64,000 bases of DNA, from the NCBI GenBank assembly GCA_938015525.1, contig CALLPC010000005.1, positions 1 through 64,000 on the forward strand, in the 5' to 3' direction. The DNA is from an uncultured Dehalococcoidia bacterium. GTDB lineage: Bacteria; Chloroflexota; Dehalococcoidia; Tepidiformales; Tepidiformaceae. A model generated the notes under the pieces. The model made no database searches and was not told the DNA's origin. It saw only the letters and a program-made list of their open reading frames with translations. The translations under genes were made by a program, and so were the position numbers. Numbering within the stretch: position 1 is the first letter of the stretch; each line of letters opens with the position of its first letter. Positions 1-64,000 of this stretch are shown piece by piece.

Positions 1-395
1 GGGTACGCCCTCACCGTCGAGCTCGTCACCATCGCCCCGCGCCGCATCGCCGAAACGCGCCGGGACGCCGACCACCGGCAGGGCGTCTTCCTCACCCTTG
101 CCGGGACGATGACCCGGTGGCGTGGACGCTCGAACGGGACCGGCCCCAACCCGAACCGCCCCGCGTCCCGCGCGTCCTGGTGTGGGCCTCCGTCCCCTTC
201 CCCGGACTCCCGGGGCTGCCCTCGGGTGGCGTCACCCGGGACGACCGCAGGCTTCCAACCCTCCGCGACCGGGCAGCCATCGGCGCGCGGGTTCGCCCCA
301 TCGGAAGCCGTGCGCCCTCCCGGGCCGGCGTCAGCCTGGCAGCTCAGCCGGCTCCCGGCCCCGCCTTCGCAGGCACAACCGCCCTACCGGGAACG

Positions 396-421
396 AAAAG
401 GCCCGGCGGATGCGCCGGGCC
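396..421 (-). terminator. Rho-independent terminator downstream of tRNA-Ser
   Basis: GGCCCGGCG-gatg-CGCCGGGCC hairpin followed on the minus strand by a T run (aaaa at 396-399 on the plus strand). Confidence 0.75.
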
Positions 422-436
422 CGTCCAGTCATCTCC

Positions 437-524
437 TGGCGGAGAGGGGGAGATTCGAACTCCCGGTGGGTTGCCCCACACCGCTTTTCGAGAGCGGCAC
501 CATAAACCACTCGGACACCTCTCC
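437..524 (-). tRNA. tRNA-Ser(CGA), CCA end encoded
   Basis: Reverse complement ggagaggtgtccgagtggtttatggtgccgctCTCGAAAagcggtgtggggcaacccaccgggagTTCGAATctccccctctccgCCA: 7-bp acceptor, long variable arm, T-loop, anticodon CGA. Confidence 0.93.
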
Positions 525-649
525 ACCCCTGAGTCTACCAGCACCGCCCCGTTTCGAGGTATCCGTCCCTCTCGCACCACCGCGCCGGCTGCGGCCGGCC
601 GCACCCGCTCCGCTTCCCCACCTCCTGGCGGAACGGTTCCTCGCCGTCC

Positions 650-1003
650 TCAGTTCAGCCGGAACGTGTCCTCGTCTTCCTCGTCGTCGTCCAGCTCGTT
701 GTCGCTGTACACCCCGGCCGGCGAGCCCCGCCACACCGTCACGATGAAGTCCTCGCGGTACGGGTCGGCCGTCATCACCAGCTGCTCGTCCGTCGCGTCG
801 ATGAGCTGCTGGATGCGGTCTTCGTTCGCGTCTGCCGTGGTGCAGAGCGTCGCGTAGACGTTCGTGCCCTGGTAGTGGAGGTCCACCCGGCCGACGATGC
901 TCCCGTCTTCGAAGATCGTGTACGACTCCGAGTGCGGAGTCCGGCATTCCCGTTCGAACGTGATCACAGCGGTCGCACCTGCCCTCTGCCGATGATGGTC
1001 CAC
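650..1003 (-). CDS. hypothetical protein with acidic C-terminus (DDDEEDEDT); true start probably internal near 966
   Basis: ORF directly downstream of proA with consistent codon bias. Confidence 0.5.
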   Translation of the reverse strand: MDHHRQRAGATAVITFERECRTPHSESYTIFEDGSIVGRVDLHYQGTNVYATLCTTADANEDRIQQLIDATDEQLVMTADPYREDFIVTVWRGSPAGVYSDNELDDDEEDEDTFRLN

Positions 1004-2235
1004 TTATAGCTGGTCAGCTCGCGGAGCCCCATGGGCCCGCGCGCATGCATCTTCTGCGTCGAAATCCCGACCTCCGCGCCGAGCCCGAACTGCGCCCCGT
1101 CCGTGAACTGCGTGCTGGCGTTCACGTACACCGCGGCCGAATCCACCAGGTCGAGGAACTCCAGCGCCCGGCTATAGCTCTCCGTCAGGATCGCATCGCT
1201 GTGGTGGCTGCCGTACCGCTCGATGTGGTCGACCGCTTCCTCCATCGTGTCGACGATGCGAACGCCGACGCGCAGGGCGAGGTGCTCCGTCCGCCAGGTC
1301 GCCTCGGTCGCCTGCTCCAGCGGCGCGCCCGTGTCCTGGAGCAGCCCGTACGCCGATTCGTCGGCGATGAACGTCACCTTCGAGCCCCACCGCGCTGCCA
1401 TCCGCCGCAGGAACGGCTCCGCAATCGCCCGGTGCACCAGCAGGGTATCGACCGCGTTGCAGATGCTGTACCGGCGCGTCTTGGCGTTGTCCACCACCCG
1501 CTCTGCCAGGTCCAGGTCCGCAAATTCATCGACGTACACCTGGACCACCGCATCGCCGTGGGCGATGACGGGCATCGTCGCTTTCCGGCGCACGTAGTCG
1601 ATCAGCTGCGAACCGCCCCGCGGCACGACGACATCGACCAGGTCGTTCATCTCGAGGAGCTCATCGACCAGCGCCCGGTCCGGGTCGCTGAGCACCTGGA
1701 CGGCATCTGCCGGCACGGCCGTCGCTGCGAGGGCCCGCTCGACCAGCTCCCCGAGGGCGGCGTTGCTGTGCCGCGCTTCTTTCCCCCCGCGCAGGATGGC
1801 AGCGTTCCCGCTCTTCAGCGCGAGGGCCGCGATGTCGACCGTCACGTTTGGCCGCGATTCATAGATGCAGGCCACCACCCCCAGCGGCACCCGGCGCCGC
1901 CCGATCCAGAGCCCGTTGGGGAGCGTCCGCGCATCGAACACCTCCCCGACCGGGTCCGGCAGCGCCATGACGGCCCGGGTATCGCGCGCGATGCCGCGCA
2001 GCCGCTCCGGCGTCAGCGTGAGCCGTTCGACGAACGCGTCCTCGAGCCCGGCGTCCTTCGCTGCCGCGAGGTCGCGCGCGTTCGCGTCCAGCACGGCCGC
2101 CTGTTCCTCCTCGAGCAGCGCGGCGATCCGCTCGAGCGCGGCGTTCTTCTCGGCCGTCGAAAGCCGGCCGAGCACCCGCGCAGCCGCTCGTGCCGCCGCG
2201 GCCCGTTCGCGCAAAAACGAAACCGTCGATGTCAT
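964..2235 (-). CDS. proA: glutamate-5-semialdehyde dehydrogenase (gamma-glutamyl phosphate reductase)
   Basis: 423 aa; VPLGVVACIYESRPNVTVD, LKSGNAAILRGGKEA, TRRYSICNAVDTLLVH motifs. Confidence 0.95.
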   Translation of the reverse strand: MTSTVSFLRERAAAARAAARVLGRLSTAEKNAALERIAALLEEEQAAVLDANARDLAAAKDAGLEDAFVERLTLTPERLRGIARDTRAVMALPDPVGEVFDARTLPNGLWIGRRRVPLGVVACIYESRPNVTVDIAALALKSGNAAILRGGKEARHSNAALGELVERALAATAVPADAVQVLSDPDRALVDELLEMNDLVDVVVPRGGSQLIDYVRRKATMPVIAHGDAVVQVYVDEFADLDLAERVVDNAKTRRYSICNAVDTLLVHRAIAEPFLRRMAARWGSKVTFIADESAYGLLQDTGAPLEQATEATWRTEHLALRVGVRIVDTMEEAVDHIERYGSHHSDAILTESYSRALEFLDLVDSAAVYVNASTQFTDGAQFGLGAEVGISTQKMHARGPMGLRELTSYKWTIIGRGQVRPL

Positions 2236-2354
2236 GCGCGCAAGTGTACCAGCCCCGTGCCTGCCAAACTGCCCGCGTTTCTCGCCGCCGGTGCCCCGGT
2301 CGGGGGGCCGGCCGGCCCGTCCCCGCTGATGCGCCGGGGTCGTACACTCCCTCT

Positions 2355-3446
2355 ATGACCAGCGAACCGACCTCTGCCACGACCCACGAACTGCGCGAGA
2401 CCCTCCGCCGCCTCTCCCGCTGGGAAGCCCCGGCCAGCACCGGCATCCTCTCGGTGTACCTTGATTGGCGGCCGCAGGCCACCGGCGAACGCCCGGGCCT
2501 CCGCTCGGGTGAGACGGCCCTCAAGGACCGCCTCCGGGAGATCGAAACCAGCCTCGGCGTCCGCGGCCCTGCCCTGGAATCCTTCCGCGGCGATGCGGAG
2601 CGCGTCCACGCCGCCCTCGCGGAAGTCGACCCGGCGTCCCTCGGCGTCGCCATCTTCTCCTGCTCCGCGGCCGGCCTGTTCGAGCTCGTCCAGGCGCCCG
2701 TCGCCTTCGAGAACCAGGTCGTCTACGACCGCTACGCCCGCCTCTACCAGCTCGCGCGGCTGATCGACGAATTCGAGACGGCCGTCGTCGCCGTGGCCGA
2801 TACCAACACGCTCCGCCTCTTCGTCGTCCGGGGCGAACGGATCCGCGAAGTCCCCGGCAAAGACGAAGACCCGTACGACTACCAGATGCGGTCCACCTCC
2901 GGGATGAACGAGCACCGCTTCCGCCGGCACGTCGAACAGCACCGGCGGGAGTTCGCGGAGGAGGCAGCGAGGCTCATCGAGCAGCTCTGCGAGCGCGAGG
3001 AGGCCACCCGCCTCGTCATCGCCGGCGACGAAACGGCCCTCCACCTCCTCCAGCAGGCCCTCCCCCACCAGCTCACCGCCCGCGTGGCCGAGGGCCGCTT
3101 CCACCTCGATATCCGCACCGGCCTCGAACACGTCCGCCGGACGGTCGAGGAGTTCCTCCTCCAGACGGAGGACGACCAGTCGCAGGAGACGGCCGACATC
3201 CTCGTCGGCGAAATCGAGGAGGGTGACCTCGGCGTGGGCGGGTTCGACCGCACCCGGGCGGCGCTCGAAGCCGGCGCCGCGGACGTCGTCGTCATCGACG
3301 ACGCTTTCGAGCCGGCCGAGGCGCGCGATGAACTCACCCGGCTGGCGGCGCGGACCGGCGCCCGGGTCGAGGTCGTGCGCGACCATGCCGGGCTCCGGGC
3401 CCACGGGGGCGTCGGCGCCATCCTGCGCTACCGGCTCACCTCGTAG
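2355..3446 (+). CDS. bacterial eRF1/Vms1-like (baeRF) domain protein
   Basis: ILSVYLDWRP N-terminus, eRF1-like domain 1/2 organisation, C-terminal DVVVIDD/GVGAILRYRL resembling the eRF1 domain 3 Rossmann-like fold. Confidence 0.6.
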   Translation: MTSEPTSATTHELRETLRRLSRWEAPASTGILSVYLDWRPQATGERPGLRSGETALKDRLREIETSLGVRGPALESFRGDAERVHAALAEVDPASLGVAIFSCSAAGLFELVQAPVAFENQVVYDRYARLYQLARLIDEFETAVVAVADTNTLRLFVVRGERIREVPGKDEDPYDYQMRSTSGMNEHRFRRHVEQHRREFAEEAARLIEQLCEREEATRLVIAGDETALHLLQQALPHQLTARVAEGRFHLDIRTGLEHVRRTVEEFLLQTEDDQSQETADILVGEIEEGDLGVGGFDRTRAALEAGAADVVVIDDAFEPAEARDELTRLAARTGARVEVVRDHAGLRAHGGVGAILRYRLTS

Positions 3447-3464
3447 GGACGGGGGCGGAGGGCC

Positions 3465-4805
3465 TCAGGCCGCGAACGCGCCCAGGGCCCGGCGCACCTC
3501 GGCGGCGCCGCCGTCGATGAACGGCCGGGCGGCCACCCCGAGCCGCTCGAGGTAGCTCGCCGCCATCGCCGCCCGCTGGCCGCTCGCGCAGGTCACCAGC
3601 ACCGGCCCCTGGACGTCCTTCGCCCACTCGGCGATCGCGTCGAACGGGAGCGCCCGCGCACCGGGCACCGGCTCGTCCCGCAGCTCCTGCGCGAAGCGGA
3701 CGTCGAGGACGGGCGCCCGGCCGAGCCGCAGTGCCTCGGCCACCTCCTCCGCGCTCACCGGTTCCGCCCGGGCCGCCAGGGGGAGTTCCGCGGCGGGCGC
3801 CCACCCGACCACGTGCTCGTAGCCGATCCGGAAGAGGTCGACCGTCACACGCTCGGCCTGGAGCCCGTCGTAGGTGACGAGCGCGACCGGGGCATCGAAC
3901 GGGATCAGCCAGCCCACGTAGGCCAGCATCGAGCCGCTCTCCTCGATCTCGAGCGAGCCGGGCAGGTGCCCTGCGGCGTAGGCCTCCCGCCGCCGGACGT
4001 CCACCACCCAGGTCGACCGGTCGAGCCCGAGGATCTCGCCCTCCGCCAGGCGTCGGGGGCGCGGCGGTTCGCCGTACACCTTCGGCCCGCGCCGGTTGAT
4101 CGGGGCCATGTACTGGTAGTACCCGGGAATCGGCATCTCGACCGCCAGGTGGAGGGCGCGGAACTCCTCGTACGTTTTCGCTGCCAGGGCCGGGTTCCGG
4201 AGCAGCTCCGTCGCCATCGGGCCGCACCGCCCGAGGTCCGTCCCCGTCGCGCTGCAGAAGGAGCCCGCCCCGTGGGTGGGGAGGACGTCGGCGCTGGCCG
4301 GCACCAGCTCCCGGAGCTTCTGGGCCGTCTCCCACTGGAGCCGGGTGAGCGTCTCCGTATGGTCCGGCCCGAGGAGGTCCGTCCGCCCGGCCGCGGCCAT
4401 CAGCAGCGCCCCGCCGGTGAACGCTCCCCGGACCTCGCCCGAGGGCGTCATGCCCAGGTAGGCGACGTGCTCGTACGTATGCCCGGGTGCGGCCGTCACG
4501 AGCAGCGTCGCATCGCCGACCCTCACCGTGTCCCCGTCCTCCACCGGGCGGTGCGGGAACTCGAGCTTCCCGGCCGCCGGCGCGACGACCTCCGCGCCCA
4601 GCGCCGCCAGCTCCCGCCCGCCCGAGACGTAGTCGTTGTGCACGTGGGTTTCGACCACGTACCGGATCTCCGCCCCGTGCTCCCGTGCGGCTTTCACGTA
4701 CGGCCGGATGTCCCGCTGCGGGTCGACCACCGCCGCCTCGCGCCCCGACACGACGAGGTACGACGCATCGCCGAGCGCCTCTGCCACGAACTGGATCGTT
4801 TTCAT
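3465..4805 (-). CDS. MBL-fold hydrolase fused to rhodanese domains (persulfide dioxygenase/sulfurtransferase-like)
   Basis: ETHVHNDYVSGG and APGHTYEHVAYLG metal-site motifs; C-terminal rhodanese-like VLVTCASGQRAAMAASYL. Confidence 0.88.
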   Translation of the reverse strand: MKTIQFVAEALGDASYLVVSGREAAVVDPQRDIRPYVKAAREHGAEIRYVVETHVHNDYVSGGRELAALGAEVVAPAAGKLEFPHRPVEDGDTVRVGDATLLVTAAPGHTYEHVAYLGMTPSGEVRGAFTGGALLMAAAGRTDLLGPDHTETLTRLQWETAQKLRELVPASADVLPTHGAGSFCSATGTDLGRCGPMATELLRNPALAAKTYEEFRALHLAVEMPIPGYYQYMAPINRRGPKVYGEPPRPRRLAEGEILGLDRSTWVVDVRRREAYAAGHLPGSLEIEESGSMLAYVGWLIPFDAPVALVTYDGLQAERVTVDLFRIGYEHVVGWAPAAELPLAARAEPVSAEEVAEALRLGRAPVLDVRFAQELRDEPVPGARALPFDAIAEWAKDVQGPVLVTCASGQRAAMAASYLERLGVAARPFIDGGAAEVRRALGAFAA

Positions 4806-5146
4806 TGCTGCCCTCCTCGCTGCAGTCCCACGAGTGCTGCCTGCTGCTCGGCCTGCCGCCGGATGCCGGCGCACACCAGGCCGCACAGCTCGGCCACGCC
4901 CGGGTCTGTGACCCGGTAGTAGGCCATCGTCCCTTCTGCACGCCGCCCAACGACCCGCGCCCCGAGGAGCAGCCGGAGATGCTTGCTCACGTTCGCCTGC
5001 GAACACCCCGTCGCCGCCGCGATCTCCCCGACGGACGCCTCCCCCCGCTGCAGCAGGAAACGGAGGATGCGCAGCCGGGAAACGTCCCCCAGGAGGCGGA
5101 ACCGCTCCGCCACGTCATCGAGCAGGGCGTCGGGCAGGTCGTGCAC
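4802..5146 (-). CDS. ArsR/SmtB-family transcriptional regulator
   Basis: FRLLGDVSRLRILRFLLQRGEASVGEIAAATGCSQANVSKHLRLL wHTH; 4-nt overlap with the MBL-rhodanese start. Confidence 0.9.
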   Translation of the reverse strand: MHDLPDALLDDVAERFRLLGDVSRLRILRFLLQRGEASVGEIAAATGCSQANVSKHLRLLLGARVVGRRAEGTMAYYRVTDPGVAELCGLVCAGIRRQAEQQAALVGLQRGGQQ

Positions 5147-5240
5147 GAGGATGACTGTATAACCGAATACTCATGAACGCAAGTATTGCAGCCGGGACCC
5201 CGCTCCGCGACGATCGGCCAACCCCACCAGGAGTGCCCAC

Positions 5241-6071
5241 GTGTCCGATCTCCTGCTCGAACGCCGCGACGGCGTCGCGCTCGTCACCCTCAACCGCCCG
5301 GAGACGCTGAATGCGATGGGCGGCGAGCTCGTCCCCCGCCTCGCCGAGGCGCTCGCCGCCGTCGAGGCCGACCCCGGGGTCCGGTGCGTCGCCATCACGG
5401 GCGCCGGCCGCGCCTTCTGCGCCGGCGGCGATATCCGCGGCATGCAGGAGCGGAACGACCGCATGGCTGCGGCCGCCGCGGCCGAGGGCCCCGGCGCCGT
5501 CATCGCCGAGCTCGACCGCCTCGTCGCCGAGCTGCGTGACCGTCACCGGGCCATCACCCTGCGCATCCACACGATGCCGAAACCGGTCGTCGCCCTCGTG
5601 AACGGCCCCGCCGTCGGTGCCGGGTTCAGCATCGCCCTCGCCTGCGACATCCGCCTCGCCTCCGACCGCGCCCGCTTCGGGGCTGCCTTCCGCAACGTCG
5701 GCCTCCCCGGCGATTTTGGCGGCTCCTACTTCCTCCCGCGCCTTTGCGGGGCGGGTGTCGCCCGCGAGCTCTACTTCACTGCCGAGGTCTTCGACGCCGC
5801 CCGGGCCCTCGAGCTCCGGATCGTCAACCGGGTCATCCCCCACGATGAGCTGCTGACCGAAGGGCTGGCCTTCTGCGCACGGCTCGCCCAGGGGCCAACG
5901 GCAGCCTACGCCCGCATGAAGGCGAACCTGCACTTCGCTGAGACGGCCACGCTCGAGCAGCTGCTCGACCACGAGGCGCTCCACATGCGCCTCGCCGGCT
6001 TCTCGTTCGACTCGCGCGAGGCCGTCGCCGCCTTCCTCGAAAAGCGCGAGCCCCGGTTCACGGGCCGGTAA
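5241..6071 (+). CDS. enoyl-CoA hydratase/isomerase family protein
   Basis: VTLNRPETLNAM, AITGAGRAFCAGGDI, NGPAVGAGFSIALACDIRLAS. Confidence 0.92.
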   Translation: MSDLLLERRDGVALVTLNRPETLNAMGGELVPRLAEALAAVEADPGVRCVAITGAGRAFCAGGDIRGMQERNDRMAAAAAAEGPGAVIAELDRLVAELRDRHRAITLRIHTMPKPVVALVNGPAVGAGFSIALACDIRLASDRARFGAAFRNVGLPGDFGGSYFLPRLCGAGVARELYFTAEVFDAARALELRIVNRVIPHDELLTEGLAFCARLAQGPTAAYARMKANLHFAETATLEQLLDHEALHMRLAGFSFDSREAVAAFLEKREPRFTGR

Positions 6072-6228
6072 TCCCCTCCTCCCCCGCGCTCACCCCCGCG
6101 AAGGCAGCGCCGCACGGCGGGCCCATCCCGCGCGGGGGCAAGCGTTTGCCCGAGCCGCCCCCGGCTTCCGCGCCCTCTGCTACAGTTCCCCCCGCCAGAT
6201 TCTTCGCCGCGCACGAAAGGACACTCCC

Positions 6229-7059
6229 ATGCAGCCCCTCGAAGGGAAGACCGCCATCGTCACCGGCGGCGCCCGCGGGATCGGTGCCGGAATCGCCGCC
6301 GTCCTCGCGCGCCAGGGCGCCCGCGTCGCCATCCTCGACCTCGACGGCGACCAGGCGGCCGTCACCGCCGCCGCCCTCCCCACCCCAGGCCTCGGCCTCG
6401 CCTGCGACGTCATCGTCGAGGACCAGGTCCGCGATGCTGTCCGCCGGGTCGTCGACGCCTTCGGCGGGCTCGACATCCTCGTGAACAACGCCGGGGCCGG
6501 CCGCGGCCCGGTCGACCCTGCCGCCCTCCCCGGGGGCGCCGCCCTCGCCGGCGGAAGCCTGGAGGAGATGCCGTCCGGGGCGTGGGACGAGCAGCTCGCG
6601 CAGAACCTCCGCAGCACCTTCCTCGGCACGAAGGCCGCCCTCCCCTTCCTGAAGGAGCGCGGGGGCGGCGCCATCATCAACATCGCGAGCATCGCCGGCC
6701 TCCAGGCCGCCCCCACGCTCCCGGCCTACGCCGCCGCGAAAGCTGGCGTCATCTCGTTCACCCGCACCTGCGCCCTCGCATACGCGCCCTTCGACATCCG
6801 CGTCAATGCCATCTGCCCCGGCTTCCTCTGGACCCGCGCCTGGGAAGGGCTCGCCGCCGCCATGAAGCGCACCGTCCCCCGCTACGCCGACCTCACGCCG
6901 CGCGAAATCTTCCTCGACGTCGTCAGGGCCGGCGTGCCCCTCGGCCGCGAGCAGACCCCGGAGGACATCGGTGAGCTCGCCGCCTTCCTCGCCAGCCCGG
7001 CCGCCCGCAACATCACCGGCCAGGCGATCAGCGTCGATGGCGGCATCACCCTCCGCTAG
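6229..7059 (+). CDS. SDR-family oxidoreductase
   Basis: TGGARGIG cofactor motif, NNAG, YAAAKAG catalytic motif, C-terminal GQAISVDGGITLR. Confidence 0.93.
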   Translation: MQPLEGKTAIVTGGARGIGAGIAAVLARQGARVAILDLDGDQAAVTAAALPTPGLGLACDVIVEDQVRDAVRRVVDAFGGLDILVNNAGAGRGPVDPAALPGGAALAGGSLEEMPSGAWDEQLAQNLRSTFLGTKAALPFLKERGGGAIINIASIAGLQAAPTLPAYAAAKAGVISFTRTCALAYAPFDIRVNAICPGFLWTRAWEGLAAAMKRTVPRYADLTPREIFLDVVRAGVPLGREQTPEDIGELAAFLASPAARNITGQAISVDGGITLR

Positions 7060-7091
7060 CCCGTGCCGCCGTCCGCGGCCCGGCCGCTGCC

Positions 7092-7838
7092 CTACCGCTC
7101 CGCTACGACGTTCGGAACGAACGCCCGGCGCGGGAGCCCGCCGCCCGTCACCGGCTGCACGGGAACGGACGGGGTCGCCGTCGGCAGCATCGTCGGGGTC
7201 GCCGGCGGAGGCGGCGCGGGCGTGGCCGTCCCGCCCGGCTGGCTCGTCGGCGTCGCGGTCCGCGTCGGCGAGGGGGTCGGGGTCGCCGTCGGCGGAGCCG
7301 TCCCGTCCCACGGCTGGCCCGAGTCGTCCACCGTGCCGAAGTTGAGCGTCCAGAACGAGCCCGCCTTCCCGATGCCGATGACCGCGTAGAGCGGGTTCAG
7401 GATGTTGGCGTTGTGCCCGGGCGATTGTTTCCAGGCCGCGAGCACGCTGGAAGGCGAACCGTACCCCCACGCCAGGTTCTCTCCCGCGCCGCCCGGGTAG
7501 CCGCAGTCGGCCGCGCGCTGGTTCGGCATCCGGCCGAGGCTGTCCTGGTGCGGCGGGCTGGTGATGAACCCGCCCATCCGCTGGCCGTCCTCCGACATCC
7601 AGGCCGCCGCCCGCGAGAGGTTCGGCGACGGCTTCAGCGGCGCCACCCCCTGCTGAGCCCGGTACTCGTTGATGAGCCGCAGCAGCTCCTGCTCGGCCGC
7701 ATCCAGCGCCTGCGTCGAAGTCGAGCAGTTCGTCAGCGCGAGCGCCGGGGCCGAACCGCCGCCGAGGTTCGCGATGAAGACTGCCCCGGCGAGCAGCAGC
7801 GGCCCGGCCGCCGCGAACATGAATCGTCGCATCCTCAC
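7092..7838 (-). CDS. secreted CAP (SCP/PR-1) domain protein with Pro/Thr-rich C-terminal linker
   Basis: Signal peptide; LINEYRAQQGVAPLKPSPNLSRAA, GENLAWGY, WKQSPGHNANIL; PTATPTPSPTRTATPT tail. Confidence 0.88.
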   Translation of the reverse strand: MRMRRFMFAAAGPLLLAGAVFIANLGGGSAPALALTNCSTSTQALDAAEQELLRLINEYRAQQGVAPLKPSPNLSRAAAWMSEDGQRMGGFITSPPHQDSLGRMPNQRAADCGYPGGAGENLAWGYGSPSSVLAAWKQSPGHNANILNPLYAVIGIGKAGSFWTLNFGTVDDSGQPWDGTAPPTATPTPSPTRTATPTSQPGGTATPAPPPPATPTMLPTATPSVPVQPVTGGGLPRRAFVPNVVAER

Positions 7839-8062
7839 CCCCGGCCGGCGGGGACGCCGGCGTCATCGCGGAGTCGTCTCCACCCTAGCGCCGGCCCGGG
7901 AAACGAGGAACTCCCCGTGCGCCGCCCTTCGTACGCTTTACCGACAATTTACCGCCGTTCGAACCGCCCCGCCCCGCCGCATCGGCACCCTCCGCTGTTC
8001 GCACTCCTGCGAATAACCGCCTCCACTATTCTCAGTAGCGGCCGTTTCTGCAAATACCGCCG

Positions 8063-8845
8063 CTAGCGCCGCCGCCGCCCGATGCCGGTGGCCGCGAGGA
8101 GTGCGCCGAAGAGGAAGCCCCCGATGTGGGCGAACCACGCCACGCCGCCGCCCGTCGAGGCGGTGTCCACGATCGTCGCGTAGCCCGCGAACAGGTTCTG
8201 CAGGAACCAGAGCCCGATCATCAGGAAGGCCGGCACCGGCAGCGGCAGGAAGATGAGGATGAAGAACGGGATGACCACATGGACCGTCGCGTGCGGGAAC
8301 CAGACCAGGTACGCCCCGAGGACCCCTGCCACCGCCCCGCTCGCCCCGACGACCGGGACCACATTCGTCGGGTCCATCAGCCCCTGGACGAGCGATGCCG
8401 CCACCCCCGCAGCGAGGTAGAAGAGCAGGAAGCCGGCATGCCCGAGGCGGTCTTCGATGTTGTCCGCGAAGACCCAGAGGAACAGCATGTTCCCGAGGAT
8501 GTGGAGCCAGCCCCCGTGGATGAACACCGCCGTGACGATGGCGAAGAGCGCCTCCCACCGCGCGCGGCCCGTCAGCCCGGATTCGCCGCGGACCGTATCG
8601 AAGAACTCCTTCGGCTGGAACCCCCACCGGCAGATGAACTCGTTCAGGTCGTTCGGCGGCGCCCGGAACCCGTAACACACCCCCGCCGTCTGCTCGGTGA
8701 ACCGCTGCACCGCACCGCCCGTCGCCCGCGGCACACTCGCGTCCATCCGCAGCATCGCGAAGAAGACGGCGAAGTTCACCAGCAGGATGGCGTACGTCAC
8801 CCACGGCGTCGAGTGCCGCCGCGTGCTGTCCCCGACCGGGATCAC
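8063..8845 (-). CDS. rhomboid-family intramembrane serine protease
   Basis: FIHGGWLHILGNMLFLWVFADNIED, GASGAVAGVLGAYLVWFP, WFAHIGGFLFG. Confidence 0.93.
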   Translation of the reverse strand: MIPVGDSTRRHSTPWVTYAILLVNFAVFFAMLRMDASVPRATGGAVQRFTEQTAGVCYGFRAPPNDLNEFICRWGFQPKEFFDTVRGESGLTGRARWEALFAIVTAVFIHGGWLHILGNMLFLWVFADNIEDRLGHAGFLLFYLAAGVAASLVQGLMDPTNVVPVVGASGAVAGVLGAYLVWFPHATVHVVIPFFILIFLPLPVPAFLMIGLWFLQNLFAGYATIVDTASTGGGVAWFAHIGGFLFGALLAATGIGRRRR

Positions 8846-9468
8846 GCCAGCCCGTCCAGGTGGGCGGCATCGTTCATCCGGGCGACGACCAGCCGGCCGT
8901 CCCGGGCCTCGACCTCGAAGAGCGTGCAGTGCCCGACCTCGAACCGGAAGACGTGCGTCTCCGGCAGGCCGAGCACGACGGAGAGCATGCAGTTCATCGC
9001 CGTGCCGTGACTGACGACGAGGACCGTTTGCCCGGTGTGCGCAGCGGCGATCTCCTGCAGCGCCGCGAACGTCCGCGCCCGCACGAGCGCCACCGTTTCG
9101 CCGCCCGGCGGCTGCCATGCCGGGTCCTCGGCTTCCAACTGGGCGAACCGGACCGGGTCCAGCCGGCGGATGTCCTCCTCCCGCTCCAGCTCCCACGCGC
9201 CGTAGTGCTTCTCGCGCAGGTCGGCCCGCGGCACCGGCGCAATCCCCCGTTCACCGAGCGCGAGGCGGGCCGTCTCCACCGCCCGGCCCAGGTCTGAGCT
9301 GTAGCAGGCATCGATGCGCACCGCCGCCAGCCGCCTCCCGAGCGCCCGGGCCTGTGCCACCCCGAGCGGGGTCAGCGGCGTCTCACGCTGCCCGCAGAAG
9401 CGCCCTTCCACGTTCGCGACGGTCTGCCCGTGGCGCGTCAGCAGCACCCGCGTCACCCCCTGGGCCAT
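8842..9468 (-). CDS. histidine phosphatase family (phosphoglycerate mutase-like)
   Basis: LLTRHGQTVANVEGRFCG, SDLGRAVETA, VSHGTAMNCML; 4-nt overlap with rhomboid. Confidence 0.92.
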   Translation of the reverse strand: MAQGVTRVLLTRHGQTVANVEGRFCGQRETPLTPLGVAQARALGRRLAAVRIDACYSSDLGRAVETARLALGERGIAPVPRADLREKHYGAWELEREEDIRRLDPVRFAQLEAEDPAWQPPGGETVALVRARTFAALQEIAAAHTGQTVLVVSHGTAMNCMLSVVLGLPETHVFRFEVGHCTLFEVEARDGRLVVARMNDAAHLDGLA

Positions 9469-9517
9469 GCCCGACAGCGTACCCCGTCCACCCCCCCAAC
9501 CTCCAATCTCCAGCCTC

Positions 9518-10444
9518 TCAGTACGCCCTCGGCAGCGGCGTCGGCGTCCGCGTCGGCGGGCGCGGGGTCGGCGTCGGGGTCGGCGTCCAGGTCGGCGTCG
9601 GCGTCACCGTTGGCGTCGGCGTCACCGTCGGCGTATTCGTCGGGGTCGGCGTGTCGGTCGGCGTCGGGGTCGCCGTCGGCGGCGCGGACGCCGGCTTCGC
9701 GGTGCCGCCGCTGCCCGGGAACCAGAGCGGGCCGTCCGAGAGCGGCGCGCCGGGGGGAATCTTGAAATCGAGGTAGTGCTCGGGGTTCACCGGCGTGTCG
9801 TGCCAGCGGATTTCGAAGTGAAGGTGCTCCCCCGTCGAAAAGCCTGAGCTCCCCGTGACGCCCAGCACCGCGTCGTTGTCGACCCGGTCCCCCGGCCGGA
9901 CCAGCACCTGGCTCAGGTGCGCGTACAGCGTCGACCAGCCATCGCCGCAATCGACGATGACGTGATAGCCGTACGCCCCGGAGTAGTCCGTCGCGGCGAC
10001 TGTCCCCGTGCAGGCGCTGTAGACCGGCGACCGGCTGAGGCCCTCGAGCGCGAGGTCGATGCCCCCGTGGATGCGGCCTGGGCCGCGGTTGGTCGCCCCG
10101 TACCGGTCAGTCACGCGGCTCCATGCGCGGAGCGGCAGCTGGAAGCGGCTGCTCGCCGCCCCGGCAGCCTCCGCATCCGGGAGCGACCCCTCGGCCGGCA
10201 CGGCGACCGCGCCCTCGTCGGTGTGCACGTCGGGGGCGGGCGTCGGCGCGTCCCCTGGAGCCTGCCCGCGGTCCGGGGCAGCGGAGCCGGGGAAGCCCGC
10301 GGCCGTTTCGCCGGTCCCGCCGGCTTCGGTCCCGCTCGGCTGCCGCGCGGTGATGACGGCTGCGACGCCCGCGACGAGCGTCCCCGCGAGCATCACCCGC
10401 GCGGCGTGCGAGACCCGCATCGGCAGCCGAATCCGGGGCACCAT
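9518..10444 (-). CDS. M23 family peptidase with C-terminal Thr/Pro repeat tail
   Basis: HGGIDLALEG, YGYHVIVDCGDGWSTLYAHLSQ, GSSGFSTGEHLHFEIR; tail PTPTDTPTPTNTPTVTPTPT. Confidence 0.92.
   Translation of the reverse strand: MVPRIRLPMRVSHAARVMLAGTLVAGVAAVITARQPSGTEAGGTGETAAGFPGSAAPDRGQAPGDAPTPAPDVHTDEGAVAVPAEGSLPDAEAAGAASSRFQLPLRAWSRVTDRYGATNRGPGRIHGGIDLALEGLSRSPVYSACTGTVAATDYSGAYGYHVIVDCGDGWSTLYAHLSQVLVRPGDRVDNDAVLGVTGSSGFSTGEHLHFEIRWHDTPVNPEHYLDFKIPPGAPLSDGPLWFPGSGGTAKPASAPPTATPTPTDTPTPTNTPTVTPTPTVTPTPTWTPTPTPTPRPPTRTPTPLPRAY
9536..9690. repeat. low-complexity GTCGGCGTCGG-type tandem repeat encoding the (P-T)n tail
   Basis: Visible tandem 6/12-nt periodicity, e.g. gtcggggtcggcgtccaggtcggcgtcggcgtcacc. 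Confidence 0.85.
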
Positions 10445-10556
10445 TCCCTTCCAAGATCGGCCGCCCGCCCGCCCCTCCACACCCCGGGGGGAGGTTTGAG
10501 GTGGGGGGGTGTGCTCCCCGTTCCCCGTTCCGGCCCGTCTGCCTACACTCCACGCG

Positions 10557-11186
10557 ATGGCCGGCCCGGCACCCCTCCCCACGCTCGAGTTCGAAACCGA
10601 GGCCTGGGCCGCCGGCGCCGAGTGGGTCGCCGGTGTCGATGAAGTCGGCGTCGGGCCCCTCGCCGGTCCCCTCGCCGCCGGCGTCGTGGCCCTCCCCCGC
10701 GGGGAGCGGTTCTCCTGGTACGCCCGCGTCCGCGATTCCAAGACCCTCGCCGAACCGGCCCGCGAACGGCTCGCCGCCGCCATCCGCGCCTCCGTGCCCT
10801 GGGCCATCGGCTGGGCCTCCGTCGAGGAGGTCGACCGCCTCGGCATCCTCCCCGCCCGCCGGCTCGCCATGCTCCGCGCCCTGGAACGGCTCACCGTCCG
10901 TCCCGGCGCCATCATCAGCGATGCCCTCGACCTTCCCCTCCCGAACGTCCGCCCGGTCATCGACGGTGACGCCCTCTCGGTCGCCGTGGCGGCCGCCTCC
11001 ATCGTCGCCAAGGTCGCCCGCGACGCCGTCATGGTCGACCTCTGCGCGCGCTACCCCGGCTACGGCTTCTGCCGGAACAAGGGCTACCCGACGGCCGAGC
11101 ACCGCGCCCGCCTCGCCGCCCGCGGCCCGAGCCCGGTCCACCGGCGAAGCTACGCCCCCGTCGCCCAGGCCGCCTTCCCGTGGTGA
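10557..11186 (+). CDS. rnhB: ribonuclease HII (non-canonical GVG motif)
   Basis: GVDEVGVGPLAGP, AAASIVAKVARD, YPGYGFCRNKGYPTAEH. Confidence 0.92.
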   Translation: MAGPAPLPTLEFETEAWAAGAEWVAGVDEVGVGPLAGPLAAGVVALPRGERFSWYARVRDSKTLAEPARERLAAAIRASVPWAIGWASVEEVDRLGILPARRLAMLRALERLTVRPGAIISDALDLPLPNVRPVIDGDALSVAVAAASIVAKVARDAVMVDLCARYPGYGFCRNKGYPTAEHRARLAARGPSPVHRRSYAPVAQAAFPW

Positions 11187-11551
11187 CCGAACGGCGTCGG
11201 CTCGGCGACTTCGGCGAGCGCGTCGCTGCCCACTGCCTCGAAGCCCGGGGCATGGCCATCATCGCCCGCAACCTCCGCATCGGCGGCGGCGAAATCGACC
11301 TCCTCGCCCGCGACGGCGAGACCCTCGTCTTCGTCGAAGTTCGTACCCGCCGCGGCGCGCCCGGTCTCGCCGCCGAGTCGCTCGACCCGGCAAAGCTCGA
11401 AAAGCTGCGCGCCGCCGCCCTCGCCTACTGCGAACGTGAAGGCATCGACCCCGAGGCCACCCGCTTCGATGCCGTCACCATCGACCTCGACGCCGGCGGC
11501 CGCGCCCGCGCCGTCCACCACTTCCCCGGCATCGGCTTCCCGACCCTTTGA
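11180..11551 (+). CDS. YraN family (UPF0102) endonuclease-like protein
   Basis: LGDFGERVAAHCLEARGMAIIARNLRIGGGEIDLLARDGETLVFVEVRTR. Confidence 0.93.
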   Translation: MVTERRRLGDFGERVAAHCLEARGMAIIARNLRIGGGEIDLLARDGETLVFVEVRTRRGAPGLAAESLDPAKLEKLRAAALAYCEREGIDPEATRFDAVTIDLDAGGRARAVHHFPGIGFPTL

Positions 11552-11610
11552 CCCGTTCACCACCACGCGCGTATGTTCGCCGCGACCCCTCACCGCGGAG
11601 CCGCCGTCCC

Positions 11611-12702
11611 ATGCCCATCACCCCCGCCGACGACTACCTCGTCCACCAGGCGCCCTACACCCTCGACCGCGTCTTCACCAGTGACCGGAACTTTTACGAC
11701 CGCTACTTCTTCAACGGCTACAGCCCCGATGGCGCGGTCTACTTCGGCGTCGCCATGGGCCAGTACCCGAACCTCGGCATCACCGATGCCGCCTTCAGCA
11801 TCGTCGCCGATGGGCGCCAGCGCGTCGTCCGCGCCTCCCGCCGGCTCGGCCCCGACCGGATGGCGACGACCGTCGGCCCCATCGCGGTCGAGGTCGTCCG
11901 CCCCCTCCGCGAACTCCGCGTGACCGTTGCGCCCAACCCCTACGGCATCGAAGCCGACCTCACCTTTACCGCCCGCTCGCTCCCCGTCGAAGAGCCCCAC
12001 TTCTTCCGCCTCGCCGGGAGCGTCCCCGTGATGGACTACACGCGAATGACCCAGCACGGCAGCTGGTCCGGCACCATCCGCCTCGACGGCCGCGAACTCG
12101 TCCTCGACGCCGCCGCCTGGTGGGGCTCCCGCGACCACTCCTGGGGCATCCGCCCGGTCGGCGGCCGCGACCCCCGCGGCGCTCCGCCCCTCCAGGCCCC
12201 GCAGTTCTTCTGGAACTGGGCGCCGCTCAACTTCCCCGACCTCTGCACCCTTTCGACCGTCTCCGAAAACGCCGATGGCACCCGCTGGCACGAGTCCGGC
12301 GTGATCCTCACCCCCTACCCCGGAGCCACCCTCACCGAGGCCGCCGTCGAATCGCGGCTGAAGTTCAAACCCGGCACCCGCTGGCTCGAATCCGCCGTCA
12401 TCACGCTCAGGCCGGCCGCGGGCGACCCCCTCGAAATCACCGTCGAACCCCTCTACGCCTTCCTCATGAAAGGGCTCGGCTACGGCGACCCGAAGTGGGG
12501 CCACGGCATGTGGGTCGGCGAGGACGCCGTCGACGGCACCGAGTACGTCCTCAGCCAGGAGCACCCCCTCCAGAACCTCCACGTCCAGCAGGTCTCCCGC
12601 GTCCGCGCCGGCCACCGCGAGGGCCTCGGCATCTTCGAAATCCTCGTCTTCGGTCCGCACGCACCGAGCGGGTTCCGCGAAGCGCTCGACCCGGCCCCCT
12701 GA
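11611..12702 (+). CDS. conserved hypothetical, AttH/CrtC-like (lipocalin-type) fold suspected
   Basis: ORF with coding bias; WWGSRDHSWGIRPVGGRD resembles AttH-like proteins. Confidence 0.55.
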   Translation: MPITPADDYLVHQAPYTLDRVFTSDRNFYDRYFFNGYSPDGAVYFGVAMGQYPNLGITDAAFSIVADGRQRVVRASRRLGPDRMATTVGPIAVEVVRPLRELRVTVAPNPYGIEADLTFTARSLPVEEPHFFRLAGSVPVMDYTRMTQHGSWSGTIRLDGRELVLDAAAWWGSRDHSWGIRPVGGRDPRGAPPLQAPQFFWNWAPLNFPDLCTLSTVSENADGTRWHESGVILTPYPGATLTEAAVESRLKFKPGTRWLESAVITLRPAAGDPLEITVEPLYAFLMKGLGYGDPKWGHGMWVGEDAVDGTEYVLSQEHPLQNLHVQQVSRVRAGHREGLGIFEILVFGPHAPSGFREALDPAP

Positions 12703-12746
12703 CCCGGCCCGTGGACAGCGCCCGGCCCGCTTTCGAGAATACAGGC

Positions 12747-13094
12747 ATGCCGATCTACGAATTCCGCTGCGCCGACTGCAAGAAGGTGACCAACTACTTC
12801 ACCCGCAAGATCGACACCGAAGTCCGGCCCTCCTGCGAGCACTGCGGCAGCCCCAACACCTCGCGGATGATGTCGAAATTCGGCCGCTCCTACACCCGCC
12901 AGGAGATCCTCGAAAAATACGGCGACCCTTCCGCCGGCCGCGGCGGCCCCGAAGACTACCGCGACCCGCGCCAGATCGGCACCTGGGTCGAAAAGAAGTT
13001 CGAGGAATACGGCATGGACCTCCCCGAAGAGGCCCGCACGATGATCGACGCCGCCCGCGAGGGCGAATTCCCCGAGCCCGTCAAAGACCTGTGA
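12747..13094 (+). CDS. FmdB-family zinc-ribbon protein
   Basis: MPIYEFRCADCKKVTNYFTRK...CEHCGSPNTSRMMSKF. Confidence 0.9.
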   Translation: MPIYEFRCADCKKVTNYFTRKIDTEVRPSCEHCGSPNTSRMMSKFGRSYTRQEILEKYGDPSAGRGGPEDYRDPRQIGTWVEKKFEEYGMDLPEEARTMIDAAREGEFPEPVKDL

Positions 13095-13699
13095 GCGACA
13101 CCGGCCCGCTCGAGCGCATCGTCCCCGAGATCCTCGAGCGGTTCGCCGCCAAGAACGCCGCCCGCGAGCAGGCCCTCGCCGCCAGCCGCGTCATCATCCG
13201 CACGAGCGCCAACGCCATCCGGGCCGTCCACCGCGGCGAATTCGAGGTTGCCCACCGGCTCATCGCCGAGGCCCGCGCCACCCACGAGGCCGCCGTCCGC
13301 GCCCTCGAAGGCCACGCCGACGTCTACCACGCCGGCTTCCTCCACGACGCCCAGAAAGAGTACGTCGAGGCGGTAACCACCCTCCAACTCTGCTCCGGCG
13401 GCGCCATCCCCGGCCCGGCCGAGCTCGGCGTCGAAGACCCGGCCTACCTCAACGGCATCGGCGAAGCCGTCGGCGAGCTCCGCCGCGTCATCCTCGACCG
13501 CCTCCGCGCCGGCTCCTTCGAGGGCTGCGAAGCCCTCCTCGCCGCCATGGACGACATTTACGGCGTCCTCGTCACCATCGATTACCCCGACGCGATGACC
13601 GGCGGCCTCCGCCGCACCACCGACCAGGTCCGCGGCATCCTCGAGAAGACCCGCGGCGACCTCACCCTCGCCATCGTCACCCGCCGCCCCGCCACCTGA
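13091..13699 (+). CDS. translin-family protein
   Basis: All-helical; R-I-IRTSANAIRAVHRGE, HDAQKEYVEA resembling the translin GxxDAxQEYVEA motif; overlaps the fmdB stop. Confidence 0.7.
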   Translation: MSDTGPLERIVPEILERFAAKNAAREQALAASRVIIRTSANAIRAVHRGEFEVAHRLIAEARATHEAAVRALEGHADVYHAGFLHDAQKEYVEAVTTLQLCSGGAIPGPAELGVEDPAYLNGIGEAVGELRRVILDRLRAGSFEGCEALLAAMDDIYGVLVTIDYPDAMTGGLRRTTDQVRGILEKTRGDLTLAIVTRRPAT

Positions 13700-13706
13700 C
13701 CGGCCC

Positions 13707-14711
13707 TCAGGCCGGCACCACCCGCCGCATCACCGCCTCCGTGAACGCCATCGTCCCCAGCGTCCCGCCGAGGTCGCGCGTCTTCTCCCCCGCCGCGATC
13801 GTGTCGTGCACCGCGTCCACCAGCTGCCGGCCGAGCGCGCCGTACCCGCAGAACTGCAGCAGGTAGCCGAACGCCTCGATCGCACCGGAGGGGTTCGCGA
13901 CCCCCTGCCCCGCGATGTCCGGCGCCGTCCCCCCTGCCGGGTCGAACACGCCGATGACCGGCTGGTGGCTCTTCGAGAACGCGTACGACGCGCTTGCCCC
14001 CAGCCCGATGGAGCCGATGAGCCCGTACACCATATCGCTCAGGAAATCCCCGTACTCGTTCGGGCAGACGATCACGTCGTACCGCTCCGGGTCGATGATC
14101 AGCTTCGCCAGGAGCGCATCGAACAGCTCCCGCGTGTGCCGCACGTTCCGGTACTCCGCGGCCACCTCCGCCACCACCTCCTCGAACAGCCCGTCCGTCG
14201 CCCGCTGGATGGTGTACTTGCTCGTCGAGGTCACGGCCTGCCGGTGCTGGTCCGCGAGCCGGAATGCGAAGTGGGCCGCATGCTCCACCGGCGTCCGCTC
14301 CATCACCCGCACGCTCACCGCCGAGTAGTAGCCGATCCGGATGCCGGCATCCTCGTACGTGCCGCCCGTCGCAATCCGCACGACGTGCAGGTCGACCTTC
14401 CCCGTGTAGTTCCGGCTCACGCCCGGGTAGCTCCGGCACGGCCGGTGGATGACCGCCAGCCCCAGCCGGTCGCGGAGCACCTGATTCGGGCTCACCGTCT
14501 CCGTCACCGTCGGGTACTTCATCGCCGCGCCGAGCGCCCGGGTCGCCTCGATGCCCTCCTCCAGCGCCCCGGGCGACGCCTCCCGCCGCTCCAGCGACCA
14601 GTCGACCGGCCGGAAGACGACCGGCGAGCCGAGCGCCTCGTTCAGCGCGCGGACCGCCTGCCGCAGCTCCCCTGCGATGCCGTCACCGTTCAGTTCAACC
14701 ACTTCGCGCAT
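13707..14711 (-). CDS. isocitrate/isopropylmalate dehydrogenase family protein
   Basis: NGDGI, NYTGKVDLHVVR, DVIVCPNEYGDFLSDMVYGLIGSIGLGASASY, FDPAGGTAPDIAGQGVANPSGAI. Confidence 0.85.
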   Translation of the reverse strand: MREVVELNGDGIAGELRQAVRALNEALGSPVVFRPVDWSLERREASPGALEEGIEATRALGAAMKYPTVTETVSPNQVLRDRLGLAVIHRPCRSYPGVSRNYTGKVDLHVVRIATGGTYEDAGIRIGYYSAVSVRVMERTPVEHAAHFAFRLADQHRQAVTSTSKYTIQRATDGLFEEVVAEVAAEYRNVRHTRELFDALLAKLIIDPERYDVIVCPNEYGDFLSDMVYGLIGSIGLGASASYAFSKSHQPVIGVFDPAGGTAPDIAGQGVANPSGAIEAFGYLLQFCGYGALGRQLVDAVHDTIAAGEKTRDLGGTLGTMAFTEAVMRRVVPA

Positions 14712-14883
14712 GCCCGCCAACCCTCCCCGGGCCAGTCTCCCCCAGAGTGTGCACCCGAAACCGTCTACGGTGGACGAACGAAATTCCCCGTAACCTTCCC
14801 CATTGGTAGGATTCGGCCGGCTTCCGTGCACCGGTGCGCACCAGTCGCGCTGCACAGCCGGACACACTCAACCGGGGGACGAC

Positions 14884-16950
<2,067 letters not shown>

Positions 16951-16974
16951 GCCGCGCCCGCGGGTGCACATCGC

Positions 16975-17004
16975 GGCCGCCGGTTGAGCACCGGCGGCCG
17001 TTTT
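16975..17004 (+). terminator. Rho-independent terminator after hppA
   Basis: GCGGCCGCCGGT-tgagc-ACCGGCGGCCG followed by TTTTC. Confidence 0.8.
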
Positions 17005-17049
17005 CTCTATCCTGCGGCCCCCGGGCATCCCCGGCGGAGGCCCCCGTCC

Positions 17050-18939
17050 ATGTTCCTCGCCCAGCTCCTCGTTCCCGTCGCCGTCGTCATCGGCGTCGCT
17101 GCCGCCCTCGTCAGCCGCTTCGCCGCGCGTGACCGTTCGGTTCCGCCGCCGCCCTCGCCCCGGCCCGGGCTCCTCGCCCTCGCCGCGGCACTGGTCGGGG
17201 CCGGCGTCCTCGGGACCGTCGCCATCGCCCTCTACACCGGGGGCTACGCCGGCTCGCTCGAGCGGGCGGCCTGGGCCGGCGGGGGGTTCCTCGCCGGGTT
17301 TGCCGCGGCGGCGGCCGCGGCCATCCTGGCCCTGGCCCTCGATACCGACGACGGGCGGCCTGCAGCCGCCGGGCCGCTCACCGGCGTCAGCCTCGTCCTC
17401 GGGGCAGCAGCCGGCGTGTACGCCCTGGCCGCCGGCCCCGCGGGCGAAGGCCCCTGGGCGGCCGCCTCCCTCGTCGCCCCGCTCGCGGCCGGCGCCGGTC
17501 TCGCGGCCGTTCTCGGCGTGCTCATCCCGCCGCCCGGGCCCCGGCAGCCCGGCGCAGGGCCGGCTGCCGCCATCGCCGCCGCTGCGGTCACCGCTGGGCC
17601 ACTCGCCGGCGGCGAAGCGGCCGCGCTCGCGCGGGAGGCCGCCTGGACGGCGTTCCCCTTCGCCGTCCTCGCCGCGGCCATCGCCGGGAGCGCCGTCGCC
17701 CTCATCCCCGGCACCGTCATGGCGGCGGCAGGCCGCCCCTGGGCCGGCACCGCGGCGGCCGTCCTCGCCGCGGCCGTCACCATCCTCGCCGCCGCCGGGG
17801 CGGCGGTCGTCCTCCTCCCCGGCGGGTGGGGCTGGAGCGCCGGGGCCGCCGCTGCCGGGGCTGTCGGCGGGCTCGCCCTCGCCGGGCTCAGCGGGCTTCG
17901 CCCGGCGCGCCCGGGGACGCTCGCCGGCGCCATGCTCGCCTGGGCCCTCGCAGCGGCTGCGGCGCTCGCGGCCTGGTTCCTCGCCCGTGAACTGGTCGGC
18001 CAGGGATTCCCCCCCGCCGCGGGCGGCGTGTACGGCCTCGCGCTCGCCGCCGCTACCGCGCTCGGTCCCATCACCGCGTCCGCCTCCCTCGCACCGCTGG
18101 CGCCCCGGCAGGAGGAGCTCCAGGCGGGCGGGGACGACGCCGGCCGCTGGGCGCCCCCGTGGGCCGAACCCCAGCCGGACCCGCGCCCCGCGGCGGGCGA
18201 GCCTGCCCCGCAGCCCCATCCCGCCGCCGCGCTCGCCGGCGCCGGGGTCCTGGCAGCGCTCGCCCTCGCCCTCGCGCTCGGGGCCCACGCCCGCCACGAA
18301 CTCCTCCGGCTCGCGGCGGCCGACCCGGTCCGCTACGCCGAGGCCGTGCAGGGGCTCGGCCTCATCCCGCCGGGCGGCCCCGGGAGGTACGCCCTCGCCA
18401 ACGACGCCCGGGCCCACCGCGAACGCCTCGAAGAGCTCCGCGCCGCCATCGCCAGCGACGCCGATTTCGGGCCCGCCGACGTCCGCCTCCTGCTCGGCGC
18501 CGACGCCGCCGCCCGCGATGCCTTCGTCGCGGCCCGCCTCGAAGCCGGACGGCTCCTCACCGGCGAAACCGCCGCCATCGCCCCCGCCCGCCACCCCCTC
18601 CCCAGCCTCCTCCCCCTCCCCGCCACCGCGGGGACCCTGCTCGGGGTGCTGCTCGGCTTCGCCGCCCTGGCCGCCGCATCCTCAGCCTTCGACCGGCCCG
18701 GGCGGGCCTGGGCCCTCGTTGCCGGGGCCCTCGCCGTCCCGGCTGCGCTCCTCGGGGCGGTGCCCGCCCTCCGATTCCTCGGCCCGGGCGAGGCCGATGC
18801 CCTCGCCCTCCTCGCGGCCTTCGCGCTCATCGCAGGGCCCGGCGCCGGCCTCCTTGCCGTCCGCCAGCCGGGCGCGGCCGCGGCAGGCCCGGCAGCTGCC
18901 GCCCTCGCGGCCGGGCTCGTCGCGGGCGTGCTCGCCTGA
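17050..18939 (+). CDS. Ala-rich polytopic membrane protein; probable degenerate membrane-pyrophosphatase paralogue
   Basis: 629 aa, many predicted TM segments; collinear residual similarity to the adjacent hppA (see findings). Confidence 0.6.
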   Translation: MFLAQLLVPVAVVIGVAAALVSRFAARDRSVPPPPSPRPGLLALAAALVGAGVLGTVAIALYTGGYAGSLERAAWAGGGFLAGFAAAAAAAILALALDTDDGRPAAAGPLTGVSLVLGAAAGVYALAAGPAGEGPWAAASLVAPLAAGAGLAAVLGVLIPPPGPRQPGAGPAAAIAAAAVTAGPLAGGEAAALAREAAWTAFPFAVLAAAIAGSAVALIPGTVMAAAGRPWAGTAAAVLAAAVTILAAAGAAVVLLPGGWGWSAGAAAAGAVGGLALAGLSGLRPARPGTLAGAMLAWALAAAAALAAWFLARELVGQGFPPAAGGVYGLALAAATALGPITASASLAPLAPRQEELQAGGDDAGRWAPPWAEPQPDPRPAAGEPAPQPHPAAALAGAGVLAALALALALGAHARHELLRLAAADPVRYAEAVQGLGLIPPGGPGRYALANDARAHRERLEELRAAIASDADFGPADVRLLLGADAAARDAFVAARLEAGRLLTGETAAIAPARHPLPSLLPLPATAGTLLGVLLGFAALAAASSAFDRPGRAWALVAGALAVPAALLGAVPALRFLGPGEADALALLAAFALIAGPGAGLLAVRQPGAAAAGPAAAALAAGLVAGVLA

Positions 18940-18998
18940 GCGGCCGGGGGAATTCGCCGACCAGGCGGTAAATTTGTGACGAAAAGCGCAAAGACCCC

Positions 18999-19027
18999 TT
19001 GACAGCCTCCCGGCACATTGATAGCTT
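18999..19027 (+). promoter_or_regulatory. candidate sigma-70 promoter for the c-di-AMP riboswitch
   Basis: TTGACA, 17-nt spacer, TAGCTT. Confidence 0.55.
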
Positions 19028-19054
19028 CCGGCGAGTGAACGACGTTCGCGTCGT

Positions 19055-19205
19055 TTGCATGCGCGTTCGGTTCTTGCACCACCTGCCTAGTGCGCCGTTG
19101 CGGCGCAGCGGGGGACCCACTACCCCGGGGCGAACGCGGCCAGCCGGCCGCCAGGGCGCCTTCCGCCCGAGCCCGTCAGCTAACCCCGTCGGCAGTCTGG
19201 AAGGC
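19055..19205 (+). ncRNA. cyclic di-AMP riboswitch (ydaO/yuaA)
   Basis: Signature blocks gcGCGGGGGACCCA-like (agcgggggacccac), GGGGCGAAC, and CCGAGCCCGTCAGCTAACCCCGTCGGCA. Confidence 0.88.
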
Positions 19206-19298
19206 CTGGCGAGCAGGTAGCTCGTTTCGAGGTCTTTTTTTCTGTCCTCGAAGGTCACCATAACGGCTCTTTAACGAAAGGAAGAGGAGGGAATCGTC

Positions 19299-19517
19299 AT
19301 GCCAGCTCTACAGGAAGCACCGCCGAAGTCCTGCCCCAAGTGCCGCGGCTCGATCATCGTCGAGCGCGACTGGCACGGCACCTACGGCAGCTGCATCATG
19401 TGCGGCTACGTCCACGAAGTGCTCACCAGCCCGCCCGTCGACCTCGCCGCCGAGGAAGCCGCCCTGCCCCAGCGGCAGCGCCGCCGCCAGCCTTCGCACG
19501 GCAAGCTCCGGCTCTGA
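19299..19517 (+). CDS. 72-aa zinc-ribbon protein (CPKC...CIMC)
   Basis: Good SD (ggaagaggaggg), two CxxC knuckles, basic C-terminal tail RQRRRQPSHGKLRL. Confidence 0.75.
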   Translation: MPALQEAPPKSCPKCRGSIIVERDWHGTYGSCIMCGYVHEVLTSPPVDLAAEEAALPQRQRRRQPSHGKLRL

Positions 19518-19545
19518 CCAGCAGCCGGGCCAGCGGCCCCCAACC

Positions 19546-19578
19546 GGGACCCCCGCCCGCGCGGGGGTCCCGCCTTTT
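19546..19578 (+). terminator. Rho-independent terminator after the zinc-ribbon gene
   Basis: GGGACCCCCGCccgcGCGGGGGTCCC then gccTTTT. Confidence 0.88.
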
Positions 19579-19632
19579 CGCCAGCTCCGCCGCGCCCTAG
19601 AATTCGCGCTCCGGAGGTAGCAGAGCACACCC

Positions 19633-19920
19633 ATGCCGTACGTTCGCCTGTCGATCATGAAACCCCGCCGGGGCGAAGACGCCCGCTGCGAAGAACTCCT
19701 GCGCAAGCTCGACGAAGCCGCCGCCGCCCACGGCGGCGTCCAGGTCCACTACCTCATGCGCCCGAGCGACGAGAGCGGCGAAATCGCCCGCCTCGCGGTC
19801 TACGATTCCGAGGACGCTGCCGAGCGCGCCGCCAACGACACGCACATCATGGCCCTCCGCTCCGAAATCCACCTCCTCGTCGAGCCGGGCCACACCGAGC
19901 GCGCCTTCTTCACCATCTGA
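19633..19920 (+). CDS. small dimeric alpha-beta barrel (ABM-like) protein
   Basis: MPYVRLSIMKPRRGEDARCEELLRKLDE ... ABM-like length and pattern. Confidence 0.55.
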   Translation: MPYVRLSIMKPRRGEDARCEELLRKLDEAAAAHGGVQVHYLMRPSDESGEIARLAVYDSEDAAERAANDTHIMALRSEIHLLVEPGHTERAFFTI

Positions 19921-20131
19921 CCCGGGCCGCGGCCCCCGCGGGATTTCCCCGATCTCCCTGCGCGGCTCCCCCGACCACCGGGGGTTCTTCGGCGAGGATC
20001 AGGGTTTTCTCCGATACGCCCCCGCGAGGCAGTCCCTAGACTCCTCCCTGTCGCCGGGTTCCCTAAGCGGGCAACCCCAACGGCTCGGCACCTCCCCGCC
20101 GCTGCCGGAGACTACCTGAGGAGTTCGACCT

Positions 20132-20908
20132 GTGAACCAACTGCGCCCCCAGCCCCGGACCTTCCCGGCCCGCCCGACGAACGGCCCGGCCCGCGCCCCG
20201 GCGCCCATCCGCATCCTCCTCGTCGATGACCACGCCGTCATCCGCCAGGCCCTCCGGATGCTCCTCGAGGCGCAGCCCGAACTCGAAGTCGTCGCCGACG
20301 TCGAAAACGGGCGCGAAGCCGTCCAGGCCGTCGAACGCCTCCAGCCCGACGTCGTCCTCATGGACGTCGTGATGCCCGGCCTCAACGGGCTCGAGGCTAC
20401 CCGCCAGATTCGCCGCATCGCCCCTTCCACCCGCGTCGTCATGCTCAGCGGCTTCGTCGATGAGGACCAGCTGCTCGACGCCATCCGTTCCGGCGCTTCC
20501 GGCTACATCATCAAAAAATCCGACGTCTCCGAACTCGTCCTCGCCATCCAGACCGTCCACCGCGGCAACAGCTACTTCTCGAGCGCCCTCTCCGAAGGGT
20601 TCGACCTCGCCGAGGTCCTCTACCAGGCCAAGCGCACCGACCAGCGCAACGGCATGGATACCCTCACCAGCCGCGAGCGCGAAGTCCTCCAGCTCATCGC
20701 GGAGGGGTACACCAACCAGGGCATCGCCAACGAACTCTACATCTCCGTCAAGACGGTCGAAGCCCACAAGGCCCACATCATGGCCAAGCTCCACGCCCGC
20801 AACCGCACCGACCTGATCCGCTACGCCATCCGCAAAGGCATCGTCCGCCTCGAAAGCGTCGACGAGGCCCAGGCCATGCTCGACGACGCCGAGGCCGCCG
20901 CCGGCTGA
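20132..20908 (+). CDS. NarL/LuxR-family response regulator
   Basis: REC: ILLVDDHAVIRQALRMLL, DVVLMDVVMPGLNGLEATRQI; HTH: LTSREREVLQLIAEGYTNQGIANELYISVKTVEAHKAHIMAKL. Confidence 0.95.
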   Translation: MNQLRPQPRTFPARPTNGPARAPAPIRILLVDDHAVIRQALRMLLEAQPELEVVADVENGREAVQAVERLQPDVVLMDVVMPGLNGLEATRQIRRIAPSTRVVMLSGFVDEDQLLDAIRSGASGYIIKKSDVSELVLAIQTVHRGNSYFSSALSEGFDLAEVLYQAKRTDQRNGMDTLTSREREVLQLIAEGYTNQGIANELYISVKTVEAHKAHIMAKLHARNRTDLIRYAIRKGIVRLESVDEAQAMLDDAEAAAG

Positions 20909-20951
20909 GCTGCACTCCGGCGGCCGTCCGCCGCACCCCCGCGAACGAACG

Positions 20952-20980
20952 AAAGGGGCCGGTCTGCCGGCCCCTTCGCC
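20952..20980. terminator. strong hairpin between convergent genes
   Basis: GAAAGGGGCCGG-tct-GCCGGCCCCTTC. Confidence 0.6.
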
Positions 20981-21003
20981 GTCTCCCGGGCCCGCCGGCG
21001 GGT

Positions 21004-23166
21004 TCAGCCCATCCCGGCGAGCCGTTTCCGCTTCTGCGCCACGTAGTCCACCAGGATGTACTCGCCCAGCCTGTCCGGCGTCGTATAGAACACCCGCCCC
21101 TTGTTGATCCGGGCTACCTGGTTCACGAACTCCTTCAGATAGTAGTTCCGGTCCAGCATGAACGTATTTATCGTGATGCGCTTCTGCGTGCAGCGCTTCA
21201 CCTCTTTCAGCGTCTCCCGGATCGTGATGGGGCTCGGCGGATAGGCGAAGTAGGACCGCCCCCGCTCCAGGTGGGCCGTCGGCTCCCCGTCCGAGATCAT
21301 GATGATCTGTCGCGTCCCCTGCGTGTGCTTCGCCAGCAGCCGCTGGGCGATCATCAGCGCATGGTGCATGTTCGTGCCCAGCACCGATTCGTCCCAGCGC
21401 ACGTACGGCAGCTCCTCCGTCTTCAGCTCCCGGGCGTAGGCGCTGAACCCGATGATGTACAGGCTGTCCCGCTGGTACTGCGACGAAATCAGGTTGTTCA
21501 GCGCCATCGCCACCTTCTTCGCCGCCTGGAACGAACCCCGCAGCGCCATCGACCAGCTCAAGTCGAGCATGATCACCGTCGCGGTCTGCGTCAGCAGCTC
21601 CGTCCGCGCCACCTCGAAGTCATCCGGCTTGAGCCGCAGCGGCGTGCCCGGCCCCTCCCGGTACATCGCGTTCATCATCGTCTTCTGGATATCCAGGTAG
21701 AACGGGTCACCGAACTCGTACGGCTTCGTCGCATCCGTCCGCTCGCCGCCGGTGCCCGTCTCCCGCACCTCGTGCTTGCCGAACGTGTCCGCCTTGAGCT
21801 GCCGATAGATCTCCACCAGCGCCCGCTGGCCGATCTTCCGCGTCCCGCGCGGGGTCAGCTCCCACTGGTTCCCCTTCTTCCGGATGTAGCCGGCTTCTTC
21901 GAGGATCTCGAGGAACTGCTTCAGCTGCTCGAGCGTCTCGCGCGCTTCCGGCCCCAGCAGCTCTTCCAGCTTCTCTGCATCGATGTCCTCGATGTCGCCG
22001 CCGTACTGCGTCCGCTCGATCTGCCGCTCCAGCTCGTCGATCGACTGCATCTGGTCCATCAGCCGCATGGCCGACTGCAGGTCGAGCTCCTCCTCGCCCC
22101 GGAACGGGTACTGGTTCCGGAGGTCCCGCATCGGGTACAGGTACTCCAGGTTCTGGGCCAGCTCGTTGAGCGCCTGCTGCAGTTCCGGGTCACCCACCTT
22201 GTCGGCGAGCAGGTCCTGCAGCTGCTGGCGAAGGTCCCCCGGCAGCGAATCGAGCAGCGATTGCATCTGCCCCATCTGGTGCTGCATCTGGCGGATGAGG
22301 TCATCGAGCGATTGCGGCGGATTGTCGCCGAACAGGTCGCCGTATTTCTCCATGAACTGTTCGAAGTTCGGCTCCCGGCCCGCCATCCGGTCCTGCAGCA
22401 TCTGGTTCAGGTCGCGGACCATCTCCTTCATCCGCTGCAGGTCCTCGGGGGACATGTTCGCGATCTGGTCGTAGAGGTTCTTGAAGAAGGTATCGAGCAT
22501 CGCCTTCTTCAAGGATTCCAACAGCTCGTTGAACTTCTGCTGCGCCTCCGGGTCCATGAACTCGTAGTTCTGGAGCTGGCGCACCTGCCCGGCCACGTCC
22601 TGCGGCAGGTTCTGGAGGAACTCCTTCTTCCGATTCGCGATGTTCCGCAGCATCTCGGCGAACTCGCGCGGGGGCGTCGGCTGGCTGCCCGCCTGCCCCT
22701 CCGCCGCCTCCTGGCCGGCCTCGCCCCGTTCCGCCCCCTGGCGGCCCTGCGGCCGGTTCGCCTGCGCACCCTGCGGTTCGCTGCCCTGCGGCTCCTGCTG
22801 CCCGGCCTCGCCCTGCGGCTCGCCGCCCGCGCGCTCCGCCTCCTCCAGCCGGCGCTCCAGCGTGTTCCGCTCCAGGTCGAGAATCTCGTCCAGCTGCCGC
22901 TTCAGGTCATCGAAAATCGACGAGAGGTTGAAGCGGTCCAGCTGCTGCCGCCGCTGCTGGCGGAGCTGCTGGAGCAGGTCCCGCAGCCCCTGCATCCGCT
23001 GGCCCATCGGGTTCCGCATACCGCGCTGCATCAGGTTCCGCAGCGCGTGCTGCAGGTCCCCGAAATTCATCAGGTCATCCGTAATGTTGTCCAGGACCTG
23101 GTCCGGGTCGAGCGCCGGCACCTCCTGCGTCCCATCCCACATCGAATAGCGGTAGCGCATCGCCAT
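21004..23166 (-). CDS. VWA domain-containing protein with long Gln-rich N-terminal region
   Basis: VIMLDLSWSMALRG MIDAS motif, GTNMHHALMIAQRLL, IIMISDGEPTAH; Q/E/R-rich coiled region. Confidence 0.88.
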   Translation of the reverse strand: MAMRYRYSMWDGTQEVPALDPDQVLDNITDDLMNFGDLQHALRNLMQRGMRNPMGQRMQGLRDLLQQLRQQRRQQLDRFNLSSIFDDLKRQLDEILDLERNTLERRLEEAERAGGEPQGEAGQQEPQGSEPQGAQANRPQGRQGAERGEAGQEAAEGQAGSQPTPPREFAEMLRNIANRKKEFLQNLPQDVAGQVRQLQNYEFMDPEAQQKFNELLESLKKAMLDTFFKNLYDQIANMSPEDLQRMKEMVRDLNQMLQDRMAGREPNFEQFMEKYGDLFGDNPPQSLDDLIRQMQHQMGQMQSLLDSLPGDLRQQLQDLLADKVGDPELQQALNELAQNLEYLYPMRDLRNQYPFRGEEELDLQSAMRLMDQMQSIDELERQIERTQYGGDIEDIDAEKLEELLGPEARETLEQLKQFLEILEEAGYIRKKGNQWELTPRGTRKIGQRALVEIYRQLKADTFGKHEVRETGTGGERTDATKPYEFGDPFYLDIQKTMMNAMYREGPGTPLRLKPDDFEVARTELLTQTATVIMLDLSWSMALRGSFQAAKKVAMALNNLISSQYQRDSLYIIGFSAYARELKTEELPYVRWDESVLGTNMHHALMIAQRLLAKHTQGTRQIIMISDGEPTAHLERGRSYFAYPPSPITIRETLKEVKRCTQKRITINTFMLDRNYYLKEFVNQVARINKGRVFYTTPDRLGEYILVDYVAQKRKRLAGMG

Positions 23167-23244
23167 CGGTCCAACCCTCCCGCACGGAGAACCACGCCGT
23201 GCCCCACGAGCGTAACGGAATCGCCGGGGGTTGTCAGTCGGGGC

Positions 23245-23883
23245 TCACCCCGCCCGGCGGGGCACCCCGAGCCGCTCCATCACCGTATCGAACACCGCCG
23301 CGTCCTGCGCCCCGGACATCGCGAACCGTTCGCCGAAGACGAACGTCGGCACCCCGCTCACGCCGGCTTCCCGGGTCCAGCCGACCGCCTCGAGTACCCG
23401 CGGCCGGTAGACGTGCGCCTCCAGCGCCTCCCGGAGGGCTGCGACGTCCAGGCCAGCCCGCTCCCCGGCCCGGAGGAGCACCTCCACCTTGCCGATATCC
23501 TCGAGCTCCGTGAAGTAGGCCCGGAACACCTCCCGCGCGTACTCCCGCGCCCGCCCCGCCTCCTGGGCGAACTCCGCCCCTTCGTGTGCGAGCACGGAGT
23601 TCGACGTCCACTCCCGGCCCCGGGTGAACCGGATGCCCGCCGCCTCGGCCCGCAGCTCCATCGCCGTCGGCGGGTCCCCGGGCCGGGTCATCGGCCGCCG
23701 GGGTTTCCCCTCGGGGGGCGTCGCCGGGTCCAGCAAATACGGCACGTGCCGCACGTCCACCTCGTACTCCCGCTCCACCCGCGCGATCTCTACCAGCCCG
23801 AGGTAGCACCACGGGCAGACGAAATCGGAAATCATGAGGACCTGCATCGGCCCGGCGGCGGCTTCGGCGCTCATCGCCGGCAC
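23245..23883 (-). CDS. DsbA-family (FrnE-like) oxidoreductase
   Basis: ISDFVCPWCYLG (CPWC), GVSGVPTFVFGERFAMSGAQ. Confidence 0.92.
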   Translation of the reverse strand: MPAMSAEAAAGPMQVLMISDFVCPWCYLGLVEIARVEREYEVDVRHVPYLLDPATPPEGKPRRPMTRPGDPPTAMELRAEAAGIRFTRGREWTSNSVLAHEGAEFAQEAGRAREYAREVFRAYFTELEDIGKVEVLLRAGERAGLDVAALREALEAHVYRPRVLEAVGWTREAGVSGVPTFVFGERFAMSGAQDAAVFDTVMERLGVPRRAG

Positions 23884-23954
23884 GATACGCCCCTCGACAA
23901 CCCCCGCGCAATCCGCTTCACTCCCCGCACTATCCCCTCCCTGGGGGCCCGCCC

Positions 23955-24752
23955 GTGCCGTACACCTGCCTCCGCCTCGATGTCGCCGACGACGTGGCCA
24001 CCGTCACCCTCGACCGGCCCGGAAAGCTCAATGCGCTCGACCGGACGCTCCAGCAGGAGCTCCTCGACGTCTGCCACCGGCTGAAACACGACGACGGCGT
24101 CCGCGCCGTCATCGTCACCGGTGCGGGGCGCGGGTTCTGCTCCGGCGCCGACCTCTCCGGGCCCCTGCCCGAACCGCCCGAACGCCTCCCGTGGCAGCAG
24201 CTGACCGACGAGGACAGCTGGGTCGGCCGCCAGGCCCGTGCCGTCGCGACCATCGACAAGCCGACCATCGCCGCAGTCAACGGCATCGCCGCGGGGGCCG
24301 GCTTCTCCCTCGCCCTCGCCTGCGATATCCGCATCGGCAGCGAGCAGGCCCGCTTCAAGTCCGTCTTCATCGAGCGGAACCTCTCGCCCGATTCCGGCAT
24401 GAGCTACTTCCTCCCGCGCATCGTCGGCCAGGGGAACGCCCTCGACATCATCCTCACCAGCCGCGTCGTCGAGGCCGAGGAGGCGCTCCGCATCGGGCTC
24501 CTCCAGCGGCTCGTCCCCCACGACCGCCTGCTCGAGGAGGCGCGCACCATCGCCCGGCAGGTGGCCGCCCACCCGCCGATCGCTGCCATCATGTCCCGGC
24601 GCGTCGTCCAGCGCGCGTGGGAGAACGACCTCGACGCCCAGCTCCGCGAGGAGATCCACGCCATCGCCATCTGCCGGCGCGCCGTAAACGACGCCCGCGA
24701 GCAGCGGCAGGCGTTCCTCGAGAAGCGCCCGCCGCGCTTCACCGGCAGCTGA
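23955..24752 (+). CDS. enoyl-CoA hydratase/isomerase family protein
   Basis: VTLDRPGKLNALD, VTGAGRGFCSGADL, NGIAAGAGFSLALACDIRI. Confidence 0.93.
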   Translation: MPYTCLRLDVADDVATVTLDRPGKLNALDRTLQQELLDVCHRLKHDDGVRAVIVTGAGRGFCSGADLSGPLPEPPERLPWQQLTDEDSWVGRQARAVATIDKPTIAAVNGIAAGAGFSLALACDIRIGSEQARFKSVFIERNLSPDSGMSYFLPRIVGQGNALDIILTSRVVEAEEALRIGLLQRLVPHDRLLEEARTIARQVAAHPPIAAIMSRRVVQRAWENDLDAQLREEIHAIAICRRAVNDAREQRQAFLEKRPPRFTGS

Positions 24753-24796
24753 TGACCGCGGGGGTACGCTCCCGCCCGCGGCGCCGGCCCGGCCGC

Positions 24797-26383
24797 TCAG
24801 TTCACCCGCCGCTCCTTGCCCGCCCAGTACCGTTCGCGGATGAGGAACTTCTGCAGCTTGCCGGTGGCCGTCCGCGGCAGGCTGTCGACGAAGTCCACCC
24901 CCGTCGGGCACTTGAAGTGCGCCAGGTGCTCCCGGCAGAAGGCGATGATCTCCTCCTCCGTGGCCGTCATCCCCGGCCGCAGCACCACGAGCGCCCGCGG
25001 CGTCTCGCCCCACTTCTCGCTCGGCACCCCGATCACTGCACACTCGAGCACCGCCGGGTGCTTGTAGAGCGCATCCTCCACCTCGGCCGACGAGATGTTC
25101 TCCCCGCCCGAGATGATCACGTCTTTCTTCCGGTCGACGATGTTGATGTTGCCGAACTGGTCCCACGTCGCCAGGTCGCCGGTGTGGAAGTAGCCGTCGT
25201 AAATCGCCTTCGCCGTCTCCTCCGGCTGCTCCCAGTACCCCTTCAGCACCACGTTGGACCGCGCGCACACTTCGCCGATCGTCCGGTCGTCCTTCGGGAC
25301 GGGGGTGCCGTTCTCATCGAGCACCTGGATCTCCACCCCGATCGCCTCGACCCCGGCGCGCGCCCGGCGCTGGTAGTTCTGCCCGTCCGGGTTGTGGTAA
25401 TCGGGCGTGCTGACGGTCAGGATCGGCGACGTCTCCGTCAGCCCGTAAATCTGGATGAACTCCCAGCCGAGCTCCTTCTCCAGCCGTTCGATGAATGCCG
25501 CCGGCGGCGGCGCCCCGGCAACGACGAACCGCGGCCGCGTCGTGATGGTGTACTTCTCCCGGTCCGGGAACGCCAGGATCGTGTTCAGCACGGCAGGCGC
25601 CATGCAGGCGAACGTAATCTTTTCGTCCTGGATGAGCCGGAAGATATCGGCGCCGACCACCGCGCGCAGGACGACGTGCGTCGCGCCCATCGCCGTGATC
25701 GCGAACGGCCCGCCCCAGCCATTCGCATGGAACATCGGGAGCGTCCAGAGCTCCCGGTCCTCGTGGCGCACCCGCAGGTGGGCGATGAAGTTGTAGGCGT
25801 TGATGTAGACGTTCCGGTGGGTCAGCATCACCCCTTTCGGCCGGGCCGTCGTCCCCGAGGTGTAGTTGATCGACGTCACGTCGTTCTCGTCCTGCTCCAC
25901 TGGCGGCGTCGGCGCCGCCGGCTGCCGGCCCACCAGCCCGTCCCAGTCGACCCAGCCGGCCGGCGTCTGCTTCGGCGCCCGGGGGTCCGCGACGATGAAG
26001 TGCTCCACCGTCCGAAGGTTCGGCCGGATGTCGTCGATCACGTGCGTGTAGTCATAATCGACGAGCACCACCTTCACGCCCGCGTGGTTGATGATGTACT
26101 CGTGGTCTGACGCGACCAGCCGGTAGTTGAGCGGCACGAGAATCGCCCCGATCTGCGTCACGCCGTAGTAGCTCTCGAGGAAGTAGTGGCTGTTCGGGCT
26201 CAGGATGCAAACGCGGTCGCCCTTCCGCACCCCGAGTTCGAGCAGCGCGTGCCCCAGCTGATTGCACCGGGCCTGGTAATCGGCGTACGTCATCCGCAGG
26301 TCGCCGTCGACGATCGCTTCCTTGTTCGGGTAGAGCTTCGCCGCCCGGCGCAGGAAATCGTTGAGCAGCAGCGGTACTTCCAT
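24797..26383 (-). CDS. acyl-CoA synthetase (AMP-forming), medium/long-chain fatty acid-CoA ligase-like
   Basis: SINYTSGTTARPKGVMLTHRN, YGLTETSP, GYFHTGDLATWD, PRTATGKLQKFLIR. Confidence 0.95.
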   Translation of the reverse strand: MEVPLLLNDFLRRAAKLYPNKEAIVDGDLRMTYADYQARCNQLGHALLELGVRKGDRVCILSPNSHYFLESYYGVTQIGAILVPLNYRLVASDHEYIINHAGVKVVLVDYDYTHVIDDIRPNLRTVEHFIVADPRAPKQTPAGWVDWDGLVGRQPAAPTPPVEQDENDVTSINYTSGTTARPKGVMLTHRNVYINAYNFIAHLRVRHEDRELWTLPMFHANGWGGPFAITAMGATHVVLRAVVGADIFRLIQDEKITFACMAPAVLNTILAFPDREKYTITTRPRFVVAGAPPPAAFIERLEKELGWEFIQIYGLTETSPILTVSTPDYHNPDGQNYQRRARAGVEAIGVEIQVLDENGTPVPKDDRTIGEVCARSNVVLKGYWEQPEETAKAIYDGYFHTGDLATWDQFGNINIVDRKKDVIISGGENISSAEVEDALYKHPAVLECAVIGVPSEKWGETPRALVVLRPGMTATEEEIIAFCREHLAHFKCPTGVDFVDSLPRTATGKLQKFLIRERYWAGKERRVN

Positions 26384-26419
26384 CGACCCGGTCTCCCGTG
26401 CGAAATGTGCCCGCGGATT

Positions 26420-27534
26420 CTAGCCGATCTCGCACCCGGGACGCGCCGGCGGCGGCTCCACCGCGTTCGTACCGAGCACCGTCACGTGCCCCAGCTTCCG
26501 GCCGGGCCGCGGCGCCTTCCCGTACCGGTGGACGAACACCCGGCCCGGGTACGCCCGCTCGAGCGCTGCCAGCGCCGCCTCGTCGATATCGCCGATCAGG
26601 TTCAGCATCGTCGCTGCCTCGCGGAGCTCCGTCGGCCCCGGCGGCTGCCCCGCGACGACCCGGACCAGCTGCCCGAACTGGCTCGTCGCGCACGCTTCGA
26701 TCGTCAGGTGCCCGGAGTTGTGCGGCCTGGCCGCGACCTCGTTCACCAGCACCCTCCCGTCCGGGAGCAGGTAGCACTCGAGGCAGGCGATGCCGACCAG
26801 CCCGGCTCCCTCGGCGAACCGCCGGGCAAACTCCCGCGCGGCCGCTGCCGACGCCGCCGGGATGCCGGCCGGCGCGCTCGAGACCCGCAGGATGCCCCCG
26901 CGGTGCACGTTTCGGATCGGCGCGTAGAACGCCAGCTCGCCGCCCGCGCCGCGGCAGACGATGACCGAGAACTCGGCCGCGAACTCCACCCGCTCTTCGA
27001 TGACGCAGCATCCCCCGCCTATCGACTCCCACGCCGCCGGCAGCTCCGCCGGCTCCGCCGCCCACGCCTGCCCGCGCCCGTCGTAGCCGCCCGTCGCCCG
27101 TTTCACCACCACCGGGAACGTCAGCTCCCGCCCGGCCGCCGCCAGCTCCGCCTCCGTCGCCGCCACCCGGTGGACCGGCACGGCGATCCCCAGCGCCACG
27201 GTGAGCGCCCGCTGCTTCGCCCGGTCCTGCGTGGTCAGCACCAGCCCCGCGGGCGGATAGAGCGGGACCCGGGCGGCCACCGCCTCCAGCAGCCCGGCGG
27301 GCAGCGTCTCCGTCTCGACCGTCGCCGCCGCGACCTGCGCAGCGAACCTGGCCACGACTTCCGGGTCGTCGAACCTGCCCGCTACCAGCACGTCTGCCGC
27401 CGCCGATACCGGCGCGTCGCCCGTCTCTGCGAGCGCAACCGTCCGGTAGCCCAGCTCGCGGGCCGCCTCTGCCAGCATCAGCCCCAGCTGGCCGCCGCCG
27501 ATGATGCCGATGGCCGAGCCCGGCGGGAGCGGCG

Positions 27535-27538
<4 letters not shown>
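26420..27538 (-). CDS. purK: 5-(carboxyamino)imidazole ribonucleotide synthase
   Basis: [60 protein letters not shown]. Confidence 0.95.
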
Positions 27539-28026
<488 letters not shown>

Positions 28027-28051
28027 GGCCAGATTGTACGGCGCCGGGAGC

Positions 28052-28711
28052 CTACGGGCGGCGGCCCCTCGCGTGCTCCTCGAGGGCCCGGAACAGCTGG
28101 ACCACCCCCGTCGTCGGCACCGTGATGAACGGCGGGGCGCCGGTCTCTCGCCGCCGGTACAGGTCACTCGTCTTCCGGTACAGGTCACTCGTCTTGTGGG
28201 GGAGCGGCGTGCCCGCCCAGGCCAGCACGACGTCCGCCCACGCCCGGTCTGCCCGGGCATCGCCCTCCGTCACCCGCGACTCCCCCTCGACGAATCGGAG
28301 TTCCGGGCCGCCGGCCTGCCGCGCGAGCCGCTCCGCCTCCTGGCGCGCCGCCGGGCTCCCGCCGAGCACCACCACCCGCCGGACGTCCGCATCACGGCAG
28401 GCTGCCGCAGCCGCGCGGGCCGCCTGGAGCGCGTTCGAGCCGCCGCACCCGGCGCACCGCTCCCGGCTCGTCAGCACGCACGGCCGGCCGGTAGCCTCTG
28501 CCGCGGCCCGGCAGGCCGCCGCCCCGCACCACCCGGCCACCGCCGCCCAGACCGCCTCCCGCGCACGGCCCCGCTTCGTCACCGCCATCCGCGCCTTCTT
28601 CCCGGTGGTCAGCCCCGCCGCCACGAGCGCAGCCCGCGCGGCGGCCAGCCCCGCGGCATCGCGCAGCCCCTCCCCCCGCAGCCAGTCGTCGATGACGAAA
28701 TCGGCGCCCAC
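28052..28711 (-). CDS. DUF2325-like protein with in-frame TSDLYRK duplication
   Basis: [20 protein letters not shown]...[30 protein letters not shown]. Confidence 0.4.
28154..28195. repeat. exact 21-bp tandem duplication (ccggtacaggtcactcgtctt x2)
   Basis: Two identical adjacent 21-nt copies, in frame inside the 28052-28711 CDS. Confidence 0.97.
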
Positions 28712-28764
28712 CCGCCCATTCTCGCAGGGAGCGCCGACACCCGATGTCGCCCGGGCGGGCTTCG

Positions 28765-29199
28765 TCACTGCGCGGTGAACGTCACCCGTTCGCCATTCAC
28801 CACCACCGTGTACTGCCGCCCCGGTACGAAATCGGACCCGAGGTCCACCACCGACTCGTGCGTGCCGTACACCGCCGTGCAGGCCACCTCGTCGCTGTCC
28901 GGCACCCGGTTCGTCACCCGGATCGTGACCTCCGTCCCGCTCCGGCCCGTAATCTCCCAGGCTTCGAACTTCGCACACCCGCTCGGCAGCCCGCTCACGA
29001 TGCGCACCGCGTACGACGGCGGCGCCGACTCCCGCACGACCACATCGAGTTCGTCGATGGGGGCGTCCACCACCTTCGTCGGATAGCCGTCGCGCGGGCG
29101 GCCGCCGGTCGAACCGGGATCGTCCATGCAGGCCGCGGCCGTCGCCGCCGCCAGCACCGGGACGACGAGGAGGAGAAGGAAACGTCGTGTCTTGCTCAT
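28765..29199 (-). CDS. putative lipoprotein
   Basis: Signal peptide MSKTRRFLLLLVVPVLAAATAAAC with terminal lipobox Cys. Confidence 0.65.
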   Translation of the reverse strand: MSKTRRFLLLLVVPVLAAATAAACMDDPGSTGGRPRDGYPTKVVDAPIDELDVVVRESAPPSYAVRIVSGLPSGCAKFEAWEITGRSGTEVTIRVTNRVPDSDEVACTAVYGTHESVVDLGSDFVPGRQYTVVVNGERVTFTAQ

Positions 29200-29256
29200 G
29201 CCGTTGGAGACGCCCGGCGGCCCGCGAAAGTTCCCGGCAGGCGCCCCGCCCGGTAG

Positions 29257-29272
29257 CTTACCGCGCGGTAAG
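29257..29272. promoter_or_regulatory. 16-bp perfect palindrome CTTACCGCGCGGTAAG upstream of ferredoxin
   Basis: Perfect inverted repeat; TetR-like operator form. Confidence 0.55.
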
Positions 29273-29334
29273 CCGCTATGCTTCGCCCCCGGGCGGCCTT
29301 CACCGCCAGACACCCCAGCCCTGGAGAGCTTCCC

Positions 29335-29529
29335 GTGAAAGTGCGCGTCAAAGCTGACATGTGCGAAGGGCACGGCAAGTGCGAAAAGACCGCGCCCGAG
29401 ATCTTCAAACTCGGCGACGATGACGTTTCCATCGTCCTGATCGAAGGCGACCTCCCCAAAGAGCTCGAAGAGAAGGCCGAGCGCGCCTACCGCCTCTGCC
29501 CCCGCCAGGCCATCGAGCTCATCCCCTGA
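29335..29529 (+). CDS. small ferredoxin (3Fe-4S type)
   Basis: 64 aa; MCEGHGKCEKTAPEIF...CPRQAI (C-x5-C...CP). Confidence 0.9.
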   Translation: MKVRVKADMCEGHGKCEKTAPEIFKLGDDDVSIVLIEGDLPKELEEKAERAYRLCPRQAIELIP

Positions 29530-29539
29530 CCGTATTTTC

Positions 29540-29556
29540 GTAAACGATCGTTCACC
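29540..29556. promoter_or_regulatory. palindromic operator-like site GTAAACGATCGTTCAC
   Basis: AACGATCGTT 10-bp palindrome upstream of the first P450. Confidence 0.45.
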
Positions 29557-29629
29557 TTTCCCGGCCGGTAAGCTACCATCCCGCCACCGATACCCCAGGG
29601 AGACCGGGCCATGCCCCCGGAGGAGAGCC

Positions 29630-30925
29630 GTGACTGCACCTGCCATCGAACCGTCTGATATCAACCTCAACAACCCCGGGCACTTCCAGCGCGAAGAGTT
29701 CCACGAGCTCCTCCGCATCCTGCGCCACCGCGACCCGGTCCACTGGAATCCGCCGGGCGAAGTCTCCAACGGCTTCTGGTCGATCACGAAGTACGAGGAC
29801 ATCCTCTTCATCTCCCGCCGGCCCGAGACCTTCATCTCCAGCAAGGGCATTGCCGGTCCCGGCATCAAGCCGGAGAAGCTCGCGGAGCTCGACTTCGCCG
29901 CCCAGCAGCAGAACGCCGGCGGCAACGCCTCCATCATCACGATGGACCCGCCCCGCCACGTGAAGATGCGCCGGCTCGTCAACAAGGGCTTCACCCCCCG
30001 CGCCGTCAACGCCATGGAGCCCGAGATCCGCCGCATCACGAACGAAATCCTCGACCGCATCGCCGGCAAAGGCGAATGCGACTTCGTCCTCGAGGTCGCC
30101 AGCCAGCTTCCGCTGGCCGTCATCTGCGGCATGATGGGCGTGGAGCAGGAGGACTGGCCGCTCATGTTCGAGCTCACGAACAAGGTCCTCGGCTCCGGCG
30201 ACCCCGAATACCAGACGGACATCCCCGAGGAAGAGCGCGGCACCGGCCAGGCCGCCCGGCTCACGGCCATGAAGGGCCTCCAGACGATGCTGGAGTACTT
30301 CCGCGGCGTCCTCGAAGACCGGCGCCAGCACCCCCGCGAGAACGACCTCCCCACCATCCTCCTCGAGGCCGAAGTCGACGGCGAAAAGCTCACCGAAGGC
30401 GATATCCTCCAGTTCTGCTTCCTCCTCATCGTCGCCGGCAACGAAACCACCCGGAACGCCATCTCCGGCGGCCTCCAGGTCCTCTGCCAGCACCCCGACC
30501 AGAAGCGCGCCCTCGTCGAGGACCCTTCCCTCATGGATACCGCCGTCGAAGAGATCCTCCGCTGGACCTCCCCGCTCCACCACATGGCCCGCACCGCCAC
30601 CCAGGACGTCGAGCTCCGCGGCAAGACCATCCGCGCCGGCGACCGCGTCCTCATGTGGTATCCCTCCGCCAACCGCGATGAAGATGTCTTCCCCGACCCG
30701 TACCGCTTCGACATCCGCCGCACCCCGAACGACCACCTCGCCTTCGGCATCGGCGAGCACTTCTGCCTCGGGGCCGGCTTCGCCCGCAAAGAGCTCAAGG
30801 TCATGTTCGAAGAGCTCCTCCGCCGCTTCCCCGACATCGAAGTCGTCGGCCCGCCGGAGCGGCTCCGCTCCACCTTCATCAACGGCATCAAGCACATGCC
30901 CGTCCGGTTCACCCCCGAACGGTAA
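29630..30925 (+). CDS. cytochrome P450
   Basis: VAGNETTRN I-helix, EEILRWTSP, FGIGEHFCLGAGFARKEL heme-binding loop. Confidence 0.96.
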   Translation: MTAPAIEPSDINLNNPGHFQREEFHELLRILRHRDPVHWNPPGEVSNGFWSITKYEDILFISRRPETFISSKGIAGPGIKPEKLAELDFAAQQQNAGGNASIITMDPPRHVKMRRLVNKGFTPRAVNAMEPEIRRITNEILDRIAGKGECDFVLEVASQLPLAVICGMMGVEQEDWPLMFELTNKVLGSGDPEYQTDIPEEERGTGQAARLTAMKGLQTMLEYFRGVLEDRRQHPRENDLPTILLEAEVDGEKLTEGDILQFCFLLIVAGNETTRNAISGGLQVLCQHPDQKRALVEDPSLMDTAVEEILRWTSPLHHMARTATQDVELRGKTIRAGDRVLMWYPSANRDEDVFPDPYRFDIRRTPNDHLAFGIGEHFCLGAGFARKELKVMFEELLRRFPDIEVVGPPERLRSTFINGIKHMPVRFTPER

Positions 30926-30986
30926 ACACCCCCGCGAATCTTCTCCCGCCGCCTACCCGCGCGGGCGCGATTCGCGTACCCTATCG

Positions 30987-30996
30987 ACCGAACGGT
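30987..30996. promoter_or_regulatory. ACCGAACGGT operator-like site upstream of second P450
   Basis: Matches the ANCG-N2-CGNT pattern seen upstream of the ferredoxin and first P450. Confidence 0.35.
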
Positions 30997-31024
30997 AAAT
31001 CTGCCGGGCGCAGCGCCCGGCACC

Positions 31025-32329
31025 ATGACAGCACCCGCGGAGCAGTACGTGACCACCGAAGCACAGAGCCTCACCCTCGCCGATATCGACCTCAACGACC
31101 CCGTCCTCTTCGAGAACGGCCTCTCCCACCAGGCCTTCAAAATCCTCCGCAAGGAGGACCCCATCTCCTGGACCCCGCCCACCGACGAGGTCAAAGGCCA
31201 CTGGAACCTCGTCAAATACGAGGACGTCCTCTTCGTCTCCCGCCACCCGGAAATCTTCAGCTCGGAAAAGGGCATCACCGAGTACGAGCCGATCGACGAA
31301 GCCGACGCCCTCCTCGCCGCCCAGGGCAACGGCAAAATGATCATCACGATGGACCCGCCCCGCCACGTCAAGATGCGGCGGCTCGTCAACAAGGGCTTCA
31401 CCCCCCGCGCCGTCGCCCAGTGGGAACCGAAAATCCGCGAAACCACCAACATCCTCCTCGACCGCATCGCGAAGAAAGGCGAGTCCGACTTCGTCCTCGA
31501 TGTCGCCTGCAACATCCCGCTCGCCGTCATCTGCCAGATGCTCGGCGTCCCCGAGAAAGACTGGGAGCTGATGTTCGCCCTCACGAACAAAGTCCTCGGC
31601 TCCGGCGACCCCGAATACCAGACCGACGTGCCCGAGGACCAGCGCGGCACCCCCGAAGCTGCCCGCATCACCGGCAACCTGGGCACCATGCAGATGTTCG
31701 GCTACTACGCCCAGGCCCTCATGCAGCGGAAGACCGCCCGCACCGAGGACATCATCTCCCTCCTCATCGACTCCGAAGTCGACGGCGAGAAGCTCACCGA
31801 TGAGGACATCCTCTGGTTCTGCTTCCTCCTCATCCTCGCCGGCAACGAAACCACCCGGAACGCCATGTCCGGCGGCCTCCTCGCCCTCTGCGAGCACCCC
31901 GACCAGAAGAAGAAGCTCCTCGATGACATGTCCCTCATCGACTCCGCCGTCGAGGAGATCCTCCGCTGGGTCTCGCCCGTCACCCACATGGCCCGCGTCG
32001 CCAAAGAGGACACCGCCATCCGCCACCAGCCGATCAAGGCCGGTGAGCGCGTCGTCATGTGGTATCCCTCCGTCAACCGCGACGAAGACGTCTTCCCCAA
32101 CGCCGACGTCTTCGACATCACCCGCACCCCGAACGACCACCTCGCGTTCGGCATCGGTGAGCACTTCTGCCTCGGCGCCGGCTTCGCCCGCCTCGAGCTG
32201 AAGGTCCTCTTCCAGGAGCTCTTCCGCCGCTTCCCGGACATCGAACTCGCCGGGCCCGCCCAGCGCCTCCGCTCCACGTTCATCGGCGGCATCAAGCACC
32301 TGCCCGTGCGGTTCACCCCGGAGCGGTAG
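31025..32329 (+). CDS. cytochrome P450 (tandem paralogue)
   Basis: LAGNETTRN, FGIGEHFCLGAGFARLEL; visibly high similarity to the preceding P450. Confidence 0.96.
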   Translation: MTAPAEQYVTTEAQSLTLADIDLNDPVLFENGLSHQAFKILRKEDPISWTPPTDEVKGHWNLVKYEDVLFVSRHPEIFSSEKGITEYEPIDEADALLAAQGNGKMIITMDPPRHVKMRRLVNKGFTPRAVAQWEPKIRETTNILLDRIAKKGESDFVLDVACNIPLAVICQMLGVPEKDWELMFALTNKVLGSGDPEYQTDVPEDQRGTPEAARITGNLGTMQMFGYYAQALMQRKTARTEDIISLLIDSEVDGEKLTDEDILWFCFLLILAGNETTRNAMSGGLLALCEHPDQKKKLLDDMSLIDSAVEEILRWVSPVTHMARVAKEDTAIRHQPIKAGERVVMWYPSVNRDEDVFPNADVFDITRTPNDHLAFGIGEHFCLGAGFARLELKVLFQELFRRFPDIELAGPAQRLRSTFIGGIKHLPVRFTPER

Positions 32330-32366
32330 CCCCCGCACCCCGGTCTCCCGTGCCCATCCCCCCGTT

Positions 32367-32403
32367 CGAAGGGGGCCGGTCCGCCCGGCCCCCTTCGCCC
32401 TTT
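32367..32403 (+). terminator. Rho-independent terminator after P450 pair
   Basis: CGAAGGGGGCCGG-tccg-CCCGGCCCCCTTCG then cccTTT. Confidence 0.75.
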
Positions 32404-32449
32404 CTCACCTCCAGCCGCTTACCCCTAACCGTTCACAACCCCTCACCTC

Positions 32450-33742
32450 TCACCTCCAGCCTCTCGCACCCCACCCACGGGCGCACAGCGCCACCGGGTC
32501 GCCGTAGTACGCCAGGATGGCGTTCGCCGGGAAGCAGACCCGGACCGGCCCCGCAGGCGCCGCCTCCCGGCCGTTCCCCCCGAGCCCGAGCCGCCCGAAC
32601 AGCCCCGGGAAGAACCCGCCCCCGCCCGACTCCCGAACCACCCGGTACTTCCCTTTCTCCAGCCCCGCCAGCGAGGCCGCCCGTTCATACGCCTCGAACC
32701 GGTCGCCCGTCCCGTCGATGAGCCCAAGCTCCTCGGACGTCCGGTTGTCGTACACCATCGCGCCGATGACCTCCCGGACCGTCGCCTCCGGGATGTTCCG
32801 CGCCGCCGCCACGTGCCGCACGAACTCCGCGTATTCGTTGTCGACCCCGCGCTGCAGCTCCCGCTTCTCCTGTTCGGTGAGCGGCCGGTAGGGCGCCCCA
32901 ACGTCCTTCGACCGACCCGCCGTAATCGGCTGGAAGACGATCCCGTCCCGCGTCGTTACCCCGCCCCCAAAGAAGCCTCCTTCCGTGGCGAACAGGCCGT
33001 CCCAGTACTCGATCGCCCCCATCGTCACGCCGATGCTCCCGATGAGGCTGCCGTAGTCCGCGATGATCAGGTCAGCCGGCGCCATCGCGTACATCCCGCC
33101 CGAGGCGCTCAGGCCGGCGACGAATGCCACCACCGGCTTCCCCGTCGTTTCACGGTACTCCCGGATGCCCTGGGCGATGGCCCGCGCCCCGAAAATCGTC
33201 CCGCCCGGTGTTTCGAGCTCCAGCACCACCCCCGCCAGGTCCTTGTCCTCGGCCGCCTTCCGCAGCTTCTCCCGGACCTCGTAGCCGTAGACCACCCCGG
33301 GCAGGCTGAAGAACCCCGCAGGCTCCAGCTCCTCCCCGAGGATGATGCCAGTCACCGGGATCGAGAGCAGCTTCCCGGGAGCGTCCGGCTTCCCGTACAC
33401 CACGTCCTCGCCCCCGCCCCCGTCGGATGCCGCGGCGATGAACGCCGCCACGATGATGAACGGGAGCGCCAGCGCGAACCCCAGCGTAAACCCGAAGCAG
33501 CCCGCCGCAACCGTCCAGCGCGCCGCTGTCCGGCCGACCATCGCCCAGAATCCCTCGCGGGCGCCCGGCGGCGGATACGGCCCGCTGTACCACGCCTGCA
33601 CCCCCGGCCCGTACGTCACGGGCGGCGGTCCTCCCGCCTGCCCTGCAGCCGGCGGTCCCCCCGCCGGCCCCGTCCCCGGCCCCGTAATGCCGGCGCCGCC
33701 ATCGGCCTCCCCGGCTGGAGTCGAATCTGGCTGGTCACTCAT
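32450..33742 (-). CDS. signal peptide peptidase SppA-like S49 peptidase
   Basis: GVVLELETPGGTIFGARAIAQGI, VAFVAGLSASGGMYAMAPADLIIADYGSLIGSIGV. Confidence 0.88.
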   Translation of the reverse strand: MSDQPDSTPAGEADGGAGITGPGTGPAGGPPAAGQAGGPPPVTYGPGVQAWYSGPYPPPGAREGFWAMVGRTAARWTVAAGCFGFTLGFALALPFIIVAAFIAAASDGGGGEDVVYGKPDAPGKLLSIPVTGIILGEELEPAGFFSLPGVVYGYEVREKLRKAAEDKDLAGVVLELETPGGTIFGARAIAQGIREYRETTGKPVVAFVAGLSASGGMYAMAPADLIIADYGSLIGSIGVTMGAIEYWDGLFATEGGFFGGGVTTRDGIVFQPITAGRSKDVGAPYRPLTEQEKRELQRGVDNEYAEFVRHVAAARNIPEATVREVIGAMVYDNRTSEELGLIDGTGDRFEAYERAASLAGLEKGKYRVVRESGGGGFFPGLFGRLGLGGNGREAAPAGPVRVCFPANAILAYYGDPVALCARGWGARGWR

Positions 33743-33878
33743 CGGATGCACCTCTGCCGCGGGCACGTCGCCCCGTAGGATTCGCACCAGCGTAGCAGGG
33801 AGCGGCCCCGCTGCGGGGCCCCTCCCGTTCACATCGTGCCGGCCTGCCCGCCCGGCCCCGCTCCACTACACTCATCCC

Positions 33879-34799
33879 GTGCACCTCATCGAAACCGCCG
33901 GGCTCACCCGCCGCTTCGGCGACGTCACCGCCCTCGACGACCTCACGCTGGCCGTCCCGCCCGGCATCACCGGCCTCGTCGGCGCCAACGGCGCCGGCAA
34001 GAGCACCCTCATCCGCATCCTCCTCGGTCTCCTCCCGCCTACCTCCGGCACCGCCCGCGTGCTCGGCTATGACGTCGCCAGCGAAGGCCCCACCCTCCGC
34101 CAGTTCGTCGGCTACATGCCCGAGCACGATTGCCTCCCCGGCGACGTCTCCGCCACCGAATTCGTCGCCCACATGGCCCGCGTCAACGGCCTCCCGGGCG
34201 ACGCCGCCCGCGAGCGCACCGCCGAGACCCTCCGCCACGTCGGCCTCTTCGAAGAGCGCTACCGCGACATCCGCGGCTACTCCACCGGCATGAAGCAGCG
34301 GGTCAAGCTCGCCCAGGCCCTCGTCCACGACCCCCGCCTTCTCTTCCTCGATGAACCCACCAACGGCCTCGACCCCGCCGGCCGCGACGAGATGCTCGAC
34401 CTCGTCCGCCGCACCGGCCGCGAATTCGGCATCTCGATCGTCATGGCCTCCCACCTCCTCGGGGAGATCGAACGCGTCTGTGATGCCGTCATCGTCATCG
34501 ACGCCGGCCGGCTCCTCCGCCAGGGCCCCATCGCCGACTTCACCGCCGTCACCGGGACCCTCGTCGTCGAAGTCGAGGGCGACCCGGCAGCCCTCGCCGA
34601 GGCCCTCCGCTGCGCCGGCCTCCGGGTCGAACGGGACGGCCCCCAGCTCCTCCTGCCGTTCGAAGGCGACGCCGTCCTCGACCGTGTCCGCGACGCCTGC
34701 GCCGACCTCGGCCTCGGGCTCGTCCGCCTCGAGCGGCGCCGCCAGGCCCTCGAAGACCTCTTCCGTCCCCTCCCGGAGGCCGCCCATGCCGGGGCCTGA
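33879..34799 (+). CDS. ABC transporter ATP-binding protein
   Basis: GANGAGKST Walker A, YSTGMKQRVKLAQAL signature, LLFLDEPTNGLDP. Confidence 0.95.
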   Translation: MHLIETAGLTRRFGDVTALDDLTLAVPPGITGLVGANGAGKSTLIRILLGLLPPTSGTARVLGYDVASEGPTLRQFVGYMPEHDCLPGDVSATEFVAHMARVNGLPGDAARERTAETLRHVGLFEERYRDIRGYSTGMKQRVKLAQALVHDPRLLFLDEPTNGLDPAGRDEMLDLVRRTGREFGISIVMASHLLGEIERVCDAVIVIDAGRLLRQGPIADFTAVTGTLVVEVEGDPAALAEALRCAGLRVERDGPQLLLPFEGDAVLDRVRDACADLGLGLVRLERRRQALEDLFRPLPEAAHAGA

Positions 34800-35673
34800 C
34801 GCCCGCGCCGGCGCCATCTACGACCTGGGCTACCGCGCCTACGATGGCCCCCGCCTCGGTCGCGCGGCCGCCGTCCTCGCCCTGTACACCTTCACCCTCC
34901 GCGGCGCCTTCGGCATCGGCCGCCGCACCTCCGCGAAGGTCGTGCCTGTCACGGTCACCGCCTTCGCCTACATCCCCGCCATCGTCCAGCTCGGCATCGC
35001 CGCGCTCCTCGGCAGCCGCATCGAAATCATCGCCCCCTGGAACTACCTCGGCTACAGCGAGGTCCCCGTGGCCCTCTTCTGCGCCGGCGTCGCCCCCGAA
35101 ATCTTCGGGCGCGACCTGCGCTACCGCACCCTCTCGCTCTACTTCTCGCGCGCGCTCCAGCGCACCGATTACGCCCTCGCGAAGACAGCCGCCTTCGTCA
35201 CCGCGCTCGCCGTGCTCACGCTCGGCCCGCTGCTGCTGCTCGCCATCGGCAACGGCCTCGCCAGCGACGACCTTCCCGGGTATCTCGCCGACCACTGGCG
35301 CGAACTCCCCCAGTCCCTCGCCGCCGGGCTCACCATCGCGTTCGTCGCCGGGTGCGGCTCCCTCGCCATCGCCGCCCACACCCCCCGCCGTGCCTATGCC
35401 ACCGTCGGCGTCGCCGCATGGTTTCTCATCACCCTCCCGCTCGCCGGCATCCTCGTCGCAATCGGCGGCGAAATCGGCCGCTTCGCCGCCTGGTTCAGCC
35501 CGTTCGACCTCCTGTACGGCACCGCGCTCGCCATCTTCGGCCGCACGCCCGGCGCCGATTCCATCCAGGGCCGGGCCGACCTCCCGCTGGGCACCTACCC
35601 CCTCCTCGCCGCTGCCCACGCCGCGGTCGCCGCGCTCCTCATCCTCCGCCGCTTCCGGCAGGTCCAGGCATGA
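34786..35673 (+). CDS. ABC-2 type permease
   Basis: Polytopic membrane protein overlapping and flanked by ABC ATPase genes. Confidence 0.8.
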   Translation: MPGPDARAGAIYDLGYRAYDGPRLGRAAAVLALYTFTLRGAFGIGRRTSAKVVPVTVTAFAYIPAIVQLGIAALLGSRIEIIAPWNYLGYSEVPVALFCAGVAPEIFGRDLRYRTLSLYFSRALQRTDYALAKTAAFVTALAVLTLGPLLLLAIGNGLASDDLPGYLADHWRELPQSLAAGLTIAFVAGCGSLAIAAHTPRRAYATVGVAAWFLITLPLAGILVAIGGEIGRFAAWFSPFDLLYGTALAIFGRTPGADSIQGRADLPLGTYPLLAAAHAAVAALLILRRFRQVQA

Positions 35674-36596
35674 GCCCGCCCGCTCCCCCCGCCATCGAGC
35701 TGCGCGGCGTCTCCCGCTGGTACGGCAACGTCGTCGCCGTAAACGACGTCTCCTTCGAGGTCGGCCCGGGCGTCACCGGCCTGCTCGGCCCGAACGGGGC
35801 CGGCAAATCCACCATCCTCCACATGGCCGCCGGCTTCCTCAGGCCGTCCGCCGGCGAGGTCCGCATCCTCGGCGAACCGGCCTGGCGGAACCCGGGCATC
35901 TACCGCCGCCTCGGCCTCGTGCCCGAGCGCGAGGCCGTCTACGGCTTCCTCACCGGCCGCCAGTTCGTCGAGCTCGCCGCCCGGCTCCACCGCCTCCCCG
36001 ACCCCGGAGCCGCCGCTGCACGCGCCATCGCCCGCGTCGATATGGCCGCCGCCGCTGACCGCCCCTGCGGCGGCTACTCGAAAGGCATGAAGCAGCGCAT
36101 CAAAATCGCCGCTGCCCTCGTCCACGACCCGCAGGTGCTCATCCTCGATGAGCCCTTCAACGGCGCCGACCCCCGCCAGCGCCTCCACCTCATGGACCTG
36201 CTCCGCCGCATGGCCGCCGAGGGCCGCACCATCCTCTACTCCTCCCACATCCTCGAAGAGGTCGAGCGCCTCGCCGATACCGTCCTCGTCATGGTCGCCG
36301 GCCGCCTCGCCGCCTCGGGCGATTACCGCCAGATCCGCGCCCTCATGACCGACCGGCCGCACGCCTTCACCGTCCGCTCCAGCGACGACCGCGCGCTCGC
36401 CGGCCGCCTGCTCGCGGAACCCGCCATCACCGGCATCGCCTTCGAGGACGGCCACCTGGAGGTCCGCGCGACGGCCCTCCTCGCCGCTGCCCGCGCCCTC
36501 CCCGTCGCTGCGCGCGAGGCCGGGGTCACCCTCTACGAAGTCCGCCCTACCGATGAATCCCTCGAACGCGTCTTCGCCTACCTCGTGCGCCGATGA
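35670..36596 (+). CDS. ABC transporter ATP-binding protein
   Basis: GPNGAGKST, YSKGMKQRIKIAAAL, VLILDEPFNGADP. Confidence 0.95.
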   Translation: MSPPAPPAIELRGVSRWYGNVVAVNDVSFEVGPGVTGLLGPNGAGKSTILHMAAGFLRPSAGEVRILGEPAWRNPGIYRRLGLVPEREAVYGFLTGRQFVELAARLHRLPDPGAAAARAIARVDMAAAADRPCGGYSKGMKQRIKIAAALVHDPQVLILDEPFNGADPRQRLHLMDLLRRMAAEGRTILYSSHILEEVERLADTVLVMVAGRLAASGDYRQIRALMTDRPHAFTVRSSDDRALAGRLLAEPAITGIAFEDGHLEVRATALLAAARALPVAAREAGVTLYEVRPTDESLERVFAYLVRR

Positions 36597-37330
36597 ACGC
36601 TGATATCGCCCGCCTGGCCGCCCGTACCCTCCTCGGCCAGCGCCGCACGCTCCTCGTCGTCCTCCTCGCCCTCGTCCCCGTCCTCGTCGCAACCGTCTTC
36701 CGCCTGGCCGCCGGCGCGGACGCCGACCCGGGCCTGTTCACGGCCCGCGACCTCCTCGCCGGGCTCGTCGTCACCACCGTCCTCCCTCTCGTCACCCTCA
36801 TCTTCGCCACTGGCGCCTTCGGCCAGGACATCGAAGACGGGACCATCGTCTACCTCCTCGCCACGCCTGTCCCGCGCCGCGAGATGGTCCTCACCCGCGT
36901 CCTCGTCGCCTGGGCCGCGGCCCTCGTCGTCCTGCTACCGTCCACGCTCCTCGCCGGTGCCATCGCCATCGAGAGCGCCGACCCGGCCATCGTCCTCGGC
37001 TTCCTCGTCGGCGTCGCCGCCGGGGCCTTCATCTACACCGCCGCCTTCACCTGGCTCAGCATCGCCACCGGCCGGGCCCTCGTCGCCGGCCTCCTCTACG
37101 TCTTCCTCTGGGAAGGCACGCTCTCCGGGCTCTTCAGCGGCATCCGGTTCCTCTCCATCCGCCAGTACACGAACGGCATCGCCGGCGCCTTCTTCGACCT
37201 CCCCGGCGATGCCTGGAGCCCGCGCCTCGGGCCGGGCACTGCCTTCCTCCTCGCCGCCCTCGCTGCGGCCTTCCTGCTCTCCCTCGCGGTCCGCCGCCTC
37301 GAGCGCTGGCAACTCGGCGAGTCCGCCTGA
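36593..37330 (+). CDS. ABC-2 type permease
   Basis: Polytopic; 4-nt overlap with the upstream ATPase. Confidence 0.8.
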   Translation: MNADIARLAARTLLGQRRTLLVVLLALVPVLVATVFRLAAGADADPGLFTARDLLAGLVVTTVLPLVTLIFATGAFGQDIEDGTIVYLLATPVPRREMVLTRVLVAWAAALVVLLPSTLLAGAIAIESADPAIVLGFLVGVAAGAFIYTAAFTWLSIATGRALVAGLLYVFLWEGTLSGLFSGIRFLSIRQYTNGIAGAFFDLPGDAWSPRLGPGTAFLLAALAAAFLLSLAVRRLERWQLGESA

Positions 37331-37443
37331 CGCTGCCGAATAACTGACCGTTCAACGCGCGTTCCCATCCCCTTTACCGCGCCCGCGCACGATCGCCGCT
37401 GGCCCGCACGGCCAGCCCATCACCACGCAGCGAGGTTCCATCC

Positions 37444-39447
37444 ATGTCCCTGGAGCACGACCCGGCAGACCTCCTCCCGGTCGTCGACGACTACCGTTCC
37501 AACCAGTGCTTCGTCCATCCCGAGACCTGCCGCTGGAGCTGCGGGAACCAGTGCGCCCACCCTGCCCCCAACACGAGCGAGAACGAATACTTCGGCGCCG
37601 TCGCCCAGCGGTACATCTCCCGGCGCAAGCTCCTCGGTGTCGGCGCCCTCGCCGCCGGCATGCTCGTCGTCGGCACGCCCTCGCTCCTCTCGGCCCGGCC
37701 TGCCCGCGCCCAGGGCGCTCCCGGCGGCTCCGGCCTCGCCTTCACCCCCGTCAAGCTCGACAGCTCCGACCGCGTCATCGTCCCGCCTGGCTACAAGTAC
37801 GAAGTCCTCATCCGCTGGGGCGACCCCCTCTTCCTCGACCCGGACACGGGCTTCGAACCCGGCAAGCACACCGCCGCCCACCAGCAGCGCCAGTTCGGCT
37901 TCAACTGCGACTACCTCGGCTTCATCCCCCTGGCGAAACACCGGGCCCTCCTCATCGCCAACCACGAATACACCAACCCCGAGCTGATGTTCCCCGGCTA
38001 CGACCCGGAGAACCCGACCAGGGAGCAGGTCGATTACGAACTCGCCGCCCACGGCGTCAGCGTCGTCCACATCGAGCGGCACCGCACCCGCGGCTGGCGG
38101 TACACCCTCGGCGCCTGGCACAACCGCCGCATCACCGGCACCACCCCCACCCGCCTCACCGGCCCGGCCGCCGGCCACCCCTGGATGCGGACGAGCGAAG
38201 ACCCTGCCGGCTACACCGTCCTCGGCACCCTGAACAACTGCGGCGCCGGCATCACCCCCTGGGGCACCGTCCTCACCTGCGAGGAGAACTTCAATCAGTA
38301 CTTCGCCAACAACGACCGGGTCGCCGACCCCGCCAAGAAAGCCGTCCACAAACGGTACGGCCTCCCCGGCGGCGCCAGCGAGCGGAAGTGGGAGCGCTTC
38401 CACAGGCGGTTCGACCTCGCCCAGGAGCCCAACGAAGCCTTCCGCTTCGGCTGGGTCGTCGAATTCGACCCCCACGACCCCGGCTCCCTCCCCCGCAAGC
38501 ACACCGCCCTCGGCCGCTTCAAGCACGAAGCCGCGACCTCCGTCATCGCCAGGGACGGCCGCGTCGTCATCTACATGGGGGATGACGAGCGCTTCGACTA
38601 CATGTACAAGTTCGTCACCGCCGGCACGTACGACCCGAACAACCGCGAGGCGAACTTCACCCTCCTCGAAAGCGGCACCCTCTACGCCGCCAAATTCAAC
38701 GACGACGGCACCGGCGAATGGCTCCCCCTCGTCGCCGGCCAGGGCAAGCTGACCGCTGCCAACGGCTTCGCCACCCAGGGCGACGTCTGCATCAAGACCC
38801 GCATCGCCGCCGACCTCGCCGGGGCCACCAAGATGGACCGCCCCGAAGACGTCGAGGTCAACCCCGCCAACGGCTACGTCTACGCCGCCCTCACCAACAA
38901 CACCCAGCGCGGGACGTCCGGCAGGCCGGGCACCGACGCCGCCAACCCCCGCCCCCAGAACCGCCACGGCCACGTCATCGAGATGATGCCCGCCGGCGGC
39001 GACCACGCCAGCACCAAATTCCAGTGGCGCTTCCTCATGCTCTGCGGGGACCCCGGCAAAGAAAAAGACACCTACTTCGCCGGCTTCGACCCCTCCCTCG
39101 TCAGCCCGATCTCCTGCCCCGACAATATCGCCTTCGACAACCGCGGCAACCTCTGGATCGCCACCGATGGCCAGCCCAACACGTTCAAGAAGAACGACGG
39201 CATCTTCGCCGTCCCCGTGACCGGCCCCGAGCGCGGCTACAACCGCCAGTTCCTCTCCGGCGTCCCGGGCTGCGAGTGCGCCAGCCTCATCTTCAGCGAC
39301 ACCAACGACACCCTCTTCGTCTCCATCCAGCACCCGGGTGAAGGCACCACCCTCGAAAACCCGAGCAGCCGCTTCCCGGACGGCAAAGACCCCCGGCCCA
39401 GCGTCATCTTCGTCATGAAAGAGGACGGCGGCACCATCGGCTCCTGA
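37444..39447 (+). CDS. PhoX-family phosphatase (DUF839), Tat-exported
   Basis: SRRKLLGVGALAAGMLVV Tat signal, NHEYTNPELMF, LTCEENFNQYF, PCPDNIAFDNRGNLWIATDG-like motif. Confidence 0.9.
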   Translation: MSLEHDPADLLPVVDDYRSNQCFVHPETCRWSCGNQCAHPAPNTSENEYFGAVAQRYISRRKLLGVGALAAGMLVVGTPSLLSARPARAQGAPGGSGLAFTPVKLDSSDRVIVPPGYKYEVLIRWGDPLFLDPDTGFEPGKHTAAHQQRQFGFNCDYLGFIPLAKHRALLIANHEYTNPELMFPGYDPENPTREQVDYELAAHGVSVVHIERHRTRGWRYTLGAWHNRRITGTTPTRLTGPAAGHPWMRTSEDPAGYTVLGTLNNCGAGITPWGTVLTCEENFNQYFANNDRVADPAKKAVHKRYGLPGGASERKWERFHRRFDLAQEPNEAFRFGWVVEFDPHDPGSLPRKHTALGRFKHEAATSVIARDGRVVIYMGDDERFDYMYKFVTAGTYDPNNREANFTLLESGTLYAAKFNDDGTGEWLPLVAGQGKLTAANGFATQGDVCIKTRIAADLAGATKMDRPEDVEVNPANGYVYAALTNNTQRGTSGRPGTDAANPRPQNRHGHVIEMMPAGGDHASTKFQWRFLMLCGDPGKEKDTYFAGFDPSLVSPISCPDNIAFDNRGNLWIATDGQPNTFKKNDGIFAVPVTGPERGYNRQFLSGVPGCECASLIFSDTNDTLFVSIQHPGEGTTLENPSSRFPDGKDPRPSVIFVMKEDGGTIGS

Positions 39448-39470
39448 GGCCGCTCACCAGGTCCGCTCAG

Positions 39471-39510
39471 CGAGGGGGCGCGCCGGCCCGGCGCGCCCCC
39501 TCGCCCTTTT
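39471..39510 (+). terminator. Rho-independent terminator after phoX
   Basis: CGAGGGGGCGCGCC-ggccc-GGCGCGCCCCCTCG then cccTTTT. Confidence 0.9.
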
Positions 39511-39790
39511 CCTCGAATTCGACGAATCAATCACCGCAGGCGCCGCCGACGCTTGTCTCTTGGGCCGCATGCTGGGCCGAGATGCGCCCGCCGCACATAA
39601 ACGCCGCGCCGCGTGAATCCTTGCCCGAGCCGGGCGGCATTCCGACATAAGAGCGTTGAACGGCCGGGCCGGGCGGGCGTACCCTTCGGCTCTGCCCCAC
39701 CGGGCAGCCGGGGGGACCGGCCCCGGACGTCCTGTCCCCAGCTCGAAGACTTCCACCGCTGCGTCGCCCGCCCCCGAGCGGGAGGAAGGA

Positions 39791-41092
39791 GTGTGTGTGC
39801 CGTTGGAACCAGCCGCCAGCGCGAGCAGCGAACCCCGCCACCTCGCCCGTGCGTGGCGCGCCGTCCTTGGCTGCCTCGAGGTCCAGCTCAATCCCCACAC
39901 CTTCGCCACCTGGCTCAAGGGCGCCGTCCCGGGCACCTTCGATGGCCGCACCCTCGTCATCGAAACACCCAACGACATCGCCCGCGACTGGCTCGATACC
40001 AGGCTCCGGCCCGTCATCGAGCGCGCCGTTGCGCAGGTGTTCGGCGAAGTCGAGGTCCTCTTCCGGGGCCCGGGTATCCCGCCGGCCGCTGCCGCCCCCG
40101 GCCGCATCCTCGGCACCGTCGACCCGTCCCTCTCCTTCGACGAATACCAGCCTTCGGAGGGGAACCTCCTCGCCTTCCACGCCATGCGCGACCTCGCCGA
40201 TGCCGTCCCCGGCGCCCTCTCGCCGGTCGTCATCTACGGTCCCCCCGGCCTCGGCAAGACCCACCTCCTCCACGCCGCCGCCGGGGCCGCCAGCCGCGCT
40301 GGCCGCGCCGTCGCCTGCCTCGATGCCGGCACGTTCACCTCCCGCTTCGTCGGCGAAGTCCGCAGCGGCAACGGCGGCGAGTTCCACGAGGCCCTCTCCG
40401 GCCTCGACCTTCTCGTCCTCGATGACCTCCAGCAGCTCGCCGGCCGCCGTGCCACCCAGGAAGCGTTCGCCGCCGCCCTCGATGCCGTCATGCACCGCGG
40501 CGGCTACGTGGCCGTCGCCTCCGAGCAGCACCCCTTCGACCTCGACCTCCTCGACCGGCTCACGTCCCGCCTCGTCCAGGGCATCGTCACCCGCGTCGAG
40601 CCGTTCGACGACGCTGCCCGCCGCGCGTTCATCGAGCGCGTCGCCCGCCGCCACCGCATCGCCCTCCCTGGCTGGGCGGTCGACCGTCTCGCCGCCTGCC
40701 GCGCCCCGTCCGTCCGGCTCCTCCTCGGTGCCGTCAACCAGGCCATCGCCCTGCAGCGCATGGGTCGCCTCACCCTCGACCGCCTCGATGCCGGGGTCGC
40801 CCGCATCGCCATCGCGGAGTTCTCCGGCACCGAACCCACGGCCGACCTCCTCGACCGCATCGCCCGCTACTTCGAGGTCGAAGCTGCCGAGATTGCCGGC
40901 CGCTCCCGGCAGCCCCGCATCGGTGAGGCGAGGGCCGTCGCCGCCGCCCTCCTCCAGGAACAGGGCATGAGCCTCGCGCAGGTCGGCGCCCTCCTCGGCG
41001 GCCGCGACAAGAGCACCGTCAGCGCGCTCGCCCGCAAGGGCCTCGCCCTCCTCGATGCCCACCCCGCACTCCGCCGCCCCAGGTCCGCCTGA
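39791..41092 (+). CDS. divergent DnaA-family replication initiator-like ATPase
   Basis: Domain I W-x-L...TFATWL, domain III LSFDEYQPSEGNLLAFHA / YGPPGLGKTHLLHAAAG / LDLLVLDDLQQLAG, domain IV RSRQPRIGEARAVAAALL...GGRDKSTV; SD ggaggaagga. Confidence 0.85.
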   Translation: MCVPLEPAASASSEPRHLARAWRAVLGCLEVQLNPHTFATWLKGAVPGTFDGRTLVIETPNDIARDWLDTRLRPVIERAVAQVFGEVEVLFRGPGIPPAAAAPGRILGTVDPSLSFDEYQPSEGNLLAFHAMRDLADAVPGALSPVVIYGPPGLGKTHLLHAAAGAASRAGRAVACLDAGTFTSRFVGEVRSGNGGEFHEALSGLDLLVLDDLQQLAGRRATQEAFAAALDAVMHRGGYVAVASEQHPFDLDLLDRLTSRLVQGIVTRVEPFDDAARRAFIERVARRHRIALPGWAVDRLAACRAPSVRLLLGAVNQAIALQRMGRLTLDRLDAGVARIAIAEFSGTEPTADLLDRIARYFEVEAAEIAGRSRQPRIGEARAVAAALLQEQGMSLAQVGALLGGRDKSTVSALARKGLALLDAHPALRRPRSA

Positions 41093-41132
41093 ACGGTGAT
41101 CACCCCCGCCCCGGCCAGCGTAGGATCCCGGC

Positions 41133-41693
41133 GTGAACGCCATCGCCGACGACCTTTCCGCCGTCCGCGCCCTCGCTCGCGGCGACGAAGCCGCCCTCGG
41201 CGCCCTCTACGACCGCTACGCCCGCCCCTGTTACGCCTTCGCCATCCGCATGCTCGGCTCGGAAGCGGACGCCGAAGAAGTCCTCCAGGAGACCTTCCTG
41301 CGCGCCTGGCGGAACGCCGCCGCCTACGACCCGTCCCGCGCCAGCCTCTCGAGCTGGCTCCTCGCCATCACCCGCAACCTGTGCATCGACGAGCTCCGCC
41401 GCCGGCGCCGGAACCTCCCCGCCGCGCCGCTCGACCCCACCGCACCGCTGCCAGCCAGCGAACGTACCGATACGGCCGCCGAGCAGGCGCTCGATGCCGA
41501 ACGCGTGCGCGCCGCCCTCGCCAGCCTGCCCGGAGAGCAGCGCTCCGCCATCGAGCTGGTCTACTACCATGGGCTCACCAGCAGCGAAGTCGGCCGGCTC
41601 CTCGGGGTGCCCCCGGCCACCGTCCGGAGCCGCCTCCGCCTCGGGCTCCTGAAACTCGCCGGCATCCTCCGCCCGGGAGAACCCCACCCATGA
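41133..41693 (+). CDS. ECF-type RNA polymerase sigma factor
   Basis: DRYARPCYAFAIRMLGSEADAEEVLQETFLRAWRNA; GLTSSEVGRLLGVPPATVRSRLRLGLLKL. Confidence 0.95.
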   Translation: MNAIADDLSAVRALARGDEAALGALYDRYARPCYAFAIRMLGSEADAEEVLQETFLRAWRNAAAYDPSRASLSSWLLAITRNLCIDELRRRRRNLPAAPLDPTAPLPASERTDTAAEQALDAERVRAALASLPGEQRSAIELVYYHGLTSSEVGRLLGVPPATVRSRLRLGLLKLAGILRPGEPHP

Positions 41694-42415
41694 CGCAGCC
41701 CCCCGGCCACCCCATCGATCACCTCCCCGAGCTCGCCCTCGGCGTTCTCCCCGCGGCTGAAGCCGGCCCCGTCCGGGCGCACCTCGACGCATGCAGCGCC
41801 TGCCGTGAAGAGTTCGACGAGCTCGCCCGCGTCGCGGCCCTCCTGCCGCTCGCTGCCGAGGCGCCCGCTCCCGCCCCGGCGACGCGAGAAGCGCTCCTGC
41901 GCCGCGCCCGCGCCGAGCGGCCCCGCCCGGGCTCCCGGGCCGCTCCCCCGCGCTGGGCCCTCGAGCTCGCGGCTGGCCTGCTTCTCCTCGCCGCAGGCGG
42001 CCTCGTCGGCTGGCTCGCCGCCCCGCCCGGCCGCGGCGGCGATGAAACCCTGGCGGCCCGGGAAGCCCTCCTCGCCGCCGCAGCCCGCGGCGAGACCCTC
42101 CGCGCAGAGGCCTCCAGCGCCGCAGGCATCCGCGCCAGCGTCCTCCTCGCCCCGTCTGCCGGCCTCGCCGCGGCCGTCCTCGAGGGCCTCCCGCCGCCGC
42201 CCCCCGGCCGGGCCTACCAGGGCTGGCTGCTCGAAGGCCGGGCTGCCCGGCCCGCCGGCCTCCTCCCCGGCGACGGCGCCCTCTTCCTCGCCCCCGGTGC
42301 GGACCTCCGGCGCTTCACCGCCTTCGCCGTCACCCTCGAGGCCGCCGGCGGCGCCGCCGCACCGACCGGCGACCCCCTCATCGTCGTCCCGTTCGCCCTC
42401 GCCGCCAGCCGCTGA
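41690..42415 (+). CDS. RskA-like anti-sigma factor
   Basis: HLDACSAC (HxxxCxxC) zinc-binding anti-sigma motif, single TM, C-terminal AYQGWLLEG domain; 4-nt overlap with the sigma gene. Confidence 0.9.
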   Translation: MTQPPGHPIDHLPELALGVLPAAEAGPVRAHLDACSACREEFDELARVAALLPLAAEAPAPAPATREALLRRARAERPRPGSRAAPPRWALELAAGLLLLAAGGLVGWLAAPPGRGGDETLAAREALLAAAARGETLRAEASSAAGIRASVLLAPSAGLAAAVLEGLPPPPPGRAYQGWLLEGRAARPAGLLPGDGALFLAPGADLRRFTAFAVTLEAAGGAAAPTGDPLIVVPFALAASR

Positions 42416-42423
42416 GCGCCCGC

Positions 42424-43107
42424 TCAGAACTCCAGCACGACCCGCCGGAACCGCTCCACGAACCGGCCGTCCGGCGTCCGCCAGCGCGCCTGGGCGAACG
42501 CTGCCAGCTCCTCCCCCCGCCCGAACTGCGAGGCATGCGCCGAGAGCACCCAGACCTTCCGTTGGAGCTGCTCCCCAATCTCCACCTCCACGTTCGGCGT
42601 GTTCGTATTCCAGAGCAACAGCTCCCGCACCCGCCACGGCTCCAGCCCCTCGGCCACCTGCTCGGGGAAGTTCAGGTGGTCCCGCGCTGCGGGGTACACC
42701 GCATCCAGCGCCGCAGCTCCCGTCGCCCGGTGGTCCGCGTGGTTGATGAACCGGTCCCGGATGATGAAGTCCGTCGGGTCGTGCGTCAGCACCATCTCCG
42801 GGCGCGTCTCCCGGATCACCCGCACGAGCGCGCCGACCAGCTCCCGGGTATACGCCAGCTCACCATCTTCGAAACCCAGCATCCGCGGCGGCTCCGTCCC
42901 CAGCCTCCGGCAGGCCTCCGCCTGCTCCTCCCGCCGCAGGGCGACCAGCCGCTCCCGCGGCATCGCGCGGTCGGCCGTGCCCTTCGCCCCGTTCGTCGTC
43001 ACCGCCCAGTGCACCGTCCAGCCGGCCTCCACCAGCTGGAGAACGTAGCCGCCACAGCCGAGCTCCCCGTCGTCCGGGTGAGCCGCGATGACCAGCGCGA
43101 CCGGCAT
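42424..43107 (-). CDS. PIG-L family deacetylase
   Basis: VIAAHPDDGELGCGG, NHADHRATGAAALDAVYPAARD. Confidence 0.93.
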   Translation of the reverse strand: MPVALVIAAHPDDGELGCGGYVLQLVEAGWTVHWAVTTNGAKGTADRAMPRERLVALRREEQAEACRRLGTEPPRMLGFEDGELAYTRELVGALVRVIRETRPEMVLTHDPTDFIIRDRFINHADHRATGAAALDAVYPAARDHLNFPEQVAEGLEPWRVRELLLWNTNTPNVEVEIGEQLQRKVWVLSAHASQFGRGEELAAFAQARWRTPDGRFVERFRRVVLEF

Positions 43108-43225
43108 ACCGCGCCCCCTGCCCTGCACTCCCCCGATCGTCGCAGCCGCAGGCCCCTCGTGCGAGTGAGCCGGCCCGTTCCGAACACGTTTGACGATAAC
43201 CCCGCGGATTTGTTACGGTTCCCGC

Positions 43226-43237
43226 GAACATCCGTTC
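43226..43237. promoter_or_regulatory. LexA (Cheo-type) SOS box GAAC-ATCC-GTTC
   Basis: GAACN4GTTC 12 bp before the lexA ATG. Confidence 0.65.
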
Positions 43238-43248
43238 GGAAGCCGCCG

Positions 43249-43887
43249 ATGACCCCACTCTCCCCCCGCCAGCAGCAGATCCTCGACTTCCTCCGTTCCT
43301 TCATCGAGGAGCACGACTACCCGCCCTCCATCCGCGACATCCAGGAGGGCTGCGGCATCTCCAGCACCTCCGTCGTCGACTACAACCTGCGCAAACTCGA
43401 GGAAAAAGGCTTCATCCGCCGCGACCGGGAGATCTCCCGCGGCATCGAGCTCCTCGGCGCCCGCGGCCGGCGCACCCGCATCGTCGAAGTCCCCCTCCTC
43501 GGCACCATCGCCGCCGGCCAGCCCATCCCCGTCCCCTCGTCCGACCGCTGGGCCTCCGAGGCGGAGGATTACGTGCCCGTCACCGAAGAGATGGTGCGCG
43601 GCCGTTCCAACGTCTTCGCCCTCAAAGTCCGCGGCAAATCCATGATCGACGACCTGATCGACGACGGCGACATCGTCTTCCTCGAACCGGTCCGCCACGC
43701 CGACGACGGCGACCGCGTCGCGGTCTGGCTCAAGGACCGCGGGGAGGTCACCCTCAAGCGGATCTACCGCGAGAACGGCCGCATCCGCCTCCAGCCCGCG
43801 AACAGCGCCATGGAGCCCATCTACACCACCGCGGACAACGTCGAAATCCAGGGCCGTTTCATCTCCTCCATCCGCCCCAGCGAGTAG
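43249..43887 (+). CDS. lexA: LexA repressor
   Basis: LSPRQQQILDFL...YPPSIRDIQEGCGISSTSVVDYNLRKLEEKGFIRR; VPLLGTIAAGQP cleavage region; VRGKSMIDDLIDDGDIV. Confidence 0.95.
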   Translation: MTPLSPRQQQILDFLRSFIEEHDYPPSIRDIQEGCGISSTSVVDYNLRKLEEKGFIRRDREISRGIELLGARGRRTRIVEVPLLGTIAAGQPIPVPSSDRWASEAEDYVPVTEEMVRGRSNVFALKVRGKSMIDDLIDDGDIVFLEPVRHADDGDRVAVWLKDRGEVTLKRIYRENGRIRLQPANSAMEPIYTTADNVEIQGRFISSIRPSE

Positions 43888-43939
43888 ACTCTCTCCATCA
43901 CCCCGTGCCGGGGGAACCCTCGGCCGCCGGCAGGACGCG

Positions 43940-44929
43940 ATGCCCCAGGCCCTCCTCGAGGTGCGCGACCTCTCCGTCGAGTACCGCGCCCGCGATGCCA
44001 CCGTCTACGCCGTCACCGGCGTCTCCTTCCACCTCGAACCCGGCGAGGTCCTCGCCATCGTCGGCGAATCCGGCTCCGGCAAGACGACCGTCGGCATGGC
44101 CATCCCGCGCCTCCTCCCCGGCGAGGCCGCCGTCACCGCCGGCGCCGTCACCCTGCGCGGCACCGACCTCCTCGCCCTCAGCGATGCCGAGCTGCGCAGC
44201 TACCGCGGCCGCCGCGTCGCCGTCATCTTCCAGGACCCGGTCGCCGGCCTCAACCCGGTCATCGATATCGGCAGCCAGGTTGCCGAAATCCTCACCAGCC
44301 ACCTCCAGGTTGGCCGGAAAGAAGCCCGCCGCCGGGCCGTCGACCTCCTCTATCACGTCGGCCTCCCCGAGCCCGAGCGCGTCGCCCGCTCGTACCCGTT
44401 CCAGCTCTCCGGCGGCATGTGCCAGCGGGTCATGATCGGCATCGCCACCGCCCTCGACCCCGAACTGGTCATCGCCGACGAGCCGACGAGCGCCCTCGAC
44501 GTCACCATCCAGGCCCAGATCCTCCACCAGCTCCAGCGGCTCCGGCAGGACCGCGGCACGGCCATCCTCCTCATCACCCACGATTTTGGCGTCGTCGCCC
44601 AGGTCGCCGACCGCGTCGCCGTCATGTACGCGGGCCGCATCGTCGAAGAGGGCCCCGTTCGCGAGATGCTGAAACAGCCGCTGCACCCGTACAGCCACGC
44701 GCTCCTCGCCGCCCTGCCCCGCATCGACGGCCGCCGGGCCCACCTCCACCAGATCCCGGGCCAGCCGCCGGAGCTCACCAGCCCCGCCGAGCGCTGCCCC
44801 TTCCTCCCGCGCTGTCCGAAAGCCCTCAGCCGCTGCCGGCAGGAGCCCCCGCCCCCGCTCGACCAGCCCGGCGGCGCCACCCACCGCGTCGCCTGCTACA
44901 ACCCCGTCTGGCAGGGGCTCGCCGACTAA
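43940..44929 (+). CDS. dipeptide/oligopeptide ABC transporter ATP-binding protein (OppD/DppD-like)
   Basis: [37 protein letters not shown]-terminal CPFLPRCP oligo_HPY region. Confidence 0.93.
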
Positions 44930-46047
44930 CGCCGGCCGCCCCGGTTCGCCGCCAGCGGCCCCCGCACCGGTGCCAGCGCGGCCAGCCGGGCGAACGCCGC
45001 CTCCAGCGCCGTGTCCTCATCCATCTCGTTGCTCTTGTGTGCCCGGTCCGCCTCGACGAGGATGGCGAACGCCTCCCGGACCGCCCCCGTCCCGTGCCGC
45101 CGCGCCCGCTCCACGGCTGCCTGTTTCAGGTTCGCGAACCGGGCCACGTTGCCGAGCTGCTTATCGATGTCCGCCTCCGGCGCGCCCTCCTCCAGCAGCG
45201 CTGCCAGCGCCCCCAGCGAGCGATACCGCTCGACCACGGCGCCGAGGATGCCCTGGCCTGATTCCCCCAGCGCCAGCCGCCGCCGCAGCAGCTCCAGCGC
45301 CCGCCCGAGGTCCCCGTCCATCAGCGCATCGACCATCCGGAAATGGTCGGGCTCCCGCTCCCCGGCGCACACCCGCATCGCATCGAGCACCGTCACCTCC
45401 CGCCCCATCGCCCAGAGCGCCAGCTTCTCCAGCTCATTGGCGATGAGCAGCGTGTTTCCCCCGAGCGTACCCGCGAGATAGGCCACCGGGTCCGTCTCCG
45501 CCGGCGGCTCCTCCCCCGGCAGCAGCTCCTCCCGCCGCGGCGCACCCGCGCGGAACCGGATCCCCCGCAGCGCCGCCTCCTCCCGGATGTACCGCTGCCG
45601 GTCCTGCAGCTTCGTCAGTGCCGGGTAGTGCTCCACCTGGGCCCCCGGCACCTTCTTCAGCAGCTGCACCAGCGGGTTCGCATCGGTTACCTGCCGCATC
45701 TGCTGCTCGGCGAGAAACGGCCGCCCAAGGAAGACGATGAGCGACGTGGGCGGCACCCGTTCCAGCAGGCCCGGCAGCTCGGCCCACGCACCCGGCGCGC
45801 GGGCACCCCGCGCCCCGCCGCGCGGTTCGTACCGCGCCAGCAGATGCTCCACGATCACCAGCCGCAGCGGCGCGAGAAACGGCGGCGCCATCGCGGGAGC
45901 CACCACGTCCGCAGGCTTCAGGTCCCGCCCCTCCAGCTCCGCCAGGTTGTGGACGAGCATCCCCGTACCGCCGTCGGCCTGCTCCTTCAGCTCCCGCAGC
46001 CGCCGCCGGATCGCCGCCTCGTCGCCGCCGTAAAGCAGCAGCATCAC
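44926..46047 (-). CDS. holA: DNA polymerase III subunit delta
   Basis: MMLLLYGGDEAAIRRRLREL; AGTLGGNTLLIANELEKLALWA. Confidence 0.9.
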   Translation of the reverse strand: MMLLLYGGDEAAIRRRLRELKEQADGGTGMLVHNLAELEGRDLKPADVVAPAMAPPFLAPLRLVIVEHLLARYEPRGGARGARAPGAWAELPGLLERVPPTSLIVFLGRPFLAEQQMRQVTDANPLVQLLKKVPGAQVEHYPALTKLQDRQRYIREEAALRGIRFRAGAPRREELLPGEEPPAETDPVAYLAGTLGGNTLLIANELEKLALWAMGREVTVLDAMRVCAGEREPDHFRMVDALMDGDLGRALELLRRRLALGESGQGILGAVVERYRSLGALAALLEEGAPEADIDKQLGNVARFANLKQAAVERARRHGTGAVREAFAILVEADRAHKSNEMDEDTALEAAFARLAALAPVRGPLAANRGGRR

Positions 46048-46081
46048 GCGCCGAAGCCTCCCTCAGCCGCCGGTCGTCCGC

Positions 46082-47665
46082 TCACCCCTCGGTCGTCAGC
46101 GCGTATTCCAGCGCGTCAGCCAGCGCCAGCCAGCTCGCCTCGATGATGTCCGTCGAGGAGCCCACCGTCGTCCAGTGGCGCGTCCCGTCCGTGCTCTCGA
46201 TCAGCACCCGGACACGCGCTCCCGTCGCCGACTGGCTGTCGAGGATGCGCACCTTGTAGTCGACGAGCTTCACCTGCTCCAGCTGCGGGAAGAGCGGATT
46301 CAGCGCCTTCCGCACGGCACCATCGAGGGCGTTCACCGGCCCGTTCCCCTCGTGCGCGGTGTGGATCGTCTCGCCGTTGATGTTCAGCTTGACCATCGCT
46401 TCCGCCAGCATCTCGTTCGCCCCGTCGCCCTTCCGCACCCGGCGCCGCTCCACGATGACGAAATCCTCCAGCTCGAAGGGCGGCCGGTAGCCCGGGAGGC
46501 TCCGCCGCACCAGCATCTCGAAACTCGCCTCCGCGCCCTCGTACTGATACCCCTGCGCCTCTCGCTCCTTCACCAGCTCCAGCAGCCGCTTGATTTCGTC
46601 CTGGGAGAGGAAATCGAGGCCCGCCTCCTTCAGCTTCATCACGAGATTCCGCTGCCCCGAGAGCTCCGAGACGAGCACCCGCGACCGGTTCCCCACCAGC
46701 GCCGGGTCGATATGCTGGTACGCCTTCTCGTCCTTGATGATGCCCGCCACATGGTAGCCCGCCTTGTGCGCGAACGCCGAGGCCCCCACGTACGGCGTCT
46801 GCGGGTTCAGCGCCATATTCGCCAGCTCGGCCACGTAGTTCGCTACCTCCGTCAGCCGCGCCAGCTGGTCGTCATCCAGCACGTCGATGCCGTACTTCAG
46901 CTTCAGGTTCGCCGCGACCGTCAGGATGTCCGCATTCCCGCACCGTTCGCCGTAGCCGTTCACGCAGCCCTGCACCTGCCACACCCCCGCCTCGACCGCG
47001 TGGAGCGAATTCGCCACCGCGAGGCCGGCATCGTTGTGGAGGTGGATGCCGAGGCGCACGTCCTTCACCCGCTGCTGCACCGCTTCCAGCGCCCGCAGCA
47101 TCGACCGCGTCGTCATCCCGCCATTCGTATCGCACAGGACGAGCGCGTCCGCCCCCGCCCGCGCCGCCGTCACGAGGCACTGCAGCGAGTAATCCGGGTC
47201 GCCGTAAAAGCCGTCGAAGAAGTGCTCGGCGTCGAAGAACACCGTCTTCCCGAGCTGCTTGAAGTAGCGGACCGTGTCCGCGATCATCGCCAGGTTCTCT
47301 TCCGGCGTCGTCTCCAGGATTTCCGTCACCTGGTAGAGGCTCGCCTTCCCCACGAGCGTCACGCCCGGCGTATCGGCTGCCACCATGCTCTGGATGTTGG
47401 CATCCGCCTCACAGGTCGTGTTCGGCTTCCGCGTGCCGCCGAAGGCGCTCACCTTCGCATGCCGGAGCTTCACCTCCCGCAGGCGGCGAAAGTACTCCGC
47501 ATCCTTCGGGTTCGAACCCGGGAAGCCCCCTTCAATCCACGCGAAGCCGAGCTCGTCCAGCTTCTTCGTAATCCGGAGCTTGTCCTCCACCGAAAGCGAT
47601 ATCCCCTCCATCTGCGAACCGTCGCGGAGGGTCGTGTCGTACAGCTGCACCTGGTCCGTAGGCAT
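46082..47665 (-). CDS. cimA: (R)-citramalate synthase
   Basis: LYDTTLRDGSQMEGISLSVEDKLRITKKLDELGFAWIEGGFPGSNPKD; C-terminal LeuA dimer-type domain. Confidence 0.93.
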   Translation of the reverse strand: MPTDQVQLYDTTLRDGSQMEGISLSVEDKLRITKKLDELGFAWIEGGFPGSNPKDAEYFRRLREVKLRHAKVSAFGGTRKPNTTCEADANIQSMVAADTPGVTLVGKASLYQVTEILETTPEENLAMIADTVRYFKQLGKTVFFDAEHFFDGFYGDPDYSLQCLVTAARAGADALVLCDTNGGMTTRSMLRALEAVQQRVKDVRLGIHLHNDAGLAVANSLHAVEAGVWQVQGCVNGYGERCGNADILTVAANLKLKYGIDVLDDDQLARLTEVANYVAELANMALNPQTPYVGASAFAHKAGYHVAGIIKDEKAYQHIDPALVGNRSRVLVSELSGQRNLVMKLKEAGLDFLSQDEIKRLLELVKEREAQGYQYEGAEASFEMLVRRSLPGYRPPFELEDFVIVERRRVRKGDGANEMLAEAMVKLNINGETIHTAHEGNGPVNALDGAVRKALNPLFPQLEQVKLVDYKVRILDSQSATGARVRVLIESTDGTRHWTTVGSSTDIIEASWLALADALEYALTTEG

Positions 47666-47844
47666 AGGAATCCCTTTCTCCAACGCGTGGGGCGAATGCC
47701 GGGCGAGATGAACCGGGGTTGGAAAGGGCGTTAAATCGCACCCCCGCGCGATGAACGCGGGGTCATTCTCACCTGGGGCCAGTCGGCCGGTCTCACATCC
47801 CCCATGCTACCACGCAGCCCGCCGCCCTCGGCAAACGTTTGCAG

Positions 47845-48198
47845 CTAGGCAACGAATGCATTGACGGCCCGCTCCAGCTCATCCAGGTCGAACGGCTTCG
47901 GGAGGACCGTCGCCACCCGCCGCGCCCGCGGGTCGTCCGGGTCCAGCACCCCATCCCCGGTCATCAGCACGACAGGCGGCCCCGGTTCGTTCGCCGCCTC
48001 GATCGCCGCCACGACCCGCATCCCGTCGCCGTCGGTGAGGTGGAGGTCCAGCAGCACGAGGTCGAACCGCTCCCGTTCGAGGAGGCTGACGGCCTCCGTG
48101 ACCGACGGGCACCACGTCACTTCGTGCCCGTTGTTCACCAGCACCTGCCGGATGAGGCGCGAAATCGTCCGCTCGTCTTCGGCGAGCAGGATCTTCAT
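47845..48198 (-). CDS. single-domain response regulator
   Basis: ILLAEDERTISRLIRQVL, DLVLLDLHLTDGDGM, VLPKPFDLDEL; no output domain. Confidence 0.92.
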   Translation of the reverse strand: MKILLAEDERTISRLIRQVLVNNGHEVTWCPSVTEAVSLLERERFDLVLLDLHLTDGDGMRVVAAIEAANEPGPPVVLMTGDGVLDPDDPRARRVATVLPKPFDLDELERAVNAFVA

Positions 48199-48899
48199 CG
48201 AGGGTTGCCACCTCCGCCGCCACCGGTTTCGCCGAGCGGAAGCACTACGGCCACGCGGGCGAAACGTTCGCGACGTTCGCAGTGTACGGAGCCCCCCATC
48301 GCCACGACAAGCTGGCGGGCGCGAAAATAGGAGAAACCCGCATCGGCCGTCATCGGGAGGGCCGCGCCCCTGCTGCGCCCGCTCACCAGTTCCAGCACGG
48401 CGGCGCCGGGCTCCAGCCGCCCCGCAAGCCGCACGGCGCCGCTCCCCTCGCCGACCCGGTTGACCGCCCGGGCCAGCCCCGCAATCGCTCCCGCCAGCCG
48501 GGCCGGGTCCCACGGCCCCGCCACGCCGGGCACCGGTTCGCCCTCGAGCAGGGGCGACCCCCCGAGCAGCTCCGCGGCCGCTGCCACCGCCGACTGCAGG
48601 TCGCACGGCCCGGGCGCCAGCGTCAGCTTCCCGCGCTCCAGCCGCGACATCTCCTGCAGGTCATCGGCCAGGGATTGCAGGTCATCGACCGACGCGAGCA
48701 GCATCTCGCTCAGTTCGCGGTCCAGCCGGAGCGCCCCGTCGTCATCGGCGCCCCGTTTCGCGAGCTCGATGACCATCCGGATCGACGTGAGCGGCGTGCG
48801 GATCTCGTGCGCGAAGGCGCCCATCGCCTCCCGCCGCAGGGTCTCCGCATCCGGCTCGGCAGGCCACGTTTCGCTCATCGGTTCACCGGGCGCGGTCAT
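48195..48899 (-). CDS. HisKA-domain protein with degenerate ATPase domain
   Basis: [25 protein letters not shown]-box; N, G1 and G2 boxes absent; 4-nt overlaps with lipA and the RR. Confidence 0.85.
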
Positions 48900-49822
48900 C
48901 CGTCCGCCGGGGCCGCCCCCCGGACGGTGACGCCCATGATAGCCGCTCCGGGGGCGTCGCTGCGCGCAGCGACCGCCTGCTCCTCGGCGTGGTACGAACT
49001 GCGCACCAGCGGGCCCGCCTCCACGTGCCGGAACCCCATCGCCAGCGCTGCCCCGCGCAGCTCCTCGAACTCCCCCGGGGCGTAGTACCGCGTGACCGGC
49101 AGGTGCGCCGGCGTCGGCTGCAGGTATTGCCCGACGGTCAGGATGTCCACCCCGGCCGCCGCAAGGTCCTCGAAGACCGCGAGCAGCTCCTCCGCCGTCT
49201 CCCCGAGCCCCACCATCAGCCCGCTCTTCGTCAGCGCGCCGGGGTCCAGCTCCTTCGCCCGCCGGAGCACCCCGAGCGACCGCTCGTACACCGCCTGCGG
49301 CCGCACCTGCCGGTAGAGCCGGGGCACCGTCTCCGTGTTATGGTTCAGGATTTCCGGCCGGGCGGCCATCACCGTCGCCAGCGCCGCCTCGTTGCCCTTG
49401 AAGTCCGGGATGAGCACCTCGAACGTCGTCCCCGGCGAGAGCCGCCGCCCCCACCGGATCGTCTCCGCGAACATCCGCGCCCCGCCGTCCGGCAGCTCGT
49501 CCCGGTTCACGCTCGTGATGACCGCGTGGCGCAGCCCCATCCGCTGGATGGCGAGCGCCACCCGCCGCGGCTCGTCCGTATCCAGCGTCCCCGGCCGGCC
49601 CGTCTTCACCGCGCAAAACCCGCACGACCGCGTGCAGGTGTCCCCGAGGATCATGAATGTGGCCGTCCCCCGTCCCCAGCACTCCCCAATGTTCGGGCAG
49701 CGCGCCTCCTCACAGACCGTATGGAGCTCGCTCTCCCGCATCAGCTCCATCAGTTCGCCGAACCGCGGTGAGGCCGGGAACCGCACTTTCAGCCACGCGG
49801 GTCGCGGACCTGCACTGCTCAT
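48896..49822 (-). CDS. lipA: lipoyl synthase
   Basis: [54 protein letters not shown]. Confidence 0.97.
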
Positions 49823-49870
49823 CCCCCTGAGCGTAGCACGCCGCCGCAAGCCCGGGCGGCAGGCGCGCGC

Positions 49871-50401
49871 TCACGGCGCCGCGTCCGCGGCCGCCGCCAC
49901 CGCCTCGATGCGGGCATCGACGCCGCGCCACCAGCGCCGGTACTCCGAGACGTTCCGCGTCCGGACCGCCTCCCGGCCGGCAGCCGTATGGACGATCAGC
50001 TCGTCGAGGGCCCCGTCCACGGCCGCCTTCCACGCCGCCAGCCTCTCGGTCGGCGCGGGCAGCCCGCGCAGCTCCCGCGCAAGGCAGAGCGTCCGGTCCG
50101 CGTACGCCGCGAAGTCCGGCCGGAAGCTCTCCCGCCGGGAGAAGGTATCGTTCGGGTAGCTCTCCCGCAGCCGCTCACGGGCCTGCGCCAGCTCCCGTGC
50201 CCCCGCCCGGATGCGCCCCACGAACGCCTGCGGCGAAACCGTCCCCGGGGCGGCCCGGCTCGTCGGCACCGCCTGGGGCGAGGGGCACACCGTCTCGGCC
50301 GGGAAGTAGCTGTCCGGCGTGCCGCAGGCGGTCCACGCCAGCGCCGAGGCCGCCGCCAGGGCCGCGAGCCGCCTCAACCGCCAGCCTCCCGGGCCAGCCA
50401 C
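49871..50401 (-). CDS. putative lipoprotein
   Basis: N-terminal signal with lipobox ALAWTAC; no recognised domain. Confidence 0.6.
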   Translation of the reverse strand: MAGPGGWRLRRLAALAAASALAWTACGTPDSYFPAETVCPSPQAVPTSRAAPGTVSPQAFVGRIRAGARELAQARERLRESYPNDTFSRRESFRPDFAAYADRTLCLARELRGLPAPTERLAAWKAAVDGALDELIVHTAAGREAVRTRNVSEYRRWWRGVDARIEAVAAAADAAP

Positions 50402-51015
50402 GCGAGCGCCGCCCGCACCGCGATGCCCCGGTGGCTGATCGCGTCCTTCTCCTCATCGGTCAGCTCCGCCTGCGCCCGGCCGTCGGGGAGCTCGAACACC
50501 GGGTCGTAGCCGAAGCCCCGCTCGCCCCGCGGCGCGAACCCGATGCGGCCCTCCTCCACGCCCTCGAAGGTGACCGGCTCCCGGCCTGCCGCCCTCGGCC
50601 AGGCGAGCGCCACCACCGCCCGGTAGCGCGCCGTTCGGCGCTCCGCCGGCACGCCCGCCAGCCGCTCCAGCAGCAGCGCCGTCCGGCCGGCGTCATCCAG
50701 CCCCGGCCCGCCGAACCGCGCCGAGTACATCCCCGGTCCGCCGCCCAGCGCATCGACCTCGATGCCCGAATCGTCTGCCAGCGCCAGCTCCCCGGTCGCA
50801 TCCGCGCAGGCCTGGGCCTTTTTGACCGCGTTCTCCGCGTAGCTCGCGCCGTCTTCCTCGGCCTCGAATGCCAGGCCCAGCTCCCGAGGTGTCACGACCG
50901 CCCAGCCGGCGGGCTCGATCAGCCGCCGGAACTCGCGCACCTTCCCCGGGTTATTCGTCGCCAGCACGATCCGCCGCGGCGCGCGCACAGGGCCCACGCG
51001 AAGAGTGTCGGCCAT
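50374..51015 (-). CDS. rdgB: non-canonical purine NTP pyrophosphatase (RdgB/HAM1)
   Basis: IVLATNNPGKVREF, ALADDSGIEVDALGG, GFGYDPVFELPDG, SHRG. Confidence 0.95.
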   Translation of the reverse strand: MADTLRVGPVRAPRRIVLATNNPGKVREFRRLIEPAGWAVVTPRELGLAFEAEEDGASYAENAVKKAQACADATGELALADDSGIEVDALGGGPGMYSARFGGPGLDDAGRTALLLERLAGVPAERRTARYRAVVALAWPRAAGREPVTFEGVEEGRIGFAPRGERGFGYDPVFELPDGRAQAELTDEEKDAISHRGIAVRAALAWLAREAGG

Positions 51016-51092
51016 GGCCCGGCTGCCGGGCAATCGCCGGCCTGCCTGTGGTACATTCCCGCCCGCGAAACTTCGCACGAGGCAAAACGTTC

Positions 51093-52133
51093 ATGCGCGC
51101 CATGGTGCTTCGCGGCAGGAACCTCGCCGTCGAAACCGTCGAGACCCCGGCACCCGGCCCCGGCCAGGTCCTTGCCCGCGTCCTCGCCTGCGGCATCTGC
51201 GGCTCCGACCTCCACGCGGCCAGGTATCTCGACGACATGGTCGCCGCCGCGCGGCGCTCCGGCTCGACCCAGTGGGACGAATCGGTCGCGACCGCCGGCA
51301 TCGTCATGGGCCACGAATTCGTCGCCGAGGTCGTCCAGCCCGGGCCCGGCGCCGAAGCCTGGCGCCCCGGCACCCGCGTCACCTCCATGCCGGTCATGAT
51401 CGACCCCGCCGCGCCCGCCGGCATGGCCGCCATCGGCTACAGCACCAAATACCCCGGCGCCTATGGCGAATTCCTCCTCCTCAGCGCCCCGCTCCTCCTC
51501 CCCGTGCCCGAGGGCCTGCCCGACGAGGTGGCGGCCACCACCGAACCGTGCGCGGTTGGCCTTCACGCCGTCCGCGAGGCCCGCATGCAACCCGGCGAGG
51601 CCGCCCTCGTCATGGGCGCCGGCCCGATCGGCCTCATGACCCTCCTCTGGCTCAAGCACGATGGCGTCCAGCACGTCACCGTCACCGAGCTCTCCCCCGA
51701 GCGGCGCGAGCTCGCCAGCCGGCTCGGCGCCGACCTCGTCCTCGACCCCCGCGAAACCCCCGTCCTCGAGGCGTTCCAGCAGGCGACCGGCCGCCCCGCT
51801 CCGCCGGTCGTCTTCGAATGCATCGGCGTCGAAGGCACCCTCCAGCAGGCCATGGACCTCGTCGACCGCATGGGCCGGGTCATCGTCGTCGGCGTCTGCA
51901 TGCAGGAAGACCGCATCATGCCCATGGTCGGCATCAACAAGCAGCTCACGCTCAAATTCGTCCTTGCCTATACCCCGGCTGAGTACGCGGAGGCCCTCCA
52001 GGCCCTCGGGAAGAAGGCCGTCGATACCTCGCCGATGGTCACCCGCGTCATCGGCCTCGATGAGCTGCCCGAGGCCTTCACCGCCCTCGCCGACCCGCGC
52101 GACTGCAAGGTCATCGTCGTCCCCTCCCGCTGA
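51093..52133 (+). CDS. zinc-dependent alcohol dehydrogenase (MDR family)
   Basis: ACGICGSDLHA, GHEFVAEVVQPG, VMGAGPIGLMTLLWLK. Confidence 0.93.
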   Translation: MRAMVLRGRNLAVETVETPAPGPGQVLARVLACGICGSDLHAARYLDDMVAAARRSGSTQWDESVATAGIVMGHEFVAEVVQPGPGAEAWRPGTRVTSMPVMIDPAAPAGMAAIGYSTKYPGAYGEFLLLSAPLLLPVPEGLPDEVAATTEPCAVGLHAVREARMQPGEAALVMGAGPIGLMTLLWLKHDGVQHVTVTELSPERRELASRLGADLVLDPRETPVLEAFQQATGRPAPPVVFECIGVEGTLQQAMDLVDRMGRVIVVGVCMQEDRIMPMVGINKQLTLKFVLAYTPAEYAEALQALGKKAVDTSPMVTRVIGLDELPEAFTALADPRDCKVIVVPSR

Positions 52134-52189
52134 GGTCGAACCGGGGCTGGCCCCGCAGCCGGCGGGGCTGCTAGGCTACGCCTCCCCAC

Positions 52190-53908
52190 GTGGAGGAATT
52201 CTCGCTCATCACCGCCATCGCGATAGCCCTCGGCCTCGCCGCGGCCGGGGGCTTTCTTGCGCGCTCGCTCCGCCTCTCCCCCATCGTCGGCTACCTCGCT
52301 GCCGGCCTCATCATCTCCCCCGTCACCCCCGGCTACCGCACCGACCCCGCCGCCATCGGCCAGCTCGCCAACATCGGCGTCATCTTCCTGATGTTCGGCG
52401 TCGGGCTCCACTTCAACCTTCGCGACCTGATGTCCGTGCGGACGATCGCCATCCCCGGCGCGGTCATCCAGGTCATCGCCGCCAGCGCCTTCGGCACCGG
52501 TCTCGGCCTCGCCTTCGGGCTCCCCTGGCGGGAGGCGCTCGTCCTCGGCCTCGCTATCAGCATCGCCTCCACGATCATCCTCATCCGCACCCTCGAAGAC
52601 CGGGGCCTCCTCGGCACCATCCACGCCCGCGTCGTCATCGGCTGGCTCATCGCCCAGGACATCATCACCGTCATCGCCCTCGCCATCCTCCCGACCCTCG
52701 CCCACGGCGAGAACGGCCCCGTCTGGCAGAACGTCGCCCTCGCCGTCGGCCGGGGCGCGGTCTTCGTTACCGTCATGCTCATCTTCGGCGCCCGTCTCCT
52801 GCCCTCCCTCCTCTCCCTCGTCGCCCGCACCGGCTCGCGGGAGCTCTTCGTCCTCGCCTTCGTGGCTGCCGCCCTCGGCATCGCGACCAGCGCCGCGGCC
52901 TTCGGTCTCTCCATCGCGCTCGGCGCCTTCATCGCCGGCGTCGCCGTCTCCGAAACCGAGACCTCCCACCAGGTCGCCGCCGACGTCGTCCCCCTCCGCG
53001 ATGCCTTCGCCGTCCTCTTCTTCGTCTCCGTCGGCATGCTCCTCGACCCCGACATCGTCCGCGCCAACAAGCCCCTCTTCCTCTCCGTCCTCGCCACCGT
53101 CCTCTTCGTCAACGCCGCCATCGCCTTCGTCGTCGCGGCAGTTTTCCCGTTCCCCGGCCGCACGGCCCTCGTCGTCGGTGCCGGCCTCGCCCAGCTCGGC
53201 GAATTCACCTTCATCGTCGGCTCCGAAGGCCTCCGCGAAGGCCTCATGAGCGAGGAGACCTACGCGATCATCCTGGCCGTCGCCGCCCTTTCGATCGTCA
53301 TCAACCCCTTCGCCTTCTCCACCCTCGACACCATCGAAGGAGTGCTCCGCCGGCTCGGTCCGGTCTGGCGATTCGTCGACCGCCAGGGCGAGATCCCCGA
53401 GCCCGAAGTCCCGCGCTCCGGCCACGTCGTCATCGTCGGCTACGGCCGGGTCGGCGAACTCACCGGCCACGCCCTCGCCCAGCTCGCCATCCCCTTCGCC
53501 GTCGTCGAAGTCAACCTCGAGCGCGCCCGGGCCCTCAACGAAGCCGGCATCCCGACCATCTGGGGCGATGCCGGCACCCGCGAAGTGCTCGAGCGCTGCG
53601 GCATCGAGCACGCCCGCGCCGTCTGCATCACCGTTCCCGATGAGAGCACCGCCTTCGTAGCCACGGCTACTGCCCGTGCCCTCAATCCCGCCGTTCCCAT
53701 CCTCGTCCGCGCCCGCACGGGGGGCGAAATTCGCCCCCTGCGCGAACTCGGCGCCAACGAGGTCGTCGTCCCCGAATACGAAGGCGGGCTCGAGATCATG
53801 CGCCTCGCGCTCACCGTCCTCGGCTTCGACCCCGAGGAGGTCCTCCACTTCAGCAACGCCGTCCGCGATATCCACTACCAGGCCGAGGCCTACGACCACC
53901 CCATCTGA
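52190..53908 (+). CDS. CPA2-type K+/H+ antiporter with TrkA-N domain (Kef/YbaL-like)
   Basis: SPIVGYLAAGLIISP, IFLMFGVGLHFNLRDL; C-terminal VVIVGYGRVGELTGHAL RCK domain. Confidence 0.95.
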   Translation: MEEFSLITAIAIALGLAAAGGFLARSLRLSPIVGYLAAGLIISPVTPGYRTDPAAIGQLANIGVIFLMFGVGLHFNLRDLMSVRTIAIPGAVIQVIAASAFGTGLGLAFGLPWREALVLGLAISIASTIILIRTLEDRGLLGTIHARVVIGWLIAQDIITVIALAILPTLAHGENGPVWQNVALAVGRGAVFVTVMLIFGARLLPSLLSLVARTGSRELFVLAFVAAALGIATSAAAFGLSIALGAFIAGVAVSETETSHQVAADVVPLRDAFAVLFFVSVGMLLDPDIVRANKPLFLSVLATVLFVNAAIAFVVAAVFPFPGRTALVVGAGLAQLGEFTFIVGSEGLREGLMSEETYAIILAVAALSIVINPFAFSTLDTIEGVLRRLGPVWRFVDRQGEIPEPEVPRSGHVVIVGYGRVGELTGHALAQLAIPFAVVEVNLERARALNEAGIPTIWGDAGTREVLERCGIEHARAVCITVPDESTAFVATATARALNPAVPILVRARTGGEIRPLRELGANEVVVPEYEGGLEIMRLALTVLGFDPEEVLHFSNAVRDIHYQAEAYDHPI

Positions 53909-53998
53909 GCGGCCGCCCCGGCAAACCCGCGCAGCGCAGCAACGGGCCCGGTCGCACGACCGGGCCCGTCGGCGTCTCCCGTGCTCCGCTGCCGGGCG

Positions 53999-54397
53999 TT
54001 ACTCGATTTCCACGACGGCGCCGGCTTCGGTCAGCTTCGCCTTGATCTGCTCCGCCTCTTCCTTGCCGATGCCTTCCTTCACCTTCGTCGGCGCGGCCTC
54101 CACCAGGTCCTTCGCCTCCTTCAGGCCGAGGCCGCTGATGACCTCGCGAACCGCCTTGATGACGTTGATCTTGTTCTCCCCGAAGCTCTTCAGGATGACG
54201 TTGAATTCGGTCTTCTCCTCCTCGGCAGCCGCCGCCGGGGCCGCGCCGCCAGCCGCCGGGGCCGCCCCGGCCGCCACCACCATCGGCGCCGCCGCCGTGA
54301 TGCCGAACTCTTCCTCGATCGCCTTGTTCAGGTCGCGCAGCTCGAGGATCGTCATCCCCTTGATGATTTCCAGCACTTCTTCGACTTTCGAAGCCAT
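53999..54397 (-). CDS. rplL: 50S ribosomal protein L7/L12
   Basis: [50 protein letters not shown]. Confidence 0.98.
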
Positions 54398-54442
54398 CGT
54401 CTCCTCCTCGTGATTCCTTCCTTGCAGTGGTCGCTGGCGGCC

Positions 54443-54967
54443 TCAGGCCGATTCCAGCTGATTGACCCGGGCATCGATCAGCCCGGCGAAGTTCCGGATG
54501 GTCGACTGCAGCAGCCCCGAGAACTGGTAGAGCGGCGACTGCAGCTTGCCCACAACGTCCGCGATCAGCTGCTCCTTCGGCGGCATCGTCGCCAGGCTCT
54601 CTACCTCGGCCCGGCTGAGCACCCGGCCTTCCAGCCAGCCGCCGTGGAGCTCGATGTTCAGGCGCCTGCTGCGGAGGTGCTCCGTGAGCGCCTTCACCGG
54701 CCCGATCGGGTCCTCGAAGCCGAACACCAGCGCCGTCGGCCCCTTCACGATCTCGGCCATCTCGGCCCGGCCGGCTTCCTTCGCCGCCATCGCCGCAAGC
54801 GTGTTCTTCACGACTTTCACTTCCGCGCCCGTCGGCCGGAGCGCCCGGCGCAGTTCGGTGATTTGCGCGACCGTCAGCCCACGATAGTCGGCGCTCACCG
54901 CGACGGAGGCCCGTGCCATGCGGTCCTTCACCTCGGCGAGCATCTCGACCTTCCGTGGAGTCGGCAT
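54443..54967 (-). CDS. rplJ: 50S ribosomal protein L10
   Basis: DRMARASVAVSADYRGLTVAQITELRRALRPTGAEVKVVKNTL. Confidence 0.97.
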   Translation of the reverse strand: MPTPRKVEMLAEVKDRMARASVAVSADYRGLTVAQITELRRALRPTGAEVKVVKNTLAAMAAKEAGRAEMAEIVKGPTALVFGFEDPIGPVKALTEHLRSRRLNIELHGGWLEGRVLSRAEVESLATMPPKEQLIADVVGKLQSPLYQFSGLLQSTIRNFAGLIDARVNQLESA

Positions 54968-55046
54968 ACCCTCCTCCTTCCTCGAACTCTCGAATAGCGG
55001 CGGGTGCAGCACCCGCCGCGGGCTCCGCCCGGGACCCGCAGTCACC

Positions 55047-55170
55047 AAAAAAACCCTGCCGCCGCGGCAGGGTTCCGAAGCCCGGCCGCCCAGGCACACA
55101 CGCCCCGGCTCCGGGTTCACCACCGCCTCGGCAGGCGCCTTTCGGCATTCTCCCCGCGCCCCGCCCGGGG
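55047..55170 (-). ncRNA. ribosomal L10 leader with intrinsic attenuator
   Basis: Minus strand carries cctGCCGAGGCGG box and downstream terminator CCCTGCCGCGGCGGCAGGG-TTTTTTT before rplJ. Confidence 0.7.
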
Positions 55171-55305
55171 ACGCGTCGCATCGGGACCTGCGGTCTCAGG
55201 CTCTTCGACTGTCCACCATACGCTACTGCCATCCCCCCGAACGAACAACCCGCTCCCGCCTCCAACCTCCCACCTTCAACCTCCAACCTCCTCTACACTG
55301 CTCCC

Positions 55306-55518
55306 ATGGCCGACCAGCTCCGCCAGCAGTTCGAAGCCGAGCGCCGCCGCAGCGCCTTCCTCTCCTTCCTCGCCGGCGCCGGCATCGGCATCATCGCGAC
55401 CGACACCTGGGTCTCCCACTGGCTCGGCGTCCCCGGGGGCCTCGCCGCCGGCGCCCTCGCCGGCGGTCTCACCTACGGCTACGACACCCTCATGTGGCGG
55501 AAACACCATGGCCGATGA
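55306..55518 (+). CDS. small membrane protein (70 aa, two predicted TM segments)
   Basis: [43 protein letters not shown]; overlaps moaC start. Confidence 0.6.
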
Positions 55519-56008
55519 GCTGACCCACCTCGACGAGCGCGGCGCCGCCCGCATGGTCGACGTCTCCGCCAAGGCCGAGACCGCCCGCGAAGCGGTTGCC
55601 GAGGCGCGCGTCGTCATGCAGCCCGCCACCCTCCGCCTGGTCCTCGATGGTGCCATGCCCAAGGGCGACGTCATCGCCGCCGCCCGCATCGCCGGCATCA
55701 TGGCCGCCAAGAGAACCCCCGACCTCATCCCCCTCTGCCACCCCCTGCCGATCACCGGCGCCTCGGTCGCGTTCGAACCCCTCGGCGAAGACACCCTCCG
55801 CATCGAAGCCGCGGTCCGCACCACCGGCCGCACCGGCGTCGAGATGGAAGCACTCACCGCTGCCGCCGTCGCCGCCCTCACCATCTACGATATGTGCAAG
55901 GCCGCGGAAAAAGGCATCCGCATCGAAGGGCTCCGCCTGCTCGAAAAGCGCGGCGGCAAGAGCGGCGACTGGCGCGCCGCCGAACCCCCTCAGTCCTCGC
56001 CGCGGTAG
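55508..56008 (+). CDS. moaC: cyclic pyranopterin monophosphate synthase
   Basis: [60 protein letters not shown]. Confidence 0.96.
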
Positions 56009-56607
56009 AGCCCCCGCTCGGCGATGAACGCCGCGACCGCCTCCGGCACGAGGTAGCGGACCGGCTTCCCCGCCCGGACCCGCTCCCGGATGAGCGTCGA
56101 GCTCACCTCCAGGCGCGGCATCTCCACCCGCTCGAACCCCGGCGGCGGCGGCGCACCCCCCTTCTCCGCGACCGCCACCCGGGCCAGCGCCCGGATGCGG
56201 CCCGGCTCCCGCCAGTTCGGCAGGTCGGCGGCGGCATCACTCCCGAGCACCAGCACCAGCTCCTCCCAGCCCTCGGCCCGCAGCTCCTCCAGCGTCTCCA
56301 CCGTATAGCTCGGGCCCGGCCGCGCCACCTCCCGGCCGTCGGCGGCAAAGGCCGGGTTCCCCGCCACGGCCAGCCGCACCATCTCCATCCGGGTCGCGCC
56401 CGGCGTCACCGTCCGTCGCCCGGCCGGCCCACCGGCCCGCGCATTCTCCGGCGTCGGCGTCCCCGACTTCCGGTACGGGTCGCCCGCAGGGATGAAGAGC
56501 ACCCGCACCGCGCCGAACTGCCAGCGGGCGCACTCGCCCAGGACGAGATGCCCCACGTGGGGCGGGTCGAACGTCCCCCCGAGGATGACGAGCGGTCCCC
56601 GCGCCAT
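55990..56607 (-). CDS. nadD: nicotinate-nucleotide adenylyltransferase
   Basis: [52 protein letters not shown]. Confidence 0.95.
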
Positions 56608-56645
56608 GCCGGCAGTCTCCCTCGCAGGTGCGGCCCCGGCAACCG

Positions 56646-56672
56646 TTAGCACTCATTGACAGGGAGTGCTAA
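56646..56672. promoter_or_regulatory. CIRCE element (HrcA operator)
   Basis: Perfect TTAGCACTC-N9-GAGTGCTAA. Confidence 0.97.
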
Positions 56673-58322
<1,650 letters not shown>

Positions 58323-58433
58323 GCCGGGAGCACACCAGCGCCTCCGGGGAATCGCCCGGCAATCCCCGAGGGGGTGGAACGGCACCGGCCGGACCACCCC
58401 CTCGCTCCATCACCCGAACGGAGGTCCCGCTGC

Positions 58434-58874
58434 ATGCGCACCGAAAACGGCATCGATATCGATATCCAGGCCATCGAGCGCATCCTCGCCGAGGGCGACC
58501 TCATCACCATCGGGTTCTCCCTCTTCCCCCTCCGGCTCCTCGTCGATACCCGCGAAAACGCCCAGCAGGGCCAGTGGGCCGGTCTCGTCGAACCCGTCGC
58601 CTCCGTCCAGGAGCGCTACCTCTGGCTCGGCAAGCACCGCGGCTCCTTCGGCCCGCCCCGCGCCTTCGCCTTCTTCGTCTGGCCCAAGACCGTCCGCAAC
58701 CTCGTCGAACGCGGCCTCCTCCGTATCCTCCGGGCACGCCTCCACGGCGACGCCCTCCAGCGCTTCGACCAGGCAGTCGACCAGGCCCTCGAACTCGAGC
58801 GCGAGGCGATGAAAGAAGCCGTCCGCGGCTCCCGCGCCTGGCCCGCCATCTGGGAGGCTCAACCCCGCGCCTGA
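58434..58874 (+). CDS. conserved hypothetical protein
   Basis: Codon bias and SD (acggaggtcc); no recognised domain. Confidence 0.6.
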   Translation: MRTENGIDIDIQAIERILAEGDLITIGFSLFPLRLLVDTRENAQQGQWAGLVEPVASVQERYLWLGKHRGSFGPPRAFAFFVWPKTVRNLVERGLLRILRARLHGDALQRFDQAVDQALELEREAMKEAVRGSRAWPAIWEAQPRA

Positions 58875-58893
58875 CCCCGCCGAAAACCACGGT

Positions 58894-59196
58894 ATGGAGC
58901 GCGCTGCCAACGCCATCTACATCGCGGAGCATCGGCAGATCATCATCCGCGGCCAGGTACAGGGCATCGGCATCCGCCTCTGGCTCCGCAACGTCGCCAA
59001 CTCCCTCGGCCTCTACGGCTCCTGCCGCCTCCTCCCCGATGGCACCCTCCAGGTCCATGTCCAGGGCGACCGCAACCTCGTGAAACAGTTCATCATCGCC
59101 TGCAAACGCGGCCCGTCCGACGCCCGCATCGACGGTATCGAAGTCGCCAGCCTCCCGCTCGACCCGCATCTCGGCGCCTTCATCGTCGAACGTTAG
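58894..59196 (+). CDS. acylphosphatase-like protein (catalytic Asn replaced)
   Basis: IIIRGQVQGIGIRLWLRNVANSLGLYGSCRLLPDGTLQVHVQGD. Confidence 0.8.
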   Translation: MERAANAIYIAEHRQIIIRGQVQGIGIRLWLRNVANSLGLYGSCRLLPDGTLQVHVQGDRNLVKQFIIACKRGPSDARIDGIEVASLPLDPHLGAFIVER

Positions 59197-59272
59197 CCGG
59201 AAAAACATGCCGAAAAGATCACGTCAAACTTGTCGCTAGTATGTAAAGGTGACACAGACGTAGCCTCGTTCC

Positions 59273-59563
59273 ATGGCTGAGTGGTCTCTCTTCACGAATC
59301 ACGCCAACGTCCTCCTCGCCATCACCCGCAACCCCGACATCCGCCTCCGTGAGCTCGCCGCCGAGGTGGGCATCAGCGAACGCGCCGTCAAGCGCATCGT
59401 TGCCGACCTCGAGCGGGCCGGCTACCTCCACCGTGAGCGGCATGGCCGCCGCAACCACTACGAGATCAACGCCGACGCCGCCATCGCTACGCCCATCGCC
59501 CGCGGCGTCCACCTCGGCACCCTGATCGCCGCACTCCTCCCAATGCTCGCCCAGCAGCTCTGA
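59273..59563 (+). CDS. winged-helix transcriptional regulator
   Basis: LLAITRNPDIRLRELAAEVGISERAVKRIVADLERAGYLHRERHGRRNHYEIN. Confidence 0.88.
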   Translation: MAEWSLFTNHANVLLAITRNPDIRLRELAAEVGISERAVKRIVADLERAGYLHRERHGRRNHYEINADAAIATPIARGVHLGTLIAALLPMLAQQL

Positions 59564-59610
59564 TACCGGCACCCGCGACAGTTTCCCCCCGACCGGGCAG
59601 AATCCCGCGC

Positions 59611-60282
59611 ATGGACCTCTACGACGTCATGCGCACGGCCTTCTCCGCCCGCGAATTCACCCCCGACCCCGTCGACGACGCCACGCTCTATCGCATCCTC
59701 GATAACGCCCGCTTCGCCCCCAGCGGCGGCAATCGCCAGGGCTGGCGCGTCATCGTCATCCGCGACCCTGCCACCAAAGCCGCCGTCGCCGAGGCCGCCC
59801 TCCCCGCCGCCCGCCGCTACGCGGCCCAGGTCGCCGCCGGCGAAAACCCCTGGAACACCGTGGTCCCTACGAAGCTCACCCCCGAGCAGGTCGCTGCCGC
59901 CCCCGTCCCCCCGCTCCTCACCGAGCCGTACCGCGCTGCCCCCGTTCTCCTCGCCGTCTGCGTCGACCTCTCCGTCGTCGCCGCCATCGACCAGGAGCTC
60001 GACCGCATCGGCATCACCGGCGGCGCCTCCATCTATCCCTTCGCCTGGAACATCCTCCTCGCCGCCCGGAACGAGGGCCTCGGCGGGACCCTCACCACCA
60101 TGCCGGTCAGCCGAGAACCCGACCTCCAGGCGCTCCTCGGCCTCCCGCCCCAGTTCGCCGTTGCGACAGTCATCACCCTCGGCCGGCCCGCCCGGCAGCT
60201 CACCCGCCTCAAGCGGAAGCCCGTGGAGGCCTTCGCGACCCTCGAGCGGTTCGATGGCCCGCCGCTCACCCGCCCGTCCTGA
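59611..60282 (+). CDS. nitroreductase-family protein
   Basis: MRTAFSAREFTPDPVDDATLYRILDNARFAPSGGNRQGWRVIVI. Confidence 0.92.
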   Translation: MDLYDVMRTAFSAREFTPDPVDDATLYRILDNARFAPSGGNRQGWRVIVIRDPATKAAVAEAALPAARRYAAQVAAGENPWNTVVPTKLTPEQVAAAPVPPLLTEPYRAAPVLLAVCVDLSVVAAIDQELDRIGITGGASIYPFAWNILLAARNEGLGGTLTTMPVSREPDLQALLGLPPQFAVATVITLGRPARQLTRLKRKPVEAFATLERFDGPPLTRPS

Positions 60283-60394
60283 GCCGGCTGGCACCCCCTC
60301 CCCGGTTCGGGTACAGTTCCGGCCGGGCCTCACGGCCGCCCGGCGAGCCCCCGGGCACCTCCCACCCCACCACCGCAAAGCGAAAGGCGATGCC

Positions 60395-61189
60395 ATGACC
60401 TCTCCCGAACCCCAGGTCATCCCCGTCCGCGACGGCACCTTCCAGGTCCCCGTCTATCGCAAAGGGTCGGGCCAGCCCCTCCTCTACCTCCACGCCGCCG
60501 GCGGCGTCCGCAAAGGCATGACCCCCGAAATGCTCGCCCTCGCCGAGCACTACGACGTCATCGTCCCCACCCACCCCGGCTGGGACGATACCCCCGGCCT
60601 CGACCAGATCGACGACGTCCACGACATGGTCGTCTACTACCAGGACTTCTGCGACGCCCTCGGCCTCACCTCGTTCTTCCTCGCCGGCCACTCCATCGGC
60701 GGCATGTTCGCCGCCGAGCTCGCCGCCGCCCGGCCCGATATGGTGAAAAAGCTCGTCCTCATCTGCCCCGTCGGTCTCTGGATGGACGAGACCCCGGTCA
60801 CCGACCTCTTCATCCTCATGCCCAACGAGCTCCCCGGCGTCATCTTCGGCGACCTCACCAACCCCGTCATCCCGAAGCTCTTCGCCCCCCCCGCGAACGA
60901 AGAGGAGATGGCCGAGGCCTATTACTTCCAGCTCGCCAACTTCGCCGCCACCGGCAAGTTCATCTGGCCCATCCCCGATAAAGGCCTCAAGAAGCGCCTC
61001 CACCGCATCAAAGCCCCGACCCTCATCGTCTGGGGCGACCAGGACAAACTCGTCCCGCCGGCCTACGCCGAGCTCTTCCGTTCGAAAATCGCGAACGCCC
61101 AGGTCGCCATGATCCCCGGCGCCGGCCATATGGTGCCGCTCGAAAACACCCCCGAGTTCACCCGCGTCGTCACGGAGTTCCTCGGCTAA
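60395..61189 (+). CDS. alpha/beta hydrolase
   Basis: LLYLHAAGG, LAGHSIGGMFAAELAA nucleophile elbow, LIVWGDQDKLVP, GAGHMVPLE. Confidence 0.93.
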   Translation: MTSPEPQVIPVRDGTFQVPVYRKGSGQPLLYLHAAGGVRKGMTPEMLALAEHYDVIVPTHPGWDDTPGLDQIDDVHDMVVYYQDFCDALGLTSFFLAGHSIGGMFAAELAAARPDMVKKLVLICPVGLWMDETPVTDLFILMPNELPGVIFGDLTNPVIPKLFAPPANEEEMAEAYYFQLANFAATGKFIWPIPDKGLKKRLHRIKAPTLIVWGDQDKLVPPAYAELFRSKIANAQVAMIPGAGHMVPLENTPEFTRVVTEFLG

Positions 61190-61662
61190 TCCACGCCCAG
61201 CGGAACCACCGGGTCGCCCACCCGCACCACCCCCTCCCGCAGCACCCGCGCATACACCCGGCTCTCGCCCGGGTGGAGCGCGTGGTGGATGCGGTTGAAG
61301 TCCCCATCCCGGAACGACCCGCGAATCGTCTTGCACGGCGTCGTCGGCCGCGTCACCTCGATCTCCACCTCCCCGCCGAGGCGCCAGCGCGTGCCGGGCG
61401 CCATCTGCCCCCAGTCGAGCCCCGCCACCGTCACGTTCTCGCCGGTCGTCCCCGGCCCGACCGGGTGCCCCTCCCCCGCCAGCGCCGCGATGACCTCCGC
61501 CGAGAACAGGCAGAGCGCCCGCTCCGGGCCCCCGTGCACCCCCGGGTGGGCCTGGCGGTCCCCCTCCATCCCCAGCACCGTCACCCGCGCCGCCGCCACC
61601 GGGAGCTTCGGCACGCCGCCCGGCGAGACGTTCAGCGAAACGACCCGCCCCTCAGCCCCCAT
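61186..61662 (-). CDS. MOSC domain-containing protein
   Basis: GDRQAHPGVHGGPERALCLFSAEV, TTGENVTVAGLDW, RPTTPCKTI. Confidence 0.9.
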   Translation of the reverse strand: MGAEGRVVSLNVSPGGVPKLPVAAARVTVLGMEGDRQAHPGVHGGPERALCLFSAEVIAALAGEGHPVGPGTTGENVTVAGLDWGQMAPGTRWRLGGEVEIEVTRPTTPCKTIRGSFRDGDFNRIHHALHPGESRVYARVLREGVVRVGDPVVPLGVD

Positions 61663-62065
61663 CGCCGCGCTCCGCCGCCCGGTCCTCGAAGATGGCAAAC
61701 GTCCCGAGCGCCTTCGCCACGAGCCGCTCCCCGTTCCGCACCTCCGATTCGAGCACCGCGACCCGCCGACCGCGCTGCACGAGGCGCGTCTCACACTCCA
61801 GCACCCCCGAGCGGACCGCTCCGAGGTACACCATCTTCACCTCGATCGTCGCACACGACTCGTCGGGCTCCAGCCGGCTGTAGACGGCGGCCCCCATGCC
61901 CGTGTCGGCCATCGCGTACAGCACCCCGCCATGCACCACCCCGTGCGGGTTCAGGTGGCGCTCGTCCACCACCAGCCGGCAGCGGCTCACGCCGTCCCCC
62001 CGCTCCGTGATGTCGAAGCCAACCAGGAGCTGAAACCCCATCGGCGGGAGCGATTCTTTCACCAT
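61652..62065 (-). CDS. PaaI-type hotdog thioesterase
   Basis: HLNPHGVVHGGVLYAMADTGMGAAV, ATIEVKMVYL. Confidence 0.92.
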   Translation of the reverse strand: MVKESLPPMGFQLLVGFDITERGDGVSRCRLVVDERHLNPHGVVHGGVLYAMADTGMGAAVYSRLEPDESCATIEVKMVYLGAVRSGVLECETRLVQRGRRVAVLESEVRNGERLVAKALGTFAIFEDRAAERGDGG

Positions 62066-62114
62066 CGCGCGCATCCTACCCCCTGCCGCGCGCCCTGTCC
62101 CGTACACTCGCAGC

Positions 62115-62447
62115 ATGGAGCCCGTCCTCGTCCTCATCCCGCACCACGCGCCCGCCGACCTCGACTGGCCCGGCGTCGAGCTCCACCGGTACACCTCGCC
62201 CCTCGATATCCCCGGTATCCTCGCCAACTGCCCCCTGCCCGCCCTCCTCTTCCGCGACGACCTCGAGGCGGCGCACGCCGGCCGCGTCGCCGACGCCATC
62301 CGCGCCCACCCTGCCCCCGTCATCATCGTCAGCGCCCGGCCGTGGGACGGCGAAACCCCGGACCCGGTCGCGGCCGTCTGCCGGGGGGTCGTCGCGGGGT
62401 TCGGCTACCGGGCAATCGACCGCGTCCTCGAAATCCTTCGCGGTTAG
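62115..62447 (+). CDS. hypothetical protein
   Basis: 110 aa with consistent codon bias. Confidence 0.5.
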   Translation: MEPVLVLIPHHAPADLDWPGVELHRYTSPLDIPGILANCPLPALLFRDDLEAAHAGRVADAIRAHPAPVIIVSARPWDGETPDPVAAVCRGVVAGFGYRAIDRVLEILRG

Positions 62448-62932
62448 CTGTCGCGCCCGGCCTGTCCTGCCCGCAGCGTCTGCAGCTGCGCTGCGTGCTC
62501 CTCACCGTGCTCCGCACCCCGTCGGAGCAGCTCCTCCACGGTCAGCTCCGCGCCCTCGACGATGCCCCGGCGCGCGAAGGCCGCGGCATCGCACGCCCGC
62601 AGCAGCTCCGCGTTCGAAAACACCAGCGCATCGTAGAGCGCCAGGGCAGCCTCCGGGCTGCGCCACAGGTAGTGCAGCCGCCGCTTCCACCGCTCTTCCT
62701 CGAAGGACGGCAGCACCGGTGCCGCCTCGTCGGCCAGCATGAACCGCAGCCGCGCCGCCCGCACGAGCTCGGCGTCCGCCAGGTGCACCAGCACGTCCCG
62801 CACCGACCAGCCGCCGACCCCCGGCCGCGACAGCTCCGCCGGCCCGGCGCCGCGCACCGCCTCGCGGACGAGCGAGGGCCCCCGCGCATATCGCACGAGG
62901 GCCGTCTCGAGATGGTCGGGCAGCCGCGGCAC
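62444..62932 (-). CDS. DinB-family protein
   Basis: GWSVRDVLVHLADAELVRAARLRFML, EEHAAQLQTLR. Confidence 0.85.
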   Translation of the reverse strand: MPRLPDHLETALVRYARGPSLVREAVRGAGPAELSRPGVGGWSVRDVLVHLADAELVRAARLRFMLADEAAPVLPSFEEERWKRRLHYLWRSPEAALALYDALVFSNAELLRACDAAAFARRGIVEGAELTVEELLRRGAEHGEEHAAQLQTLRAGQAGRDS

Positions 62933-62968
62933 CGCGCCATTCTACGCCCGGTGCCGCCGGCTCGCGCC

Positions 62969-63157
62969 TCAATCGAACAGCTCGGCGGACACCACCCGAT
63001 AGATCAACCCCGAACCGAAGAGCCGGCAGCCGCGCCGGTGCGCCTCCGCTGCCCGGGCCGCTTCGCCCGGGTCAGCGAAGCATGCCCGCCCGGCTGCACA
63101 GCGGCACCACACCTCCTGCCAGCCACGCCGCGTCGCGACCAGCACCCGGTAGACCAT
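62969..63157 (-). CDS. hypothetical small protein
   Basis: 62 aa, VRVLVATRRGW-type start, Cys-containing. Confidence 0.45.
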   Translation of the reverse strand: MVYRVLVATRRGWQEVWCRCAAGRACFADPGEAARAAEAHRRGCRLFGSGLIYRVVSAELFD

Positions 63158-63163
63158 CGCCGC

Positions 63164-64000
63164 TCACTCCCCCTGCCCCTTCGAGAACGCCGCCTCCCCG
63201 TCGAAGGTGCACAGGTGCTCGGTCTTGATGAAATCGACGCCCGCGCCGGCCAGCCGGCCCAGCAGGCCCACGACCGCCGCGTGAGTCGTCGCCCCCTCGG
63301 CCATGAAACGGCAGCGCCAGTGGTCCGTGCAGAACGTCTCCGGCAGGCCCTCCGGCCACACCTTCACGCCCCGGTTCGTGATCATCGTCAGGCGCAGGCC
63401 GTCCCCCTCGTACTGCTGCAGCCGCGCCGCCAGCGCCTCCGGCGTCGTCGCCGGGTCGTGCACGAACACATCCACCCCGACCGTCTCCTTCTTCGCCGGG
63501 GCCTGGGGCTTCAGCGCCGGCGGGGTAAACGCATCCCCTGCCGCGTAGCGCACCGGCCGCAGGTGCACCGGCTCCTGGCCCAGCCGAGCGATCACGGCGT
63601 CCGCAAACGCCCGCGTGCCCACCTTCTCTCGGCTCACCCCCGGGTCGTAGATGTCATACGTGTGGATGCCGTCTTCGATGGTCCGCAGCCACGCGTTGTG
63701 AACTCGCGTCGCCACGTCCGCCTGCCCGATGTGCACCAGCATCATCACCGCCCCGAGGAGCAGCCCCGAGGGGTTGGCGAGGTCCTGCCCCGCGCGCCGC
63801 GGCGCCGACCCGTGGATCGCCTCGAACATCGCCCCGTGCTCGCCGATGTTCGCCGAACCCGCCAGCCCCACCGACCCGGCAATCTGCGCCGCAACGTCGC
63901 TCAGGATGTCGCCGTACAGGTTCGGCAGCACGACCACGTCGAACGCCTCCGGCGTGTCCGCCAGCTTCGCCGCCCCGATGTCGACGATCCAGTGCTCCGC
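63164..64000 (-). CDS. icd: isocitrate dehydrogenase, Thermus-type with C-terminal extension (5' end beyond window)
   Basis: DVVVLPNLYGDILSDVAAQIAGSVGLAGSANIG, AIHGSAPRRAGQDLANPSG, C-terminal ~140-aa extension. Confidence 0.9.
   Translation of the reverse strand, partial: AEHWIVDIGAAKLADTPEAFDVVVLPNLYGDILSDVAAQIAGSVGLAGSANIGEHGAMFEAIHGSAPRRAGQDLANPSGLLLGAVMMLVHIGQADVATRVHNAWLRTIEDGIHTYDIYDPGVSREKVGTRAFADAVIARLGQEPVHLRPVRYAAGDAFTPPALKPQAPAKKETVGVDVFVHDPATTPEALAARLQQYEGDGLRLTMITNRGVKVWPEGLPETFCTDHWRCRFMAEGATTHAAVVGLLGRLAGAGVDFIKTEHLCTFDGEAAFSKGQGE

Follow-up and report, generated by a model that had tools for sequence, protein, structure and literature searches.

What is encoded by the long reading frame directly behind hppA, a membrane pyrophosphatase (mPPase) gene, in the 64,000-nt stretch of an uncultured Tepidiformaceae bacterium analysed here (contig CALLPC010000005.1; the window)? 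The hppA product (A) scores 892 bits against PF03030 and is an ordinary mPPase with the K+-dependent signature. The second frame, C, starts 102 nt after hppA and runs for 629 codons from its ATG at 17050 to a stop codon ending at 18939 (Table 1). Its product contains 32% alanine and no lysine, and GC at its first/second codon positions is 0.87/0.66 vs 0.68/0.47 in hppA. A sequence-only reading had taken C for a possible dead mPPase paralogue, which is borne out by a chain of sequence comparisons, a privately shared insert, a 16-helix model, Foldseek and synteny. C is very probably a pseudoenzyme of the mPPase superfamily. In what follows, B denotes the working insert-type mPPases of Tepidiformaceae. 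A 1299-aa antisense ORF opposite hppA and C (14695-18594, minus strand) was rejected as a gene, being a mechanical product of the high-GC codon pattern.

Table 1. Features of the hppA/C locus, in window coordinates
Feature	Position	Strand	Description	Basis
hppA (A)	14884..16950	+	688 aa, mPPase with K+-dependent signature (GNTTAA), catalytic residues all intact	PF03030, NCBIfam, residue table
Terminator-like hairpin in hppA/C gap	16973..17001	+	12-pair stem, T-run	
Ribosome-binding site of C	17036..17040	+	GGAGG, 9 nt upstream of ATG	sequence
C (putative pseudo-mPPase)	17050..18939	+	629 aa, 16 predicted TM helices, 0 catalytic residues, 0 lysine	
TM1-TM12 of C	17053..18321	+	residues 2-424	AlphaFold2 helices, loop lengths
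Extracytoplasmic insert domain of C, TM12/TM13	18322..18627	+	residues 425-526	insert-only search, alignment, model
TM13-TM16 of C	18628..18933	+	residues 527-628	model and position; without sequence-profile support
c-di-AMP (ydaO) riboswitch	19074-19209	+	upstream of ORF 19300-19518	
Zinc-ribbon ORF (CPKC...CIMCGY)	19300-19518		tiny, strikingly conserved, no Pfam match; followed by ABM-domain gene	

A strong hairpin lies in the hppA/C gap of all five Tepidiforma genomes, three of which show a clear TTTT run there, and hppA and C are set apart by a similar hairpin in genus g8, making it plausible that C is produced in smaller amounts than HppA there or is expressed separately. The gap in genus g13 measures 49-53 nt and has no terminator-like hairpin, so hppA and C are likely to be co-transcribed in that genus. 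All eight further loci scanned (genera g1, g8, g13 and g14) had the riboswitch downstream of hppA, and for a riboswitch of this kind the zinc-ribbon ORF behind it seems an unusual target. In genus g8 the stretch from C to the riboswitch encodes a small homologous protein, present once or in up to three tandem copies, that by its look is a putative GNAT-type acetyltransferase (L061 7321-7893, L062 11131-12416, L083 1771-3820).

Relation of C to membrane pyrophosphatases

Window C matched no Pfam family, PF03030 included; NCBIfam returned noise only, and a PDB sequence search nothing meaningful. Annotation pipelines overlook the most diverged members of the superfamily entirely. Direct comparison with the adjacent HppA was not significant either (BLASTP E 0.045; hhalign profile-profile E 0.06), for which reason the mPPase homology of C becomes significant only by way of the insert-type mPPases and graded intermediates. 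A search with the C sequence found, at E 3e-14 to 1e-6, genuine mPPases from further Tepidiformaceae genera, in which C residues ~306-544 aligned with ~815-aa proteins carrying all mPPase motifs and the K+-independent signature GNTTKA. Orthologues of C occur in four other Tepidiforma genomes (54-69% identical, full length), and the frame is open in all five.

Profile comparison by hhalign extended these matches into a chain. The Tepidiforma C profile aligned with that of C from g8 and g13 at E 2.8e-25 (residues 1-605) and with B at E 8.7e-15 (residues 1-540); the g13 and g8 forms matched B at E 3.9e-47 and 5.4e-92, respectively. Removal of the insert left a collinear match between Tepidiforma C and the g8 and g13 forms (E 4e-12). 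Reversed and column-shuffled controls reached E 0.089 at best, which rejects a chance likeness of alanine-rich membrane proteins and disposes of the worry, raised with the sequence-only reading, that the similarity might go no further than transmembrane composition. TM13-16 of Tepidiforma C gained no sequence-level homology support of its own from the profile comparison. The four HppA/C segment pairs that had been aligned by eye fell into the same register in a 19-sequence MAFFT alignment; the claim that C is collinear with HppA thus stands as to register, but the direct similarity of the two proteins is not significant.

A second line of evidence comes from the K+-independent-type (group B) mPPases of Tepidiformaceae. 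Between TM12 and TM13 they carry an extracytoplasmic insert of ~110 aa, which window C has as well. When the insert of a working mPPase, from a genus other than Tepidiforma, was used by itself as query, it matched the window at 18289-18603 (E 1.3e-7), precisely where a ~100-aa soluble insert had been read from the letters (near 18290-18600). The same query found matches in three of 400 Chloroflexota genomes, all Tepidiformaceae and one of them the window locus; in this survey the insert thus appears to be confined to Tepidiformaceae B-type mPPases and C proteins. The hhalign chain with its controls, the private insert and the intermediates together strongly support common descent of C with the mPPase superfamily.

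Predicted fold, losses and selection

AlphaFold2 given the five Tepidiforma C sequences alone, an input that contained no mPPase, returned a weak model (pLDDT 51), and a Foldseek search of the PDB with this model ranked mPPases at positions 1-18 (best E 0.0066, probability 0.97). Given C and B sequences together, it produced a model of pLDDT 81 and pTM 0.87 with exactly 16 long TM helices and short helices for the insert, for which the top 18 Foldseek matches were again all mPPases (E 2e-6 to 1e-3; the next protein at E 0.12). The sequence-only reading had been staked on a 16-TM mPPase fold, and the 16 helices are present in the model; their mPPase-like arrangement is supported, not proven, since TM-scores of 0.40-0.46 with large rmsd indicate a model that is approximate in its overall packing.

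The PPi, Mg and gate positions were mapped through VrPPase. Window C keeps 0 of ~20 of these catalytic positions, in agreement with the earlier observation that all PPi/Mg-binding Asp/Lys motifs are absent, whereas A and B keep them in the residue table, one B entry of which has a gap of unresolved bases. The DNVGDNVGD, DNAGG, GNTT and GDTVGDPFKD motifs of a working mPPase are deleted from C, and the gate Asp/Glu/Lys residues are missing too. From this we infer that the C product is unable to bind PPi, to hydrolyse it or to operate the ion gate.

The deletions in C lie on the cytoplasmic side only. Residues on that side, counted between helix midpoints with sides assigned from known mPPase topology, not measured, number 469 in B, 459 in g8 C, 350 in g13 C and 297 in window C; the corresponding extracytoplasmic counts are 312-315, 313, 300 and 307. 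Shrinkage affects loops 5-6, 9-10, 13-14 and 15-16, and in Tepidiforma also loops 1-2 and 3-4. In window C, accordingly, loops 1-2, 3-4, 5-6 and 9-10 within TM1-TM12 are deleted or shortened relative to working relatives, and loops 13-14 and 15-16, the latter with GDTVGDPFKD, are deleted within TM13-TM16. Best preserved are the insert and all extracytoplasmic loop lengths, which individually match those of B and differ from those of A.

Pairwise dN/dS of C (Nei-Gojobori) was 0.18-0.51 in Tepidiforma, 0.14-0.39 in g13 and 0.24 in g8, compared with 0.02-0.17 for hppA, and C evolves several times faster than A. Regional pN/pS lies mostly at 0.4-0.7, in the helices and the insert alike. No stop interrupts any complete copy of C in the three genera, and in neutral simulations the frame stayed open in 1-6 of 200 runs. 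These values, which the sequence-only reading had proposed to obtain, point to purifying selection that is relaxed but present. C thus appears to combine the loss of catalytic residues with conservation of the gene under purifying selection, as a pseudoenzyme does.

The tandem across the order and its history

A PF03030 survey of the order covered 38 genomes of 18 genera, whose hppA loci were then inspected. A second ORF stands right behind hppA on the same strand in 16 genomes of three genera (g8, g13 and Tepidiforma), so that the pairing, for which a conservation check had been suggested, is kept well beyond the window. Complete copies grade from 803-805 aa in g8 (PF03030 160-190 bits) through 680-684 aa in g13 (about 30-46 bits) to 628-633 aa in Tepidiforma (no PF03030 match). 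C always adjoins A, and none was found away from it in the 38 genomes. No plasmid copies were found.

All C proteins fall into one clade (support 100/99) beside the Tepidiformaceae B enzymes and far from A. Tree, loop lengths and insert alike place the ancestry of C in the K+-independent subfamily, with the GNTTKA and not the GNTTAA enzymes, and reject C as a degenerate copy of the adjacent hppA. AU tests rejected that the g8 or the g13 forms had arisen from B independently (p 0.001 and 0.003), to be read in the light of long branches and skewed composition; a species-tree-like grouping of g1 and g8 was not rejected (AU p 0.145).

Five genomes from other families of the Chloroflexota (G345, G229, G268, G127 and G040) have intact tandem pairs, GNTTAA enzyme then GNTTKA enzyme, and the best reading of C is therefore a decayed second gene of such a tandem. 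Our literature search found no description of these Chloroflexota pairs. The loci recorded with a K+-dependent (GNTTAA) plus K+-independent tandem are L087, L088, L089, L081, L082 and L063. The last, from g8 genome G028, has behind hppA a B with intact catalytic motifs that is cut by the contig end (L063 1-1098 and 1210-3333, minus strand) and may be a replacement or the ancestral state; three other g8 genomes carry dead C in that place. The survey of the order found no working B in Tepidiforma and g13 genomes. The genomes checked also gave a match to family I soluble pyrophosphatase, the one in g13 being weak and partial.

The comparison shows how, in Tepidiformaceae, an ancient A-B tandem, K+-dependent mPPase first and K+-independent mPPase second, turned into A plus C, whereas several Chloroflexota families still have it intact. 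The B-type second gene acquired the extracytoplasmic insert typical of the family at TM12/TM13 and lost its catalytic Asp/Lys/Asn residues, the stage seen in g8; its cytoplasmic loops went next, in g13 and, to the fullest extent, in Tepidiforma. Retained throughout were the core of 16 helices, the insert and the lengths of the extracytoplasmic loops.

Possible roles of C and known systems

Recurrence of the dead copy beside the pump gene in related genera suggests that C probably retains a function, perhaps that of partnering the live pump, which it would exert through its membrane core and extracytoplasmic side, the parts it has kept. mPPases have been reported only as homodimers (PMC6882861). 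They show half-of-the-sites reactivity and have a subunit interface of helices 10, 13 and 15; communication between the subunits runs by way of helix 12, helix 13 and loops on the exit side, 12-13 among them (PMC10897367, PMC6530997). Older work, as cited in PMC6882861, held one live subunit to be enough for hydrolysis and a functional dimer to be needed for pumping. Since subunit communication runs around helices 12 and 13, the place of the insert, and one live subunit may suffice for hydrolysis, a dead partner of HppA is the most attractive role. C would most likely serve as a non-catalytic partner, whether as half of an A:C dimer of the otherwise homodimeric pump or as a helper docked on the exit side of HppA, where mPPase subunits communicate. 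That C acts on or with HppA in either way we propose tentatively, at somewhat less than even chances; gene linkage and evolutionary history speak for a physical association. The fuller proposal is more doubtful: the Tepidiformaceae mPPase might be naturally heteromeric, HppA being joined by a catalytically dead, head-less protomer with an extracytoplasmic domain, which would make permanent in evolution a functional asymmetry that homodimers show transiently and would tune coupling or substrate inhibition of the pump.

Several observations count against a partner of HppA. In two genomes (G017 and G018) the neighbourhood of hppA, riboswitch and zinc-ribbon gene is present and C is absent; with the neighbourhood conserved as a whole, adjacency alone is no proof of cooperation, and C is dispensable. 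A Fisher test of A/C co-occurrence was left out of the evidence because the genomes are related. Descent of C from B, not A, makes heterodimerisation with A less obvious. TM13-16 of Tepidiforma C, the part without sequence-level support, would hold two of the three dimer-interface helices, and the hairpin between the genes in Tepidiforma and the faster evolution of C were counted on the same side. The main rival, doubtful yet of real weight, is that C stands alone as a scaffold, anchored in the membrane by its mPPase core so as to present the insert and not touching HppA. Preservation of the insert and extracytoplasmic loops with removal of the cytoplasmic side would suit such an anchor, as would the ancestry in B, but 16 helices are far beyond what an anchor needs, they are under purifying selection much like that on the insert, and C is never found apart from A.

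The remaining explanations are weaker. Retention of the 16-helix core with loss of the PPi site could mean that C uses the old pore for a new transport or channel activity without PPi, which is unlikely given that the gate residues are also missing, from a protein of extreme alanine content and without lysine. That C is a functionless relict, slowly decaying and open by chance, would fit its fast evolution, its drift towards alanine and GC with no lysine, its progressive deletions and its absence from G017 and G018; we consider it quite improbable, because no complete copy in three deeply diverged genera has a stop or frameshift, dN/dS never exceeds 0.51 and falls to 0.14, neutral simulations usually gain stops, and the deletions are confined to the cytoplasmic side. 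Hardly credible, and already contradicted, is an unrelated alanine-rich polytopic protein resembling HppA by composition: the missing Pfam match and the non-significant HppA comparison are what such a protein would give, but the insert is shared privately with mPPases, PF03030 recognises the intermediates (about 160-190 and 30-46 bits), reversed and shuffled controls fail, and Foldseek ranks mPPases first even for the mPPase-free model. A non-catalytic partner of HppA stays the reading we prefer for the role of C.

Our literature search for inactive, pseudoenzyme, heterodimeric or tandem mPPases returned nothing relevant, and no pseudo-mPPase was found described. Why mPPases must be dimers, each subunit with the full catalytic machinery, is an open question of the field, for which an evolutionary series from intact to shaved beside the live gene offers a ready test: is one live site enough, and does a one-site dimer lose the coupling of pumping to hydrolysis? 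Multimeric enzymes with pseudoenzyme subunits are a known pattern in which a decayed paralogue stands under selection beside the live enzyme, as C does. With the K+-dependent mPPases (TmPPase, VrPPase and the window HppA encoded next door) C shares the predicted superfamily fold, but it differs in subfamily and loop lengths and has no significant direct sequence similarity to them. It is closer to the K+-independent mPPases (PF03030; solved example Pyrobaculum aerophilum PaPPase, 8b37), sharing 16 predicted TM helices and their order, a place behind a K+-dependent gene in a tandem and, with the family's own B, the lengths of the extracytoplasmic loops, and it differs from them in the loss of all catalytic residues, the deletion of loops 5-6, 9-10, 13-14 and 15-16 and the lack of a Pfam match. 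The Tepidiformaceae B-type mPPases (~815 aa, GNTTKA) share with C the ~110-aa TM12/TM13 insert, present nowhere else in the 400 genomes, and keep every catalytic residue, whereas C is dead. Set beside these systems, C is a new pseudoenzyme branch of the known mPPase superfamily.

Follow-up and report, generated by a model that had tools for sequence, protein, structure and literature searches.

A c-di-AMP riboswitch (RF00379) upstream of ZR1, a conserved small zinc-ribbon protein of Dehalococcoidia

We analysed a 64,000-nt stretch of contig CALLPC010000005.1 from an uncultured bacterium of the family Tepidiformaceae (hereafter, the window). In it, a promoter, a c-di-AMP riboswitch aptamer and the gene of a 72-aa zinc-ribbon protein, which we call ZR1, follow one another on the forward strand. 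The locus comprises the following features, given in window coordinates:

18969-18979, + strand: A+T-rich element TAAATTTGTGA immediately before the promoter, kept in most of the 34 Tepidiformaceae loci
18999-19027, + strand: promoter with -35 TTGACA (18999-19004), 17-nt spacer and extended -10 TGATAGCTT (19019-19027), based on conservation across 34 Tepidiformaceae loci
19038-19055, + strand: hairpin AACGACG-TTCG-CGTCGTT in the 5′ leader, ahead of the aptamer, from sequence and paired in the predicted fold
19074-19209, + strand: c-di-AMP riboswitch aptamer, RF00379
19158-19165, + strand: pseudoknot loop strand GCCUUCCG, pairing with 19198-19205, with covariation across loci
19198-19205, + strand: UGGAAGGC, tail strand of the pseudoknot and also part of hairpin H1, from covariation and predicted fold
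19199-19241, + strand: terminator-like hairpin H1 with a 7-T tract (19235-19241), probable expression platform (predicted fold, -19.1 kcal/mol)
19226-19252, + strand: alternative hairpin H2, UUCGAGG/CCUCGAA, predicted to fold when pairing of the pseudoknot tail is blocked
19284-19292, + strand: Shine-Dalgarno sequence GAGGAGGGA, pairing with UCCUC in the H1 state
19299-19517, + strand: ZR1, 72-aa zinc-ribbon protein with C-terminal tail QRRRQPSHGKLRL, from orthologs and codon-level selection
19545-19578, + strand: hairpin CGGGACCCCCGC-CCGC-GCGGGGGTCCCG followed by a short T tract, probable terminator, partly conserved
19633-19920, + strand: ABM-domain protein, 95 aa (PF03992, 23.7 bits, cut-off 23.1), conserved neighbour
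20132-20908, + strand: NarL/LuxR-type response regulator (PF00072 and PF00196), conserved neighbour

The sequence-only reading of this DNA had placed a TTGACA promoter at the head of the unit, and comparison with relatives bears this out. The hexamer is exact in 33 of 34 Tepidiformaceae relatives and reads TTGACG in the remaining one, and a conserved extended -10, TGnTAGCTT, lies 17 nt downstream of it. A scan of 18700-20200 for promoter and terminator consensus sequences called nothing. The promoter escaped it because its -10 hexamer, TAGCTT, diverges strongly from TATAAT; conservation was used to define it instead. Judged in this way, the promoter is real. Between promoter and aptamer, relatives carry different hairpins at the place of the window's leader hairpin. 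Just 5′ of the aptamer, the motif GCGYUCGGU (19062-19070) is strongly conserved in Tepidiformaceae. Further upstream, the interval 14803-18939 holds an H+-pyrophosphatase gene (PF03030, 892 bits) as well as a 651-aa membrane-like ORF without a Pfam match; the H+-pyrophosphatase lies close to ZR1 in about half of the Tepidiformaceae loci.

The open reading frame of the CxxC...CxxC protein, also recognised in the sequence-only reading, is a real gene that is selected at the protein level, as indicated by its pattern of codon changes. Comparison with 34 relatives gave 794 synonymous against 90 non-synonymous changes, and the differences at codon positions 1, 2 and 3 numbered 105, 8 and 840. In the last 13 residues, 146 synonymous changes stand against a single non-synonymous one. 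The same reading had called the protein an orphan, which does not hold: ZR1 is a class-wide family, present in 36 of 38 Tepidiformaceae genomes (82-100% identity, 17 of 18 genera) and, as full-length orthologs at a cut of our own choice (E <= 1e-18), in 132 of 344 Dehalococcoidia genomes. Each Tepidiformaceae genome has a single copy, apart from one with two, and the protein is 100% identical in Tepidiforma flava and a Tepidiforma MAG, which places the host in or near Tepidiforma. When 85,462 species were scanned with one genome per species, the titles of the 80 best ZR1 loci named either unnamed bacteria or groups of Chloroflexota. Among 399 Chloroflexota genomes searched with a profile, there was no full-length match outside Dehalococcoidia, and there was no match in phage and plasmid collections.

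Across 27 diverse ZR1 sequences, C12, C15, C32 and C35 are invariant, and so is the tail RRRQPSHG...L. The pattern PSHGKLxL occurs once per genome in five genomes of the window's genus, in ZR1 only. Among the Tepidiformaceae loci, the median identity of ZR1 is 97%, compared with 85% for the response regulator, 78% for the H+-pyrophosphatase and 57% for the ABM protein.

In the AlphaFold model of ZR1, which is of moderate confidence (pLDDT 73, pTM 0.43), a zinc ribbon is joined by one short helix, and the tail is unstructured. Two CxxC knuckles with four invariant cysteines and three modelled strands agree with the zinc-ribbon fold, so we describe ZR1 as a predicted zinc ribbon. Searches of Pfam and NCBIfam with the 72-aa protein gave no family over its curated cut-off: the TFIIB zinc ribbon PF08271 reached 18.6 bits (cut-off 29), the RPB9 zinc ribbon PF02150 14.3 bits (cut-off 25.2) and the LysW-like PF21344 13.8 bits (cut-off 27). 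Foldseek against the PDB gave no hit at E <= 0.001, its matches being weak zinc ribbons throughout, and a PDB search with the tail region gave no match.

By both profile and fold, the best matches, all weak and non-significant, are the zinc ribbons of RNA polymerase (RPB9/RPC10, TFIIB, TFS). Compared with these, ZR1 has no second ribbon and no cyclin or catalytic region, and its tail is unrelated. LysW is likewise a small zinc-ribbon protein with a conserved C-terminus (3wwl, E 0.54); it is acidic and ends in an acceptor Glu, whereas the ZR1 tail is basic and ends in KLRL. ZifS (TTHA0897) of Thermus thermophilus, a stand-alone bacterial small zinc protein, is a weak fold match (E 0.35, 23% identity). 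The ribbon pattern is shared, at a similar size, by other Chloroflexota zinc ribbons of 55-76 aa (CPxCxGD...CLQCG), which often have basic C-termini, some of them AT-hook-like (KPGRPRK), but lack the QRRRQPSHGKLRL tail; the aptamer anchor was searched for upstream of these and not found. A near-invariant basic tail on so small a ribbon suggests that ZR1 docks on one conserved partner. That this partner is a conserved machine or nucleic acid bound through the basic tail is a possibility which we put somewhat below even chances.

The segment preceding the gene had been read as containing ydaO/yuaA signature blocks, and the Rfam covariance model agrees: positions 19074-19209 (+) match RF00379 over its full length (model 1-134) with 66.1 bits and an E value of 4.2e-13, the gathering score being 38 bits. 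The alignment contains two non-standard pairs and the window aptamer scores below most of its sister sites, as might be expected of a chance match or a decayed element within a GC-rich leader. We give this explanation a negligible probability, given that the score is 28 bits over the cut-off, that sites at orthologous genes reach up to 105 bits, and that the aptamer core is kept across Tepidiformaceae; it is rejected on score and conservation. The window's own genome encodes c-di-AMP synthesis, with a DAC domain (PF02457, E 3.1e-43) at G000:C21:52559-52909. By its aptamer, the window RNA belongs to RF00379, and it differs in its target. As RF00379 targets, PMC9960051 names transporters for Bacillales and Clostridia and, for Actinobacteria, genes of the cell wall.

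The aptamer and ZR1 are found together well beyond the window. RF00379 stands directly upstream of ZR1 in 32 of 34 Tepidiformaceae loci (counted by the aptamer anchor GCTAACC[CT]CG upstream of ZR1, which cmscan confirmed in all seven loci checked) and, with 52-105 bits, in 32 of 40 further ZR1 loci sampled from 14 other families of Dehalococcoidia. This survey upholds the pairing seen in the window. Among the 132 genomes with ZR1, 131 have RF00379 and 124 a DAC gene, and all three are absent from 188 of the 344 Dehalococcoidia genomes; this co-occurrence is inflated by shared ancestry, and Fisher values serve as description only. In ten genomes the sole RF00379 found is the switch of ZR1 itself, a count that comes from a survey with stricter filters and includes some incomplete genomes.

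Ten of the 74 loci have ZR1 without RF00379 at the gene (L075, L078, L092, L093, L105-L108, L114 and L131: four in family f18, two in f46, two single cases and two in Tepidiformaceae), and the job of ZR1 therefore does not strictly need the riboswitch. L114 and L131 keep the ZR1 promoter and have lost the aptamer, with another leader sequence in its place. The f18 loci (L105-L108) belong to genomes which, themselves or through f18 relatives, have one RF00379 elsewhere. Cobalamin/AdoCbl riboswitches were seen within a few kb of ZR1 at L078, L083, L088, L089, L109, L110 and L111.

The retention of ZR1 at switch-less loci, together with the promoter kept at two of them, would fit a constitutive housekeeping protein for which the riboswitch is just one of several interchangeable controls. 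We regard this as unlikely: RF00379 is retained somewhere in nearly all genomes with ZR1, most of them have DAC, and it is at ZR1 alone that the ten single-switch genomes retain RF00379. Very probably, RF00379 controls ZR1 and the locus is a genuine c-di-AMP riboswitch unit with predicted ligand binding. At the level of sequence, promoter, aptamer, terminator-capable leader, reading frame and terminator stem stay linked across many Dehalococcoidia families.

At the downstream end, the sequence-only reading had seen a strong terminator and a monocistronic unit, and each claim stands in part. The stem at 19545-19572 is very stable (-28.8 kcal/mol in the predicted fold), but its T tract has only four bases and it is absent from the list of the terminator scanner. 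The ABM-domain gene begins 115 nt past the ZR1 stop codon in a conserved order, ZR1, ABM protein, response regulator, with the ABM gene at 31 and the regulator at 27 of 74 ZR1 loci. On balance, the ZR1 transcript is likely monocistronic and the ABM gene probably a separate transcription unit. The recurring order could also mean that the zinc ribbon serves as a leader or marker ORF, the true target, reached by read-through, being the ABM gene or the response regulator. This we consider highly improbable, because the stable hairpin stands between ZR1 and these neighbours, ZR1 is conserved far above either of them, and it is retained at loci which have neither gene. The gene order is the only contextual clue to the role of ZR1.

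The aptamer sits in the 5′ leader, 89 nt before the start codon, with H1 and its T tract, which the sequence-only reading had not mentioned, as the probable platform. The loop/tail pseudoknot lies downstream of P1, as the RF00379 architecture requires, and the same strand pair, CUCCUUCG/CGAAGGAG, is present in the printed sequence of the crystallised ydaO RNA (PMC5393176). With the outer stem removed, loop and tail gave a pairing score of 7.05 against 6.05 +/- 0.15 when tails were swapped (56 unique pairs); with the outer stem left free to pair, there was no contrast. In the predicted folds, a free pseudoknot tail allows H1 to form, and the UCCUC following it (19245-19249) pairs with the Shine-Dalgarno sequence. 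When the tail is held unpaired, H1 is lost and H2, which competes with H1 and hides this anti-Shine-Dalgarno element, accounts for about half of the ensemble. General pairing between the tail and the downstream leader showed a weak difference (5.47 observed, 5.16 +/- 0.10 swapped). Among 66 unique ZR1 leaders in which the pseudoknot can be recognised, 20 have a T-run; it is missing from most f24 leaders, which may act on translation. In addition, within 19205-19224 the overlapping pairings CCU/AGG and CGAGC/GCUCG appear by eye to covary between relatives (CCA..UGG in L134), and they could form either a tiny pseudoknot or a pair of hairpins that exclude each other.

Since some bases serve in both the pseudoknot tail and the terminator stem, a stabilised pseudoknot should block H1. 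The ligand-bound pseudoknot would in this way free the ribosome-binding site, making an ON switch, and c-di-AMP binding would set the amount of full-length, translatable ZR1 mRNA. It is thus weakly suggested that c-di-AMP turns ZR1 ON, a direction that we hold to be only slightly better than even because the argument is one of folding and because PMC9960051 gives OFF behaviour for the switches that it describes as measured. These include the B. subtilis switch, which terminates upon c-di-AMP binding, and the nlpC switch of C. glutamicum (RSnlpC). The same RF00379-ZR1 unit could work in this classical manner, c-di-AMP promoting termination at H1 and ZR1 being made at low c-di-AMP (low K+ or low osmolarity), and the H1 hairpin with its T tract in the window leader would suit it. 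We judge this a serious possibility that falls just short of even: the pseudoknot tail, which in the solved RNA belongs to the ligand-bound fold, here also serves as the 5′ strand of H1, so that the two are mutually exclusive, and no separate antiterminator was found in the window leader.

The ZR1 switch shares with ydaO/yuaA (kimA) an aptamer over the cut-off, a loop/tail pseudoknot and a terminator-like hairpin after it, and differs from it by its small zinc-ribbon target and in that its predicted direction may be ON. RSnlpC, as described in PMC9960051, is of the same aptamer class, also outside Firmicutes, and its action close to the ribosome-binding site may be shared by the many ZR1 leaders that lack a T-run; unlike the ZR1 switch, it controls a cell-wall peptidase and was measured as OFF.

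ZR1 had been taken for the only target of the switch, and this has to be corrected, as five other copies of RF00379 are present in the window's genome (G000), six sites in all. These five precede a second small zinc ribbon (ZR2), an unknown 160-aa protein, a sulfate-permease/STAS transporter, and an MFS-like and a glycosyltransferase-like protein that both score below cut-off. ZR2 (58 aa, ending TPEWRYG) is preceded by RF00379 at L007, G000:C17:12395-12568 (-). It belongs to a family of 57-61 aa ending in PEWR[YF]G, unrelated to ZR1 and found in 21 genomes, all of them Tepidiformaceae; by coordinate comparison, it lies just behind an RF00379 site in 21 of 21. In G052, an f16 genome without ZR1, the only RF00379 found (L251, on G052:C30) precedes a third zinc ribbon of 60 aa, MWWPKLCPYCGGDLY...RGRRR, about 118 nt past the aptamer. 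RF00379 sites in G058 and G061 precede longer CxxC proteins.

A small zinc ORF carrying a Shine-Dalgarno sequence is present at 15 of the 36 non-ZR1 sites (in 12 of these it is ZR2), compared with none of 4000 positions picked at random in this window; the sites are related and not randomly drawn, and the control is one GC-rich window, so these figures describe the rarity of the pattern and are not a test of enrichment. Small zinc-ribbon proteins thus appear, from such genomic arrangements, to be a recurrent c-di-AMP riboswitch output in Dehalococcoidia. At two other sites (L254 in G042 and L257 in G102), RF00379 stands before ORFs that seem to resemble trehalose-6-phosphate synthase, a plausible osmolyte target.

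As a mechanism, ZR1 might be a dose-controlled adaptor whose ribbon and basic tail dock on RNA polymerase, the ribosome or nucleic acid; once docked, it would adjust gene expression upon a change in K+ or osmolarity. A broader proposal is offered tentatively, since all of its parts holding together is rather unlikely. It states that a main c-di-AMP genetic output in Dehalococcoidia would be the dosage of several independent small zinc-ribbon adaptors (ZR1 class-wide, ZR2 in Tepidiformaceae, the third in f16) and not transport or the cell wall, that the ZR1 tail docks on a core machine, and that c-di-AMP turns the ZR1 switch ON by way of a pseudoknot competing with the terminator.

We found no report of a zinc-ribbon output of a c-di-AMP riboswitch in a search that covered a minority of the subscription literature, which is no proof of novelty; a Tepidiforma genome paper (PMC10284905) does not mention c-di-AMP or riboswitches. 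Neither Pfam nor NCBIfam has a model for the ZR1 family, and its leader, if ON, may be an uncommon version of the RF00379 switch class. c-di-AMP riboswitches have been linked with the transport of ions and osmolytes and with enzymes of the cell wall. That the most constant target of the switch is a small protein, near-invariant and spread through the class, suggests that c-di-AMP signalling has a further arm, and the RF00379-ZR1 pair points to an output beyond the known genes for ion transport and the cell wall.
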